Source of the DNA: Sycon ciliatum
Taxonomy: Eukaryota > Porifera > Calcarea > Leucosolenida > Sycettidae
Direction: 5' to 3'
NCBI RefSeq assembly: GCF_964019385.1
Contig: NC_088645.1
Span: 46,492,304-46,556,303 of the forward strand
Length of the DNA: 64,000 nt
Translations under genes and position numbers: made by a program
Notes under the pieces: generated by a model
The model's input: only the letters and a program-made list of their open reading frames with translations
Database searches by the model: none
What the model was told of the DNA's origin: nothing
Shown here: piece after piece, positions 1 to 64,000 of the stretch
How the letters are laid out: each line of letters begins with the position of its first letter
Position numbering within the stretch: the first letter of the stretch is position 1

Positions 1-94
1 AATATTCCGAAGAAATTTCTCAAAAAGCTCAAACCAAATTTGATTTATTCGAAAATGTCTCAGTACTCTGTCAGTTTTTTTCTCTGTCAGTTTT

Positions 95-222
95 GTGCCT
101 AGTTATTGCACTTTCTGACTGTATTATAGCATCCAGTTACAGTGATGGAGAGTTACTCTTAACTCGTATCCATAATGTCCTTTTCCTTTCTACATTTAAT
201 TATGGCTCAACATCCGACTTCT
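95..222. repeat. Partial copy of an inverted-repeat (MITE-like) family
   Basis: This stretch matches one arm of the hairpin repeat seen complete at 33393-33650, again split at 57557-57675 / 60832-60935, and in short form at 49235-49400. Shared landmarks are a GTGCCTAGTTATTGCAC-like block and the run ending in GTATCCATAATGTCC. Only the right arm is present; the left arm would lie before the window or is lost. No coding capacity is seen. Confidence 0.7.
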
Positions 223-1717
223 TTTACAGATTTGGTATTATGGAACGTTTGGAAACCCCTCGATAAGCGAAAGCTTTTGGGGAATCTAAAAATTACAAAT
301 AAGTGTCCGCCACACTACTTCCGGGGCACCTCTGTTTGTGGCGCCCATACTCGTACTCTTCCTCAAGAACGTTTCGTGTGCAGGGTGCAAACTCACGAAT
401 ACTTGTATCAGGGGGAAAACTCTACAGCCTCAGCCACGCAACGTGTCCTTTTTCTTCAAGATGTCAAGTCTCACAACATCCTATTATACATACATAGAAC
501 ACTGCGGCAAGATTTCGTTGACGATAGGGTAGTGCTTTCAGTGTTAGCAAGTGGATATAGTGTTGCATCGGCACCGTAAGGCACACACGGCCCGTTCCAA
601 ACAATAAACAAAGATAAATGAAAAAAACAGGGGACGAAGGAACAGCAGAGGAAGCATCTAACATGTACCCAATACAGTACGTACCAGCAGCGTCGAAGTT
701 CTCATGATGACGGCTGGCCTGGTTGCTAACAGCCGCTGAAGCGTTCCGAGCAATCCACGTAGATTGTTGCTATTCGCGCAGCCAGACAGTATTATTGCGC
801 CAGTGAATGTCTATCCAGAATGCTCCATACCATTGTAGGAATAAACTAAACAGACCTGCAGCTATTCTCTAGATCTCCAGCCTTCTTCAGCGCCGAAAGA
901 AGTCAACGCAGGTTCTCATAGGGCACCTGACGACGTGAGCCCCATCGCACCATCGATCAAGCCATGGTGTAGTTCGTACATCCCGCTGAACAGCATAGCA
1001 GTGCATTCATGTCTACACAGTAAGCATGCAGCCCATCAAGAGGGATCATGTTTGTCTGTGGTGACCCGAAAGAGGATCATATGGCTGATCGAAAACCTTT
1101 ATGGTATCCAAATGCGCGTTGCGGGTCTGGGGCGTCTTCCGAAGTGTCCGGAGTGAGCCCTTTTGGTGCCTTTTTTGCACTTAACCCTTTTTGCCCAGCA
1201 CCGGCGCAACCCGTCGTAAAGCCTAGTTCATATTCGACGGAACGCTGACGGTACGGGACGTAAGGGCCTGTCGGGAAGGCTAGGCTGGGGTGAGCTGTAA
1301 AATCGTGTACGATTCGTAGAGTCTACGACATACAGTACTGCAGTCTTTGCGTCGTTCAACAGCGAACGGCGTCAGTCATAAGGCACGGTCCGTGACAGGG
1401 TAACTTTTGGACCTATTTTCTTGTTTTGGAACTTCTTTTCAATTATTTCTTCTTGGATTAAGCGGAATCAAGTTCACAATACCAGTTTTTCATGAATAAT
1501 CAAAAAAGTAGCTTCGAAAGGTGTGCCATTCAAATAATAGCTCCCGGAAACGATAAAACAGTTCGTCTGTCACGCTCCTGATCTATCCCTAAATACCATA
1601 AATTACATCAGACCTTATCTTGCTAAAATTCAAGTCAAATCGTGTTAGCCATTCTGCGAGTTATCATGGGAAGCACAGGGTTCGAAATGCTAAAGATTTC
1701 TTCAAAAAAAATCCAAG
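223..1717. other. No recognisable gene; probably includes the 5' UTR of LINE A
   Basis: Open frames here are short, overlap one another and resemble no family I know. The last few hundred bases directly precede the LINE ORF1 start and probably hold its 5' UTR and internal promoter. The 5' end of the element cannot be fixed because no target duplication was found. Confidence 0.4.
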
Positions 1718-2761
1718 ATGTCGCGAGTAGTTCGGAATTTACTTAGTCGTGTTACCTCCCCTCCTCACGCTGGTCGTGGGGAAGGTAACACTCCAGAGCT
1801 TTTAGAGGATCCCGACATTGTGCCACCTACACCAGTGAGGAAAGTCGGAGAAAAATCCAAGGTGCAGGATCGGTCCGACAGCCCCACCGAAATTCCGGCC
1901 CCCAAGCGCCAGACAACTGGAAACCTACCATCGCCTTCGACCCCGTCTCTACCCGCATCCGGAGAACTCAATATGGACATGGTGAGCCTAATAAATGGCC
2001 TGAGGTCGGACCTGCGTTCCGACCTCAGTAATGTTGTGGCAGACGGACTGGCGCCAGTCCATGAGAATTTGCAAAACATGACAAATTTGTTGCGAAAGCA
2101 GGCCCGTGACATAGACATACTCATGAAGAGAGTGGACAGCCTGGAACGGGAGAACACTGGCCTACGCAGAGAGGTCAGCGAGTGGCGCCAAGACGGTGGT
2201 AAACCAGCCATTCTTGACAGGATGTCCCGATTGGAGGTACACATGCGGAACCAGCCTCACAACGAAACCGAACCCGGCCTGAACCGAGAGACCGTGAATG
2301 GCACTACTCAAGATCTGGTCGAGGAACTCCTGAACCAGAAGGGAAGGGAAAACAACGTACTATTGCACGGCGTGGCGGAATGTCAGGGAGAGGACCTCCC
2401 CTCACTCGCACGAACCCTTGTCCCGTCAAACACACTGATCCAAGAGGTGCTACGTATTGGAAGGCCAAGAGAGGACACAAACGTACGCCCCAGACCGGTC
2501 CTCATTAAAACAAACAAATCTGGAAAAGCCTCTCTCCTAAGAAATAAAATGACGCTCCGCCACAATGGTCAACCGGTTTACGTTAGCCACGACCTAACTC
2601 CCTCTCAGCAGGCACGAAGGAGACAGGTACTTCCCACATTTAAACAATTGCGAGGGCTTGGCACTGCTTGTTCCCTTCCCTACGACAAAATATTGGTACA
2701 AGGGAAACCACTGGATGACGCTGAATTGGCGAGGTTACTTCAGGACAAGCCTGCACAATGA
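1718..2761 (+). CDS. LINE A ORF1 protein (coiled coil plus RNA-binding C-terminal domain)
   Basis: 347 residues. Such proteins trimerise and coat the element RNA in the retrotransposition particle. The N-terminus (MSRVVRNLLSRVTSPPHAGR) is shared in pattern with LINE B ORF1, supporting this ATG. Residues 1-85 are Pro/Ser-rich and probably disordered. Residues about 85-175 form a coiled coil with heptad leucines (INGLRSDLRSDL, DSLERENTGLRREV). Residues about 205-340 resemble the L1-type ORF1 RRM/C-terminal region (ENNVLLHGV; RPRPVLIK; YVSHDLTPSQQARRR). No CCHC knuckle is seen. It ends in TGA (2759-2761), after which the same frame stays open into ORF2. Family-level assignment is by pattern, not by search. 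Confidence 0.85.
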   Translation: MSRVVRNLLSRVTSPPHAGRGEGNTPELLEDPDIVPPTPVRKVGEKSKVQDRSDSPTEIPAPKRQTTGNLPSPSTPSLPASGELNMDMVSLINGLRSDLRSDLSNVVADGLAPVHENLQNMTNLLRKQARDIDILMKRVDSLERENTGLRREVSEWRQDGGKPAILDRMSRLEVHMRNQPHNETEPGLNRETVNGTTQDLVEELLNQKGRENNVLLHGVAECQGEDLPSLARTLVPSNTLIQEVLRIGRPREDTNVRPRPVLIKTNKSGKASLLRNKMTLRHNGQPVYVSHDLTPSQQARRRQVLPTFKQLRGLGTACSLPYDKILVQGKPLDDAELARLLQDKPAQ

Positions 2762-5761
2762 CGAGTCCCCGCACAACAGAATACTATTGTCACCAACGCA
2801 TGCAGCACTCCCCAGAGCATCTCTACCTCTACGCCACAGATAAGTATCACTCATTCAAATGCATGCAATACATTATTACTCTTTAATCTTACTATAGCAC
2901 ATATTAATATCTGCAGCCTATTGAATAAGCTTAGGGACATTCACTATCTTCTGCACAAACACAACATTGATATCCTTGCTGTTACGGAGACATGGCTGAC
3001 AGCCACCTCGACAAACAGTGCCATCTTTCTACCAGGCTACGACGTCCACAGATTTGACAGGACAAGCAAAAAAGGAGGCGGCGTTTGCTTGTACATCAGA
3101 AATAAGTTTAAGTACCGTCAACTAAGTACAATATTTGACATTGAAACTGCAGCAATTCACCTGCGGTTGGATGGAAATCCACTGAATATCATCTGTACAT
3201 ATCGACCACCCTCAACACCAGTGTCGTTTTGGCAACAACTCACCAACACTGTTGATGACATCGCAGCACAGACACCAAAATCGTCCCACACCATTGTTCT
3301 TGGTGACTTCAATGTGAACATACGAGACACTCAGCATCCTCACCACAAGCACCTGCAGACATTCTGCCACACAACCAGTCTCCATAACATAGTGATATCG
3401 CCGACTAGACTTCCTACTGAATCCATCTTAGATCTAGTACTAGTACCCAAGACATTCGACAACACCCACCTATCTCAGGCCACACAAGGTAGACACTTCA
3501 CCGTGAACAGCTGCACAGTCGAGCCATGCGATGCATCGGACCACCAGCTTGTCCTAGTTGACATGACAGTAACCCTACGTTCCCTCCCAAAGGAGCAGTG
3601 GGTCCAGACAAGAAAGCCGCCCATTAGATCGATTGATATGAGTACCTTTAGAGACCAACTGGCATCCGCATTGCTCGACACATCCACTGACACCACAACT
3701 ACTACATGCCAACGAATTCAACTATTCCAACACAACGTATCTGAGGTCCTGGACAAGCACTGTCCAATGACAACCGTCAAACTACGTGGCAAATACAAAC
3801 CTGCCCCTTGGGTAGATGACGAGCTCCGGAAATTGTTGTTCAGGAGGAAGCGTTCGCACAGGAAAATGAGAAAGAACCCAGCTGACCCGCAACTAGTCCA
3901 GAACTTCCGGACACTGCGGCGGCAATGCAAACTTCTCACGCGTCGCAAGCAAGCCACATTCTTTCAGAACGAATTTATTTACAATAGGAAGAACCCCAGA
4001 GGCCAATGGAATGTTCTAAACACTCTGCTTGGTCGAATCAAGATCCACCGTGAACCAGGTGCAGAGGTCAAAGCCATCACAGCTACATTCTCCGAAATAG
4101 TATCACCGGGTTCGCCAACTACACCAACCGCTACAACGCACCCTACACTGCCACTAGGTCCGATACCTGAACACAACTTTTGCACTTTCGACCGCATCCC
4201 GACAAGCCTCGTAGAATTCTACCTAAAGCGGTTGGACTGCCGTAAAGCGTGCGGCCCCGACAACGTACCCGCAGCAATCTACAAGTCTGCAGCTGACGGG
4301 ATTGCCCCTGTTCTCGCTCCGCTATTTTCAGACTCACTACAATCTGGAACTTTCCCAACTCCGTACAAACAGGCTAACGTTCGGCCAATACATAAGCGAG
4401 GTGATCACAGCGATCCTACTAATTACAGGCCAATATCGCTCCTTCCGCAAATGTCAAAGCTGTTAGAACGCTGCGCCCTTGACCAGCTAATGGAATTCGT
4501 GCGTGACGCTCCACAAGCAAACCAAGCACTGCCGCCTGAACAGTTCGCCTACAGAAGACAACACTCCTGCGATGACTTGCTAGCCTTGGTGGCGAATGAC
4601 TGGCAGCAAAGTCTGGATGCCGGTAAATTTGTGGTGGCAGCGTTTCTTGATATGTCGAAAGCATTTGACACGGTCAATCACAACATGCTCCTGCAGGAGC
4701 TTTTTGAGATCGGCGTCGGAGATAGCGCCCTGCAATGGTTTGCGAGCTACCTACGAGGCAGACGGCAGCGAGTGGTAACACGTACGTCCAGAGGTGAACT
4801 GTACGAAGCTCACAGGGGAGTTCCTCAGGGATCCACCCTCGGACCTGTGCTCTTTAACCTATCTGTACGCAAATTGCCCTCGGCAGCATCTTCCAGCATG
4901 GTGCGCCAGTACGCTGACGATGTCGCCCTGTACCTAGCAGGCCGCAACCTACAACAAACTACCGAAGAACTGGCCCGAGATGTGTGTCGTATCAGGGACT
5001 TCCTCAGTGAACGAGGACTAATCCTGAATGCCAGCAAGACCCAGTTCATTGTGTTCCACTCCAGATCGAAAAAAGTATGCTCCTCCCTCCGACTAACCAT
5101 TGACAATGTCTCAATTCCACCAGCGACCACCGTCAAGTACCTTGGTATGACCTTTGACCAGCACCTGACATTCGCTGACCACATCAGTGCCCTTGAGCGA
5201 AAGGTAGGCGACAAGCTAGCTGTGTTTCGTAGAATCCGTGACCGTCTAACAATTGATGCAAAGAGAACCTTCTACTGCGCGTTCATACAGGCTCAATTGG
5301 AGTACGGTTCCAATGCTTTTTATCACAGTCTGCAGGCTGGGCAACAAGATCGCTTGACTTGCCTCAGCAACCGTGCAGTTAGAACTGTTTTTGGTTATCC
5401 AAGGTTCTGTGACATTTCTACTATTCTAGCCAGATACCACCTAGCTTCTATCTCCTTACGTTTGAGATTCAAATTGTTCGTACTTATTTACAGATCATTA
5501 CATAAGGTGTGCAGCCCGCTCTTAACAGACTGTTTTGTGACTAGAGTCAATGCCACACACACAGCGTCAATCACCCGCTCGCAGGTTACTCTGTCTCTTG
5601 CTCTTCCCCCGGCTAATAATCGCTATGGCTTGTACGCATTAAGCTTCTTAGGTGCAGATCGCTGGAATTCGCTCCCTGCTTCTGTTCGTATTTCCTCCAC
5701 GCTATCAGACTTCCGCTCATCTATACAAAAACATATAGGGTACCCCGTAAGAAGGCCTTAG
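2762..5761 (+). CDS. LINE A ORF2 protein: APE endonuclease and reverse transcriptase
   Basis: The enzyme nicks target DNA and reverse transcribes the element RNA from the nick. The homologous region begins at about 2897 (HINICSLLNKL). No ATG precedes it in this frame; TTG at 2921 is the first near-cognate codon, and the frame is open back to the ORF1 stop. Numbering from 2921, endonuclease motifs are TETWL (about 22), GDFNVN (127) and SDHQLV (205). RT motifs are YRPISLLP (about 505), AFLDMSKAFDT (572), GVPQGSTLGP (631) and YADD (663). The C-terminus ends GYPVRRP, a pattern also in LINE B and the 30.2-kb fragment. All catalytic motifs are intact and there is no internal stop, so it could be active. 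Translation probably depends on readthrough or re-initiation at the ORF1 stop. Confidence 0.92.
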   Translation, partial: RVPAQQNTIVTNACSTPQSISTSTPQISITHSNACNTLLLFNLTIAHINICSLLNKLRDIHYLLHKHNIDILAVTETWLTATSTNSAIFLPGYDVHRFDRTSKKGGGVCLYIRNKFKYRQLSTIFDIETAAIHLRLDGNPLNIICTYRPPSTPVSFWQQLTNTVDDIAAQTPKSSHTIVLGDFNVNIRDTQHPHHKHLQTFCHTTSLHNIVISPTRLPTESILDLVLVPKTFDNTHLSQATQGRHFTVNSCTVEPCDASDHQLVLVDMTVTLRSLPKEQWVQTRKPPIRSIDMSTFRDQLASALLDTSTDTTTTTCQRIQLFQHNVSEVLDKHCPMTTVKLRGKYKPAPWVDDELRKLLFRRKRSHRKMRKNPADPQLVQNFRTLRRQCKLLTRRKQATFFQNEFIYNRKNPRGQWNVLNTLLGRIKIHREPGAEVKAITATFSEIVSPGSPTTPTATTHPTLPLGPIPEHNFCTFDRIPTSLVEFYLKRLDCRKACGPDNVPAAIYKSAADGIAPVLAPLFSDSLQSGTFPTPYKQANVRPIHKRGDHSDPTNYRPISLLPQMSKLLERCALDQLMEFVRDAPQANQALPPEQFAYRRQHSCDDLLALVANDWQQSLDAGKFVVAAFLDMSKAFDTVNHNMLLQELFEIGVGDSALQWFASYLRGRRQRVVTRTSRGELYEAHRGVPQGSTLGPVLFNLSVRKLPSAASSSMVRQYADDVALYLAGRNLQQTTEELARDVCRIRDFLSERGLILNASKTQFIVFHSRSKKVCSSLRLTIDNVSIPPATTVKYLGMTFDQHLTFADHISALERKVGDKLAVFRRIRDRLTIDAKRTFYCAFIQAQLEYGSNAFYHSLQAGQQDRLTCLSNRAVRTVFGYPRFCDISTILARYHLASISLRLRFKLFVLIYRSLHKVCSPLLTDCFVTRVNATHTASITRSQVTLSLALPPANNRYGLYALSFLGADRWNSLPASVRISSTLSDFRSSIQKHIGYPVRRP

Positions 5762-5969
5762 GCCTGTGGGAATGCCCTATTAAAAATTTAATAAATAATA
5801 ATAATAATAATTTCCAAGTACGAATCGGGAGTAGTCGGCGCACGACGCCGTCTCCTGTTCACATTCAAAATGCAGCTGTTTTGTACGCTTGCGTCCCCAT
5901 GTACACCCGTCTATGGTATGAAAAGTTGGATCGATCCAACTCTTCCCGTCGCTTCCCGATCAGTACGAC

Positions 5970-6273
5970 CAAGAGTAGATAAACAAGAGTGTGCAACTCG
6001 CGGATTGGTTGGCCCACGGCGGAATTTTTTGTTGACGTAATCTTTTCGACGACGCACGCGCTGCGAGCCTTTTGGAGAGGTTTCCCTCGTGCACTTGGCC
6101 GGGCTTTACACTACAAGGTGTGTGCCCAGCACGTGCTCTCACACTGCTCTGCGGCAAAGTCCGCGTTTCTCTGAAAAAAGGTGACGTCAACAAAAAATTA
6201 CGCCGTGGACGGGGGTATCTGCAGATTGTGCAGGAGAGATCCGGAGTTGCACACTCTTGTTTATCTACTCTTG
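5970..6273. mobile_element. MITE-like hairpin element, 304 bp, 7-bp target duplication
   Basis: Terminal inverted repeats of about 30 bp start CAAGAGTAGATAAACAAGAG and read inward from both ends. The element is bracketed by GTACGAC at 5963-5969 and 6274-6280, a perfect 7-bp direct repeat. A second inner inverted pair (TTGTTGACGT / ACGTCAACAA) lies around 6020-6200. No transposase is encoded. The 7-bp duplication does not by itself identify the superfamily. Confidence 0.75.
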
Positions 6274-6280
6274 GTACGAC

Positions 6281-7025
6281 AGTACGGTTGCGTTCCCGTT
6301 CCTGGCCTGGTGTTCACATTGCCTCGACCAAATATGCTTGCGCATAATTCCGCATATTTTGTGAGACAGTTCATATATGGCATATTGAGCGACAAAGGGA
6401 ATATTGGAATGAAGCCAGCATATAATTCAAATATTCTGAAGAAAATGAGGACAAAACATTCATATTACGGACAAAATGCGTTCAGAAATGCCTTTTATGG
6501 ATGAATTTGGAATGGTTGAGGCGTTTGCTACATTTACCCATAGATGAACACTATCGCTACGGACATTTCCATACTTACTTAGGGATTTCCATACTTACTT
6601 AGGAGACTCCCTTCGATAGGCATCTATTTGCCTGTGGAGGATCCGTGAAATAAAAATCAATCAATCAATCAATCAATAAAAAATAAAAAAAACACCTCAG
6701 CCATACTATTCCGCGTGTGTTTTGATTTGTACCATAAATATGATAGCCGTAAAGCCAATGAATATTCCAAGGTTGTAATTTTACTGAAATGATCTACACT
6801 TTCTGCTTATGTCGAGCATATTTTGGCATATGTTGGCATATCTTTTTGCATATCTTGCTAAGCCTTTGGCATATTATGGACGTTTTCCCTGATATGCGAC
6901 GAGCATAATATGCTCTTTTTTTTAGAATTTTTCGTCGAGGCCTACCTTGGACACCGTCAGACTGTCCCGTCGCTTCCCGTGGATCCTTACGTCGCGTCCC
7001 CTCGCGCCCTGTCGAATGTGAACTA
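6281..7025. other. AT-rich spacer without a recognised gene
   Basis: The stretch is AT-rich with many short GCATATT/AATATGC-like words and a small run of CAAT repeats near 6658-6676. The open frames look like chance. The phrase GTCGCTTCCCG recurs at 5948 and 6968, hinting that an older element was split here, but no ends can be defined. Confidence 0.4.
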
Positions 7026-7871
7026 GGCTTTAAAGGGGAAGTGCATCGATTTTTCAAGTAGGGCTCAGATGAAAGACAATTTCATATCGGTTCCGATGGT
7101 ATATCTCTTGCCTCCGTACGATATTGCAAACTTGCCATATGGCCGATTTTCTGATTGCGATTCCATGGCGACTACAGGTGATGACGCACATTCTGCTTAG
7201 CTCCGTGAGAGAGAAGGTCGATCACTGCAGAATTGTGTCATTTTCAGTTGTCTTATTGTATTCACGAAGTGAAAAAAGTGCTGTGTTCAATGCTGCCATG
7301 GGCTAATATACGAAAAAATGCATTTTCCGGGGAAACAAATCAGTAATAATGGTTCGTTTTTTAGCCCTGGGCCTATATTCGAATTTTGAAGGCAGCTGGC
7401 ACGCGAAAAGTACAAGTCCGTGCGCGGTTGTCCGCCTACTGTAGGTACCGGTACTGGTAATGTAGTCTGCACTGACATGCTGTATTACGGTGTTTGGGTC
7501 TGTTTATTAGCCCATGGGCCTATAAACGGAGGTGGGCCTATATCCGGATATAGGCCCATGGGCTTATATGCGCGGAACTCCGGTAAGCAGAATGTGCGTC
7601 ATCACCTGTAGTCGCCATGGAAACGCAATCAGAAAATCGGCGATATGGCAAGTTTGCAATATCGTACGGAGCCTAGTAACGGAGGCGAGAGATATACCGT
7701 CGGAACCGATATGAAATTGTCTTTCATCTGAGCCCTACTTGAAAAATCGATGCACTCGTGTCGTCAGGTTGAGCATCTATCCGTTTTTGTTTCGCTCTGT
7801 AAAGAGCACTTAGGGTTCCCTGTAACAAGACGGCAACGTCTGTAGGGCCTTCCCTATCAAAATAATAAATT

Positions 7872-7905
<34 letters not shown>

Positions 7906-7915
7906 CCTTTAAGCC
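7026..7915. mobile_element. Foldback element with arms of about 180 bp
   Basis: The left arm (about 7026-7208) and right arm (about 7566-7754, continuing 7904-7915) are inverted copies; both ends read GGCTTTAAAGGGGAAGTGC or its near-complement. The loop region (7209-7565) contains a perfect 26-bp palindrome at 7533-7558 centred on TCCGGA. The right arm is interrupted by a retroposed fragment with a CTA-repeat tail (7755-7903). No coding region is recognised. Confidence 0.75.
7755..7903 (+). mobile_element. LINE or SINE 3' fragment with (CTA)n tail
   Basis: Inserted in the right arm of the foldback element: the flanks join to restore the arm sequence found on the left. It ends in AATAATAAATT followed by about ten CTA units, the tail type seen in L2-like LINEs. 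Only a 3' end of about 110 bp is present, without coding sequence, so the parent family cannot be named. Confidence 0.65.
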
Positions 7916-8305
7916 AAAGAGAGAAGTTACAGGCGCGCTTGCACGTACAGAACTATAATAGACCACGTGACAATGGCATAAGGAACACCCATGTAAACAC
8001 TAGACATAGTTAGCATTTTACCGTTCACGCTATTTTCGACGGTCGGCGGTCGGCGTGTAGAGGGCGAGTCTACTGTTTTTGATGTGTTTTCTAGACACGG
8101 TTAGCAGTTCGGCTTCTGAGTCCTGACTCCTGACGCAACGCTAACGATAGACGTGTGAGGTAACCATGGTAACCCTAGTTGGAATCTTACCGTTTCGTTC
8201 TCCCGCTAAAAGAGCTTTCTGTCGTCGAAACGGTACCAAACCAACGGTATTTTGGGTGTTGGATACGAGTGCTGTTGGATCTAGCGCGTGAACTGATTTT
8301 TGAAC
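7916..8305 (+). other. Probable 5' UTR of LINE B
   Basis: GC-rich non-coding sequence directly upstream of the LINE B ORF1 start. It includes two adjacent TCGGCGG words (about 8042-8056) and a CCATGG-centred palindrome near 8165. It probably contains the LINE 5' UTR, but no 5' end can be set. Confidence 0.4.
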
Positions 8306-10537
8306 ATGTCAAAGACAGTTTTAAAGAGTTTTGTCGGTCGCATTACTTCTCCCACCCATGCTGGTCATGGTGGGAGACAGTCTCCAGACTTGTTACAAAG
8401 TACATGTATACGTAGCACTGACTCCACACCTAGGCTAGGGCAAAGGCCACAAAAAGGAAGCCCAAGAGCCCGAGCGAGAGCCTGTGCCCGAGCACTGAAA
8501 GTGATGACCGGCCCGTGTCAGGGACACGTAAAGCAGCCTGCAAGCCAGGCAGAGATGCTGCTAGCCAAGACCCAGGACCTAGTGACCACTGTACGTGCGC
8601 GTGCGAATCCCAGCACTGCAGCACTGCACATATCTACCCTACTACAGTCAGTGCTGGGAGACCTCAAACAAGAATTGAAACATGTCGTGAAACGCGAAAT
8701 GCAAACACTCGCGGACAGTCTCCTCGCGCCTATTGCGTCACGCATCAGTGATCTCGAGGACCACGCCCAGCACCAGCGCGAAGACATCAGCCGCATCAGC
8801 GCGGAAAACAAGAAGCTACGCAAGACACATCAGCCGCATCAGCAGATGGAGCAGATTGCCGCAAAAACGGACGCGACTGTAATTAATATTCGGTGACATG
8901 GAGAGGAAGCTTGGCGCCATCATGTCTGCTGGAGCCGACCGTGCGTCCAAATCGGGACCCCGTGGGACTGGTTTGGGTTCATGCAGCACTGCGCCCATAT
9001 GCCATAAATGGCAATGACATCCGTGACATGGTCGACGACAGTGAGCTGTTGTCGTCCCGAATTGTATTGCAAGGCCCGCCGACAGGCATGACCACTCGAG
9101 GTCGCAACCTTCCTCTAGGCCCTCCCCCTGGCCCACAGTGCTTCTGGCGCATGCCGACCGCTTCTAGCCAGCTGCCTACTCTGGAATGGCCTACCCGACT
9201 GTATGAAGTCCATAGTATCTGTCCGTGAATTCAAACGCATGCCACGCGTATTTTACTTCGGTTAAATTATTCTTTATTTCCACGATGGCCCATGGCCAAT
9301 AAGGAAGATAATATGATTCAAATCAAAATCAGTATAGCAAGTAAGGAAACCAACACATTGCAGGGGATGGGGTCACGATGGGGTACAGTGTGAGCTACTA
9401 CAGGAGCATATGGATGATAGAATGAGGCTAGACGCCATTGATTTAAACGCATGCTTGCTATTTGTTTCACGCAGGTCGGGGGGGGGGGGGGTAGTTGGTT
9501 GAAATTGTGAAGGGACAGGTTGATGGGTGAGTTGGTGTGTCGGTATGTGTGTGATGTTCTCAATGTGTATGTTCTCATGTGTCGTAGTGCATATGGCTGC
9601 TCTGTGATTGGTCGTGCAAGGTGAGGCTGTTGCAGGTGAAGGGGAGCGCGGATGTACTTGATGTTGTGGGCAAGAGTAACCTGTCGTAAGAGTTGCCGGG
9701 AGACTAATGTGGGGAGTTGGAGATGATGAAGAAGTGAGCTGTGATGGACTGGTGCAAAAAGGGGGATCCGCAGGCAGATACGGGCTGCTCTAAATGTAAT
9801 GGCTTTCGTAACCTGCTGATGAGGCTCGATAGAATCATGCTACGATGACCCGACTTGTAAATTTGAGATCCATTTTTTTCTGCTCGTCTTGACCCTGCCT
9901 CCCCTCATTGCTACTTCCATTTTCGTATTTTTATTTTCATTTATTTTTCTCTTCATTTCTGACTCTTCTTACTGGTTGTCATCGCTTCCATAATATTGGG
10001 CAGAACTGCCCGTTGCCTTGCGATGTAAAATAAATAAACAACAACAACAACAACAACAACAACGACATCGCGGATCAGAGCACCCGCGACAACAGTGTGA
10101 TACTTCGCGGCCTAAAGGAAGACTCGCGCGAAGACCTGGCCGCACTCCTTGCAGCACTTGTTCCCGACTTCAAACGGGACGACATTATCCAAGTTTCCCG
10201 ACTCCAAAGGAGAAAGCAGCGTGTGGCAGATTCCTCTGATTCCGCCAGTGCTAGAGCTAGCACTCAGCCACCAGGCCCACCACGCCCTGTACGAGCTGTC
10301 CTCACGGCAAGTGGGAAATCGCACCTGATGCGCAACAAAACGTGCGCAAAGATCACCGGGCAGCTGGTCTACGTTAATCACGATCTGACGCGCCAGCAGC
10401 AACAGAGGAGACGCCCGCTGGTGGCGAAGTTCAAGGCCCTGAGAGCTAAGGGACCCCCCCCCCTGCCTAAGGATGTCATCGTCATGAATGGCAAGCCTTT
10501 GACTGACGCAGACATCGAGGATATGCTCAATCAATAG
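8306..10537 (+). pseudogene. LINE B ORF1, interrupted by a retroposon
   Basis: The first part (8306-8896) starts MSKTVLKSFVGRITSPTHAG, aligned with the LINE A ORF1 start, and contains the coiled coil (LEDHAQHQREDISRISAENK). The frame then ends at a TGA. The RNA-binding C-terminal region resumes at about 10063-10537 (DNSVILRGL; YVNHDLTRQQQQRRRP; ends DMLNQ). Between them lies unrelated sequence ending in a CAA-repeat tail. The ORF1 stop here is TAG (10535-10537), again in the same frame as the start of ORF2 homology at 10673. Confidence 0.85.
9240..10062 (+). mobile_element. Retroposed insertion with (AAC)n tail inside LINE B ORF1
   Basis: The insertion ends at 10030-10062 in AAATAAATAAAC followed by AAC repeats, directly before ORF1 sequence resumes. 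The 3' boundary is clear; the 5' boundary is uncertain (9230-9250 is where ORF1-like sequence fades). It contains a G homopolymer at 9479-9492. I recognise no coding domain. A minus-strand AATAAAG signal near 9265-9285 may mean two fragments are joined here. Confidence 0.55.
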
Positions 10538-10672
10538 GAATCAGCCCGGGCAGTCCCTCCATCACACGCAATAAGAAACACCGCAGTGATACAACCACCC
10601 ACTGACACCAACGACAGAAAGCTAAGTATCACCAGTGCATGCATTTCTAAAAAAGATTCTCCTTAGTTAATT

Positions 10673-13585
10673 GCCCACATAAATATCTGTGGTCTCCTAA
10701 ATAAACTGCATGAAGTTCAATACATTCTATTCAAACATAAAATTGACGTCCTTGCAATTTCGGAGACATGGCTGAAAGCAGCAATCCCTGACGGCTCAAT
10801 CAAACTGGGCTGGCTACGAAGTACACAGAAGAGACCGCAAGCTAAAGACAGGAGGTGGTGTATGTATCTACATCAATGACAAAATTAAGCACAAACAATA
10901 AATATTACATATCCTCCAAGATATCGAAGCCGTTTCCATCCAGTTAGTATTGCCGCACAATCCCCTGAACATAGAATGCACGTACAGATCCCCTTCATCC
11001 CCCGTCACATATTGGGAGGAGTTGCTCAACACCGTTGATGACATCGAATCACACACGAGAGAAGCTCATACCATTGTGCTAGGCGACCTCAACGTCAACA
11101 TCGCAGACCACCAACACCAGGCAGCAGTACAGGCACTTCCTAAGCTTCTGCCACGCTACCAACTTACAGAACATAGTTACGTCCCCAACCAGATTTCCGA
11201 GCCAAAAGGTGCTAGACTTAATCTTACTACCCCGTACAATTTATCCACCAGCACGCGTCTCCTATTCCTCACGGAGACAGAGCATTATCTACCACGGCTG
11301 TTCCGTTAAGCCATGCGACGCTTCCGATCACCAGCTACTAGTTTTAGAGCTGTTGGCTACATTGCACTCTGCGCCGCAGAATTTACCGGTCAGAACCAGG
11401 AAGCCTCCAATAAGAACCATAAACGCACAGGCATTCCAGACAGAGATCACTTCGAAGATGTCAATCGTTGAGAACCAACCAACTGACCTCAATGCAAACA
11501 TTGAACTTTTTAAGGGCTCCATCACCGAAGCACTTGATCATCATTGCCCCGTGAGGATAGTTACCTTTTCCACCAAGTATAAACCCGCACCACGGGTCGA
11601 CGACGAGCTACGTAAACTGCTCTACCGCAGAAAACGAGCTCATACTGTCATAGACTCCTGCTGAAACAGCCGGGTGACCAGCAACGAATCCAGTCGTTCC
11701 GAGCGCTTCGGCGACAGTGCAAAATCACCATGCGCCGTAAGAAGCCGATTACTTTCAGGCCGAGTTTATTAACAACAGACGGAACCCTAGACGTCAGTGG
11801 AGCGCTATGAACAGCCTACTTGGCAGAACGAAAATCAGCCGTGAGCCTGGAGCTAGTGTTGCAGACATTACATCTGTATTCTCAGAAATAGTTGGGCCTT
11901 TGCCGCCAACAACGACTTCTGATGCCCTGATGCTGGCACCCGTGCCTGATTACCCACCTAACATTCTGCTTGCTCTGCCGTGTGGCCCCCAGTCAGACGG
12001 CACTCTAGTCTCTTTTACCCGAATCACAGCGGGGGATGTTAAGTTCCATCTCCGTGCTATGGACAGTCGCAAAGCAAGCGGTCCTGACGCCATCCCCCCG
12101 CTCGTCTACAAACTTGTGTCTGACCAAATTGCACCAACGCTAGCCTCTCTCTTGTCGATATCCCTTGAAACTGGTGAATTCCCAACGCCCTACAAGCTAG
12201 CACACGTCCGTCCGATCCACAAACGTGGGGACGTTTCCGACCCTCGCAACTACAGACACATCTCCCTCCTTCCTCTCATGTCCAAACCTCTCGAGAGGTG
12301 TGCGCTAGAGCAACTTACGCAATACATGGATAGCGCCAGTCACATGGAATCCCTCCCTGCAGTTCAGTTTGCGTACCGCCAAAACCACTCCTGCGACGAT
12401 CTTCTCGCTCTGGTGGCATGTGATTGGAGTCAAAGTCTAGACCAGAACGAGTATGTGGCTGCGGCTTTCCTCGACATGTCCAAAGCCTTCGACACTGTCA
12501 ACCACAGTTTGCTCCTCCAAGAACTGTTCGAGATTAATGTGGGAGGGGTTGCACTGCGTTGGTTTGCATCATACCTTACTGACCCGGCGCCAGCAGAGAG
12601 TTGTCACCAAGTCTAGCAGAGGTGCCTGTTATTCTGCCTCCAGAGGTGTACCTCAAGGATCTATCCTTGGACCCGTCTTGTTCAATCTTGCTGTCCGCAA
12701 ACCGCCACACTGTGTTGCTAGTACCAAAGTCCGTCAGTTTGCTGACGATATTTCTGTCTACTAATCCGGAAGGGATCCACAGAAGCTCACTGCAGACTTG
12801 GCTAGAGACGTTCTGTCAATCCGCAACTTCCTCCGGGACCACGGCCTTAAACTCAACGCGGAAAAGACACAGTTCATCATAATTCCGCCCAAAGTCCAAG
12901 GCGGTCCCAGGAAATCTCCAATTGTCAATTGACAGCACTAGCATACCTCCTTCAGCCACAATACCTCGGCCTCCTGTTCGACGAGCATCTTACGTACCGA
13001 GATCACATCAAGCTCCTGGAACGCAAGATAGGCGCTAAACTTGCTGTCTTCCGGAAAATCAAACACAATCTAACACCTGCTGCCAAACGAGTCTTCTACT
13101 GTTCCTTCATTCAGGCTCAACTTGAATACGGCTCTAATGCATTTGCGCACAGCCTCCAAGTCTCACAAATGGACCGCATTACTCGTATATCTAACCGTGC
13201 TGTTCGGATTGTCTTTGGCTACCCGAAGTACTACGATGCTTCTCTTGTTCTAGCTAGGAACTATTTCGCTGCTATTTCCCTTAGATATCAATTTCGCCTG
13301 TTTGTACTGGTGTTTCGATCCCTCCATAAGTTATGCAGTCCACTGCTCTCGACCTGCTTCCTCCCTCGCACTGCCACTTCACAAACCTCAGCCCATACAC
13401 GCTCTCAGTCCACTTTGTCACTTAGTCTTCCTTTAGTTTCTCTCCGCTATGGTTTATACTTGCTAAGCTTTCTTGGTTCTGATCGTTGGAACGCGCTTCC
13501 TGCTTATATTCGCACAATCCCCTTGCTCAGAAACTTCCGTTCATCTATTCAACAATTCATAGGGTACTCTGTAAAAAGGCCCTAG
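10673..13585 (+). pseudogene. LINE B ORF2 (endonuclease-RT), several frameshifts and stops
   Basis: Homology to LINE A ORF2 runs from HINICGLLNKLHEV (10676) to the GYSVKRP end (13585). Endonuclease pieces include SETWLK (about 10765) and GDLNVN (about 11080). RT pieces include a decayed YRHISLLP (about 12250), AFLDMSKAFDTVNH (about 12465), GVPQGSILGP in another frame (about 12645) and FADD (about 12735). The frame changes near 11310, 11670, 12590 and 12765, and a TAG lies at 10664. It cannot make a working enzyme. Its value is as an aged relative showing the same ORF1-stop-ORF2 arrangement. Confidence 0.88.
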
Positions 13586-13747
13586 GCCTGTGGGACTGCC
13601 CTATTCAAAATTTAATACTAATAATACTAATAATACTTGTAAGAAAGGGTTTGCTCCCCACACCGGAGCTCGCGCTATTCCGCCGACTTTACTTGACACT
13701 TGACTGACTCACGACTGCCATCCAGAGCACACGACTGCCATCCAGAG

Positions 13748-13811
13748 CCTACTCAAGCTCAACTGATGAGGGGTGAATTCCCCGAAACACTGTGTATTGA
13801 GCAGGGAGTGG
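13748..13811 (+). ncRNA. Hammerhead ribozyme, type I (copy 1)
   Basis: Core CUGAUGA is at 13763-13769. Helix II is GGGG/CCCC (13770-13773 with 13780-13783) and the GAAA core is at 13784-13787. Helix III is ACA/UGU with a CUG loop (13787-13795), and H17 is A at 13796, so cleavage is predicted between 13796 and 13797. Helix I pairs GCUCAA (13757-13762) with UUGAGC (13797-13802), then an internal loop and an outer ACUC/GAGU helix; such loops permit the helix I-loop II contacts needed for fast cleavage. All conserved core bases are present. Confidence 0.9.
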
Positions 13812-14173
13812 TGCTTTCTTGCAGGTTTGCCGAGTCGAAGGTTCGATGGACTTCTCGTGTGCTCTGGATGGCAGTCGTGAGTCAGTCAAGTGTCAAGTAA
13901 AGTCGGCGGAGTAGCGCGAGCTCCGGTGTGGGGAGCAAACTCTTTCTTACAAGTCATCGTCGAAGTCGCAACCACTACTTCGTACTGTTGTGCCAGGCGC
14001 GGGCTTGCGACTAGTTGGTTTGGAGGTGACAGCGTTGCGAATGACCGAGGGTCCTCGACGTCTGTCTCACCGTCCAGGAGCGACACTGACTCACGCTGCT
14101 ATCTGGTGTTCACGAGGTGTTTGTCGCGCTGGAAACGGAGCGTCTCTGTAAGTTTGTATCCCTGGTGATGTTT

Positions 14174-14213
14174 GTGCCTGAAGAGCACTATATAAGTGGT
14201 GCTCTTAAGGCAC
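14174..14213 (+). promoter_or_regulatory. TATA box within an inverted repeat upstream of hammerhead copy 2
   Basis: TATATAA (14189-14195) lies in the loop of a 15-bp inverted repeat (14174-14188 with 14199-14213, one mismatch). It is about 35 bases before the ribozyme begins and about 80 before its cleavage site. In the tandem arrangement it could start a transcript whose 5' end is then set by self-cleavage. Promoter activity is inference from spacing only. Confidence 0.45.
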
Positions 14214-14225
14214 AATCTTCCTCAG

Positions 14226-14289
14226 CCTACTCAAGCTCAACTGATGAGGGGTGAATTCCCCGAAACACTGTGTATTGAGCAGGGAGTGG
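14226..14289 (+). ncRNA. Hammerhead ribozyme, type I (copy 2)
   Basis: Identical in sequence to copy 1: CUGAUGA at 14241-14247, helix II GGGG/CCCC, GAAA, helix III ACA/UGU, predicted cleavage between 14274 and 14275. Two ribozymes in the same orientation 478 bp apart would release a monomer-length RNA from a dimeric transcript, the geometry needed for circular RNA formation. Confidence 0.9.
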
Positions 14290-14640
14290 TGCTTTCTTGC
14301 AGGTTTGCCGAGTCGAAGGTTCGATGGACTTCTCGTGTGCTCTGGATGGCAGTCGTGAGTCAGTCAAGTGTCAAGTAAAGTCGGCGGAATAGCGTGAGCT
14401 CCGGTGTGGGGAGCAAACCCTTTCTTACAAGTCATCGCCGAAGTCGCAACCACGACTTCGTACTGTTGTGGCCAGCGCGGGCTTGCGACTAGTTGGCTTG
14501 GAGGTGACAGCGTTGCGAATGACCGAGGGTCCTCGACGTCTGTTTCACCGTCCAGGAGCGACACTGACTCACGCTGCTATCTGGTGTTCACGAGGTGTTT
14601 GTCGCGCTGGAAACGGAGCGTCTCTGTAAGTTTGTATAAA

Positions 14641-16560
14641 GAAGTACTTGGCATGGAGGTTTTCTACATCTGACAGTTTCAGTTTGTCTATGTTCCGGGA
14701 GAACTCTTTGTCAACAGCATACGCCTTACTTACAGTCTCTGATACCTCTGCATTCAGTTCCACCGCATACTCTATGGCTGTGAGGTGTGGACCTTGATCT
14801 TGATGACTGTCAAGGGCGTTCAAATCACGTCGACGGGACAGTGGGTCCGCGACGTTGTCCTTGCCTGGCTTGTGGTTAATCGTGAAGTGGTAGTCCACCA
14901 AGAACTCGATCCATCTGGCTTCTCGCTTGCTAAAGTGACGCTTGGTTCTCAGATAAGTAACAGCCATGTTGTCAGTATAGATATCAAAGTGCTGAAACAG
15001 GTAGATACGCCACGTAGTCAATGCAACCACAACAGCTAGTAAGGTCTCCCTTTCGGAAGCCGTGTAATGTTTCTCTGCTTGGGATAGCTTTCGACTCGCG
15101 TAAGCCACAGGGTGCCAGTCACCACTGTCCTGCTGGAGGAGCACACCGGCTATTGCGAACTCAATAGCATCTGTGATTCCTCTGCACGGTTTCGAAGAAT
15201 CAGCCAGTCTCAAAACAGGAGAATTTAGTACGGCGGTTTTCAAGATATTCAAATGCCATCTGCCTGGAATGGTTCCAATCAAAATGTGCATTCTTTCCTG
15301 TTACCTCATCAAGGGGTTTGGCAATGGACGAAACATGATTAATAAATCTTCGGAAAGAATTAGCAAAGCCCAGAAACTACCTAACTTCCTTGACAGATGA
15401 TGGCACTGGCCAGTCTTCAACAGCTGCGATCTTGTTCATATCAGGAGAGATTGACATGCCAGTGATTCGATGGCCTAAGAACAATACTTCTTGCTGTGCA
15501 AACTCACATTTGGACGGTTTGCGGTACACCTGATTCGCTTTCATAGTCTCCAGAACAGTGGCAACATGCTTCATATGCTCACTCGAACTCAAGGACTTGC
15601 TAAAGATTAGAATATCGTCGAGGAATACAACTACGAAGTCTCGCAAATACGATTGAAGAATTGAGTTCATATTAAAGGGATTGAAACGTTGCTGGAGCGT
15701 TCGTCAGCCCAAACCCCATCACACGGAATTGATAATGGCCAAAGGGTGTATTTATATCAGTCCTGGGAATATCTGGCTGGCTGATTCGAATTTGATTGTA
15801 CCCTGAGCGGAGATCAAGTTTCGAGAAGTACTTAGCACCCTGTATGGTATCAAACAGATCATCTATATTGGGGAGACATGCCTTGTTTTTCACAGTTATT
15901 TTATTGAGGTCCCGCCAGTCACACACCATACATAGCGAGCCGTCTGCCTTCCGTACAAAGAATACCGGGGCCCCATAGGGGGACTTACTTGGCTCAATAA
16001 ATCACTTGCGTAGCAGCTCAGACAATAGAGAGGTTTCGACCCGCGTGATTTGTGCTCTTACGTGAACGTCAATTTTTTGCGTCGACGCGAGCTCAGAAAG
16101 AGCTTTCGTTTCACGTTGCTTGTGAAGCACGTCGTTTCGCTGACGACAGGAGCGAAAACTGGGGGCGAAAACTTCAAAAAGTGAAAAAAGTGATTTTTGG
16201 TGAGGCCAAAGTCGCACAAATATTATTTATAGCTAGTTTAGGCAAAATCGACAAATCGAGTCAATAATCCCAACCTGATAGCAAGGCTAAATTTGCAAAA
16301 ACTCGCGTCACGTCGAACGTGAGTTGACCTCAGCTCACGTCATGAACGGGAGTTTCGACGCCAAAATTTGCCACACCGACGTGAAATTTCACGGTGTAGT
16401 GCAGAACAACGTGAAGCGAAACCTCTCTAATTTAGCATGGAGTTCCTCCATCTCTGACTTTGAGACGGTTGTATTGTCCAGGATAACTCTGCCTTCATCA
16501 ACAATCAGAAGCCCTCTAAATACCAGTTCAGCAATACAGATGCTAATGCATATAGCGTAA
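14641..16560 (-). pseudogene. Ty3/gypsy pol fragment: reverse transcriptase and RNase H
   Basis: Reading on the minus strand from 16560: a short spacer (LIVDEGRVILDN), then a MITE interruption, then RT motifs [13 protein letters not shown] (about 16000), DLRSGYNQI (about 15805), [10 protein letters not shown] (about 15690) and the catalytic VFLDDILIFSK (about 15610), followed by RNase H (YASRKLSQAEKHY; TDNMAVTYL; HKPGKDNVADPLSRR). Frames are broken near 15670 and between 15291 and 15377. RNase H is cut at about 14641 by the hammerhead element, so integrase is missing on that side. No LTR is seen. A remnant, not functional. Confidence 0.88.
16027..16428. mobile_element. MITE, 402 bp, inserted in gypsy pol
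   Basis: Terminal inverted repeats begin AGAGAGGTTTCG. AAT flanks both ends (16024-16026 and 16429-16431), a 3-bp target duplication as in PIF/Harbinger-type elements. Removing it rejoins the gypsy reading across SEMEELHAKL and the following LSELLRK. No coding sequence. The family name is inference from TSD length only. Confidence 0.7.
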
Positions 16561-16803
16561 AGTATGATGATGATGATAGACCGATCCCCTTATTATTGTC
16601 TGGGTTCGAGCAAGGGGGCAACTCCGCAGTCGCGTGGGATCCTGCTGCACACACGCGACCAACCTCACCTCGGCTGTGCATGACTTCTCGCATGCGAAGT
16701 GCAGAGCACGCGAAATCTACACGCAGTGCAAGCCTGTATGCCACAAGGACTTTTGATTTGAGCTGTTTTGTTTTTGTTTAGATCTTCCTTTTTACGACTT
16801 CAG

Positions 16804-17569
16804 GATGCCTTCTCAGGATCATTGCTGCGTTCCTCACTGTCAGAACAGGAGGACGAAGCAAACAAGTCATGTCACTCCTTTCCTCGTGTGGAGCCACAGC
16901 GGCCTGGAGCAAGCGGATCCAGGCTATTCCCCGTGAGGAAGGACGTAGTTTTAGGGTCACTCTGAATATTTGAGTTGCAGCGATCATTTCGATCCCGAAG
17001 TCGAAATCGTTTTGCCCAGCTCTACAAGGGCAGGATGAGTCCAGGAAACCAAACAGCTGTCCTACGGTACCAGGTTTGCTTTTCGCAAGAGAGTGGAGTC
17101 TGGACGCTCTGCTCCCCATGCTCGCAAACAGTATTTGCTGAGCCTAGTGCAGTTCGGTCATGGAAGTGCAGCGTCTGCATCACGAGCTCCCCATGCTCGC
17201 AAACCAGTATTTTGCTGAGAGGCAACGGCATTTTGAGTTGGAAAGGAACCTGGCTTAGTGCAGTTTGGTCCTGTAATGGAAGTGCAGCATCTGTATCAGG
17301 AGTTGGCAGCAAGTAGAGCTCGTGTACAGAGTCTCGTGGAGCAGTTGGACGATGGGGTGAAGAAAGCCGAAAAACAGCTTACGTACAATAACATAAAGAA
17401 AGACTCTGAGCCGCTCCAGTTTCTGACTGGTTTGCCTTCAGGTGTTTGGACCGCTCTGTGGGACTTCTTTGAGCCTAGCCGAGAAAATGTACTGCACCGA
17501 GCCAGATCTGCGAAGACGGAAGCTGAGGGACGGCGGATACAGGTGGAGGTGGCCGTAAATCGCCAATGA
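16804..17569 (+). pseudogene. Decayed THAP / DDE_4-type transposase
   Basis: 16804-17000 encodes a THAP-like finger spread over several frames: MPSQDHCCVPHCQNRRTKQ, then WSKRIQAIPREEG, then CSDHFDPEVE, i.e. the C-x-C, conserved W and C-x2-H parts of the family in order. 17258-17569 is open (about 100 residues): a coiled segment (LYQELAASRARVQSLVEQLD), then FLTGLPSGVWTALWDFFEPS, which resembles the segment before the catalytic domain in THAP/DDE_4 transposases. No catalytic DDE block was found downstream, where stops are frequent. Assignment rests on pattern memory. Confidence 0.6.
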
Positions 17570-18173
17570 GCATGTAATGGAGGATCAGCTGCTATTGGCA
17601 TTGATGTGTCTAAGCCTGGGCCGAATGGAACAGAAGCTGTCATGCGTGGCACAAGTTAATCATCCATTTCACGGCATATAGCTAGCTGAGCTGGAAAGAT
17701 GTCTTGTTCCTCCGTTTGGGCATGATCCCCATTTGGGCGAGCTAGCGAGATGTTCAGTCATCAATGCCATGTACCGCAAGACATTCTGCATTGTGGATGA
17801 AACAGTTCTATTTTGCCATGCACTTAGGGTTCTCGCACCGGCTTAACAAGACCCAACAGATCCTTGCGCTCTTATTTTCTCCCATGGTAACATTGCTGAT
17901 CACAACACCCCGTAGCCAGTCGCAGATGCAACCAAATCAACCAGGTTCTCTTACTCTTTTTTTTCCCAATACTGAAACCAAAGGTATACCAATATTTGCA
18001 TCGAATGCAGTGATGATTTCAATACTGTCCACTAGTACAACGCATTACCAGACTGGCATATAATCATGATAATATTATCCATTTCGCAATCACTGTCATT
18101 GCTTTCTTAGATCTTCAATCATCAATATCGGACCAAAAACTGTCTATCTTTACTTATAAAGAAGAGGCACCTG

Positions 18174-18177
<4 letters not shown>

Positions 18178-18214
<37 letters not shown>

Positions 18215-18515
18215 ACGCTCAGGCCATACTGCGGAGCAGCGCTGCCCTGAGCACGCGAAGCGTACGAACAGTGTAGCACAGTGTACCTAGCGGCCGCAGA
18301 AGCACTGAGCACGCGAAGCGTGCGAATCGTGTAGCTAGCGGAAGCAGCCACAGAAGCACTGAGCACGCGAAGCGTGCGAATCGTGTAGCCACCACCACGT
18401 GCTGAGCGCGTGCGAACAGTGTAGGTAGCAAACACGATCAGTACGAGTAGCAGTAGCAGCCGCGCGCAGAAGCACTGAGCACGCGAAGCGTGCGAATCAT
18501 GTAGCCACCTAGCCT
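18178..18515. repeat. TG microsatellite followed by hairpin-containing tandem repeats
   Basis: 18178-18212 is a (TG)n run. 18225-18515 contains four diverged copies of a unit of about 37 bp with the core GCACGCGAAGCGTGC, a 6-bp stem with GAA loop, followed by GAATCGTGTAG. Spacers differ in length and contain AGCAG/CCACCA words. The minus-strand open frames here only reflect the repeat. A related CCACCACCACGTGCTGAGC phrase recurs at about 18390 and 18812. Confidence 0.7.
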
Positions 18516-19964
18516 AGGCCATAGGCAGCACTAGCAGCCGCACAAGCTATGCGGACCACGTGAACCGTTCTCTGCAAATAGAAACATCTGCAACAAAAGG
18601 ATACAAAAGATCTGCACTGACTGCACTCTGCATCTGATCTGCAGTGAAGAGCGCATCGCACTTTTGTTCGTAAGTTTATGAATTTTTTGAGCCACTTCAT
18701 CCACCACCAGGTGATGGACAACCCTGACCAGCCTCCCGAAGGCGTAACAGACGTCCCTCCTTCTCCTTCCAACAATGAAGAACCTCCCTCACCAGGACTT
18801 CAGCGGTCTGGCCACCACCACGTGCTGAGCACGTGTGCTGTTCATGTACTTGCTTCACCCGCATGTCACATTCGGCCAGGCAACGCTGGCCGGGGGTGCT
18901 GCTAGTCATCTTATATTATATCATCATTAGTATCCTGCTACTATCCTCCTCTAACGATGAGCTCGAAGAAAAGAAACAGCGGTCTAGAGGCGTAAACAAT
19001 AACTGTCAACGGAAGTGTCCTTGCTGTGCTGGTGTGTTTATGCTTTATGCATTAGTTCGGCCAAGAGCGCATGGTGGTGGCGGGTTGCCGGTAGAGGATG
19101 TTAAATATACTAGACAATAGTTCACTCTGAACATGCAGGGGGGTATATTCATAGGTTCGAAAGAACCGCACACACACTTTGCTGCAGACAGCGGCAAGCT
19201 TTGGCCCTCGTGCTTCGAAGAGGGAGCAATCCACTGCGCTACGCTTGCGATTAACAGCAAGCTTCGACTTTTCAAAGGTACGACTCATCATTGGCTCTGG
19301 GGTAATGTTCCTGGAACAAATGCCCCATTGCCAACTGAGGGCCAGGGAGCACGCAATCTGCCTTCCTGGGCGAGAAGTGTTACAGCACAAGAAGCAGCAC
19401 GAATACATGCTGACAAAGACCACCATCACCACCAGCCGGCACACAGTTCTTCAAACACCATCCACTCCGTCCATGTGTTTGCACTGTCCTCCTCTAGCTC
19501 TTCGCGCTCAACAAATACCACGCACTGCTCATCGGTTTTTTTATGCTTCCTCTGGGTTGGCTAGCCCTTCGACTTGACAAAACAGCGATCACCACTGCAC
19601 TGCTATCGTCACCTCATAGCAGTCGCTTCCACCAGTGACTTTTCCTGTCCTTGCAAGGTGTCCAAGGATGGCTGCTGTTGTCACTACAGGCAAATCAGAA
19701 GTACTTTAGTGGATGTCCAACCAGATCGTTGGAAAATCGATTTTTCCGCTTCAGGGCTGCTGATCGCGACTTGGTGACTTGGCAGCACCACGGTTACCTT
19801 CATAGAAGATGGCTCTGGAGAGGAAAAGGCAGACCAGAAAAAGGTTACTATTATCTTCAGCACCGATCGCAAGGAGAAAGAAATATGGTCTGCTGTAGCC
19901 TAGGCACAAAATAAATCTCACACACGATTCGCGATTCGAATATTTCAACAACAAAAATACTCAC
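18516..19964. other. Transposon interior, no recognised gene
   Basis: Several mid-length frames exist on both strands but none shows a known domain, and they overlap with stops interleaved. This may be the decayed remainder of the second transposon gene. The 19.75-19.9 kb minus strand has an acceptor-like pyrimidine tract followed by an open run of about 60 residues, too weak to call. Confidence 0.35.
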
Positions 19965-20102
19965 CTCTGGAGTAACTCCTGTTTGTGGCCCAAGATCGTA
20001 CCCTCCGCCGCCTTGAAAAAATCCTGCAGCGGCATCACAGTCCATGTCTCTCTTGGAGACTCTGCTCCTACCAGCAGCAGGTTTAGCACCGCTCGAAGCC
20101 AT
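19965..20102 (-). CDS. Possible first coding exon of a transposon gene
   Basis: A minus-strand ATG at 20102 begins MASSGAKPAAGRSRVSKRDM and runs 46 codons to a good splice donor (GAG followed by GTGAGTATT, exon end 19965). It lies about 140 bp inside the right terminal repeat, where a second transposon gene could begin. The peptide is Gly/Ala-rich and basic, with no family match I recognise. A downstream exon (about 19720-19830 minus, WTSTKVLL pattern) is only a guess. Confidence 0.35.
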
Positions 20103-20247
20103 CGCAAACTACTTGAACTAAGCAGAAGACATTCCAAAACAAACCTGAAACACACTGTCAAAGATGCTGTCACGTTCAAAAACTAGCTCGATCGCGAGTG
20201 AGGTTGCCCCCGTGCTCGAACCCAGTATAATAAGGGGATCGGTCTAT

Positions 20248-20644
20248 TATGTCAAGTGTCAAGTAGGAGCTAGATGTGTATAGCACACCTCTCCCACTCC
20301 CCCACTCAAACTCAACAATATGAACAATATGAACACCAACTCAAAATGGAAGCACACCATGCCGACTCAAAGAAAGTGTTCCCACGACAGCCGGCCTCCC
20401 ACCCAATATACATGTGACCTGCCTGGTTCGCCACCAACCATCTCAGGTCAGAGTCAGACCTCTCCAGCACTCTCGTTATCGTCCGACGCGTCCGCTTCGG
20501 CACCACTACAGTAGCATTCTTCGACGTGTTGTGCGCATAGTGTACGGAACGCACTGCCTCTGGCCGTGCCGCTGGGTTGTCATCACACACACACACACAC
20601 AGCGCACATTATCGATCAGTTGATTCTGTCTTTCGACCTGACCA
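20248..20644. other. Spacer between transposon and gypsy integrase; nothing recognised
   Basis: Contains GTCAAGTGTCAAGTA, also found in the hammerhead element family (13696-13715 and 13881-13896), and a CA microsatellite at about 20584-20601. A 94-residue minus frame is open but matches nothing I know. Confidence 0.35.
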
Positions 20645-21410
20645 TTAGACTTGGCACGGTTCGGGCTGCCGAATGCCTATGGCTGAGCACATTTCCCGAA
20701 ACACCGTTCCTGTGAAGTTTGAGCAACGGTCGCTCTGGATAGTCACCGGAATGTCGAACACCATAACCCAATGCTCTAGTAGGGCCTGCGCTGCCGTCTC
20801 TGCCGTGGCGTCTGCTGTAGGGATAAGTATCGCGTATCGCGTCAATACATCTTGTACGGCCAAGATATAGCGAAACTGATCCGGCATAGACGGCTGAAAT
20901 GGGCCAACGAAATCAACCTGTATCCGTGCCAAAGGTGCTGCGGGTATATCCGTCTTCTGCAGCTCCGCCTTGTCCGGATGTTTGGGGCGCTTGTGCCGCG
21001 GACAAGCTGCGCATCCTCTCACGTACGTTGACACATCTTCTGACATGAAGGGCCACCAAACTATGTCCCGAATGCGGTTGTTCGTGCTGTTTCGGCCCAT
21101 GTGACCACTGAGTGGTGCATCATGCACCAGCTCTAGGAACTTCCGGTGCAACGAACAGGGTAGAACCACCACCTGGATTTTCCTCCCACCCAGTGACTTC
21201 TGTTTCGTAGATCTGCCCTTCGACTCCGAGTAGCGCAGGACTCCATCCGTGCCGATGCTCAGTCGTGCCTTCTTCCTCAGGACGCACTTAGATTCCTCCT
21301 CCAGCGAGCCCACTGAGCCCGGCTCCCGCAGCTCCCTCATCACCGGGCCTAGCGCTGGAGACTTGTGCTGCGCTTCAGTTCCTGGATGGAGAAGAGCGTG
21401 GTGAGCTGGT
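20645..21410 (-). pseudogene. Ty3/gypsy integrase fragment
   Basis: On the minus strand: a linker (EAQHKSPALGPVMREL), the HHCC zinc finger (HDAPLSGHMGRN ... CAACPRHK) and part of the DDE core, with the first Asp in IQVDFVGPF and the second in IQSDRCSNFTG, where family members usually have Gly instead of Cys. It breaks off at about 20640 after IGIRQPE, before the catalytic Glu. It lies upstream of, not downstream of, the gypsy RT (14.6-16.6 kb, same strand), so it is either a separate insertion or belongs to a lineage with integrase first. Confidence 0.85.
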
Positions 21411-21518
21411 GGATGCCGTCATTCTTACTGTGAGGTACTTCCTCCATTACCTTTTCTTGCCGGCCTGCATGCGCCCGTACTACTGTATCATATTGTTCAC
21501 TCCCCTGTAAGATACCAT

Positions 21519-21655
21519 TCAATGTTGGTTTAATGTTGGTTCAATGTTGGTTCAATGTTGGTTCCATGTTGGTTCAATGTTGGTTCAATGTTGGTTCAAT
21601 GTTGGTTCAATGTTGGTTCAATGTTGGTTCAATGTTGGTTCAATGTTGGTTCAAT
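21519..21655. repeat. 11-bp minisatellite
   Basis: About twelve near-perfect copies of TTGGTTCAATG. The first copies differ by single bases (TTTAATG, TTCCATG). Open frames across it are artefacts. Confidence 0.95.
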
Positions 21656-22236
21656 GATGACCAGTAAAGTAACGGTTATGAACCGAAATATATTCGGATA
21701 TCATGATTGTAACATGGCTTTATGTCAGTATCTATTGTTCTATTTTCCGGTTTGTTAAAACACTTTTCTCCGGAACGCCTGTACGTTGTTGTCACTATCA
21801 TTTTCCTTCGATAATTGTGTCGTTCTGAACTTGATAATTTTACACCTTTGTCCCGAGTGTTATTATCCCATTATCTTTACGCTATATAAGATTTTGTCTT
21901 TCCAAATTGAGCCATTGCCTGTACTCTCCTTCATGAGAAGGGAGCGAAAACGTTCGATATCTTGTGGGAAGCCCTTGTCGACCGGATGTGTAAGATGGCG
22001 TGAATGGTTGCAGTCCTACCTTGGTTTGGAAATTATTTGCCGCTTCCGCCCTCTGTTACAACAAGTGTCATATTTTATTGTTTTATATCCAATCCGGAGA
22101 GCGTTTATCATTCCTTTCTCAGTCGCCAATGTGAAGGTCTGTGCACACCCTAGGAGGCCTGGAAGTGATTCCTTGGCGTTCACTGGGAAGTTGAAAAGAG
22201 ATTCCCGCAACCCCCTCGAACTCCCCTTAGATGTAT
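21656..22236. other. No recognised gene
   Basis: Single-copy-looking sequence with a GAAGGGAGCGAAAACGTTCG phrase (about 21937-21957) that also occurs in variant form in the 49.6-50.4 kb foldback. This suggests a decayed PLE-type terminal repeat, but nothing can be delimited. Confidence 0.35.
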
Positions 22237-22675
22237 GCGACACACACGCACACACATGCACACACGCACACACACACACACACGCACACACACATACACA
22301 CACGCACACACATGCACACACGCACACACGCACACACACACACATGCAGACACGCACACACGCACACACATGCACACACGCACACACACACACACACACA
22401 CACGCACACATGCACACACGCACACACGCACACACACACACACACACGCACACACACATACACACGCACACACATGCACACACGCACACACGCACACACA
22501 CACACATGCAGACACGCACACACGCACACACATGCACACACGCACACACACACACACACACACTCACAGGCCAGCACATGTACATAAACATGCTCACACT
22601 CACACACACGCACACCCACACACACGCGCACCCACACACACGCGCACCCACACACATACGCGCACACATACACAT
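22237..22675. repeat. Complex CA/CG-CA microsatellite
   Basis: Roughly 430 bp of CACACA interspersed with CACACACG and CACATG words. Higher-order blocks are visible: CATGCAGACACGCACACACG occurs twice about 160 bp apart. All long frames over it are artefacts. Confidence 0.95.
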
Positions 22676-23560
22676 TACAGACGCACAGAAGCAAACACTC
22701 ACAGCTCGTGACAAAGATTTTGCGAAAGCTCTCAGCGCTTGTGTTCCATGGCGTTTCGTGAAAAGTACAAAGAACGTCAGGCTGTGCCCAATGCAAATAT
22801 TTGCAATTACGTTGACATTTCGCACACATGTTTAGCTGAAGGAGTCTGTAGCACTCTCTTGGCTTTTCTCCAGCACATGAAGATACACAGAAGAACACTA
22901 CGATTTGTACAGCCATGGCACAACCGTACTTGGAGCACTGTTCAAGTACCAGCATGAGCGGCGTGTTGCTAGCATCTAGCAGAATGTTGATGACAGGTAT
23001 ATTGTGTCGTCCAATCTGCATGGTGACAGATGTGATGAGCATATGGCATTTTATATTATGAGTGTGCCGTCAATCCTTTCTGTAGCAGGTCTCTTGCCGA
23101 CCACCTGTGAGACATTCCCCATTCTATCTTACACGTCTTCCCTTGACACATGACTCATTGCCGCACTTGCATTTCCACACCTGAGTACAGTCTTATGTGA
23201 GTGATTCTAGCGTAGTCAAAATAGAACAAGCACATGTACACGGGAAGACACAACACATTTCTATTTTGTCTACTGATCAGGCGCCACAGCAATGCTGGAT
23301 CTGTGCATTCCGCTCCTAAGACCTTGTGTTTGTGATTCCTAACCAGTACTACTGGAACCCCAATTCCGGAGCAGTGCCTTAGGAACACGGTTATATGCTC
23401 TCCAAGAACTCACGGCAATACACCCAGCATTATTTCCTAAATTTGGACTTCAGAACACCTAATCGAACGTCACGCTGTATGTATGTGATTCCATTAATTT
23501 CTATCTTTTTTTGGCACAATGATAGTGTGAGAAGAGAAAAACAGCTGCAAGCCATACAAT

Positions 23561-24046
23561 CCATTGCAAGAGATTCAAATGCACTGCAAGAGATACAATG
23601 CACTGCAAGAGATACAATGCACTGCAAGAGATCCAATGCACTGTTGAGAGATTCAATCCACTGCAAGAGATACAATGCACTGCAATCCATACAATGCACT
23701 GCAAGAGACACAATGCACTGCAAGAGATACAATGCACTGCAAGAGACACAATGCACTGCAAGAGATACAATGCACTGCAAGAGACACAATGCACTGCAAG
23801 AGATACAATGCACTGCAAGAGACACAATGCACTGCAAGAGACACAATGCACTGCAAGAGATACAATGCACTGCAAGAGACACAATGCACTGCAAGAGATA
23901 CAATGCACTGCAAGAGACACAATACACTGCAAGAGATACAATGCACTGCAAGAGACACAATGCACTGCAAGAGACACAATACACTGCAAGAGATACAATG
24001 CACTGCAAGAGACACAATGCACTGCAAGAGATACAATGCACTGTTG
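23561..24046. repeat. 19-bp satellite array
   Basis: About 25 copies of CTGCAAGAGATACAATGCA with a T/C variant at one position (GATACA versus GACACA), alternating irregularly. Because 19 is not a multiple of 3 and the unit lacks stops, all six frames stay open for long stretches; none is a gene. The matching array in copy b is at 41701-41969. Confidence 0.95.
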
Positions 24047-25550
24047 ATGGACTCCTAATATGTACATGTAGGTAGCAAAGGGCGACGCCTAAAACCAATG
24101 TGCAAGCCACTACCCCGAGAAGATGGGCAGCACGGTAATGTCACGATACGTGTGATACAACCAGGAAACGTGTTGTACTGAGTGCACCTATAATAGTTAG
24201 CATCCAGGGATTTATGTATTCCTCGGCAATCCTTTTGATACCTTTGATTCCTTTTTAGAATTCAGTATTGTTTTGTGGTCATTCCGCTCATGGCTAGAGG
24301 ACAATCACCCATTGCTATTTTTAGACGTGTTCATTCCGATGCTTCGGGAATACTTACTCTATGTTATAGTTTGGAAACTAATGAAGAGCTTCTAGAAATG
24401 ATGAAATTTGGGAAATGATGGTGGGCTGTCTGCAAATAATCAGGGGTCGCACACGTCCAACTCACGGGTATTTTTTCGATGTTTGTTCCACTGGACGACT
24501 TCTCATGTATGAAGACATTCTTGTATAATGAATAATAATGTTCCAAGCCTACAACAAAAGCAAGTTGGTGAATCGAGGCGGAAGTATGGCTGTGTGGGTT
24601 GTGTAAATTCATGAGTGTTCCCTGTTCATCACACACAGAGCTGCAGCAGTCTTTGGTTGCCCGTTGCGCCATGTACCTGGCATGCATTATAAATGTATGA
24701 CCACCGTCAGCCCTTGTGCAATATTCAGAGGGAAGACATGCGAGCATTTTGGTGCCATCCTGGCCTTCGATCAGTCGTAGTTCAACTACTTCAGTATAAT
24801 GCTCTAGTCTGGTTCATTTGGACCTGTGATGCATTAGTCTGTACTTGACAGCATCTATGATTTGGTCAATAGCACATCTTTGATCGGCCGTGTGAGGGAT
24901 GTCGAGTGTAGTTGCTCTGCACGTTTCACGATGGCATGCAGGTTGTCCGAAGGCATGTTGCTGACAAGTGACAGAACTCTCTTGGCTCTCCTCCAGTACA
25001 TGAAGATACGCAGCAGAGCACTAAGACGTATACAGTCATTGAAGAGACTTAGAATATCAGCTGACTCTATCCTAAACAGGTGTAGGTGGGCCTTGAGATC
25101 AGCACTTGGAGCACTGTTCAAGTACATGTACTAGTAGCAGCGGCGTGCTGCTAACGCCATGAACACGACAGGTCTATTGTGTCGTGCAATCTGGGTTGAG
25201 ATAGATATGATGACCGCATGACATTTTAGATAACGAATGTGCTGTCAAACCTTTCTATAGCAGGTCTCTTGCCGACCACCTGTGAGACATTCCTCATGTA
25301 TATTACACGTCCGTCTTCTTTTCACACATGATCCATTGCCACACTTGTATTTTTACACCTGAGACGCTGAGTAGAGTGGTCTTATGTGAGTAATTATGGC
25401 GTAGTTGAAATAGAACAAGCACGCGTACATGTACATGTACAGATGAAGACAAAACACACTCACCATACACTCTTTATGATGTCTACTGCCAGCCTGCAAT
25501 GTAGGAACCACAATTACATTATTTATTTTATTCTACGAACTTAGACTTAG

Positions 25551-25655
25551 AAGTGGTGCTTTTTTCCAGGTTTGCCGAGTGGAAGGTGCGACGTGCTCCT
25601 CGTGTGCTCTGGATGGCAGTCGTGAGTCAGTCAAGTATCAAGTTCGGCAAGAAGC
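25551..25655 (+). repeat. Fragment of the hammerhead element family
   Basis: Matches the part of the 13.7-14.6 kb unit just downstream of the ribozyme (AGTGGTGCTTT, CAGGTTTGCCGAGT, CTCTGGATGGCAGTCGTGAG) and ends in a diverged AAGTTCGGC. The ribozyme core itself is absent. A near-identical copy is at 43467-43570. Confidence 0.75.
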
Positions 25656-27289
25656 GTGTGTTCCTAGTTGGAACAATCAACTTCATTATTTTATTCTATT
25701 TATTTTATTCCAAGCAATACATGGCTGGGGTAGCCAATGACCACTTTGCGTGGCGATTGTAGGGTTTTTATAGCCAACCACGGCTAACAAGGAAAAAGAG
25801 TAAGAAGTCAAAAAGAAAAGGAAAAGAAGAAAGAAGCAAATATGGACTGAAATTGCGGTCTACTGGTAAAGCAAGGGATTACAGAGCAGTACCGTAGGAT
25901 AACGGTTGAAGTGCATGCTATCCTAGAATTAACCACTATACACCTATCATCAAACCTCCTACATTTGGACTTCAGAAAACTTACATCGTACTTGAACGTC
26001 ACATTTTCGTGTCGTTTTTGGACACAGTGAAACACGATATTGTGAAGGAGAATAAAACAAATAAAAACAAAAGATGTGACTTTGGTAAATTCCTTTGTCC
26101 GTTGTTCATCAAAATCAATGTTGCAGCAGTGTGTGTTTGCCAGTAATGCCATTTACCATGTCTACACTCGAAAGGTATGACCTCTGTCAGCCCATGTCCA
26201 ATATGTACTGGGATCAGTCGTAGTTCAAGTACTTCAGTAAATAGTTCACTTTAGTCTGACCCATTTGTATAAGTGATGCACTAGTCTGTACTTGACGGCC
26301 TCTGTGATTTACTCACCTGCACATCGCCTGTGTGCCCATGTTCGGGCCCACAAGTAGTTCCTCTGCTAGTTTAACCATGGCATGTAGGTTGTCCGAAGGC
26401 ATGTTGCTGAAAAACCGTGACAGGCTGTGTTGTGCAATGAACAAGTGGCATGCGCTGCAACAGCCACAACTCGACTTCTTTGACGCAGACTTCTGGTGAT
26501 TCAGATTGGTATAGTGGCCATTCACCCATGTAAAGTCGGGAAACATATCAGGGGCATTTTGTTGTATGCGTGCGCTGCCTGGACCCCGAAAGGGTGCAAC
26601 CCCCCCCCCCCCCCCACACACACACACATACCCAGCGTCTACCTGTCGTCGGTGTTATGTATCACCCAGGCTAGGGGAATTGTGTGAGTTTTCAAAAGCA
26701 CACTCGTTCTTGATGGACAATGAGAAGCTGAGTGCAAGAGTCCATGTACATATCCAGCATATAGAGTGGGTAGGACATGTGAGGAGATGGAGTGAGTTGG
26801 ACACGTGCGGGTCAGACGACCTGCAGGTCTTGGCATCGCCAGATGGATGTGGTTGCGTGTGAAGCCTGCCAGACGGCTAGCTGACTGTCAAATCGCACAT
26901 TAGATCACCACGTGCAGGTACAGTGACTCACGAGCCAGGCGGATAATGCCAAGGGCTGCAACGCTCGCCATCTTGAGGGCATGAGAATCGAATAATCTGT
27001 AGAGAAATCCACTGTTCCAGCCAGGTCAGGAACCCTTGCGAGAGGCCAGTGATGCTTTATCCACTAAGTTTCAGGCCTTTGTGTATTGTCGATGCTCCTC
27101 TGTTCCGGCTCTTCACCCTCCCCCCGTCCGCCCACGCCCTCAATACATATCTGCCCTGTAATTGTACTTGCAGATCACAAACGTACAAGCACTGCTCAAA
27201 AGTGAAACATGTTTTGCTCATTGGGCATTGCCAGCGCAATGATCGGGGATGATGTGATGGTCTAACGCATCTCTTGATGTACCAATATT

Positions 27290-28030
27290 GCTGTTGCGAA
27301 ACCACAAGTTCTCGAGAGTGAAAGGCCTTCTCGCTTGTGACATTGTGTTCGGTCCAATGCAGTTGTATCCCGACTCCGCCGTACCGCTGATGTTTACGAC
27401 GTGGCATACGCTACATGCGCTATGTGCGGTTTGCTGTGTGCGCTGTACTTGTGCTGTATGTTGTATGTGTATGCTTTTCTCATATACGCTGTCATTTGCA
27501 CGCTATAACTACCTGGTGGTTTTAGTGTTAGTTATTCATTATTGTTAGATTCGATCGAAGTCAATATACTGTTGAGAATAAGTAGTTGTCCTCGTGCCGT
27601 GTGGGGTCGTTCGGTCCTGACACTTTAGAGAACCAGAGGGTTCACAACATTTGACATGCTGGCGTGGTCGCCAAATGTTGTGAACCCTCTGAGATTCTCT
27701 AAATTGTCAGGATCGAACGACCACACGGCACGAGGGCAACTCTTTTCTTTTCCACAGTATACTTCATCAAATAATGAACAATGAATACTAATAACAGCAG
27801 GTATTTATAGCATGCAAAACAGTGTACATGTGTATCAAAAACATACACATATAAAACATGACATGACAGCGTATGCTGCAAACCGCACATAGCGCACATA
27901 GCCTATGCCATGCAGCAACATCAGGGGTATGGCGGAGTCGCAATACAACTTTGCAACGAATACAATGCCATAAGCGCGAAGGCCTTTCCCACTTGAGAAC
28001 TGGTGGTTTGCAAAAATTGCCTTCTGAAAT
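27290..28030. mobile_element. Two LTR-like repeats in inverted orientation, 3' ends facing
   Basis: Arms 27290-27655 and 27667-28030 are inverted copies of about 350 bp; both end in GAGGGTTCACAACA at the centre. On the minus strand the arm is followed by TT and TGGCGACCACGCCAG, which looks like a primer-binding site of Ty3/gypsy type. The right arm has GCTATAAATACC, a possible TATA box. Between the arms only about 12-20 bp remain. This tail-to-tail arrangement is unusual. It is duplicated at 45235-46370 in block b. Confidence 0.6.
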
Positions 28031-30020
28031 TCCATACCGACAGCATGCCGTGATCGTGGAATAATGATAATAACGAAATGGTGTTCCCCAGTGTAGTGAA
28101 GATACAAGATAGGGGTCGGAGCGCAGAGGGGAAGGTGGACTAAGCGAACATGTGCTCAAGCTATGTCCCAAACTATGTTGTGCGAAGGTAATGCACCGGT
28201 TTGATGTAGGCTAGGGCCTCATATGTCTCTCTCCCTCTCTCTATACATTCGACACGACCCTGCAGGTATCTGAGTGCCCTAGTAAGACTTGGCTTCACTG
28301 GGTTAAGTCTGGCTCATTCGGGCTCTTGTACATCGCCTATACAGTACGCACATGTACGCACATGCACGCACATGCACGCACATGTAGCGACTAGCAAGAA
28401 TGTGTTTGGCATGTTCCACAATGTCATGCTGTTCTTCTAATGACATCTTGATGACAAGCAGTGATAAACGGGTTTGCCGCAGGCGCAATGTAAAAGTCAT
28501 GTGAGGCTGAGTTCAGCCGACTAAGAGCTATTTTCGACTACTGCTTATGTTGCAGCCTGCCATGTTCTCTGATTGGCGTCATATTGCTTCTTATCCTTTC
28601 CCATGTATAGTTAGGAAATATTCCTGTGACATGTCACGTTATCGATAAACTTGTGTGTTTGAGCTCATGACATTTCGATCATACATGTACAGTAGCACTG
28701 GCATGTGACCACTGCGTGTCACCCATAGCCCTGGTATACATCAGCAATCTAGTCTCGGGTGCATGTACATGTGCATGTACGTGTAGCTCATTTCCTAGGC
28801 TTGTGTTTGTGGGTCAGCAAAGGATATCTACGTGCAGCAGCCAACCGAGCTGCTACGGAGTACCATAGACTGATATCACGGCACTCCTCGTGCGTGTGTT
28901 TTGTATATACCTGCAGAGAGTCAAAGCAGAAAGCGAGCAAATAGTAATTAATTTGTTTCATTGAGGGCTTTGCTCCTGGAAGCAGCGCTCATTTTCGCAA
29001 GGCAAACGAACCTTTTCGTGATCCGTGTGCTACACCCGATTGATCCTGGAATATTCACCAACAGCTGGTATGTGGAAACATTTGGTTAGTTTTGTTTGGT
29101 GAATGGTGATTGATTCAAGGTAACTCGATGGTTCCTATCCTTCTGTTGTCTCCGATAGGGTTTTGTTGGCCGGATTTGAATTTACCATTGTAATTGAGAA
29201 CATTTACCAGTGCTGGTTTTCAACAGTGTTGCAACCAGTAGAGACGAGCACTATGGTGCTTCAGTTTAAGGTAAGTGACGCTGTAATGTAAGTGTGACTC
29301 AACAATGTTTCTAAGTTAGCAGAGTTACGTCCATTCTGCTTCCTAATAAATGCGGGTAGTGGTGGTGGGGCCGTGCTACTCAATCCAGCTTGATGTTGTC
29401 GGCGTCTGCACACACAAAGCACGCCAGGATCAGGATTCCTTGAAAGGAAAAGAAACGACATCAACAAAACCAAAAAGCAGCACAGGCCAAGTTTTCCGAA
29501 TTTCATTCCCCTTACACGTACATGTATATCGGATGGGGGAAGTGTGGTTCACCATACAGTTATTTGGTAACTCGTAGCCTGCCACAAGGAAAACATGGAT
29601 GCAGCAAATGGGATTTTCGGTCATTGACTACTTGATGGTCGGTCTGATCTACGGCTTGATCCTGGAGAGTTTTGTCACTCGTGTGGATGCGAAAACTCTG
29701 CCTGGCAGAGTCTCAGGAAAAATCTTCAATATGTAAAACTCACATTCCGTGGCTTGTTCTCCTATGTCGCGTTCTTGGGTCTCCCGCAAACACTCCTGCT
29801 TAGCTCGACATGGATGTGATTTTCTTTCCAGTCTGTGACGACTCTCACTGCAGGGCCTTTACTAGAGTCCCGCTTGCATTACTCAAGCAACCACAGATAA
29901 ATATAACGTGTGCGGATGTGAAGGTTGCACCATACTTAGTCAGTTTTGATTCTTGCCGACATTTGAAGCTGTTCATTTTTACTTTTCGGTGCATCAGGTC
30001 CCTTGGCAGTCCCCTCACCT
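28031..30020. other. Non-repetitive part of block a; no confirmed gene
   Basis: Contains CATGTACGCACATG microsatellite-like sequence (28345-28385). A possible mini-exon at about 29253-29270 (ATGGTGCTTCAG..., followed by the donor GTAAGT) and an acceptor-like TTTTCTTTCCAG at about 29820-29831 hint at an intron-containing gene or pseudogene on the plus strand. Differences between the two block copies in the candidate exons include amino-acid changes, so no coding constraint is shown. Confidence 0.3.
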
Positions 30021-30024
30021 CACA

Positions 30025-30302
30025 AATCTTCCCGCCCCGAAATGATGCTACCACACTACCTCCCAGACCAGAGGCCAAACATTCAGTAGTCTCTTTCTCC
30101 CCCTATTCATGTCCCGGCCAGGCCTCTACAGTTTCTCATTTCTTGGTGCTGACCGCTCTTGGTGAACTACCAGCGATCATACGATCCCAGCGTTCCTTGC
30201 CTGCTTTTCGCGCTAGCTGCTCACAATTTCTCCTTGAGCACCCTGTCAGAAGGCCATAGGCCTGTTGGGTATACCCAAGTAAAATACTACTACTACTACT
30301 TC
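30025..30302 (+). pseudogene. LINE 3' end (same group as LINE A)
   Basis: The last about 75 codons of a LINE ORF2 (FLVLTALGELPAI; FLLEHPVRRP stop) followed by AGGCCATAGGCCTGTTGGG and a TAC-repeat tail (30285-30302). The VRRP ending and post-stop sequence match LINE A and B. It is 5'-truncated, as is usual for failed reverse transcription. Confidence 0.8.
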
Positions 30303-30593
30303 TACTTAAACGGCAAGGTGAAGATAACTCAGAAGTTGCGACGAACTCGGCCATTTGAAAATAAATTGAAATTCGTCACCTCTCCGCACTGCGCTCTTGG
30401 TCCACATTCACCAAACCATAGAGAGGAATTCCGTTCTTGCATAGATGTGTGGTGATTGATTACGTGGAGGTGAAGTTTCAAAATGTTACTCCTTGTATCT
30501 CTGGGGAGGAACCCTCCCTAACCTCGTGATATCTTATTTGTACTTTCGAACGAAAATTGATAAAAAGGCTATATGAATGGAATGATACTCAAT

Positions 30594-30637
30594 CTGCGGA
30601 CAGAACTGTTTCGTCCTTTGTGGACCCATCAGTGCAG
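30594..30637 (-). ncRNA. Degenerate hammerhead ribozyme in R2 copy a
   Basis: Minus strand: the core reads CTGATGG instead of CTGATGA. Helix II GTCC/GGAC, GAAA, helix III ACA/TGT with a GTTC loop and GTC cleavage triplet are kept. The A-to-G change at the last core adenosine should abolish activity. The R2b copy at 56745 keeps the full core. Confidence 0.7.
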
Positions 30638-31204
30638 CACAAACGGAAATGAGCGCGAACCTGGTAGCAATGAAAAAATAGTTTCCAAAGCCAGATTTAA
30701 ACCAAGCCGGAACGTAACTTGTCAGAGTGCTCAAACTGACAAGTTAGGAACGCAAACAGCAAAGGCACTACCCCACTCAAGAGTGCTAAACTGCTACACG
30801 CAGGAGCGTAATAAACGAATGGGTTATTATCTTTTCCTGAACTTTCGATGAAAAATTAAAACAGTCTCCTTTAAATATTCGACGTGGAGACAACCATTTT
30901 TAATATTGCAATAAGGACGAACTTTTTTTCAAGTGATATTTGGACTACTTTATTAAACAATGTTAAGTTCTGGAGACAAATATGGTGGTAAAGACACACC
31001 TGGCAATATGGCGGTAAACACACGCCTGCCCACACACGCTCTCTAGGCTGCAAAGTTCTGGCACAGAGCTCTCCTTCTCACCACCGCCACCATCAGTTCA
31101 CGCCTGGCGCCTGGTCGATGCATGGCTGGCGGTATCCGGCATAGCAGGCTGGCACATCAAGTAGCGCATGGCACATAGATGATGACACAGCAACGACATA
31201 GCTC

Positions 31205-31248
31205 GATTGCGACGTACGTTTCGTCCCCGCTGGACTCATCAGGCAATC
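31205..31248 (-). ncRNA. Hammerhead ribozyme, type I (minus-strand partner)
   Basis: The exact inverted counterpart of the ribozyme at 31321-31364, with the same helices and core. Predicted cleavage on the minus strand falls between the bases at 31211 and 31210. Confidence 0.9.
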
Positions 31249-31320
31249 TTCTTCTTGGATGTCTTCATACGGAGCTTGACTCGGGAGAATGAAGTTGAAG
31301 ACACCACTGCAGTAGAAGAA

Positions 31321-31364
31321 GATTGCCTGATGAGTCCAGCGGGGACGAAACGTACGTCGCAATC
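31321..31364 (+). ncRNA. Hammerhead ribozyme, type I (plus-strand partner)
   Basis: Helix I is GATTGC (31321-31326) with GCAATC (31359-31364), perfect 6 bp. Core CTGATGA is at 31327-31333. Helix II is GTCC/GGAC around an AGCGG loop (31334-31346). GAAA is at 31347-31350. Helix III is ACG/CGT with a TA loop, and the cleavage triplet GTC ends at 31358. Every conserved position is present. Confidence 0.93.
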
Positions 31365-31877
31365 GAGCTATGTCGTTGCTGTGTCATCATCTATGTGCCA
31401 TGCGCTACTTGATGTACCAGCCTGCTATGCCGGATACCGCCAGCCATGCATCGACCAGGCGCCAGGCGCGAACTGACGGTGGTGGTGGTGAGAAGGAGAG
31501 CTCTGTGCCAGAACTTTGCAGCCTAGAGAGCGTGTGTGGGCAGGCGTGTGTTTACCGCCATATTGCCAGGAGTGTCTTTACCACCATATTTATCAACCAT
31601 AGGTACAGCTGCAGTGGTGTGTTCAACTTCATTCTCCCAAGTTCTGGAGACGGTGCGAAAAATGGTCTAAAAGGTAAGGAGAAAAAGCGAGGGAAAAAAG
31701 ATGATTCGAACATGTTTTCGCACACTCTTCAGGAATCACCGTTGTATTAAAAAACAAAATAAGAACAAAGGAAATTATACAGCAATCAAGTTAGAGTAGC
31801 AAGGTACAGTCACAGCACTAAAATATCAAAGTGTGATACTTTTCATAAAGGTGTGCACAAAACAAGTGTATGAGAAT

Positions 31878-33191
31878 AGACCAATCCCGAAAAGATTGTC
31901 TGGATTCGAAAGGGGGCATGTCACCTGAGAGTACACTGTACAACACATACATGGCACTACCTGATCAGCATGCGGCACAGGACGTGTTTGATAGTTCGCG
32001 TGTGAATGCGAGGGTAAGTACACGGTTTTCTCGTTAGTCGCATGCAAAAGAGACGATGCGACAGAAAGCAAAGCCCTTTGTAGTTTTCTCTCTCGCACTG
32101 GTAATGGTCTGCTGTTGGAGTTGAAGTTCTGTTGCTGCTGTTGGAGTTCGCTCTTCTGGTTAGTGTGAAGAGGTCAACGAACACGTAGAGCTCACTTTGA
32201 TGAAGTAGGCAAGGCTGTGAGCGCTGTGGCTCAAAGCGATAGGCCCTAAATCTTACGAGATATTTCGAGTGCTATTGTTTGTTGCGAGCGCTTCGTTTTC
32301 GATGAGTCCTGCCTCTTTCCTGGCCGCTGCCCTCCTATAGGATCAACCACGAAGTGACTGTACTCATCTGCAGCCGATCAATGTTATTATTGCACAAGAA
32401 GATATCGTTTTCGCTAAGCCAGTGCCCCACCAAAGGTCATCGCCGTGTCACACCGTCGGAACGAGTTCATGATGAGAAACATCATTCGCGCGTGATGAAG
32501 AACTATTTCGAAAGACAACATAGTCTTTACCCCCGGGACGACAACTATGCGCACGTCCTCCAAGGGGAGAATGTCACCAGCGACATCAACGAAGACGACG
32601 GCAGTATTTCGGAAACCTGGAGTCAGCGGAGGTCGTCCAGCTCCTCCGCGACCCGGTACATGTACAGTATAGATGACATGTCGACACGAGCGTGCGGAAA
32701 CACAGCATACACTGTAGTAATGTTGCGAGAGTTTGCGGAAGGAGTCCAAGTCGGGAAATCCATCAGCTCCAAAAGCTACCTGTAGGTGGGCGATGAGACT
32801 CCAGCTTCAGACTACAACAGTCAGGACTTGTAAATAGTTGAACTATGTGAAGCAGCAGATCGAGAAGTTAGCTGAAATCGTAGCTGTTGCAGTATGTAGC
32901 TTGCATTTTTTACGGAGAGTCGATCGCCACGCGAATGTTTCTCTCCTCAACGAGAGCTAGCTGGCCTCCAAACTCCGTCAGGGTCTGCCTAAGGTACCGA
33001 AGGTCCTTTGACTAGCTGCTGGCAGGACTCCATCAAATCCTTTCGCTTCAGCTCGGCGAGCAAAAGTCTCTCTCTCGTCCGCCATGAGCTGACACACACA
33101 CAAACTGAATACAAAACGATGCACTTCACACATTCTGGCTTGCACGCGTGCCCCCTTTCACGAACCCAGACAATCTTTTCGGGATTGGTCT
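31878..33191. mobile_element. Non-autonomous ISL2EU-type transposon, 1.3 kb
   Basis: Inverted ends start AGACCAATCCCGAAAAGATT. AT flanks both ends (31876-31877, 33192-33193). The matching position in R2b (about 57352) reads GAGAATTATACGCG, exactly the flanks joined with a single AT, so the ends and the 2-bp duplication are certain. Inside, a 143-residue plus frame (32354-32785) and a minus-strand ATG near 33085 (MADERETFARRAEAKG) show no known domain; it is probably a deletion derivative. Confidence 0.88.
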
Positions 33192-33392
33192 ATTATACGC
33201 GTTGCATATGTGTATCACCCACAAAAGAAAGTGAGAATGAATAATAATAGCAAATATTGTGGAAAGAAGAAGGACAAAATGTTACGAGTTATGACTAACT
33301 GTCTACCAACGTAACCAGATCTTATCACAATAATTTAATTGGCTCACCACCCGATTTAAATAGCAAATATAAACGTCAATAAGTTTTAAGGA

Positions 33393-33650
33393 AGAGGACA
33401 TATGGATACGAGTTAAGAGTAACTCTCCATCACTGTAACCAGATACTCTACAGTCAGAAAGTGCAACAACTAGGCACAAAGCTGAAAAAGTACTGAGACA
33501 TTCGACGTCCTGACGCCTAGCTTCAACACATCTCCGTAGCGCAAACCGACAGCCTGCCAATTGTGCCTAGTTGTTGCACTTTTTGACTGTATAATAGTAT
33601 CTGGTTACAGTGCTGGAGAGTTACTCGTAACTCGTATCCATATGTCCTTT
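33393..33650. repeat. Hairpin MITE-like repeat inside R2 copy a
   Basis: Arms of about 85 bp (33393-33480 and 33563-33650) are inverted copies beginning GGACATATGGATACGAGTTA, with a short loop including CAACACATCTCCGTAGCGC. The same structure in R2b is split by LINE C. Relatives lie at 95-222 and 49235-49400, so the hairpin moved independently of R2. Confidence 0.8.
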
Positions 33651-33844
33651 TCCTTTCTACATTTATTATTGGGTCAACAGCTATTTTTCCTAAAGTAGTC
33701 CAAATGTCACAGTTTTCTTTGTTAGATCTAAAACTAACACAAGAAGCACTGATATTCTAAAGCAAGCACTATTGGAGGCGTGATTACCTGAGCAGCGAGC
33801 AGTGTGAAAGTAAATGTAGATTGGAGAAATGCATGTGAGAAAGG

Positions 33845-33930
33845 TACATGTATGTGAGCGTTGGTATGTGAGCGTTGGTATGTGAGTGTTGGTATGTGGG
33901 TGTTGGTATGTGAGTGTTGGTATGTTAAAG
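33845..33930. repeat. 14-bp minisatellite
   Basis: Five to six copies of TATGTGAGTGTTGG with single-base variants. R2b has only two copies at about 61162-61192, a length difference between the two R2 copies. Confidence 0.85.
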
Positions 33931-34158
33931 TGTGAGTGCTGTAACGAATTCTTTCTGCTTGCATAAATCTGGATCACGAGTACGAATAAACACGGCTTCT
34001 AATACGGAGAGTAGACGAAAACTACTAGCATGGCACACCACACTGAAGCAGGAATCATCATACAATTTGAAACACTGGGCGTTGGACACCAAATGCTTGA
34101 GTACAGCAGATCTACGAGTACTCACAAACATTGCACATTGCCGCGGCTTGCTGCTCAT
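33925..34158 (-). pseudogene. PLE-type C-terminal fragment in R2 copy a
   Basis: The minus frame reads KHLVSNAQCFKLYD, then LLSVLEAVFIRTRDPDLC and KQKEFVTALTL. The pattern (IxKHL, hydrophobic segment, LEAxxIR.xxPxLxxQ) resembles the end of GIY-YIG endonuclease domains in Penelope-like and related retroelements. The start of the domain is missing. The R2b counterpart is at 61193-61432, and a more distant relative is at 49900-50065. Confidence 0.6.
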
Positions 34159-34334
34159 GTAATCACGCCTCCAATAGTGCGATCTTTAGAATATCAGTGT
34201 TTCTTGTATTAGTAAACGAAGTAGCGGTGAGGCATCCTGCAGCTTCATAACTCGAGGAGAATTGGTGAGCACACATGCTCATTCCCTGGGCACTGCAAAT
34301 TCACAACTCATTTCATTTCACATAATCATTTTCA

Positions 34335-34360
34335 ACGTTTCGGCAAATTGCCATCATCAG
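34335..34360 (-). ncRNA. Hammerhead-like motif in PLE 3' region (minus copy)
   Basis: Minus strand: CTGATGA, then TGGCAATTTGCC (a GGC/GCC helix), then GAAAC, then GTT. Core elements are correctly spaced, but helix III is minimal and helix I is not evident, so it resembles the minimal hammerheads reported for PLEs rather than an efficient single-unit ribozyme. Confidence 0.55.
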
Positions 34361-34675
34361 GATACAATATGAAGTGGAAGTCTGGCAAGGAGCAGTTATA
34401 TACACTAATTTGGTGTTCTTAGGTGTTGATAATATTTCTATGACTACATATGTTACCTCAGTGCTAGAAATATGACATGTCTAAAACTAGTGAAAGATCA
34501 CAAGTTTTCACTGACTCATATGCTGGGTGTTGGTAATAAGTTAGCACAGCGCAGATGTCACCAGATAACTTGAGAAATGTCTGAACAGGTTTCTCGCAAG
34601 CAATTCACGAATGTGACCATGTCAGTGGTTTCCAGTAAATAATGTCACCTAGATATACAGTGTGGTGTGATTGTT

Positions 34676-36480
34676 TTAGAGTAATGACCATCCAGCACTG
34701 GTGTTGATCTCTGGGCCTTCGTTTCTGATCTCCACTGCCTCTCGCAATTTGCGGCTTGCCCTGTCACTGGCTCTTGCAACCACAGACACTGCCGAGAAGA
34801 TGCTGTCCCCGACACCTAGGTTGATCCCTGCATGCTTAGCTCGCATATGGTCACCCCATGGCTTATCTACAGTGCGCCTACGAGCTTCACCGTTGTGTTC
34901 CTCCAGTCTTGTCTCCAGTGTGCGACCCGTCTCTCCGATGTATTTTTCCCTGCACAACTTGCATTGCAGCCGGTATATCACATTCATCTTCAAACATATT
35001 TTCACTCCACCCGACTTACAAGTCAGACACGGCCCCAATGGGCGTCCTCTTCTCTTTGTCTTTCTGATGTTGGGCTCCTTAATGCAGCTGGGCGGACTTT
35101 GTGCTGAGTGACAGAGCTGACGTTTGAGGCTACCCGCATGCTCGTAAACCACCCGGACTGGTAACTTGTGCATCCGGATAGCTTTGCTGACGCTGTGATG
35201 CACCCTGTCCGACTTATACGGCAGCTTAAGAAACGCACAACACGGATTACCTCGGCGGCGACGCTTGGGTTTCCTTGCTGCTTCTCGGGCATTGATGATG
35301 AGGCTCTCTGGATAGTGGTTGAGTTGAAGTTGGTCTTGAAATTTCTGTTCACTTTCTTTACACATGGTGTCATTGGAAGACAGACGTTGTGCTCTTAAGA
35401 ATTGAGACTTGGCAACGGCAAGTTTGATGTGATGAGGTACAGCAGATGCGTAGTCTATCAGCAATCCACTATTGCATGGCTTTTGGAAGAGCCTGTACGT
35501 CATCTGGCCCGACTGTTGTATGGCAATCGTCACGTCCTGTAATCAATCCAGCCTTTGCTACTGCTGAGCTCGTAGGTGAACTTGAGTCGGTCGTGTCCTG
35601 CATTGAAGTGCTGTATTAGCTCCAAGAGGCGTTCCTCACCGTGGGTCCAGAGAATGATCACATCATCAATGTACCGTTTGTACAGCACAGGCAGAACCGG
35701 TGAATCGGCAAGAAGGCGCGTTTCCAGAGAGTGCATGAACAATATTGCGAATGGTGGTGCTAGATTATTGCCCATTGCAACTCCCTCTAGCTGGTGGTAA
35801 ATTTGTCGCCCGAATCTGAAGAAATTGTTACTGAGAACAAATTGAAGCAAGTCCTTGACTTCGCACACGTCAAGGCCGAACATGTTGATTCTTTTGAAAT
35901 TCTGTTCCAATATTTCTCCCACTGCGTTGACTCCCTCTTCAATTGGAATGCTCGGGTACAGGCCCACGACATCCAAAGTGGCAAGAATTGTCCCCTCTGG
36001 AGCTTTGAGATCTGGGAATAAAGCGCAGATGTCATCAAGGGCTTCATTCGTATTAGTGAGGTGTGCTGGGACGAAGTCAAGCAACTGGTGTAGAATGCGT
36101 TCTAGTACGATTGATATGCCCGTGACAGGACTATCACATGCTGACACGACGGGTCGTAGGGGTAGGTTCTGTTTATGATCCTTTGGGAGACCATAGAACT
36201 CGGGGAATCTTGTATCATTGGGGAGAATCGACTTCAGCAGCTTTGAATCCATGTTCTTGCATTTGTCCCCAAGGACAGCTTTCACCCGTGTCTCGAACTC
36301 AGTTATTGTTAGGTCAACCCTTTCGTACATAGCGCTATCTGATAGCAATGTGTCTGCCTTCTCCAGGTAGAGCGTTTGTTTCATTGCGACTAACTTTTTG
36401 TTTTTGTCTGACGGTTTGATGACTGTACTTGTGTCCTTGCGGAGTCTGGCCAGCTCCTCTCGTTCCTCCTTGGTCATATT
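34676..36480 (-). pseudogene. PLE reverse transcriptase and GIY-YIG endonuclease, minus copy
   Basis: From 36480 downward: RT motifs VIKPSDKNKKLVAM, FYGLPKDHK, TILATLDVVGLYPSIP (first catalytic Asp), GVAMGNNLAPPFA and YIDDVIILW (catalytic Asp pair, about 35670), then a linker with basic clusters and CxxC (CLTCKSGGVKIC), then the endonuclease: VIYRLQCKLCREKYIGETGR, the catalytic Arg in GRTLETRLEEH and Glu in REAVEIRNE. It lacks the N-terminal part of a full PLE protein. A one-base deletion at about 35541 (WIDY then a shift) splits the frame; the plus copy keeps this position intact. Confidence 0.9.
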
Positions 36481-36954
36481 AGACGTCCGCAAGGACACAA
36501 GTACAGTCATCAAACCGTCAGACAAAAGTAAAAAGTAAGTCGCAATGAAACAAACGCTCTACCTGGAGAAGGCAGACACATTGCTATCAGATAGCGCTAT
36601 GTACGAAAAGGTTGACCTAACAATAACTGAGTTCGAGACACGGGTGAAAGCTGTCCTTGGGGACAAATGCAAGAACATGGATTCAAAGCTGCTGAAGTCG
36701 ATTCTCCCCAATGATACAAGATTCCCCGAGTTCTATGGTCTCCCAAAGGATCATAAACAGAACCTACCCCTACGACCCGTCGTGTCAGCATGTGATAGTC
36801 CTGTCACGGGCATATCAATCGTACTAGAACGCATTCTACACCAGTTGCTTGACTTCGTCCCAGCACACCTCACTAATACGAATGAAGCCCTTGATGACAT
36901 CTGCGCTTTATTCCCAGATCTCAAAGCTCCAGAGGGGACAATTCTTGCCACTTT

Positions 36955-39475
36955 AGTCCTGGAGCCAGGTCCAGGAATCTGACAGTGTCATTTGACACCT
37001 CGTCCAGGAAAGATTTGGCTTCAAATTCGGAGAGGCGGACCAACTATAGGAATTTTGGAGAAAATTAGAAGTTCCCAATGTTGTCCGTTTGGAAGTTATG
37101 AGCTATTTCCAAATTGCTTAGGTTACTATGGTAACTTGTGTGCAATTAGCCGTTCCTGAGGCAAAGCCGGTACAACTTTGGAGAAAAAAGTTACCTTGTT
37201 GGAAGGCGAGCTCTTTCCAAGACTATTATTGAAAACTAGAAGTTTATAGGACTGTCGGCTTCCTTGTCACAGGAATTTCTCGAATTTCTACGGTTACCGT
37301 GGTAACGTGTATGCAATTAGCCACTTCTAAGCCAAAATCAGTGCATTTTCTCCCCTGTAGGCAGGTGGAAAGCAGAGAATAGTTATAATATTGTGGCTCA
37401 GAGGTCTATTGGGCTTGTTCATGCCTGGTTTGTAGAGACTGGGCTCCTCTCCCCTCTAACACTACCGGGATTGCATTGACCTGGCACTTGTTTCCTCCCT
37501 TCCTTCACATAATACAATGTACATGTACATGTAGTACCCAGACAGCGGTGTGCTATGTTGACAGGATTGGTCACCATGATCCACTAGTACTAGTACTTTC
37601 CACTCAATTCACATTTTCTTTTTATGGAACAATGTCATGCAGGCTGTCCAATCGACATGTACACTGTACATGTTTAGGAAGCACATTGCCCATGAAATAC
37701 AGTCATGTACATGTACATGTAGACCGGGGCGGGGGTGGGGGCCTACGCCAAGACCTGGAAGGACAATTTTGATCAACGAGATGGCTAATAGACAAACAAC
37801 TGCCCTAACCGCAACATGCAACAAACTCCGCCACATATTCCGTGCTCATGTGTCATCCTTCAGCAACTCACAGCAAGCATTTACACAGGAAGGTCTGGTC
37901 ACATCCCTCTGATCAAGCAACAGTTTCAAAACAGTCCCGGACTGACCCCATGGCCCATGGGGCAGTGACCTCTCCTGCTATCTAGCCGAGCCATTATGAA
38001 TTCTACACCTAGTACCAAGAGTGTATAATCGGGGGGTTATAACTCTTGCTAGTACCTGTACCGGTACATGTGGCATCATTTCCAGCACTCACAGATACAT
38101 GTACATGTGCAGCAGTTGTTCACCATCCAACTCGGCTACAAGTGATGCAAATACAGTACAGTGCCTGATGCCACAGATTATTCTATGTACATCGAACACC
38201 CTGGATGGTTTCACCTGTATACAATCATGTAAATGTGGAGACAGTTACTCCTACACGCCATATCTCTTGCCAATTATCAACGTATTGGAGAAAATCGTTG
38301 ATCGGCAGGTTGAGGAGTTCTTAGTGACAATAGTGAGGTTTCTGCCCTGCCATGGAGCAGTTTGCATACTCCGATCTCTCCCAGTCCTGGCATCTCCGTG
38401 TGATATGAGAAGGGAACTTGGTGTGTTTGGTTGAACGACTATACATGTGAATGAAGTACATGTATCATGTAATTTAAATGGCACACCAGTAACAACAACA
38501 ATAACAATAATGAATACCACAACAGTGTCCTGGACATGTACTTCAGTTCAGTACATTGTACATTGTACAATGTACACCTTACAGTACTGGCCTCTTTTAC
38601 GGGCAAGATTATTCTTTGGATGTGAAAAAATACGTGTAGTCATGTACATGTACATGACAAAACAGACAATGTAGTTTGGTTGCCAGCATGTTACAAGCTA
38701 CTTGTAGGCGGAGGATGCACTGAGACTGTGTTCGAAAACAGTGCTCCTTATGACCTTACTACAACCTCCACGGTTGGCATAGCCCTGGTCTTGCGACCAT
38801 TTGAACTATAATGGCGGCTAGCCCCAGTTCTAATATATATGGTAGGGAATTGTTTGAGTTTTCTTGTTTTTGTTTGTGCTATCAGTTGTGTTTCCTTGCT
38901 CGTTCTTGGATGTCAGTCCTGCCTAAATCCTCTTGATCCTTTTGTGTGGATCCCGGCACTAAACCAGGAGAGAGGGGTCCAGTCTCTACAAACCAGGCTT
39001 GCAACAGCCCAATAGACCTCTAAGCCACATTATTATAACTATTCTCTGCTTTCCACCTGCCTACAGGGGAGAAAATGCACTGATGTTGGCTTAGAAGTGG
39101 CTAATTGCATACACGTTACCGCGGTGACCGTAGAAATTCGAGAAATTCCTGTGACAAGGAAGCCGACAGTCCTATAAACTTCTGGTTTTCAATAACAGTC
39201 TTGGAAAGAGCTCGCCTTCCAACAAGGTAACTTTTTCTCCAAAATTGTATCGGCTTTGCCTCAGGAACGGCTAATTGCACACAAGTTACCATAGTAACCT
39301 AAGCAATTTGGAAATAGCTCATAACTTCCAAACGGACAACATTGGGAACTTCTAGTTTTCTCCAAAATTCCTATAGTTGGTCCGCCTCTCCGAATTTGAA
39401 GTCAAATCTTTCCTGGGCGAGGTGTCAAATGCAACTCCTCAATAAAGCGACTTTTTCGGACTTGGCCCCAGCACT
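36955..39475. mobile_element. 2.5-kb DNA transposon with about 500-bp inverted repeats, ACTTT target duplication
   Basis: The ends begin AGTCCTGGAGCCAGGTCC (left) and, complemented, AGTGCTGGGGCCAAGTCC (right). Inverted repeats extend to about 37450 and from about 38975. ACTTT lies at 36950-36954 and 39476-39480; the uninterrupted minus PLE copy has a single CACTTTGGATG, proving the 5-bp duplication. Each arm contains two copies of a palindromic GGTTACYRTGGTAAC word. The interior has CATGTACATGTAC tracts and a LINE relic but no transposase. The superfamily is not identified; a 5-bp duplication with long TIRs and AGT ends does not fit common families I know. Confidence 0.88.
38190..38345 (+). 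pseudogene. Decayed LINE reverse transcriptase snippet
   Basis: A short stretch reads CGDSYSYTPYLLPIINVLE followed by KIVDRQVEEFL, matching the K-x-GD...YRP...LLP...LEK...Q..EFL signature of LINE RTs (compare LINE A at about 4395-4500). Sequence on both sides is not recognisable. It sits inside the long-TIR element. Confidence 0.5.
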
Positions 39476-41095
39476 ACTTTGGATGTCGTGGGCCTGTACC
39501 CGAGCATTCCAATTGAAGAGGGAGTCAACGCAGTGGGAGGAATATTGGAACAGAATTTCAAAAGAATCAACATGTTCGGCCTTGACGTGTGCGAAGTCAA
39601 GGACTTGCTTCAATTTGTTCTCAGTAACAATTTCTTCAGATTCGGGCGACAAATTTACCACCAGCTAGAGGGAGTTGCAATGGGCAATAATCTAGCACCA
39701 CCATTCGCAATATTGTTCATGCACTCTCTGGAAACGTGCCTTCTTGCTGATTCACTGGTTCTGCCTGTGCTGTACAAACGGTACATTGATGATGTGATCA
39801 TTCTCTGGACCCACGGTGAGGAACGCCTCTTGGAGCTAATACAGCACTTCAATGCAGGACACGACCGACTCAAGTTCACCTACGAGCTCAGCAGTAGCAA
39901 AGGCTGGATTGATTACATGGACGTGACGATTGCCATACAACAGTCGGGCCAGATGACGTACAGGCTCTTCCAAAAGCCATGCAATAGTGGATTGCTGATA
40001 GACTACGCATCTGCTGTACCTCATCACATCAAACTTGCCGTTGCCAGGTCTCAATTCTTAAGAGCACAACGTCTGTCTTCCAATGACACCATGTGTAAAG
40101 AAAGTGAACAGAAAATTCAAGACCAACTTCAACTAAACCACTATCCAGAGAGCCTCATCATCAATGCCCGAGAAGCAGCAAGGAAACCCAAGCGTCGCCG
40201 CCGAGGTAATCCGTGTTGTGCGTTTCTTAAGCTGCCGTATAAGTCGGACAGGGTGCATCACAGCGTCAGCAAAGCTATCCGGAAGCACAAGTTACCAGTC
40301 CGGGTGGTTTACGAGCATGCGGGTAGCCTCAAACGTCAGCTCTGTCACTCAGCACAAATTCCGCCCAGCTGCATTAAGGAGCCCAACATCAGAAAGACAA
40401 AGAGAAGAGGACGCCCATTGGGGCCGTGTCTGACTTGTAAGTCGGGTGGAGTGAAAATATGTTTGAAGAAGAATGTGATATACCGGCTGCAATGCAAGTT
40501 GTGCAGGGAAAAATACATCGGAGAGACGGGTCGCACACTGGAGACAAGACTGGAGGAACACAACGGTGAAGCTCGTAGGCGCACTGTAGATAAGCCATGG
40601 GGTGACCACATGCGAGCTAAGCATGCAGGGATCAACCTAGGTGTCGGGGACAGCATCTTCTCGGCAGTGTCTGTGGTTGCAAGAGCCAGTGACAGGGCAA
40701 GCCGCAAATTGCGAGAGGCAGTGGAGATCAGAAACGAAGGCCCAGAGATCAACACCAGTGCTGGATGGTCATTACTCTAAAACAATCACACCACACTGTC
40801 TATCTAGGTGACAGTATTTACTGGAAACCACTGACATGGTCACATTCGTGAATTGCTTGCGAGAAACCTGTTCAGACATTTCTCAAATTATCTGGTGACA
40901 TCTGCGCTGTGCTAACTTATTACCAACACCCAGCATATGAGTCAGTGAAAACTTGTGATCTTTCACTAGTTTTAGACATGTCATATTTCTAGCACTGAGG
41001 TAACATATGTAGTCATAGAAATATTATCAACACCTAAGAACACCAAATTAGTGTTTATAACTGCTCCTTGGCAGACTTCCACTTCATATTGTATC

Positions 41096-41122
41096 CTGAT
41101 GATGGCAATTTGCCGAAACGTT
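41096..41122 (+). ncRNA. Hammerhead-like motif in PLE 3' region (plus copy)
   Basis: The same motif as at 34335-34360 in opposite orientation: CTGATGA (41096-41102), helix GGC/GCC and GAAAC (41115-41119). Its location about 320 bp after the PLE stop codon fits a PLE terminal-repeat ribozyme. Activity as a monomer is doubtful. Confidence 0.55.
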
Positions 41123-41500
41123 GAAAATGATTATGTGAAATGAAATGAGTTGTGAATTTGCAGTGCCCAGGGAATGAGCATGTGTGCTCACCAATTCTCT
41201 TCTTGTATTAGTTTTAGATTTAATAATCTACACCTCATGATACCATAAATAAAATAATAATCCCCTTTGTGTACAACATTTCAATTGATCGTACCTCAGT
41301 GAGTCCTGTTATATTTCCAAGAAATAAAATTTGTACATGTAGGTCGAAAAGAATATTCCCAGCTGTCCTTTGAAACAATCGTGGAAGCGCACCGATGTGT
41401 GGTTCCAGAGTTACAAAGAATGAAAATCGAATCGCGGCGAATGTCGCGCAATAGCAGCATGCGCAGATTTGAATGAGGGATTTCCCCATCATTCTGGGCA

Positions 41501-41700
41501 NNNNNNNNNNNNNNNNNNNNNNNNNNNNNNNNNNNNNNNNNNNNNNNNNNNNNNNNNNNNNNNNNNNNNNNNNNNNNNNNNNNNNNNNNNNNNNNNNNNN
41601 NNNNNNNNNNNNNNNNNNNNNNNNNNNNNNNNNNNNNNNNNNNNNNNNNNNNNNNNNNNNNNNNNNNNNNNNNNNNNNNNNNNNNNNNNNNNNNNNNNNN
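41501..41700. other. Assembly gap (200 N)
   Basis: The left flank is R2 sequence that continues in R2b beyond 61773; the right flank is the 19-bp satellite. A satellite is a common cause of assembly breaks. The real distance is unknown, so order and copy number across this point are uncertain. Confidence 1.
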
Positions 41701-44700
41701 CTGCAAGACATACAATGCACTGCAAGAGATACAATTCACTGCAAGAGACACAATGCACTGCAAGAGATACAATGCACTGCAAGAGACACAATGCACTGCA
41801 AGAGACACAATGCACTGCAAGAGACACAACGCACTGCAAGAGATACAATGCACTGCAAGAGATACAATGCACTGCAAGAGATACAATGCACTGCAAGAGA
41901 TACAATGCACTGCAAGAGATACAATGCACTGCAAGAGATACAATGCACTGCAAGAGACACAATGCACTGTTGATGGACTCTTAATATGTACATGTAGGTA
42001 GCAAAGGGCGACGCCTAAAACCAATGTGCAAGTCACCACCCCGAGAAGATGGGCAGCATGGTAATGTCACGATAAGTGTGATACAACCAGGAAACGTGTT
42101 GTACAGAGTGCACCTATAATAGTTAGCATCCAGTGATTTATGTATTCCTCGGAAATCCTTTTGTTCCCTTTGATTCCTTTTTAGAATTCAGTATTGTTTT
42201 GCGGTCATTCCGCTCATGGCTAGAGGACAATCACTCATTGCTATTTTTAGACGTGTTCATTCCGATGCTTCGGGAATACTTACTCTAGGTTATAGTTTGG
42301 AAACTAACGAGGAGCTTCTAGAAATGATGAAATTTGGGAAATGATGGTGGGCTGTCTGCAAATAATCAGGGGTCACACACGTCCAACTCACGGGTATTTT
42401 TTCGATGTTTGTTCCACTGGACGACTTCTCATGTATGAAGAAATTCTTGTATAATTAATAATAATGTTCCAAGCCTACAACAAAAGCAAGTTGGTGAATC
42501 GAGGCGGAAGTATGGCTGTGTGGGTTGTGTAAATTCATGAGTGTTCCCTGTTCATCACACACAGAGCTGCAGCAGTCTTTGGTTGCCCGTTGCGCCATGT
42601 ACCTGGCATACATTATAAATGTATGACCACCGTCAGCCCTTGTGCAATATTCAGAGGGAAGACATGCGAGCATTTTGGTGCCATCCTGGCCTTGGATCAG
42701 TCGTAGTTCAACTACTTCAGTATAATGCTCTAGTCTGGTTCATTTGGACCTGTGATGCATTAGTCTGTACTTGACAGCATCTATGATTTGGTCAATAGCA
42801 CATCTTTGATCGGCCGTGTGAGGGATGTCAAGTGTAGTTGCTCTGCACGTTTCACGATGGCATGCAGGTTGTCCGAAGGCATGTTGCTGACAAGTGACAG
42901 AACTCTCTTGGCTCTCCTCCAGTACATGAAGATACGCAGCAGAGCACTAAGACGTATACAGTCATTGAAGAGACTTAGAATATCAGCTGACTCTATCCTA
43001 AACAGGTGTAGGTGGGCCTTGAGAACAGCACTTGGAGCACTGTTCAAGTACATGTACTAGTAGCAGCGGCGTGCTGCTAACGCCATGAACACGACAGGTC
43101 TATTGTGTCGTGCAATCTGGGTTGAGATAGATATGATGACCGCATGACATTTTAGATAACGAATGTGCTGTCAAACCTTTCTATAGCAGGTCTCTTGCCG
43201 ACCACCTGTGAGACATTCCTCATGTATATTACACGTCCGTCTTCTTTTCACACATGATCCATTGCCACACTTGTATTTTTACACCTGAGACGCTGAGTAG
43301 AGTGGTTTTATGTGAGTAATTATGGCGTAGTTGAAATAGAACAAGCACGCGTACATGTACATGTACAGATGAAGACGAAACACACTCACCACACTCTTTA
43401 TGATGTCTACTGCCAGCCTGCAATGTAGGAACCACAATTACATTATTTATTTTATTCTACGAACTTAGAAGTGGTGCTTTCTTCCAGGTTTGCCGAGTGG
43501 AAGGTGCGACGTGCTCCTCGTGTGCTCTGGATGGCAGTCGTGAGTCAGTCAAGTATCAAGTTCGGCAAGAAGCGTGTGTTCCTAGTTGGAACAATCAACT
43601 TAATTATTTTATTCTATTTATTTTATTCCAAGCAATACATGGCTGGGGTAGCCAATGACCACTTTGCGTGGCGATTGTAGGGTTTTTATAGCCAACCATG
43701 GCTAACATGGAAAAGAGTAAGAAGTGAAAAAGAAAAGGAAAAGAATAAAGAAGCAAATATGGACTAAAATTGCGGTCTACTGGTAAAGCAAGGGATTACA
43801 GAGCAGTACCGTCGGATCACGGTTGAAGTACATGCTATCCTAGAATTCACCACTATACACCTATCATCAAACCTCCTACATTTGGACTTCAGAAAACTTA
43901 CATCGTACTTGAAAGTCACATTTTACTGTGCATGTGTTTGGTATTATTTTATTGTTGTCTTTTTTGGACACAGTGAAGCACGATATTGTGAAGGAGAATA
44001 AAACAAATAAAAACAAAAGATGTGACGTTGGTAAATTCCTTTGTCCGTTGTTCATCAAAATCAATGTTGCAGCAGTGTTTGTTTGCCAGTAATGTCATTT
44101 ACCATGGCTACACTCGAAAGGTATGACCTCTGTCAGCCCATGTCCAATATGTACTGGGATCAGTCGTAGTTCAAGTACTTCAGTAAATAGTTCACTTTAG
44201 TCTGACCCATTTGTATAAGTGATGCACTAGTCTGTACTTGACGGCCTCTGTGATTTACTCACCTGCACATCGCCTGTGTGCCCATGTTCGGGCCTACAAG
44301 TAGTTCCTCTGCTAGTTTAACCATGGCATGTAGGTTGTCCGAAGGCATGTTGCTGAAAAACCGTGACAGGCTGTGTTGTGCAATGTACAAGTGGCATGCG
44401 CTGCAACAGCCACAACTCGACTTCTTTGACGCAGACTTCTGGTGATTCAGATTGGTATAGTGGCCATTCACCCATGTAAAGTCGGGAAACATATCAGGGG
44501 CATGTTGTTGTATGCGTGCGCTGCCTGGACCCCGAAAGGGTGCACCCCCCCCCCCCCCACACACACACACATACCCAGCGTCTACCTGTCGTCGGTGTTA
44601 TGTATCACCCAGGCTAGGGGAATTGTGTGAGTTTTCAAAAGCACACTCGTTCTTGATGGACAATGAGAAGCTGAGCGCAAGAGTCCATGTACATATCCAG

Positions 44701-47700
44701 CATATAGAGTGGGTAGGACATGTGAGGAGATGGAGTGAGTTGGACACGTGCGGGTCAGACGACCTGCAGGTCTTGGCATCACCAGATGGATGTGGTTGCG
44801 TGTGAAGCCTGCCAGACGGCTAGCTGACTGTCAAATCGCACATTAGATCACCACGTGCAGGTACAGTGACTCACGAGCCAGGCGGATAATGCCAAGGGCT
44901 GCAACGCCTGCCATCTTGAGGGCATGAGAATCGAATAATCTGTAGAGAAATCCACTGCTCCAGCCAGGTCAGGAACCCTTGCGAGAGGCCAGTGATGCTT
45001 TATCCACTAAGTTTCAGGCCTTTGTGTATTGTCGATGCTCCTCTGTTCCGGCTCTTCACCCTCCCGCCCGTCCGCCCACGCCCTCAATACATATCTGCCC
45101 TGCACTTGCACTTGCAGATCACAAACGTACAAGCACTGCTCAAAAGTGAAACATGTTTTGCTCATTGGGCATTGCCAGCGCAATGATCGGGGATGATGTG
45201 ATGGTCTAACGCATCTCTTGATGTACCAATATTGCTGTTGCGAAACCACAAGTTCTCGAGAGTGAAAGGCCTTCTCGCTTTTGACAATGTGTTCGGTCCA
45301 ATGCAGTTGTATCCCGACTCCGCCGTACCGCTGATGTTCACGACGTGGCATACGCTACATGCGCTATGTGCGGTTTGCTGTGTGCGCTGTACTTGTACTG
45401 TATGTTGTATGTGTATGCTTTTCTCATATACGCTGTCATTTGCACGCTTTAACTACCTGGTGGTTTTATTGTTAGTTATTCATTATTGTTAGATTCGATC
45501 GAAGTCAATATACTGTTGAGAATAAATAGTTGTCCTCGTGTCGTGTGGTGGTTCGGTCCTGAAACTTTAGAGAACGAGAGGGTTCACAACATTTGACATC
45601 CTGGCGTGGTCGCCAATTGTTGTGAACCCTCTGAGATTCTTTAAATTGTCAGGATCGAACGACCACACGGCATGAGGACAACTCTTTTCTTTTCCACAGT
45701 ATATTTCACTTAATCGAATAATTAACAACTAACACTAATAATACCAGCTATTTATAGCATGCAAAACAGCGTACATGTATATCACAACATACACATACTT
45801 ATAAAACATGACATGACAGCGTATACTGCAAACCGCATATAGCGCACATAGCGTATGCCATGCAGCAACATCAGCGGTATGGCGGAGTCGCAATGTAACA
45901 GGTAGCCGACTCCAGTCTCTCCGGAGGCGTGGGTTCGAATCCCACCGCTGCCACCAATGTAACAGGTAGCCGAGTGGTAGGCGCAGTGTAATCAACAAGA
46001 GTTAGTTTTATTCTTCTCTTCTCTCAGGTACACACCTGGGATATTATTATTAGTGAAAGAAGAAGCGGCAAATAAATAACTTTCTTTCCGGTGCACACCT
46101 AGAGGTTCACTACTAATCTTCTTCTTCGAGTTAGCTTTGTCGTTGCTATCTAATATAATCTAATCTAAACAGAAATGCGCAGTAGCTTTTATGCAGCAGA
46201 CGCCGTACGTTGACATACGGAGATACACTAAATATCCATCAGGTAAAGTTCCGTATTAGTTCCGTACAATTTCCGTATTGGTCGGGCAGGGATACTACAG
46301 CAATACAACATTGCAACGAATACAATGCCATAAGCGTGAAGGCCTTTCCCACTTGAGAACTGGTGGTTTGCAAAAAATGCCTTCTGAAATTCCATACCGA
46401 CAGCATGCCGTGATCGCAGAATAAAGATAATAACGAAATGGTGTTCCCCAGTGTAGCGAAGATACAAGATAGGGGTCGGAGCGCAGAGGGGAAGGTGGAC
46501 GAAGAGAACATGTGCTCAAGCTATGTCCCAAACTATGTTGTGCGAAGGTAATGCACCGGTTTGATGTAGGCTAGAACCTCAGATGTCACTCTCCCTCTCT
46601 GTATACATTCGACACGACCCTGCAGGTATCTGAGTGCCCTAGTAAGACTCGGCTTCACTGGGTTAAGTCTGGCTCATTCGGGTTCTTGTTCATCGCCTAT
46701 ACAGTAGGGACATGTACGCACATATACGCACATGTACGCACATGTAGCGACTAGCAAGGATGTGTTTGGCACGTTCCACAATGCCATGCTGTTCATCTAA
46801 TGACATCTTGATGACAAGCAGTTGATAAGCGGGTTTGCCGCAGGCGCCATGTAAAAGTCATGTCAGGCTGAGTTCAGCCGACTAAGAGCTATTTTCGACT
46901 ACTGTCGGTGTAGCAGCCTGCCATGTTCTCTGATTGGAGTCATATCGCGTCTTATCCTTTCCCATGTACAGTTAGGAAATATTCCTGTGACATGTCACGT
47001 TATCGCTAAGCTTGTGTGTTTGAGCTAATGACATGTCCAACATACATGCACAGTAGCACTGGCATGTGACCACTGCGTGCCACTCATAGCCCTTGTATAC
47101 ATTAGCCATCAAGTAAGTTATGGGTGCATGTACATGTATATGTACGTGTAGCTCATTTCCTAGGCTTGTGTTAGTGAGTCAGCAAAGGATATCTACGTGC
47201 AGCAGCCAACCGAGCTGCTACGGAGTACCATAGACAGATATCACGGCACTCCTCGTGGGTGTGTTTTGTATATACTTGCAGAGAGTCTAAGCAGAAAGCG
47301 AGCAAATAGTAATCAATTTGTTTCATTGAGGGCTTTGCTCCCGAATACAGCGCTCATTTTCGCAAGGCAAACGAACCTATTCTCGATCCATGTGCTACAC
47401 CCGATTGATCCTAGAATATTCACCAACAGCTGGTAGGTGGAAACATTTTCGTTAGTTTTGTTTGGTGAATGGTGATTGATTCAAGGTAACTCTATGGTTC
47501 CTATCCTTCTGTTGTCTCCGATAGGGGTTTGTTGGCCGGATTTGACTTTACCATTGTAATTGAGAACATTTCCCAGTGCTGGTTTTCAACAGTGTTGCAA
47601 CCAGTAGAGACGAGCACTATGGTGGTTCAGTTTAAGGTAAGTGGCGCTGTAATGTAGGTGTGACTCAACAGTGTTTCTAAGTTAGCAGAGTTACATCCAC

Positions 47701-48530
47701 TATGCTCCCTAATAAATGCGGGTAGTGGTGGTGGGGCCGTGTTACTCAGGCTAGCTTGATGTCGTTGGCGTCTGCACACACAAAGTATGCCTGGATCAGG
47801 ATACCTTGAAAGGAAAAGAAACGACATCAACAAAACCAAAAAGCAGCATGGGCCAAGTTTTCCGAATTTCATTCTCCTTACACGTCTACTGCAGAGTGAG
47901 ACCGTTTCACGTACCTTCTACGTTATCTACTCTTCCTAGAAACTGCCGTGATGTCCTTTCTTTTCCTTTCAAAGGACCGTTAAAATACTGAATGAAACGT
48001 ATAGCCGATGAAAACATACAAGTACAAGTACATGTATATCGGATGGGGGAAGTGTGGTTCACCATAAAGTTATTTGGTAACTCGTAGCCTGCCACAAGGA
48101 AAACATGGATGCAGCAAATGGGATTTTCGGTCATTGACTACTTCATGGTCGGTCTGATCTACAGCTTGATCCTGGAGAGTTTTGTCACTCGTGTGGATGC
48201 GAAAACTCTGCCTGGCAGAGTCTCAGGAAAAATCTTCAATATGTAAAACTCACATTCCGTGGCTTGTTCTCCTATGTCGCGTTCTTGGGTCTCCCGCAAA
48301 CACTCCTGCTTAGCTCGACATGGATGTGATTTTCTTTCCAGTCTGTGACGACTCTCACTGCAGGGCCTTTACTAGAGTCCCGCTTGCATTACTCAAGCAA
48401 CCACAGATAAATGTAGCGTGTGCGGATGTGAAGGTTACACCATACATTAATCAGGTTTGATTCTTGCCGACATTTGAAGCTGTTCATTTTTACTTTTCGG
48501 TGCATCAGGTCCTTTGGCAGTCTCCTCACT
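41701..48530. repeat. Duplicated 6.7-kb block, copy b
   Basis: Collinear with 23561-30020 (see copy a). Includes the 19-bp satellite (41701-41969), the hammerhead-family fragment (43467-43570) and the inverted LTR-like pair (45235-46370, split by a solo LTR). Candidate open frames match copy a frame for frame, including the minus frame at 42781-43053 (NMPSDNLHAIVKRAEQL), with no known domain. Confidence 0.85.
45894..46299 (-). mobile_element. Solo LTR with primer-binding-site/tRNA-Leu segment attached, GCAA target duplication
   Basis: Minus strand: an LTR of 342 bp (46299 to 45958, TGTAGTATCCCTGCCC ... CTGTTACA). It is followed by TT and 48 bases antisense to the 3' half of a tRNA-Leu, starting TGGTGGCAGCGGTGGGAT and running past the T arm and variable loop to the anticodon stem, then a second LTR end (GGCTACC TGTTACA). 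GCAA flanks both sides (45890-45893, 46300-46303), and block a has the empty site near 27950. The related LTR at 61857 lacks the tRNA part. The tRNA identity rests on memory of tRNA-Leu sequence. Confidence 0.85.
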
Positions 48531-48584
48531 TGCATAATATATAACACCTCGTGGTGGGCAGCAGAATGCAGAACCGCTCCAGAT

Positions 48585-49161
48585 CCGTTGCGACGAGAAA
48601 CTGCTAACAATTGTGTCACAGGCTTGCTACCTTGGTGTTTTTGTTGATAATGAGCTCTCCTGGGATGGCCACGTTGACCACACCATTCGCCAAGTTCGAC
48701 GCTCCATTGGTGCACTATGGCGCTCACGTCAAAGCTTGACAGTCTCCTCGAAGAAGCTTTTTTATCATGCAATGATCATGTCCAGACTAACATACGCGTC
48801 CAATGCAATCTATCCGTCTCTGATCGCCAGAAACATGGACGCCCTCACTCGAATGACGAAAGCTGCAATCCGTGCCTTCTTTGGCTTTCCGCCGTGGACT
48901 TCCACTGCAGGGCTCTTCGAGAGACTCTGTCTTCCTACACTCGAGGACGCCCTGGCAGCTAAAATCCTAATATTCGTTCGCCGCTGCATTCATGGCCGTT
49001 CAAGTGTCCTGTTTAGGAATTACTACGCCAAAACACAGAGTGATCGCACCCGTGGAGCTGACCAACACCTATTGCAGGTACCCTTCTGGCCCGGTCCTTC
49101 TGGTCGAGGTACGATCCAGTTCATTGGTGCCATTCTCTGGGGAACAAGACACCGCCCATGA
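48585..49161 (+). pseudogene. LINE reverse transcriptase C-terminal fragment
   Basis: An open frame from about 48585 has the post-catalytic RT segment: YLGVFVDNELSWDGHVDH, then SSKKLFYHAMIMSRLTYASN and RMTKAAIRAFFGFP, patterns found after the YADD motif in CR1/L2-group proteins (compare LINE A YLGMTFDQHLTFADHI). It lacks the catalytic motifs and ends GTRHRP. It comes from a LINE distinct from A, B and C. Confidence 0.8.
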
Positions 49162-49234
49162 TGCGCTGTGAACCTTGTCACGCCCATTTCTGTGCTCTCT
49201 CGAAAGCGTAAAGGATTCAAAATAGATGTAGAAG

Positions 49235-49400
49235 AGAAAAGGACATAATGGATACGAGTTAAGAGTAACCCTCCCTAACTGTAACATGATACTATATACA
49301 GTCAGAAAGTGCAGTAACTAGGCACAAAACTGAGAGAGTACTGAGACATTCGATTCTTAACTCGTATTCATAATTATGTCCTTTTCTCTTCTACATTTAT
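49235..49400. repeat. Short internally deleted copy of the hairpin MITE family
   Basis: Begins GGACATAATGGATACGAGTT and ends CGTATTCATAATTATGTCC; the inner parts of both arms are lost. It shows the hairpin family moves without R2. Confidence 0.7.
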
Positions 49401-49644
49401 TTATGGCTCAACATCCGAGTTTCAGATTCAAGATAATTCATTTTGTTTATCTGGTCACCAATGATCAATCCTTCGGTCAGTTACGCTTTCGGTTTTCAAC
49501 AGGGTTCTTTTTCCCGCAGATCTATCTGTAACATATTCAGTTACCTTCGGTGACTTCTTTTACTTGTGATTTTTTTCTCCTTCCCTCCCCTCCCCAGTAC
49601 TATTATTATTATTATTATTTGAAAGTAGGACGGAGGCAGAAAAT

Positions 49645-50386
49645 ATTACAAAAAAAAGTATTGTCTACGCATGCATCTACGCAAGGGTCACCACCAGCCA
49701 ATTAGGACATGTGTCAAAGTATTGAACGTTTTCGTTCCCTTCTTGTCAAAATACTACAGGGAATGATGGAAATAAGCTAAAAGACTACAACTATAAGGAA
49801 AAGAAGTTCAGAAATATATCACTCCAATTATGTGTAGAAGTGACACGAAAAAAATAGATGTGAAGAATCAAGAAAACAGCATGCAAATCCAACCTGTCGG
49901 GCAGTGCTAGTTGTCGTGAGTGGTACTCCGATGATGTATTCTCTGTTTTGTCGCGTGGTAGGTCTTTGTTACATCTTGCCGTGTTGGAAGCTTTGTACAT
50001 ACGTAAGTTAGACCCTGAGCTTTGTGTTCAGAAGGAGAATGTGTTGTCTTTACAGTTGTTTGGCACTGTTCGTCGTGAAGGTGCGAAATAGATCTCTTGA
50101 TGTTTCTCTCTTTTTCTTGTCACTACGTTTTTGTCACTTATTGGATTTGCATGCTGTTTTCTTGATTCTTCACATCTATTTTTTTCGTGTCACTTCTACA
50201 CATAATTGGAGTGATATATTTCTGAACTTCTTTTCCTTATAGTTGTAGTCTTTTAGCTTATTTCCATCATTCCCTGTAGTATTTTGACAAGAAGGGAACG
50301 AAAACGTTCAATACTTTGACACATGTCCTAATTGGCTGGTGGTGACTCTTGCGTAGATGCATGCGTAGACAATACTTTTTTTGTAT
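49645..50386 (+). mobile_element. Foldback with PLE-type fragment in the loop
   Basis: Arms of about 246 bp (49645-49891 and 50141-50386) are nearly perfect inverted copies flanked by TAT/ATT microsatellites. The loop (about 49900-50065, plus) reads SVLSRGRSLLHLAVLEALYI then RKLDPELCVQKENVLSLQLF, like the ends of PLE GIY-YIG domains. Each arm contains GAAGGGAACGAAAACGTTCA, a motif of PLE terminal repeats. This looks like a PLE 3' end caught in inverted terminal-repeat form. Confidence 0.65.
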
Positions 50387-50798
50387 TATTATTATTATTA
50401 TTATTTGAACTGGTTTGAGGGAAAAGACACAAACGGGAAAAGTCTGAAGAAAAAATTGACTGTCACCACCAGGACTCGAACCAGGGACCCTCGCTTGTAG
50501 CCAGCGATGCTCTAACCACTGAGCTATGGTGTAGTCGTCATCCCAGCAGAGACCGTTCAACATCTTCTTCAGACTTCGTAACTCACACTTCCTGTGAATC
50601 CACACAGGCGGGTGGGACGCAGCCCTCACTGTAACCCACACACTTCACGTACAAACTAGCACGCGGGGAGCCCCAAGTCATAAAATTTGAACTGGTTTGA
50701 GGGAAAAGACACAAACGGGAAAAGTCTGAAGAAAAAATTGACTGTCACCACCAGGACTCGAACCAGGGACCCTCGCTTATTATTATTATTATTATTAT

Positions 50799-50914
50799 TT
50801 GTAAGAAAGGGTTTGCCCCCCACACCGGAGCTCGCGCGAATAGCGCGAGCTCCGGTGTGGGGAGCAAACCCTTTCTTACAAATTATCGCCGAAGTCGCAA
50901 CCACTACTTCGTAT
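50799..50914. repeat. Hammerhead-element arm pair inserted in array unit 2
   Basis: A near-perfect inverted repeat of 36-40 bp arms (50799-50835, 50842-50882; GTAAGAAAGGGTTTGC ... complement) followed by ATCGCCGAAGTCGCAACCAC, all from the 13.6-14.6 kb element. ATT microsatellites lie on both sides. The ribozyme itself is missing. Confidence 0.75.
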
Positions 50915-51271
50915 TATTATTATTATTATTATTATTAACTGGTTTTGAGGGAAAGAGACAAACGGGAAAAGTCTGAAGAAAAAATTGACCGTCACCTCCA
51001 GGACTCGAACCAGGGACCCTCGCTTGTAGCCAGCGATGCTCTAACCACTGAGCTATGGTGTAGTCGTCATCCAAGCAGAGACCGTTCAACGTTTTCTTCA
51101 GACTTCGTAACTCACACTTCCTGTGAATCCACACAGGCGGGTGGGACGCAGCCCTCACTGTACCCACACACTTCACGTACAAACTAGCACGCGGGGAGCC
51201 CCAAGTCATAAAATATTAACTGGTTTTGAGGGAAAGAGACAAACGGGAAAAGTCTGAAGAAAAAATTGACC

Positions 51272-51343
51272 GTCACCACCAGGACTCGAACCAGGGACCC
51301 TCGCTTGTAGCCAGCGATGCTCTAACCACTGAGCTATGGTGTA
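51272..51343 (-). pseudogene. tRNA-like sequence (representative of 8 in the array)
   Basis: 72 bases folding as a cloverleaf: D arm GCTC/GAGC, anticodon stem TCGCT/AGCGA with loop GGCTACA, and T arm CCTGG-TTCGAGT-CCTGG with one central mismatch; 5 of 7 acceptor pairs form. Base 33 is G instead of U and the formal anticodon would be CTA, so a decoding tRNA is unlikely. Equivalent positions: about 50460, 50991, 51553, 51834, 52115, 52396 and 52677. The pol III boxes look intact, so transcription is possible. Confidence 0.7.
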
Positions 51344-52822
51344 GTCGTCATCCAAGCAGAGACCGTTCAACGTTTTCTTCAGACTTCGTAACTCACACTT
51401 CCTGTGAATCCACACAGGCGGGTGGGACGCAGCCCTCACTGTACTCACACACTTCACGTACAAACTAGCACGCGGGGAGCCCCAAGTCATAAAATATTAA
51501 CTGGTTTTGAGGGAAAGAGACAAACGGGAAAAGTCTGAAGAAAAAATTGACCGTCACCACCAGGACTCGAACCAGGGACCCTCGCTTGTAGCCAGCGATG
51601 CTCTAACCACTGAGCTATGGTGTAGTCGTCATCCAAGCAGAGACCGTTCAACGTTTTCTTCAGACTTCGTAACTCACACTTCCTGTGAATCCACACAGGC
51701 GGGTGGGACGCAGCCCTCACTGTACCCACACACTTCACGTACAAACTAGCACGCGGGGAGCCCCAAGTCATAAAATATTAACTGGTTTTGAGGGAAAGAG
51801 ACAAACGGGAAAAGTCTGAAGAAAAAATTGACCGTCACCACCAGGACTCGAACCAGGGACCCTCGCTTGTAGCCAGCGATGCTCTAACCACTGAGCTATG
51901 GTGTAGTCGTCATCCAAGCAGCGACCGTTCAACGTTTTCTTCAGACTTCGTAACTCACACTTCCTGTGAATCCACACAGGCGGGTGGGACGCAGCCCTCA
52001 CTGTACCCACACACTTCACGTACAAACTAGCACGCGGGGAGCCCCAGGTCATAAAATATTAACTGGTTTTGAGGGAAAGAGACAAACGGGAAAAGTCTGA
52101 AGAAAAAATTGACCGTCACCACCAGGACTCGAACCAGGGACCCTCGCTTGTAGCCAGCGATGCTCTAACCACTGAGCTATGGTGTAGTCGTCATCCAAGC
52201 AGAGACCGTTCAACGTTTTCTTCAGACTTCGTAACTCACACTTCCTGTGAATCCACACAGGCGGGTGGGACGCAGCCCTCACTGTACCCACACACTTCAC
52301 GTACAAACTAGCACGCGGGGAGCCCCAAGTCATAAAATATTAACTGGTTTTGAGGGAAAGAGACAAACGGGAAAAGTCTGAAGAAAAAATTGACCGTCAC
52401 CACCAGGACTCGAACCAGGGACCCTCGCTTGTAGCCAGCGATGCTCTAACCACTGAGCTATGGTGTAGTCGTCATCCAAGCAGCGACCGTTCAACGTTTT
52501 CTTCAGACTTCGTAACTCACACTTCCTGTGAATCCACACAGGCGGGTGGGACGCAGCCCTCACTGTACCCACACACTTCACGTACAAACTAGCACGCGGG
52601 GAGCCCCAAGTCATAAAATATTAACTGGTTTTGAGGGAAAGAGACAAACGGGAAAAGTCTGAAGAAAAAATTGACCGTCACCACCAGGACTCGAACCAGG
52701 GACCCTCGCTTGTAGCCAGCGATGCTCTAACCACTGAGCTATGGTGTAGTCGTCATCCAAGCAGAGACTGTTCAACGTTTTCTTCAGACTTCGTAACTCA
52801 CACTTACTGTGAATCCACACAT

Positions 52823-53024
52823 TATTATTATTATTTTTATTAAATGTGTCATGTCGCTTGCATGTATAAAAGAAGGCGCCATCGCCTGTTTGTGTTGCGA
52901 CTTTAAAATAAAACTCAACAACAAGCTGGAGGCAGTTCGTTTACTTGAACTGACGCCAACTCACCCACCAACCACCCGCGATTAACGCACTACACTGAAA
53001 ATTGAACTGAGCAAAAAAAGTACT
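52823..53024. other. Spacer with TATA and AATAAA-like signals
   Basis: After an ATT microsatellite: GTATAAAAGAAGGCGCC (about 52864) and TTTAAAATAAAAC (about 52903), a spacing like a compact LTR or promoter-polyadenylation pair. No partner copy is in the window. It is downstream of the RAG1-like gene's stop codon. Confidence 0.35.
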
Positions 53025-56000
53025 TCAGGACTGTTCCTTTCTACTTCGTTTGCGAGGAGCTGGGACCAGAGGTCGTAAACTGGGGAGAGCTGCGATAAGG
53101 TGCTGCTGGACAGTGACTCGAAGCCTTTGTAGAGGATCTATAATGCCACCATGACGGAGAAGAAGGGTGTTGAACTCTTTGTGAATGGATTTTGCCCCAT
53201 GCTCAGCAAGCAACCCAAGACCTACTTTGAACTTCCGCATGAACGGAACTAAATGACACTCCAAAAGGTGCAGCTTTGGAGTAAACCGGCCAAGGCTACG
53301 AGGAACAGTCTCCCTACGAACTGACGCCATAAACTTGTCGATATCGCTGTGCAGCTGGTCGCAAACTTCTGCTGAGACTGCTGAAGTTCCGGAAAATGTG
53401 ACGTGACACTTTGCGTATTGTTGGAGCTTTGGAGTAACCCGGCCAAGTCTACGAGGAACAGTCTCCCTACAAACTGACGCCATAAACTTGTCGATATCGC
53501 TCTGCAGCTGGTCGCAAACTTCTGCTGAGACTGCTGAAGTTCCGGAAAATGCGACGTGACACTTCGCGTATTGTTGGAACAACAGCTTGTATCTGCTGGA
53601 TACAGCTGAAGCATCCGCAGCCAGAGAGGGTGCACGCTCCTCAACAATTGCAATGAATGAGGTCAAGTCAGTGATGACGGAGTCTGTAAGCGCGTGGTGG
53701 ACATGGTTGCCAATAAATGAACCCCCATGGTACACTTGCCGGCAGATTTTGTGCTTTTGTAAAGCAGCCTCAACATACTGGTTGCAAGGCCCGTTGTCGA
53801 GCTTTGCATTTGTGAGTGTCTGCTCGTGTTTACTGATGTCACCCTGAAGAGCTGTGACCTGCTGCTGCATTTGCGTGGCAGCATTCTGGAGGTTACTAAC
53901 CAAAGCCTGGAGGTTGTTTTGCTGCTCCGGATTGCCAGAATGGAGAGCAACCCATTGCATCTGGCCAGCCAAGACAGCAAGCTGACTAGATTTGTCTTCC
54001 AGTTCTAATATTTTTTTCTTACATTCTTTCTGATCTTCTATCAGCTTTTTAAAGGCAGCTGAATCTGCCTCACTCACCTCTAGCTCGCATGCCATTTTCA
54101 AATCAATGTGCTTACACTCCTTGACAAAGGAGTCAAAGACCCAGATTCCGAGATCGAGATGTAAGGCTGGCAGGCACACATGATCAATAGGAACTGAGAG
54201 CATGGCAGGACGTATGGCATTGAAGAAATGCTTTGCTTGGGATAAGCGCCCACCGTCAGCCATGAATTGGCCATGGTGAGGTGAGAGTGTGTCGAGGGTG
54301 CGTGGCACTGGCTGCTGCTCCCAATCAGCGGGGCACTGTTGTATCTGTTGCTTTGTACTCAAGCAGTGCAGACACGGATGCACTCCTGCAGATCCTGACA
54401 GGCCATAAACAGTCGTTTGAAACTAGTAGTCGCCAAACAAAATATGGCGAAACGACTTGTTCTGCCATGTGGTTGCAGCAAGGCTGTCAATGTGTTGTAC
54501 AAGTGACGCAAAAGCAGTGGAAAGGTTGCCCGGGGTATCATTTGCATTGAACACAAGGATAGGGATGGTGTTTTTCACAGCATTTGGGTGAGGGATGTTG
54601 CAAATTTGGAAGGATAGTTTGAAAGACCCGCCCCCATGATCTCCCCCTAACTTCACCCAAATCTGATCCTGCGGGATAACACCATCGTCGGTAAGCATAC
54701 CAGCCTCCTCGTACTGGTCCAAGAAGAAAAGGACAATCTCTGTGAGGTTGCATGCCACAACCATTGGTGACGAAACTACATCACCACTCGGAAGAGTGAA
54801 AGGGCACATTTCGGAAGCATATAATGCAGGTACCTCTTCCGCAAGTTGCTGCCGCATGGTGTTCTCCGACTCAATCTCACACCCAAAGGTCCTGAGCCAC
54901 CTCCGCAGTTTCCTCAGCTGAATCCAAGGCATGTGCAGATCTGCTTTTAAAGCAAGGGCAGAATGAGATGAAGGTGCACAAGGAGACACACCGGCAGATT
55001 TGAGCAAATTGGCACGGTCTATCTGACCCATACTACGTAGCTCATAGGCATCTTGCTTACCGACACCAACAGTGCCCTCACAGACTACCTCTTTCGCCTG
55101 TCGGATTTCCGCCGACCTCCTCTGCATCTGCCTTACAGACACAGTATCACCGCTACCTTGCGTCGTACGCACATACAAAGGAGGGGTACCACCCGTCCGT
55201 AACTCTAGCCTACCATCATTGGACTTTGACTGTACCAAGTGGGTAGTCAAATACTCCGCTGCCTCCCCACGAAGTTTGCTGGGTGACGCTCTCAATACAT
55301 CTGCGACAGTAGTCGACCTGGTCACACAGGCAGGGCCACTGAATGCATTGAAAGGACAGACCTTCATATGCGTCTGCAATGAGAACAGTTTCATGCTGTG
55401 CTGGCAGCCAGAAAGAGAGGACACGTAATTGTCACACCTCACTGGCAGATGAGAAAGACATTCCAGCTCAAATGATGACAACTTTCTCATTCCAGATGCA
55501 TACATGTCACACATGCAAGAAGGGCAAGTACGCGTAGTGCTGAGGTGCTCCCAAACACATGGCACACCAACTAGCTTGCTACAACAAGGCGTCGTAAGTG
55601 CATTGTCGGCGACGTGCCGGCATACGCTACATGTAACAGAAGGGAAAATAAATTGAAAGCGATCAGGTGACAGCACCTGGTTCGCTTTGTAGGAAGGCGA
55701 CCCCATGTCCAAAAGCACCTGCATGCTTTCAAGATCAATGCCAGTGGATGTGGCACTGTCGTCTGCTGACGCTGCCGCGGAAGCCGACGAAGACAATGCA
55801 GAGTGCTGTGTACTACTATATGTAGGCATTTTTTCTTTTTTGGTTTCCTCCCACCCTTGCTGCTACTTTTCATGTTCTTGCAGAACGTACAGTCTGGCTC
55901 TGCATGGGCTACCTAAGCTACAAGTTTGCCTGCACAGCCACCACCACAGTGCCTGTACCCCGTTTCCTCACTACGTAAAATGACTTGATGGCAAGGGCTA

Positions 56001-56172
56001 CAGATGTAGCGTGGATGTATGTGTGCCTCATCCTTGGTGACATCGCACTCAAAGACATGCTGTATGCCAACGGAGTATTCGTGAGCTTCATGCTTGTTTT
56101 CTTGGCATGCGACGAGAATCTCTCCCCACCAATTCTACACACAGCTGAAAGGAACTGCACGTGTTGATCCAT
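53025..56172 (-). pseudogene. RAG1-like (N-RAG type) transposase gene, recently inactivated
   Basis: From ATG 56172: (1) a RAG1 N-terminal-like zinc region: CRIGGERF (normally CRICG), then in the next frame IHPRYICSPCHQVI and EPDCTFC; (2) a basic patch GGRKPKKKK; (3) a RING from about 55640 with CSVC, PCC, CVWEHL and CPSC, then a second finger (VRCDNY...CQHSMKLFSLQTHMKVC); (4) a catalytic-like core with Asp in KLGGDHGGGSFK (about 54640), Asp in FGDY (about 54430), HPCLHC, a coiled-coil insertion, YHGGSFIGNHVHH, LHLLECH (about 53260) and Glu in LLAEHGAKSIH (about 53190). Lesions: frameshifts at about 56052 and in A-runs at 55829-55841; TAG at 55913-55915 and 54423-54425. Between lesions the frame is open for over 450 codons twice, so decay is recent. 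Terminal repeats were not found. RAG1 kinship is by motif order and spacing, not by search. Confidence 0.75.
53275..53580 (-). repeat. In-frame 153-bp tandem duplication inside the RAG1-like gene
   Basis: Two adjacent copies encode a 51-residue segment beginning QQYAKCHV and ending VTPKL / FTPKL, just before the LHLLECH motif. The copies differ at only a few positions, so the duplication is young. It would extend the region just before the H2 pair, and may be specific to this copy. Confidence 0.85.
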
Positions 56173-56667
56173 ATTCAATGCAAAGTTGGCATCACAAAGG
56201 CGCCTTGGTCTAAGGCAAAGTACGTCGGTCTAGCAAGATTTGTGCAGAATTGGAAACTAGACCAGCAAGGCAAGCACAGAAAACTAAAAACTAACCCAGG
56301 AAAACAGGACGAAGAGCAGCAGCAGCCTTTGGAAAACGACCTCGGGTGAACCCAGCTCCTACGATACGACTTCAAAAAAGAAAACTCTCAACACTGGAAA
56401 CGGCTCCAACAGGAAAACGAAATGGAGAAAGAAGATCGTTCGAGCGATCGAGTTGTCAGCATTTTCTCTTGCATCCGCTGCACCGGGACTGGGTGTTCTG
56501 GATGGTGTGTGAGCGACGTGGCGAGGTAGTATCGATGGGTTTGAGACGTGGGTGAGGATCGCGAAATTGAGGCTCTCAGCGAAAAAATTGAAAAAACACC
56601 GTTCATTGAGCTGGACTCGAACCCGGGGCTTCATGTCGCTTTTCGCGAGTTTTGAACAGCCGTGCTC
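56173..56667. other. 5' flank of the RAG1-like gene; tRNA-like B box
   Basis: Includes a GC-moderate stretch with no clear gene. At about 56600-56665, minus strand, CCGGGTTCGAGTCCAGC matches a pol III B box and is followed by T-runs, so a tRNA-derived SINE fragment may be present; no clear A box was found. Transposon ends for the RAG1-like gene should lie here or beyond, but no inverted repeat with the 52.8-53.0 kb side could be seen. Confidence 0.4.
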
Positions 56668-56744
56668 CCTAACCTCGTGATATCTTATTTTTATTTTAGA
56701 ACAAAAATTGATAAAAAGGCTTTATGAATGGATTGTTACTCAAT

Positions 56745-56788
56745 CTGCGGACAGAACTGTTTCGTCCTTTGTGGACTCATCAGTGCAG
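56745..56788 (-). ncRNA. Hammerhead ribozyme in R2 copy b
   Basis: Minus strand: CTGATGA, helix II GTCC/GGAC around an ACAAA loop, GAAA, helix III ACA/TGT with a GTTC loop, cleavage triplet GTC. Helix I pairs CTGC with GCAG but the closing position next to the core is an A-C mismatch. Probably weak or recently damaged, yet the core is complete. Confidence 0.78.
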
Positions 56789-57677
56789 CACAGAGGAAAT
56801 GAGCCCGAACCTGGAAGAAATGAAAAAAATAAATTCCAAAGCCAGATTTAAACCAAGCTGGAACGTTACTTGTCAGAGTGCTCAAACTGACAACTCAGGA
56901 ACGCAAACAGCAAAGGCACTACCCAACACATGAGTGCTAAACTGTTACAAGCAGGAGCGTAATAAACGAATGGGTTGTTACTAATTATTCTTTTCGTGAA
57001 CTTTCGATGAAAAATTAAAACAGTCTCCTTTAAATATTCGACGTGGAGACAATAATTTGTAATATTCCAATAAGGAGAACGAGCTTAAGTGATATTTGGA
57101 CTACTTTATTAAACAACGTTAAGTTCTGGAGACGGTGCGAAAAACGATCTAAAAGGTAAGGAGAAAAAGCGATGGAAAAAAGATGATTCGAACATGTTTT
57201 CGCACAACACTCTTCAGGAATCACCGTTGTACTAAAGAACAAAATAAGAACAAAGGAAATAATATCAAGTTAGAGTATCAAGGTACAGTTACAGCACGAA
57301 ACTATCAAAGTGTGATACTTCTCATAAAGGTGTGCACAAAACAAGTGTATGAGAATTATACGCGTTGCATATGCGTATCACCAAGTGAGAATGAATAATA
57401 ATAGCAAATATTGTGAAAAGAAGGACAAAATTTTACGAGTTATGACTAACTGTCCACCAACGTAACCAGATCTTATACAGTCTTTTCACAATAATTTAAT
57501 TGGCTCACCATCCGAGTTAAATAGCAAAATATAAACGTCAATAAGTTTTAAGGAAGAGGACATATGTATACGAGTTAAGAGTAACTCTCCATCACTGTAT
57601 CCAGATACTCTACAGTCAGAAAGTGCAACAACTAGGCACAAACCTGACAAAGTACTGAGACATTCGACGTCCTGACA

Positions 57678-60600
57678 CCTTTTTTTTTTTTTTTTTTTTT
57701 TTTTTAATGTTTATTTGAATTCGGATAGCTCAACAGTACAGAAGTACAACTACAAAGAGTACCGAATAGAAGGCCCCGAGAACGGGAAACCAAAAAAAAA
57801 CAACAAAAAAACAAAAACAGCAACATCAAGTTACTGATTATGCACATTGCTTGAAAGCAAATCACAACAATGATTAAGAGTTAAGCTGTCTTTTAGCCAA
57901 ATAGCCAATTTGACGCGGAAATCTGCGATAGTAGTGCAGGACTTCAGGTCGTCTGGTAAATAATTCCAAACAAGAGCCGATTTACTTGAAAAGGACAGAA
58001 AGCCAGACATAGATCTATAGCGATTGATACTCATGTTATGAGTTGTAGAGCCGCGAGTGGTTCGGGTAGACGTACAGATGGGAAAGAGGGACTGCAAGCA
58101 AACAGCCGGCTTAATACAGTAACAGTGGAAAATGAATACAAGGAACAAAAATACTGATCGATATTGGAAAGAGGAAACATTGAGGTGGTGAAGAAGTGGC
58201 GTGATATTAGCTTGGGGTGATGCGCCACAAGCAACTCGTACAGCGCGCCGGTGGAGTGAGGCTAGCTTGTTTCTATTTTTAGCGGATATAAACGAAAGGT
58301 ATACAGGGAGAGCATATTCTAGATCAGGCTGAATAACACCGACAACGAAAGTACGGCGGGCAAACAGGTTCATCTGGCGGAAAGATCGACGCAGTACACC
58401 GATCTTCCGTGAGGCTTTCCGGACGACATTGTTAATGTGTTGGTCAAAAGACAGCTTATTGTCAACAACGACTCCTAAGCATCTGGTGCTTTCCACTTCC
58501 CCTAGCGTAACATTTGACAAGGTGATTTGCAGTTGTTGCCTTTGTTGTTGTTGCTGACTCCCTGTGGCACGTTTGGGATGGATTTGCATGACAACGGTTT
58601 TGTCGGTATTTATCTGCATACCAATGGAGCCAAGGTGGTTGTTTAGTATCTCCAGTGCCGATGACAACTTGGCTTCGGAACGCGCCTTCGACGGATCACT
58701 AGAGTAGACTGTCTTGTCATCTGCGAACATCAGTAATTTTGAACCCACTGTCTCCGCAAGCCGGGGAAGGTCCCTCAGGTAGACATTAAAGAGGGTAGGG
58801 CCTAAAATACTTCCCTGAGGAACTCCTCGAGACACTGCAAGACTTGAGGACTGGCTGGCTGGCGTGACGACACGCTGAGATCTCCCGGCGAGGTACGACG
58901 CAAACCAACGCAGGGCGCTTGCATGAACACCCATGCCATGGAGCGCAATGAGTAACTGTTGATGCTGGACGCGATCAAACGCCTTGCTGAGGTCGACAAA
59001 GGCTACACTGGTAGTCTCTCCGCGGTCCTGGGCCAGTTTCCAATCATTTACAGCAAGTGTGAGCAGTTGTGTCGTGGAGCGAGCTGGTCGGAACCCAAAT
59101 TGGTGATCATGGAGGTGATTTTCGATGGTCAAACTGTCACATACCTGATTTAGAACCAGGCGTTCCAGAGTCTTAGCCAGAATCGACGTGAGTGACACAG
59201 GACGATAATTCGAAGGAGAAGTAGGATCGCCCATACGGGATTTCAATATCGGCGTGACATTAGCCAACTTGAATTGTGTCGGGAACACAGCAGTGCACAA
59301 AGAGGTATTAAATATTAGGGTGAGGGAGAAGGCGATAACTGGTGCAACGGCCTTCAGGATGCTCGGGAGGAGACCATCTGGCCCAGGCGCTTTCGTACCG
59401 TCGAGTTTCTGAAGGTGCCGAAGTACCTCATCCTCAGAAATAGGGCGAAACTCGTGCAAGTCACACGGTCTTGAGGTACCACTTGGAACAACATAAGCCG
59501 GGTTCGGATCTGACACAATACTATGGAAATACCTGTTCAAGGTATCTGCCTGGACGAGAGGCTCAGTTCTAGGGTTTGTGCGCCGGGTGACTGAGTTGAT
59601 GGTGCTCCAAAGACGCCTAGGATCTCGCCGGTAATCGTCACAGATGGAGCGGAAGTGGGCATTTCGGAGTTGGCGATAAAGGTTATTGCATTTGCTGCGC
59701 AAAACTTTGAACTCCTTCTGTAGAACCGTACTACTGCAGTCAGACGAGCGGTACTTTCTGTAGACGGTTTTACGTCGCCTAATGAGAGCTAGTAATTCCG
59801 GTGTCATGAATGGGCACTTCTTCCTTTTTCCAGGGGATTGTCTCCGTGATATTATGTAGGGTGCAACCACATCCAAGGCGTCTTCAAATTTTCCTTGCCA
59901 CTCTTCTAGCATTACATCGACCGACGGGGACGAGAAGGATCCGAGATCAGAAATTGACAATAAATGAGAGAGATCAGAGGCAGAGGCCTTACTGTAATCA
60001 CGGCGGCGGGATCGATATATTTGTCCTTGTGTTGGAATTGACTTCGGAAAAATAATACTGGTGTGAACAAACTCATGATCGGTGAACTCACAGGAGTGAA
60101 CGCTTCCGTGCTCAACACAATCCATGTTCGTTAGTACACAGTCGAGAAGTGTTTTAGATGTAGGTGTGATCCGTGTAGGGTGCGTAATCATATTCTTCAG
60201 ATCAAGGGGAAGTAGCAGGTATGTGTTCAAATTGTCAAAATGATGCGTTTGAGGGGACAAGAAATCAACATTTAAGTCGCCCATCAGAATGAGATCTTCG
60301 CCCTGAATGTCATACATGACTTGCTGTAAAGATTGCCAAAAAGCCGCTGGTGCGGACGGTGGCCTGTAGAGACAGCCAATGAGGAATGATTCACCTGCTT
60401 CTCGTTTTTTGGAACGCAACCAAACCATTTCCAGGTCGATGTGCTGAATCAACATCCGCTTAAACCCAAGTTGCAACCTGCTGTAAATCACTACACCGCC
60501 GCGCTTTTGGCAAGGTGTTCCATTTGTACAGGAGCAGTTGTAATTGCACTTTCTGTCGAGACGGTGCATTGAGAACCCCCGGATGTCGACTTCTGAGTCT

Positions 60601-60806
60601 GAGATGCTGTTGTCGAGCCATGTTTCTGATACTGCTAAAATGTCTAAGTTATGGACCCGGACAAGCTTGGACAACACGAAGAGCTTATTTCGCAAACTAC
60701 AAATATTAATATGACCAATAGATATAGAAGAATATGTAATGCAATGAGGGGAAGGGTGTGAAGAACTTGCGTGGGGCACAAAGGGTTGGGCAAGAGGACC
60801 TAGTTT
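57678..60806 (-). mobile_element. LINE C, 5'-truncated, with poly(A) tail
   Basis: Inserted in the loop of the R2b hairpin MITE; copy a (33508-33520) shows the uninterrupted sequence. The 3' end is a run of about 25 T on the plus strand (57681-57705). A short ACCT duplication is consistent at the two borders. Unlike LINE A and B it uses poly(A), so it belongs to a different lineage. It starts within ORF2 and has no ORF1. Confidence 0.85.
57831..60806 (-). CDS. LINE C ORF2: APE endonuclease and reverse transcriptase
   Basis: About 990 codons without a stop. Endonuclease motifs: HINICSLRNKL, SETWLD, GDLNVDF and TDHEFVH. RT motifs: YRPVSLTSILAKTLERLV, AFVDLSKAFDRVQHQ (about residue 600), GVPQGSILGPTLFN (about 660) and FADDKTVYSSD (about 693). 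The C-terminal region ends near SSNVHNQ. No ATG lies before the endonuclease motifs, and the open frame runs to the insertion border, so only the first few codons are lost. Glutamine-rich SQQQQQRQQ is encoded at about 58530-58555. The intact frame means recent insertion. Confidence 0.9.
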   Translation of the reverse strand, partial: KLGPLAQPFVPHASSSHPSPHCITYSSISIGHINICSLRNKLFVLSKLVRVHNLDILAVSETWLDNSISDSEVDIRGFSMHRLDRKCNYNCSCTNGTPCQKRGGVVIYSRLQLGFKRMLIQHIDLEMVWLRSKKREAGESFLIGCLYRPPSAPAAFWQSLQQVMYDIQGEDLILMGDLNVDFLSPQTHHFDNLNTYLLLPLDLKNMITHPTRITPTSKTLLDCVLTNMDCVEHGSVHSCEFTDHEFVHTSIIFPKSIPTQGQIYRSRRRDYSKASASDLSHLLSISDLGSFSSPSVDVMLEEWQGKFEDALDVVAPYIISRRQSPGKRKKCPFMTPELLALIRRRKTVYRKYRSSDCSSTVLQKEFKVLRSKCNNLYRQLRNAHFRSICDDYRRDPRRLWSTINSVTRRTNPRTEPLVQADTLNRYFHSIVSDPNPAYVVPSGTSRPCDLHEFRPISEDEVLRHLQKLDGTKAPGPDGLLPSILKAVAPVIAFSLTLIFNTSLCTAVFPTQFKLANVTPILKSRMGDPTSPSNYRPVSLTSILAKTLERLVLNQVCDSLTIENHLHDHQFGFRPARSTTQLLTLAVNDWKLAQDRGETTSVAFVDLSKAFDRVQHQQLLIALHGMGVHASALRWFASYLAGRSQRVVTPASQSSSLAVSRGVPQGSILGPTLFNVYLRDLPRLAETVGSKLLMFADDKTVYSSDPSKARSEAKLSSALEILNNHLGSIGMQINTDKTVVMQIHPKRATGSQQQQQRQQLQITLSNVTLGEVESTRCLGVVVDNKLSFDQHINNVVRKASRKIGVLRRSFRQMNLFARRTFVVGVIQPDLEYALPVYLSFISAKNRNKLASLHRRAVRVACGASPQANITPLLHHLNVSSFQYRSVFLFLVFIFHCYCIKPAVCLQSLFPICTSTRTTRGSTTHNMSINRYRSMSGFLSFSSKSALVWNYLPDDLKSCTTIADFRVKLAIWLKDSLTLNHCCDLLSSNVHNQ

Positions 60807-61192
60807 CAACACATCTCCGTAGCGCTAACCGACAGCCTTCCAATTGTGCCTAGTTGTTGCACTTTCTGACTATATAATTATAGTATCTGGTTACAGTGAT
60901 GGAGAGTTACTCTTAACTCGTATCCATATGTCCTCTTCCCTTCTACATTTATTATTGGCTCAACATCCAAGTTTCAATAAGTTTTGGAAGCAATTTGTCC
61001 TAAAATAGTCAAAATGTCACAGTTTCCTTTGTTAGATCTAAAACTAATACAAGAAGCACTGATATTTTAAAGCTAGCACTATTGGAGGCGTGATTACGTG
61101 AGCAGCGAGCAGTGCGATAGCAAGTGTAGATTGGAGAAATGCAGGTGAGAAAGGTACAATTATATGAGTGTTGGTATGTGAGTGTTGGTATG

Positions 61193-61432
61193 TTAAGTGA
61201 ATAGTGTGAGTGCTGTAACGAATTCTTTCTGTTTGCATAAATCTGGATCACGAGTACGAATAAACATGGCTTCAAACACGGAGAGTAGACGAAAACTACT
61301 TGTACTAGCATGGCACACCACACTGAAGCAGGAATCATCGTACAATTGCAAACACTGGGGGTTGGACACCAAATGCTTGAGTACAGCAGATCTACGAGTA
61401 CTCACAAACATTGCACACTGCTTGCTGCTCAT
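61193..61432 (-). pseudogene. PLE-type C-terminal fragment in R2 copy b
   Basis: Same as 33925-34158: AVLKHLVSNPQCLQLYDD, then LLSVFEAMFIRTRDPDLCKQ and EFVTALTL. Two serine-rich residues are inserted relative to copy a. Too short for a functional domain; it shows R2 contains PLE-derived sequence. Confidence 0.6.
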
Positions 61433-61856
61433 GTAATCACGCCTCCAATAGTGATATCTTTCGAATATCAGTGTTTCTTGTATTAGTTTTAGATTTTAAT
61501 AATCTACACCTCATGATACCATGAATAAATTAGTCCCCCTTGTGTACAACATTTCAATAGATCGTAACTCAGTCAGTCCTGTTATATTTCCAAAAACTAA
61601 AATTCATACATGTGGGTCGAAAAAAATATTCCCAGCTGTCCATTGAAACAATAGTGGAAGCGCCTCGATGTGTGGTTCCAGAGTTACGAAGCCTGAAAGT
61701 CGAATCGTGGCGAATGTCGCGCAATAGCAGCGTGCGGAGATTTGAATGAGGGATTTCCCCATCATTCTGGGCATGTAGTGACGGTGAAACACGTTCAAAA
61801 TGGCATACGGACTAGTGGCAGTTTGTGAACTTTTTGAAGTAATAATTAGTTGTTAC

Positions 61857-62174
61857 TGTGGTATCCCTGCCCGACCAATACGGAAGTAGTACGGAAGTAG
61901 TACGGAACTAGTACTCTTTGCCTGATGTATATTTAGTGTGTCTCCGTATGTAAGTGTACGGCGTCTGCTGCATTAAAGCGGCTGCGCATTTCTGTTTTGA
62001 TTAGATTTTGATAATAACGAGCTATTCAACCTCCAGGTGTGCACCGGAGAGAAAGTTCCATTTATTTGCCGCTTCTTCGTTAACTAATAATTATATCCCA
62101 GGTGTGTACCTAAGAGAAGAATAAAACTAAGTCTTGTTAATTGCACCTCGCCTACCACTCGGCTACCTGTTACA
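61857..62174 (+). mobile_element. Solo LTR, 318 bp, TTAC target duplication
   Basis: Begins TGTGGTATCCCTGCCCGACC and ends GGCTACCTGTTACA. TTAC flanks both ends (61853-61856, 62175-62178). Same family as 45958-46299 (inverted there). It contains AGAATAAAAC about 45 bases from its end, a likely polyadenylation signal. No internal region remains, so LTR-LTR recombination removed the element. Its 3' terminus carries an antisense tRNA D-arm-like box (see findings). Confidence 0.9.
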
Positions 62175-62178
62175 TTAC

Positions 62179-62843
62179 GAGCAAGGCTGAGAGCGAAATG
62201 GCAAGACGACTTGGATTATTGGCGTGGCAACTAAGACACTGGGATATAGCGCGAGAGTTTTGACATTCGTAATGGCAAGTGTAGGCTCCTCTTGCAACGA
62301 GCTTTCCAGGAAGCCCAAGATTGAAAAAATCGTCAAAAGGAAACCAAAGTCATAGCCCCGAGAGTTATGGAATTTGACGTGAGTCGAGATCAAATTTAGT
62401 CGGCGTACATTTTCCGTACATAAAGGGCTTCAGAGAGCATGATATCTTGCGCGACTGTTGACGTCATTGTTGATTTGTTGCCGAGGATCAGTTCATGACT
62501 CGTATTTCTCGTCCCCTGGTGCTGTCGCCAGCGTGTCGCGGATCCTGGCGATTTCACTACAAGAGAGGACTAGGGCATGGATGTTTCAGTGCTGGTAGAT
62601 TAGTGGAAAAGCATGTGGTCTGGATCTATGTGTGACACATGACGCTGAATTATTTAACTTAGGACTAACACCCTCGCAGTCAGCATTATTGGCCTCATTG
62701 GTTTCCAGATGTGGTTAAAGATGATATGACTAATCCAGCGGTGCTAAACATGTTTGTTGTTTGTTTGTTGCCAAGAACCCAGTAACACGAGAGCGAATGT
62801 GATGATGGCTACGGCCAACATCTTTGTGTTCTGTTTATAACAG
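62179..62843. other. No recognised gene; upstream region of the LRR exon
   Basis: No repeat or domain recognised. The final bases, GTTTATAACAG (62833-62843), look like a splice acceptor just before the LRR exon ATG, so a 5' UTR intron may end here. Confidence 0.4.
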
Positions 62844-63019
62844 ATGTCAATCCACACTGTACTGTCATTGGTCATCTGCTACTATGTACTCACCGGTACT
62901 ACAGTGATGAGTTGTCCAGCGCAATGTTCGTGTGTTGGTGCACCTAGTTACACTGTAGATTGCGCCTCTCGCGGATTAACAATGGTGCCGGGTGGAATAC
63001 CGAATACAACAAAAACTCT
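62844..63019 (+). CDS. First coding exon of a secreted or membrane leucine-rich repeat protein
   Basis: ATG at 62844 starts MSIHTVLSLVICYYVLTG, a hydrophobic signal peptide, followed directly by an LRRNT cysteine cap: CPAQCSC, then TVDCASRGLTMVPGGIP and NTTKTL. The frame ends at a donor (CT followed by GTAAGT, exon end 63019, phase 2), the usual place where LRRNT exons stop before the first LRR exon. The pattern C-x3-C-x-C...(V)DC...L..VP..IP..T..L is typical of extracellular LRR receptors and Slit-like proteins. Following LRR exons were not found in the remaining 1 kb, so the intron probably runs past the window. It is the only clear host-type gene piece here. Confidence 0.75.
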
Positions 63020-63779
63020 GTAAGTCACCTATCTTGGAATATGCCGTGCAGCCATTCACACTTTCCACATCTGTTACACTGAATTGTCGGCATTTGCAAT
63101 GTGATGAGATCACCGGCTCAAAGTTCCGTATGTGATGGATTTTCTTGATCCATTGTTTTTTTAGACAGACCAGGACAAGAAGAAGCCAATGTAGCAAGGC
63201 GCATCTCAATTTTGACACTCTCACCACCAGCAATACAAAACTCGACCCACGGCGGCCGTTATCATAAATAATTTGCAGCACACTAAAATATTTTCAGATC
63301 ATTACAAATTGCGGATCAACGTTGTTTGAAGACCTGGGCTTTCGAGCAAAAGCATCGCATTTACTCCTTGGTGAAGAATCGTTAGCAGGGCCTGCTCTTG
63401 ACATTCAACTCAGCCCAGTCAGAGTGTACCTGGCGCATGCAGGCCAGCCGGGTCAAGCCGGGTCAGATCATCCTGCAGAAAAACAACCAAAAAGCCTGCT
63501 CAGAACGCAGGAAAACAGAAAGGCGAATTTATTACCGGAAATCGGAAATTTTAGAGAACAAGGCGAACTATCAAAGTCCGCAAACGTAGAAGGTAAACGA
63601 CATTATGTAAAGAATGCAAAGCAGTAACATAATAGAGCACTGGAGGGTGCCTGCAGCACCTTGTGGAGTGGCTGCTTGCTGCCACTGCATCACCTGCATG
63701 GCCAAGCCGACTGCCTCGGACTGGCATCTGCTGCACCATGTGCTGAAAGGCTTCAGCAGACTGGAGAACTGGTGGAGTT
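63020..63779. other. Probable intron sequence; no confirmed exon
   Basis: Two acceptor-like sites (TTTTTTTAG at about 63163 and ATTTTCAG at about 63298) are followed by frames without LRR pattern. A 101-residue plus frame (63322-63627) has no recognised domain. Confidence 0.35.
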
Positions 63780-63895
63780 GCAACTGCTGCTGCTGGTGCT
63801 GCTGCTGCTGGCGCTACTGGCAGCTGCTGCTGGCGCTGCTGTTGCTGCTGGCGCTGTTGCTGCTACTGGTGTTGCTGCTGCCGCTGCTGCTCTGG
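63780..63895. repeat. CTG/CAG-rich low-complexity tract
   Basis: Imperfect CTG repeats with GTG, GCG and ACT interruptions. The minus strand would read Gln-rich, the plus strand Leu/Ala-rich. A minus-strand open stretch on its 63570-63780 side (STWCSRCQSEA) is unassigned. Confidence 0.8.
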
Positions 63896-64000
63896 GTGTG
63901 CGGGCCAGGTCCTTCCGTTCAGACGGGATTAACGTTGCAGTCGTAGTGCGCCCAGTCACCTCAGAATGCCATGCAGCCATAGCCTTGTCGTAGTTGAAGC

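Follow-up and report, generated by a model that had tools for sequence, protein, structure and literature searches.

A RAG1-like locus in the sponge Sycon ciliatum is very probably a dead Chapaev transposon with many intact relatives

Introduction

What kind of element carries RAG1-like sequence in the genome of a calcareous sponge, and how does it bear on the origin of RAG1? In the 64,000-nucleotide window of the Sycon ciliatum genome analyzed here, RAG1-like features lie at 53025-56172 on the minus strand (all features below are on this strand, with coordinates of the whole window), and a preliminary description had read them as a single protein that joins both halves of RAG1. For the N-terminal half of RAG1 the literature offers two accounts, fusion with an N-terminus-only transposon and descent from a complete ancestor; a fusion between an N-terminal-only element and Transib is proposed in one paper (PMC8355894). 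The kinship of RAG1 with DUF1280, the transposases of Chapaev elements, was published in 2014 (PMC3985635), and the Chapaev layout of Chapa domain, RING and core, with its relation to RAG1, in 2015 (Kapitonov and Koonin, PMC4411706). The lineage is therefore not newly recognized.

Results

Alignment of the window with an intact copy from the same genome (L002) gave 97.1% identity over 3,599 aligned bases and placed the surviving sequence at 52913-56664, which corresponds to positions 1-3627 of the 4092-bp element. At 56655-56664 it keeps the 5′ terminal inverted repeat, CACGGCTGTT, with an identical terminus in L002-L006 and L008-L010 and a different one in L007; homology stops at 52913, and the final 465 bp of the element, including the 3′ terminal repeat, are without a match. 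The idea that the window encodes one protein had to be abandoned because, besides this lost 3′ end, the copy has lost single bases at 56104 and 55835 and carries in-frame TAG codons at 55913-55915 and 54423-54425 (the latter a Glu codon at the same place in intact copies), a 153-bp tandem duplication at 53349-53501 that intact copies lack, and a change of one RING zinc Cys to Gly. The stop codon of the transposase frame is at 53025-53027, and a fragment of the window scores 2.4e-15 as DUF1280 in Pfam. We conclude with high confidence that the locus holds a dead member of the Chapaev superfamily, a copy of an autonomous DNA transposon of the cut-and-paste type.

Intact copies, which the preliminary description had proposed to look for, exist in the same genome: the element has 549 candidate places, and 60 of the 89 that were scored contain unbroken frames of at least 1,000 aa. 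A 2,445-aa frame (C10:9814323) that resembled a larger gene was rejected, as it crosses a stretch of N. Intact relatives measure 3.7-4.1 kb in the three families measured, and each of the 12 complete copies compared has a single unbroken frame of 1,014-1,089 codons, the other 11 complete proteins being 38-43% identical to L002. Together with L016, which ends in another frame, these form a set of 13 long frames, every one of which exceeds the Pfam cut-off for DUF1280. Pfam and the published classification assign the element to Chapaev (DUF1280), and the claim that one transposase unites both RAG1 halves in a lineage apart from ProtoRAG and Transib is upheld. This abundant radiation of intact Chapaevs in a sponge is new.

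All of the motifs described earlier were found on the minus strand, and the core Asp, Cys, His and Glu do not vary in the alignment of the 12 complete relatives, so the core motifs are not due to chance. The first catalytic Asp (GGDHGGGSFK, 54639-54641) corresponds to RAG1 D600 in the global alignment and falls a few residues away from it in a separate alignment, while the second (FGDY, 54429-54431), the zinc CxxC (PCLHC, 54363-54374) and the zinc His pair (LHLLECH, 53253-53270) align with D708, C727/C730 and H937/H942. In mouse RAG1 the second Asp and the two cysteines are D708, C727 and C730, and the spacing from the FGDY Asp to the two Cys (+19/+22) equals theirs; the two His of HxxxxH are 5 apart, also as described. 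The catalytic Glu had been placed 17 residues after the second His, but RAG1 E962 aligns with a different residue, 21 after the second His in intact copies, AEHGA(E)SIH; this position (53190-53192) is Lys in the window copy, and all 12 complete relatives have Glu there. Between CxxC and HxxxxH lies a helical, heptad-like insert of ∼95 residues (53793-54080), a predicted coiled coil with weak matches chiefly to coiled coils, and the distance between the two motifs is 316 residues in L002 versus 207 in mouse RAG1.

By standard tests the likeness of the core to RAG1 is weak, and all the catalytic and zinc residues coincide in one alignment only after removal of the insert. The core profile returned no RAG1 from the PDB at E 10, a core-only profile comparison with RAG1 gave E 0.044 (probability 1.2), and comparison with the single mouse sequence gave E 0.014. 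With the insert kept, the global alignment scored 6.2, attained by 8 of 100 shuffles, and the local alignment 27.9, attained by 1 of 100. An insert-free global alignment, in which the limits of the insert were chosen by eye with prior knowledge of where RAG1 has none, scored 31.0, when no score above 11.0 came from 100 column shuffles and the reversed alignment gave 6.0; it matched all of D600, D708, C727, C730, H937, H942 and E962. Because one deleted copy, L044, had been chosen for its RAG1 match, the insert-free test was repeated without it and gave 29.7, compared with at most 8.5 in shuffles. The RAG1-core Pfam model PF12940 was absent from all 13 long frames at E 0.1; among 7 candidates scored it was found at one place in the genome, at 26.4 bits, and this place is L044, which passes the cut-off of 25 at 26.4-27.6 bits. 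The L044 fragment has 16 PDB matches, all to RAG1 or RAG1L, of which 15 have values no higher than 6e-4. From these alignments we infer that homology to RAG1 probably extends over the full length of the core.

The N-terminal half is homologous to that of RAG1: a profile of the 12 complete proteins found RAG1 as its best match in the PDB (3e-25). The RAG1-type N-terminal zinc region (Chapa domain), whose coordinates (55880-56172) were computed from the alignment of the window with L002, is frame-broken by the deletion at 56104 and by the TAG at 55913-55915, which replaces a Trp codon; a 73-aa fragment matches PF12560 (RAG1_imp_bd) at E 7.1e-5, slightly below the cut-off. The first zinc motif reads CRxGG in all 12 complete sponge proteins and CRxCG in RAG1. 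A C-C-H-C zinc finger (55356-55436), 3′ of the RING in frame, is invariant in the 12 complete relatives, aligns with RAG1 and corresponds in position to the zinc finger of the RAG1 dimerization domain.

One explanation for an N-terminal likeness (3e-25) far above that of the core (0.044) is that the shared N-terminus was exchanged by recombination between Chapaev and RAG1-type elements, the full RAG1 layout not being ancestral to both. We consider this possible but rather doubtful. It accords with the lack of the N-terminal region in Transib, as stated in PMC7204232, and with the proposed fusion origin of RAG1, whereas all 12 complete sponge proteins and, by alignment, the Nematostella relative P0022 share one order of Chapa domain, RING and core, the core residues also align with RAG1, and differing rates of change could account for the contrast. 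Another account, which we hold to be plausible but short of probable, is that the entire RAG1 layout was present in one transposase, without RAG2, already in the first animals, that sponges retain it in a form mobile until recently, and that the N-RAG-TP element is an internally deleted Chapaev. L044, a deletion derivative likewise new here, retains terminal repeats, a TGCT duplication, the N-terminus and the C-terminal end, and it suggests a way in which such N-terminus-only elements could arise. If N-RAG-TP is a deleted Chapaev, it would not be a separate donor and no fusion would be needed for RAG1 to gain its N-terminus. The many intact, near-identical Sycon copies, with no RAG2 partner in sight, make the complete-ancestor account testable at the bench.

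A search of flanking sequence for shared terminal inverted repeats, as proposed in the preliminary description, was successful: 10-bp CAC...GTG repeats were found in three families (A, C and D), and these are perfect there and in L044. Both ends are present in 13 of 15 copies examined, and by eye an exact 4-bp target duplication was read at 10 of these 13 (9 of 12 independent), a 5-bp duplication at just one and none at two. Read in the same way, the ends show no RSS-like feature beyond CAC and an internal CACAGTG, the latter in family D; we claim no likeness to RSSs. Pairwise differences within the gene number 0-6 of 3,102 bp in family A (6 of 8 copies; L005 and L008 excluded for indels), 1-22 of 3,042 bp in family D (7 copies) and 1-4 of 3,168 bp in family C (3 of 4 copies; degenerate L020 excluded), a near-identity that points indirectly to recent movement and to a large, recently mobile Chapaev radiation in this sponge.

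Membership in the RAG-like (ProtoRAG/Transib) transposons, very unlikely in our judgment, would fit RAG1 as the best PDB match, the deleted copy above the RAG1 Pfam cut-off and the one 5-bp duplication, the length that Transib leaves. However, DUF1280 rather than PF12940 identifies all 13 long frames, 4-bp duplications predominate, and L002, the copy checked, covering 3,761 of the 4,092 bp, has no second stop-to-stop frame of at least 200 aa, so that no RAG2-like gene was seen (one split by introns would escape); on these three grounds membership was rejected. Similarly improbable is domestication of a transposon as a host gene: such sequences do occur among Sycon gene models and in EukProt (P0014, P0035, P0043, P0045), and chimeras with host genes are predicted (P0011, P0048), but many near-identical copies with terminal repeats and target duplications stand at different places and the window copy is broken.

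The RING (55515-55631), with one zinc Cys replaced by Gly in the window, matches zf-RING_2 at E 0.036, below the cut-off, and has RAG1 as its first-ranked PDB match (E 0.004). Its pattern in L002 is CxxC-x11-CC-x4-C-x2-C-x10-CxxC; the cysteines are invariant in the 12 complete proteins, the CC-x4-C part is without His in 10 of the 12, and RING Pfam models are mostly below their cut-offs in the long frames (above in 2 of 13, L030 and L037). The RING alone does not single out RAG1, since a RING2/BMI-1 chimera (9.4e-12) and TRAF6 (1.1e-10) stand among the RAG1 chains, with the RING-only mouse RAG1 1rmd at 1.4e-9, but that the N-terminal likeness is merely one of generic RING/TRAF fingers is the least credible reading of all and was rejected, because the pre-RING zinc region by itself, with no RING there, matches the RAG1 N-terminal chain 21wb_A at 8e-12 and PF12560 is above its cut-off in 9 of 13 long frames. 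The N-terminal match is thus specific to RAG1.

Discussion

The Chapaev transposase begins with a zinc-rich Chapa domain that shares homology with the N-terminal region of RAG1. It continues through a basic linker, a RING and zinc finger resembling the RAG1 dimerization domain, and a putative DNA-binding/pre-catalytic region to a putative RNase H-like core of D-D-E type, in which the CxxC/HxxxxH zinc site and the predicted coiled-coil insert lie. By the most likely mechanism a dimer, perhaps held together through RING and coiled coil, would pair both terminal repeats, cleave at the CAC ends in the manner of RAG and Transib, presumably by a hairpin-type reaction, and insert with a stagger of mostly 4 bp; the RING may also act as a ubiquitin ligase.

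Vertebrate RAG1 and invertebrate RAG1L (ProtoRAG) share with the sponge proteins the order of N-terminal zinc region, RING/zinc-finger dimerization domain and D-D-C2-H2-E core. They differ in that the sponge elements have mostly 4-bp rather than 5-bp duplications and a long predicted coiled-coil insert, and in that the RAG1 Pfam model misses the core of the 13 sponge long frames. Transib has a related D-D-CxxC-H..H-E core by published classification (PMC4411706).

N-RAG-TP of Aplysia, compared here by description, likewise carries a RAG1-like N-terminus on a transposon. Its description gives N-terminal sequence only, whereas intact sponge copies carry a full transposase and thus lack that architecture; L044 is intermediate in form between the two.

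Among Chapaevs, the subgroup Chapaev3 is described with 3-bp TWA duplications, and these were found in none of the 13 both-ended sponge copies, so that by this mark they fall outside it. The Chapaevs with Chapa and RING of Kapitonov and Koonin 2015 (CMC/CMCT; DUF1280, PF06918), known to us by description, have the same domain order and a DUF1280 core, and they resemble the sponge copies in their CAC...GTG termini, 3-4-bp target duplications and CxxC plus HxxxxH between second Asp and Glu. What sets the sponge elements apart from those known Chapaevs is their host and the presence of 12 distinct complete proteins in one genome.

A dead Chapaev copy with intact relatives

The Chapaev copy in the window is dead. 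Its two long open segments on the minus strand (54426-55862, 479 aa, and 53025-54422, 465 aa) share one frame and are separated by a lone nonsense TAG (54423-54425), and the N-terminal zinc pieces lie upstream of both in a shifted frame. In Pfam searches, the segment at 54426-55862 matched DUF1280 (PF06918, the Chapaev core model) at 2.4e-15 and a RING weakly, and the 73-aa N-terminal fragment matched RAG1_imp_bd (PF12560) at 7.1e-5 (23.0 bits), just short of the 23.3-bit cut-off. The motifs listed in the preliminary description, which had placed a RAG1-like N-terminus, a RING and a D-D-C2-H2-E core in one protein, were all found. The surviving sequence corresponds to element positions 1-3627 (56664 to 52913) and is 97.1% identical, across 3,599 aligned bases, to L002, the intact reference of its family (family A). 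Alignment to L002 identified 1-bp deletions in the gene at 56104 and 55835, together with two longer deletions (18 bp and 6 bp) and a duplication of 153 bp. There is a second nonsense TAG at 55913-55915, Gly replaces one RING Cys, and Lys occupies the Glu position that aligns with RAG1 E962.

Near the lost 3′ end of this copy is a tRNA-like array, probably a tRNA-derived satellite. Eight Rfam tRNA matches fall at 50461-52749 on the minus strand, seven of which ARAGORN also calls, as tRNAs whose CUA anticodon would decode the UAG stop, and most sit in a 281-bp tandem array (50933-52821, 6.7 copies, 99% matches). Another minus-strand feature, at 57834-60824, is an open frame of 997 aa that matches reverse transcriptase (RVT_1, 6.9e-37) and endonuclease (Exo_endo_phos, 1.7e-9) models and looks like that of a non-LTR retrotransposon.

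A search of the whole assembly of the calcareous sponge Sycon ciliatum returned 549 candidate places, 89 of which were scored. Of these, 60 carry a frame of 1,000 aa or more with no break (one frame running through N is omitted from this count), confirming that intact copies, proposed earlier as a check, exist in the same genome. The family A element is 4,092 bp long with a 1,034-codon frame, and the family C and D elements are 3,843 bp and 3,749 bp. Pairwise differences within the gene numbered 0-6 of 3,102 bp among six family A copies (eight match the window at 94% protein identity across the full query, and two of these, L005 and L008, were omitted because of indels), 1-4 of 3,168 bp among three family C copies (degenerate L020 omitted) and 1-22 of 3,042 bp among seven family D copies. 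The 11 other complete proteins share 38-43% identity with L002, and some, such as L036 and L041, are nearer each other than to L002. The Sycon copies seem to be recent insertions from a group that is itself old and diversified.

Sycon gene sets include full-length relatives, and so do ena, lgn and jgi contigs; the homologue P0014 is named 'uncharacterized protein LOC135819357 [Sycon ciliatum]'. EukProt entry P0035 has zero branch length to the genomic copy L017, so the L017 frame belongs to a Sycon gene or transcript set. In this 36-row tree, the sponge proteins and the full-length ena, lgn and jgi relatives group at 100/100, and the lancelet, Nematostella and Hydractinia relatives fall outside, in a branching order that is unsure because of long branches. 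The Nematostella protein (P0022) aligned over the Chapa (pre-RING zinc), RING and DUF1280 regions, with PF12560 at 11.6 bits only. Two predicted proteins, P0048 (Sycon) and P0011 (EukProt), fuse window-family Chapaev pieces into an EF-hand protein and a PF08695-containing protein; these are either exonised copies or annotation errors.

The N-terminal half resembles RAG1 ahead of the RING

We compared a profile of the 12 complete sponge proteins with all PDB sequences and listed the best 60 of 189 matches. The best was full-length mouse RAG1 (3e-25; profile 9-291 on RAG1 98-377). Among the matches listed were also zebrafish RAG1 by its RING (3.3e-12), the 137-residue RAG1 N-terminal chain 21wb_A, which lacks the RING (8e-12), the RING2/BMI-1 double RING (9.4e-12), TRAF6 (1.1e-10) and the RING-only mouse RAG1 chain 1rmd (1.4e-9). 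By these profile scores, RAG1 is not set apart by the RING alone. The preliminary description had considered that the N-terminal matches might reflect only generic RING/TRAF fingers; this explanation fails because the RAG1-specific part is the region ahead of the RING, as the match to 21wb_A indicates. Of 13 long frames (the 12 complete proteins and L016, which ends in another frame), nine exceed the PF12560 cut-off and four (L030, L035, L040 and L042) fall below it.

Evidence from the core is mixed

Sequence evidence for kinship of the core with RAG1 is mixed. DUF1280 scored in all 13 long frames, and PF12940, the RAG1 core model, in none of them at E 0.1. A core profile searched against the PDB at E 10 did not recover RAG1; its 11 weak matches all lie in or beside a helical insert, and 10 are spike-protein coiled coils. 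Core-only profile comparisons gave E 0.044, probability 1.2, with 18 vertebrate RAG1s and E 0.014 with one mouse RAG1 sequence. These core results all count against kinship. Other results speak for it. Compared with RAG1, a 30-protein family profile aligned as a single gapped stretch that starts in the zinc region and reaches RAG1 profile position 826 (E 9.5e-25), a score carried by the N-terminus.

The sole PF12940 match reported in the assembly (26.4 bits, cut-off 25; 7 candidates scored) was L044 (around G000 C9:19280864-19281268, positions about 983-3287), a Chapaev derivative of about 2.3 kb with an internal deletion. It is flanked by a TGCT duplication, has the terminal repeats at both ends, and retains the C-terminal end of the core as well as an N-terminus of RAG1 type (48.5 bits; CRVCG, compare CRxCG in RAG1). 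All 16 PDB matches of its 227-aa C-terminal piece are RAG1 or RAG1L (best 5e-5; 15 of 16 at 6e-4 or better), and the piece aligns HxxxxH and E962 with them.

When the predicted coiled-coil insert was removed, an end-to-end core alignment scored 31.0, compared with a mean of 3.1 for 100 column shuffles (SD 2.3, maximum 11.0) and 6.0 for the reversed control. Because this profile included L044, chosen for its RAG1 match, we repeated the alignment without it and obtained 29.7, a score reached by 0 of 100 shuffles (mean 3.3, SD 1.9, maximum 8.5). The insert-free alignment matches all of D600, D708, C727, C730, H937, H942 and E962. With the insert kept, the rerun gave a global score of 6.2, which 8 of 100 shuffles reached, and a local score of 27.9, which 1 of 100 reached (maximum 35.3). 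Since column shuffling loses local order and the insert limits were chosen by eye, we take the insert-free alignment as supportive of RAG1 kinship, not as proof. Both Glu of E-x3-E are invariant in the 12 proteins, and in these alignments it is the second (E980 in L002) that pairs with RAG1 E962. This Glu is 21 residues after the second His in L002 and 20 in RAG1; the residue originally proposed as catalytic, 17 after the second His, is not the one aligned with E962.

From homology and the CMC/RAG literature, a dimer held together by the RING and zinc finger would pair the two element ends, an RNase H-like D-D-E site would cut at CAC, and the element would insert with a 4-bp stagger. As in RAG1, the RING may serve as a ubiquitin ligase; its zinc site may differ from the usual one, because the sequences of 10 of the 12 proteins lack the usual His. 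The extra helical insert may give another dimer contact.

Element ends and relation to known transposons

The shared terminal inverted repeats suggested as a further check were present as perfect 10-bp repeats, CACGGCTGTT in family A and CACTGCTGTT in families C and D. Fifteen copies were inspected, of which 13 have both ends (L002-L004, L018, L019, L023-L029 and L044); L007 has neither repeat with at most 1 mismatch allowed, and L017 lacks the 5′ end. Exact 4-bp target duplications flank 10 of the 13: AGGC, ATGC, TAGT, CAGT, ATGT (counted twice, L026 and L029 having common flanks), TGCT (L028), CTCC, AGTC and TGCT (L044). No duplication was found at L025 or L027. At L003, the family A copy at C1:56797289, the duplicated target is not 4 bp but 5 bp long (AGAGG), as described for Transib/RAG. 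The Sycon target sites do not fit the TWA of Chapaev3 (PMC4079192) or the 5 bp described for Transib. Ends and duplications agree with Chapaev, for which 3-4 bp duplications and CAC...GTG termini are reported (PMC4079192).

We found no published account of Sycon Chapaev or RAG1-like elements in a search that judged sponge Chapaev by titles and the starts of abstracts, with Repbase and subscription journals outside its range. What is new is a host absent from the literature searched, with many intact copies. These copies make the origin of the RAG1 N-terminal half approachable by experiment. We conclude that the element encodes a real, specific RAG1-like transposase whose superfamily and layout were already known. 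Kapitonov and Koonin (2015) describe a Chapa domain in Chapaev transposases; in two subgroups a RING comes after it, the arrangement found in RAG1, and the authors infer that the ancestor was complete (PMC4411706). DUF1280 was equated with Chapaev and placed in one clade with RAG1 in 2014 (PMC3985635), and a 2025 account unites EnSpm, Mirage, Chapaev, Transib and others as CMCT (PMC12730594). RAG1L proteins are described with N-terminal zinc motifs and, in molluscs, also a RING domain (PMC7204232), and the RAG1 N-terminus has been derived from N-RAG-TP fused to Transib (PMC8355894).
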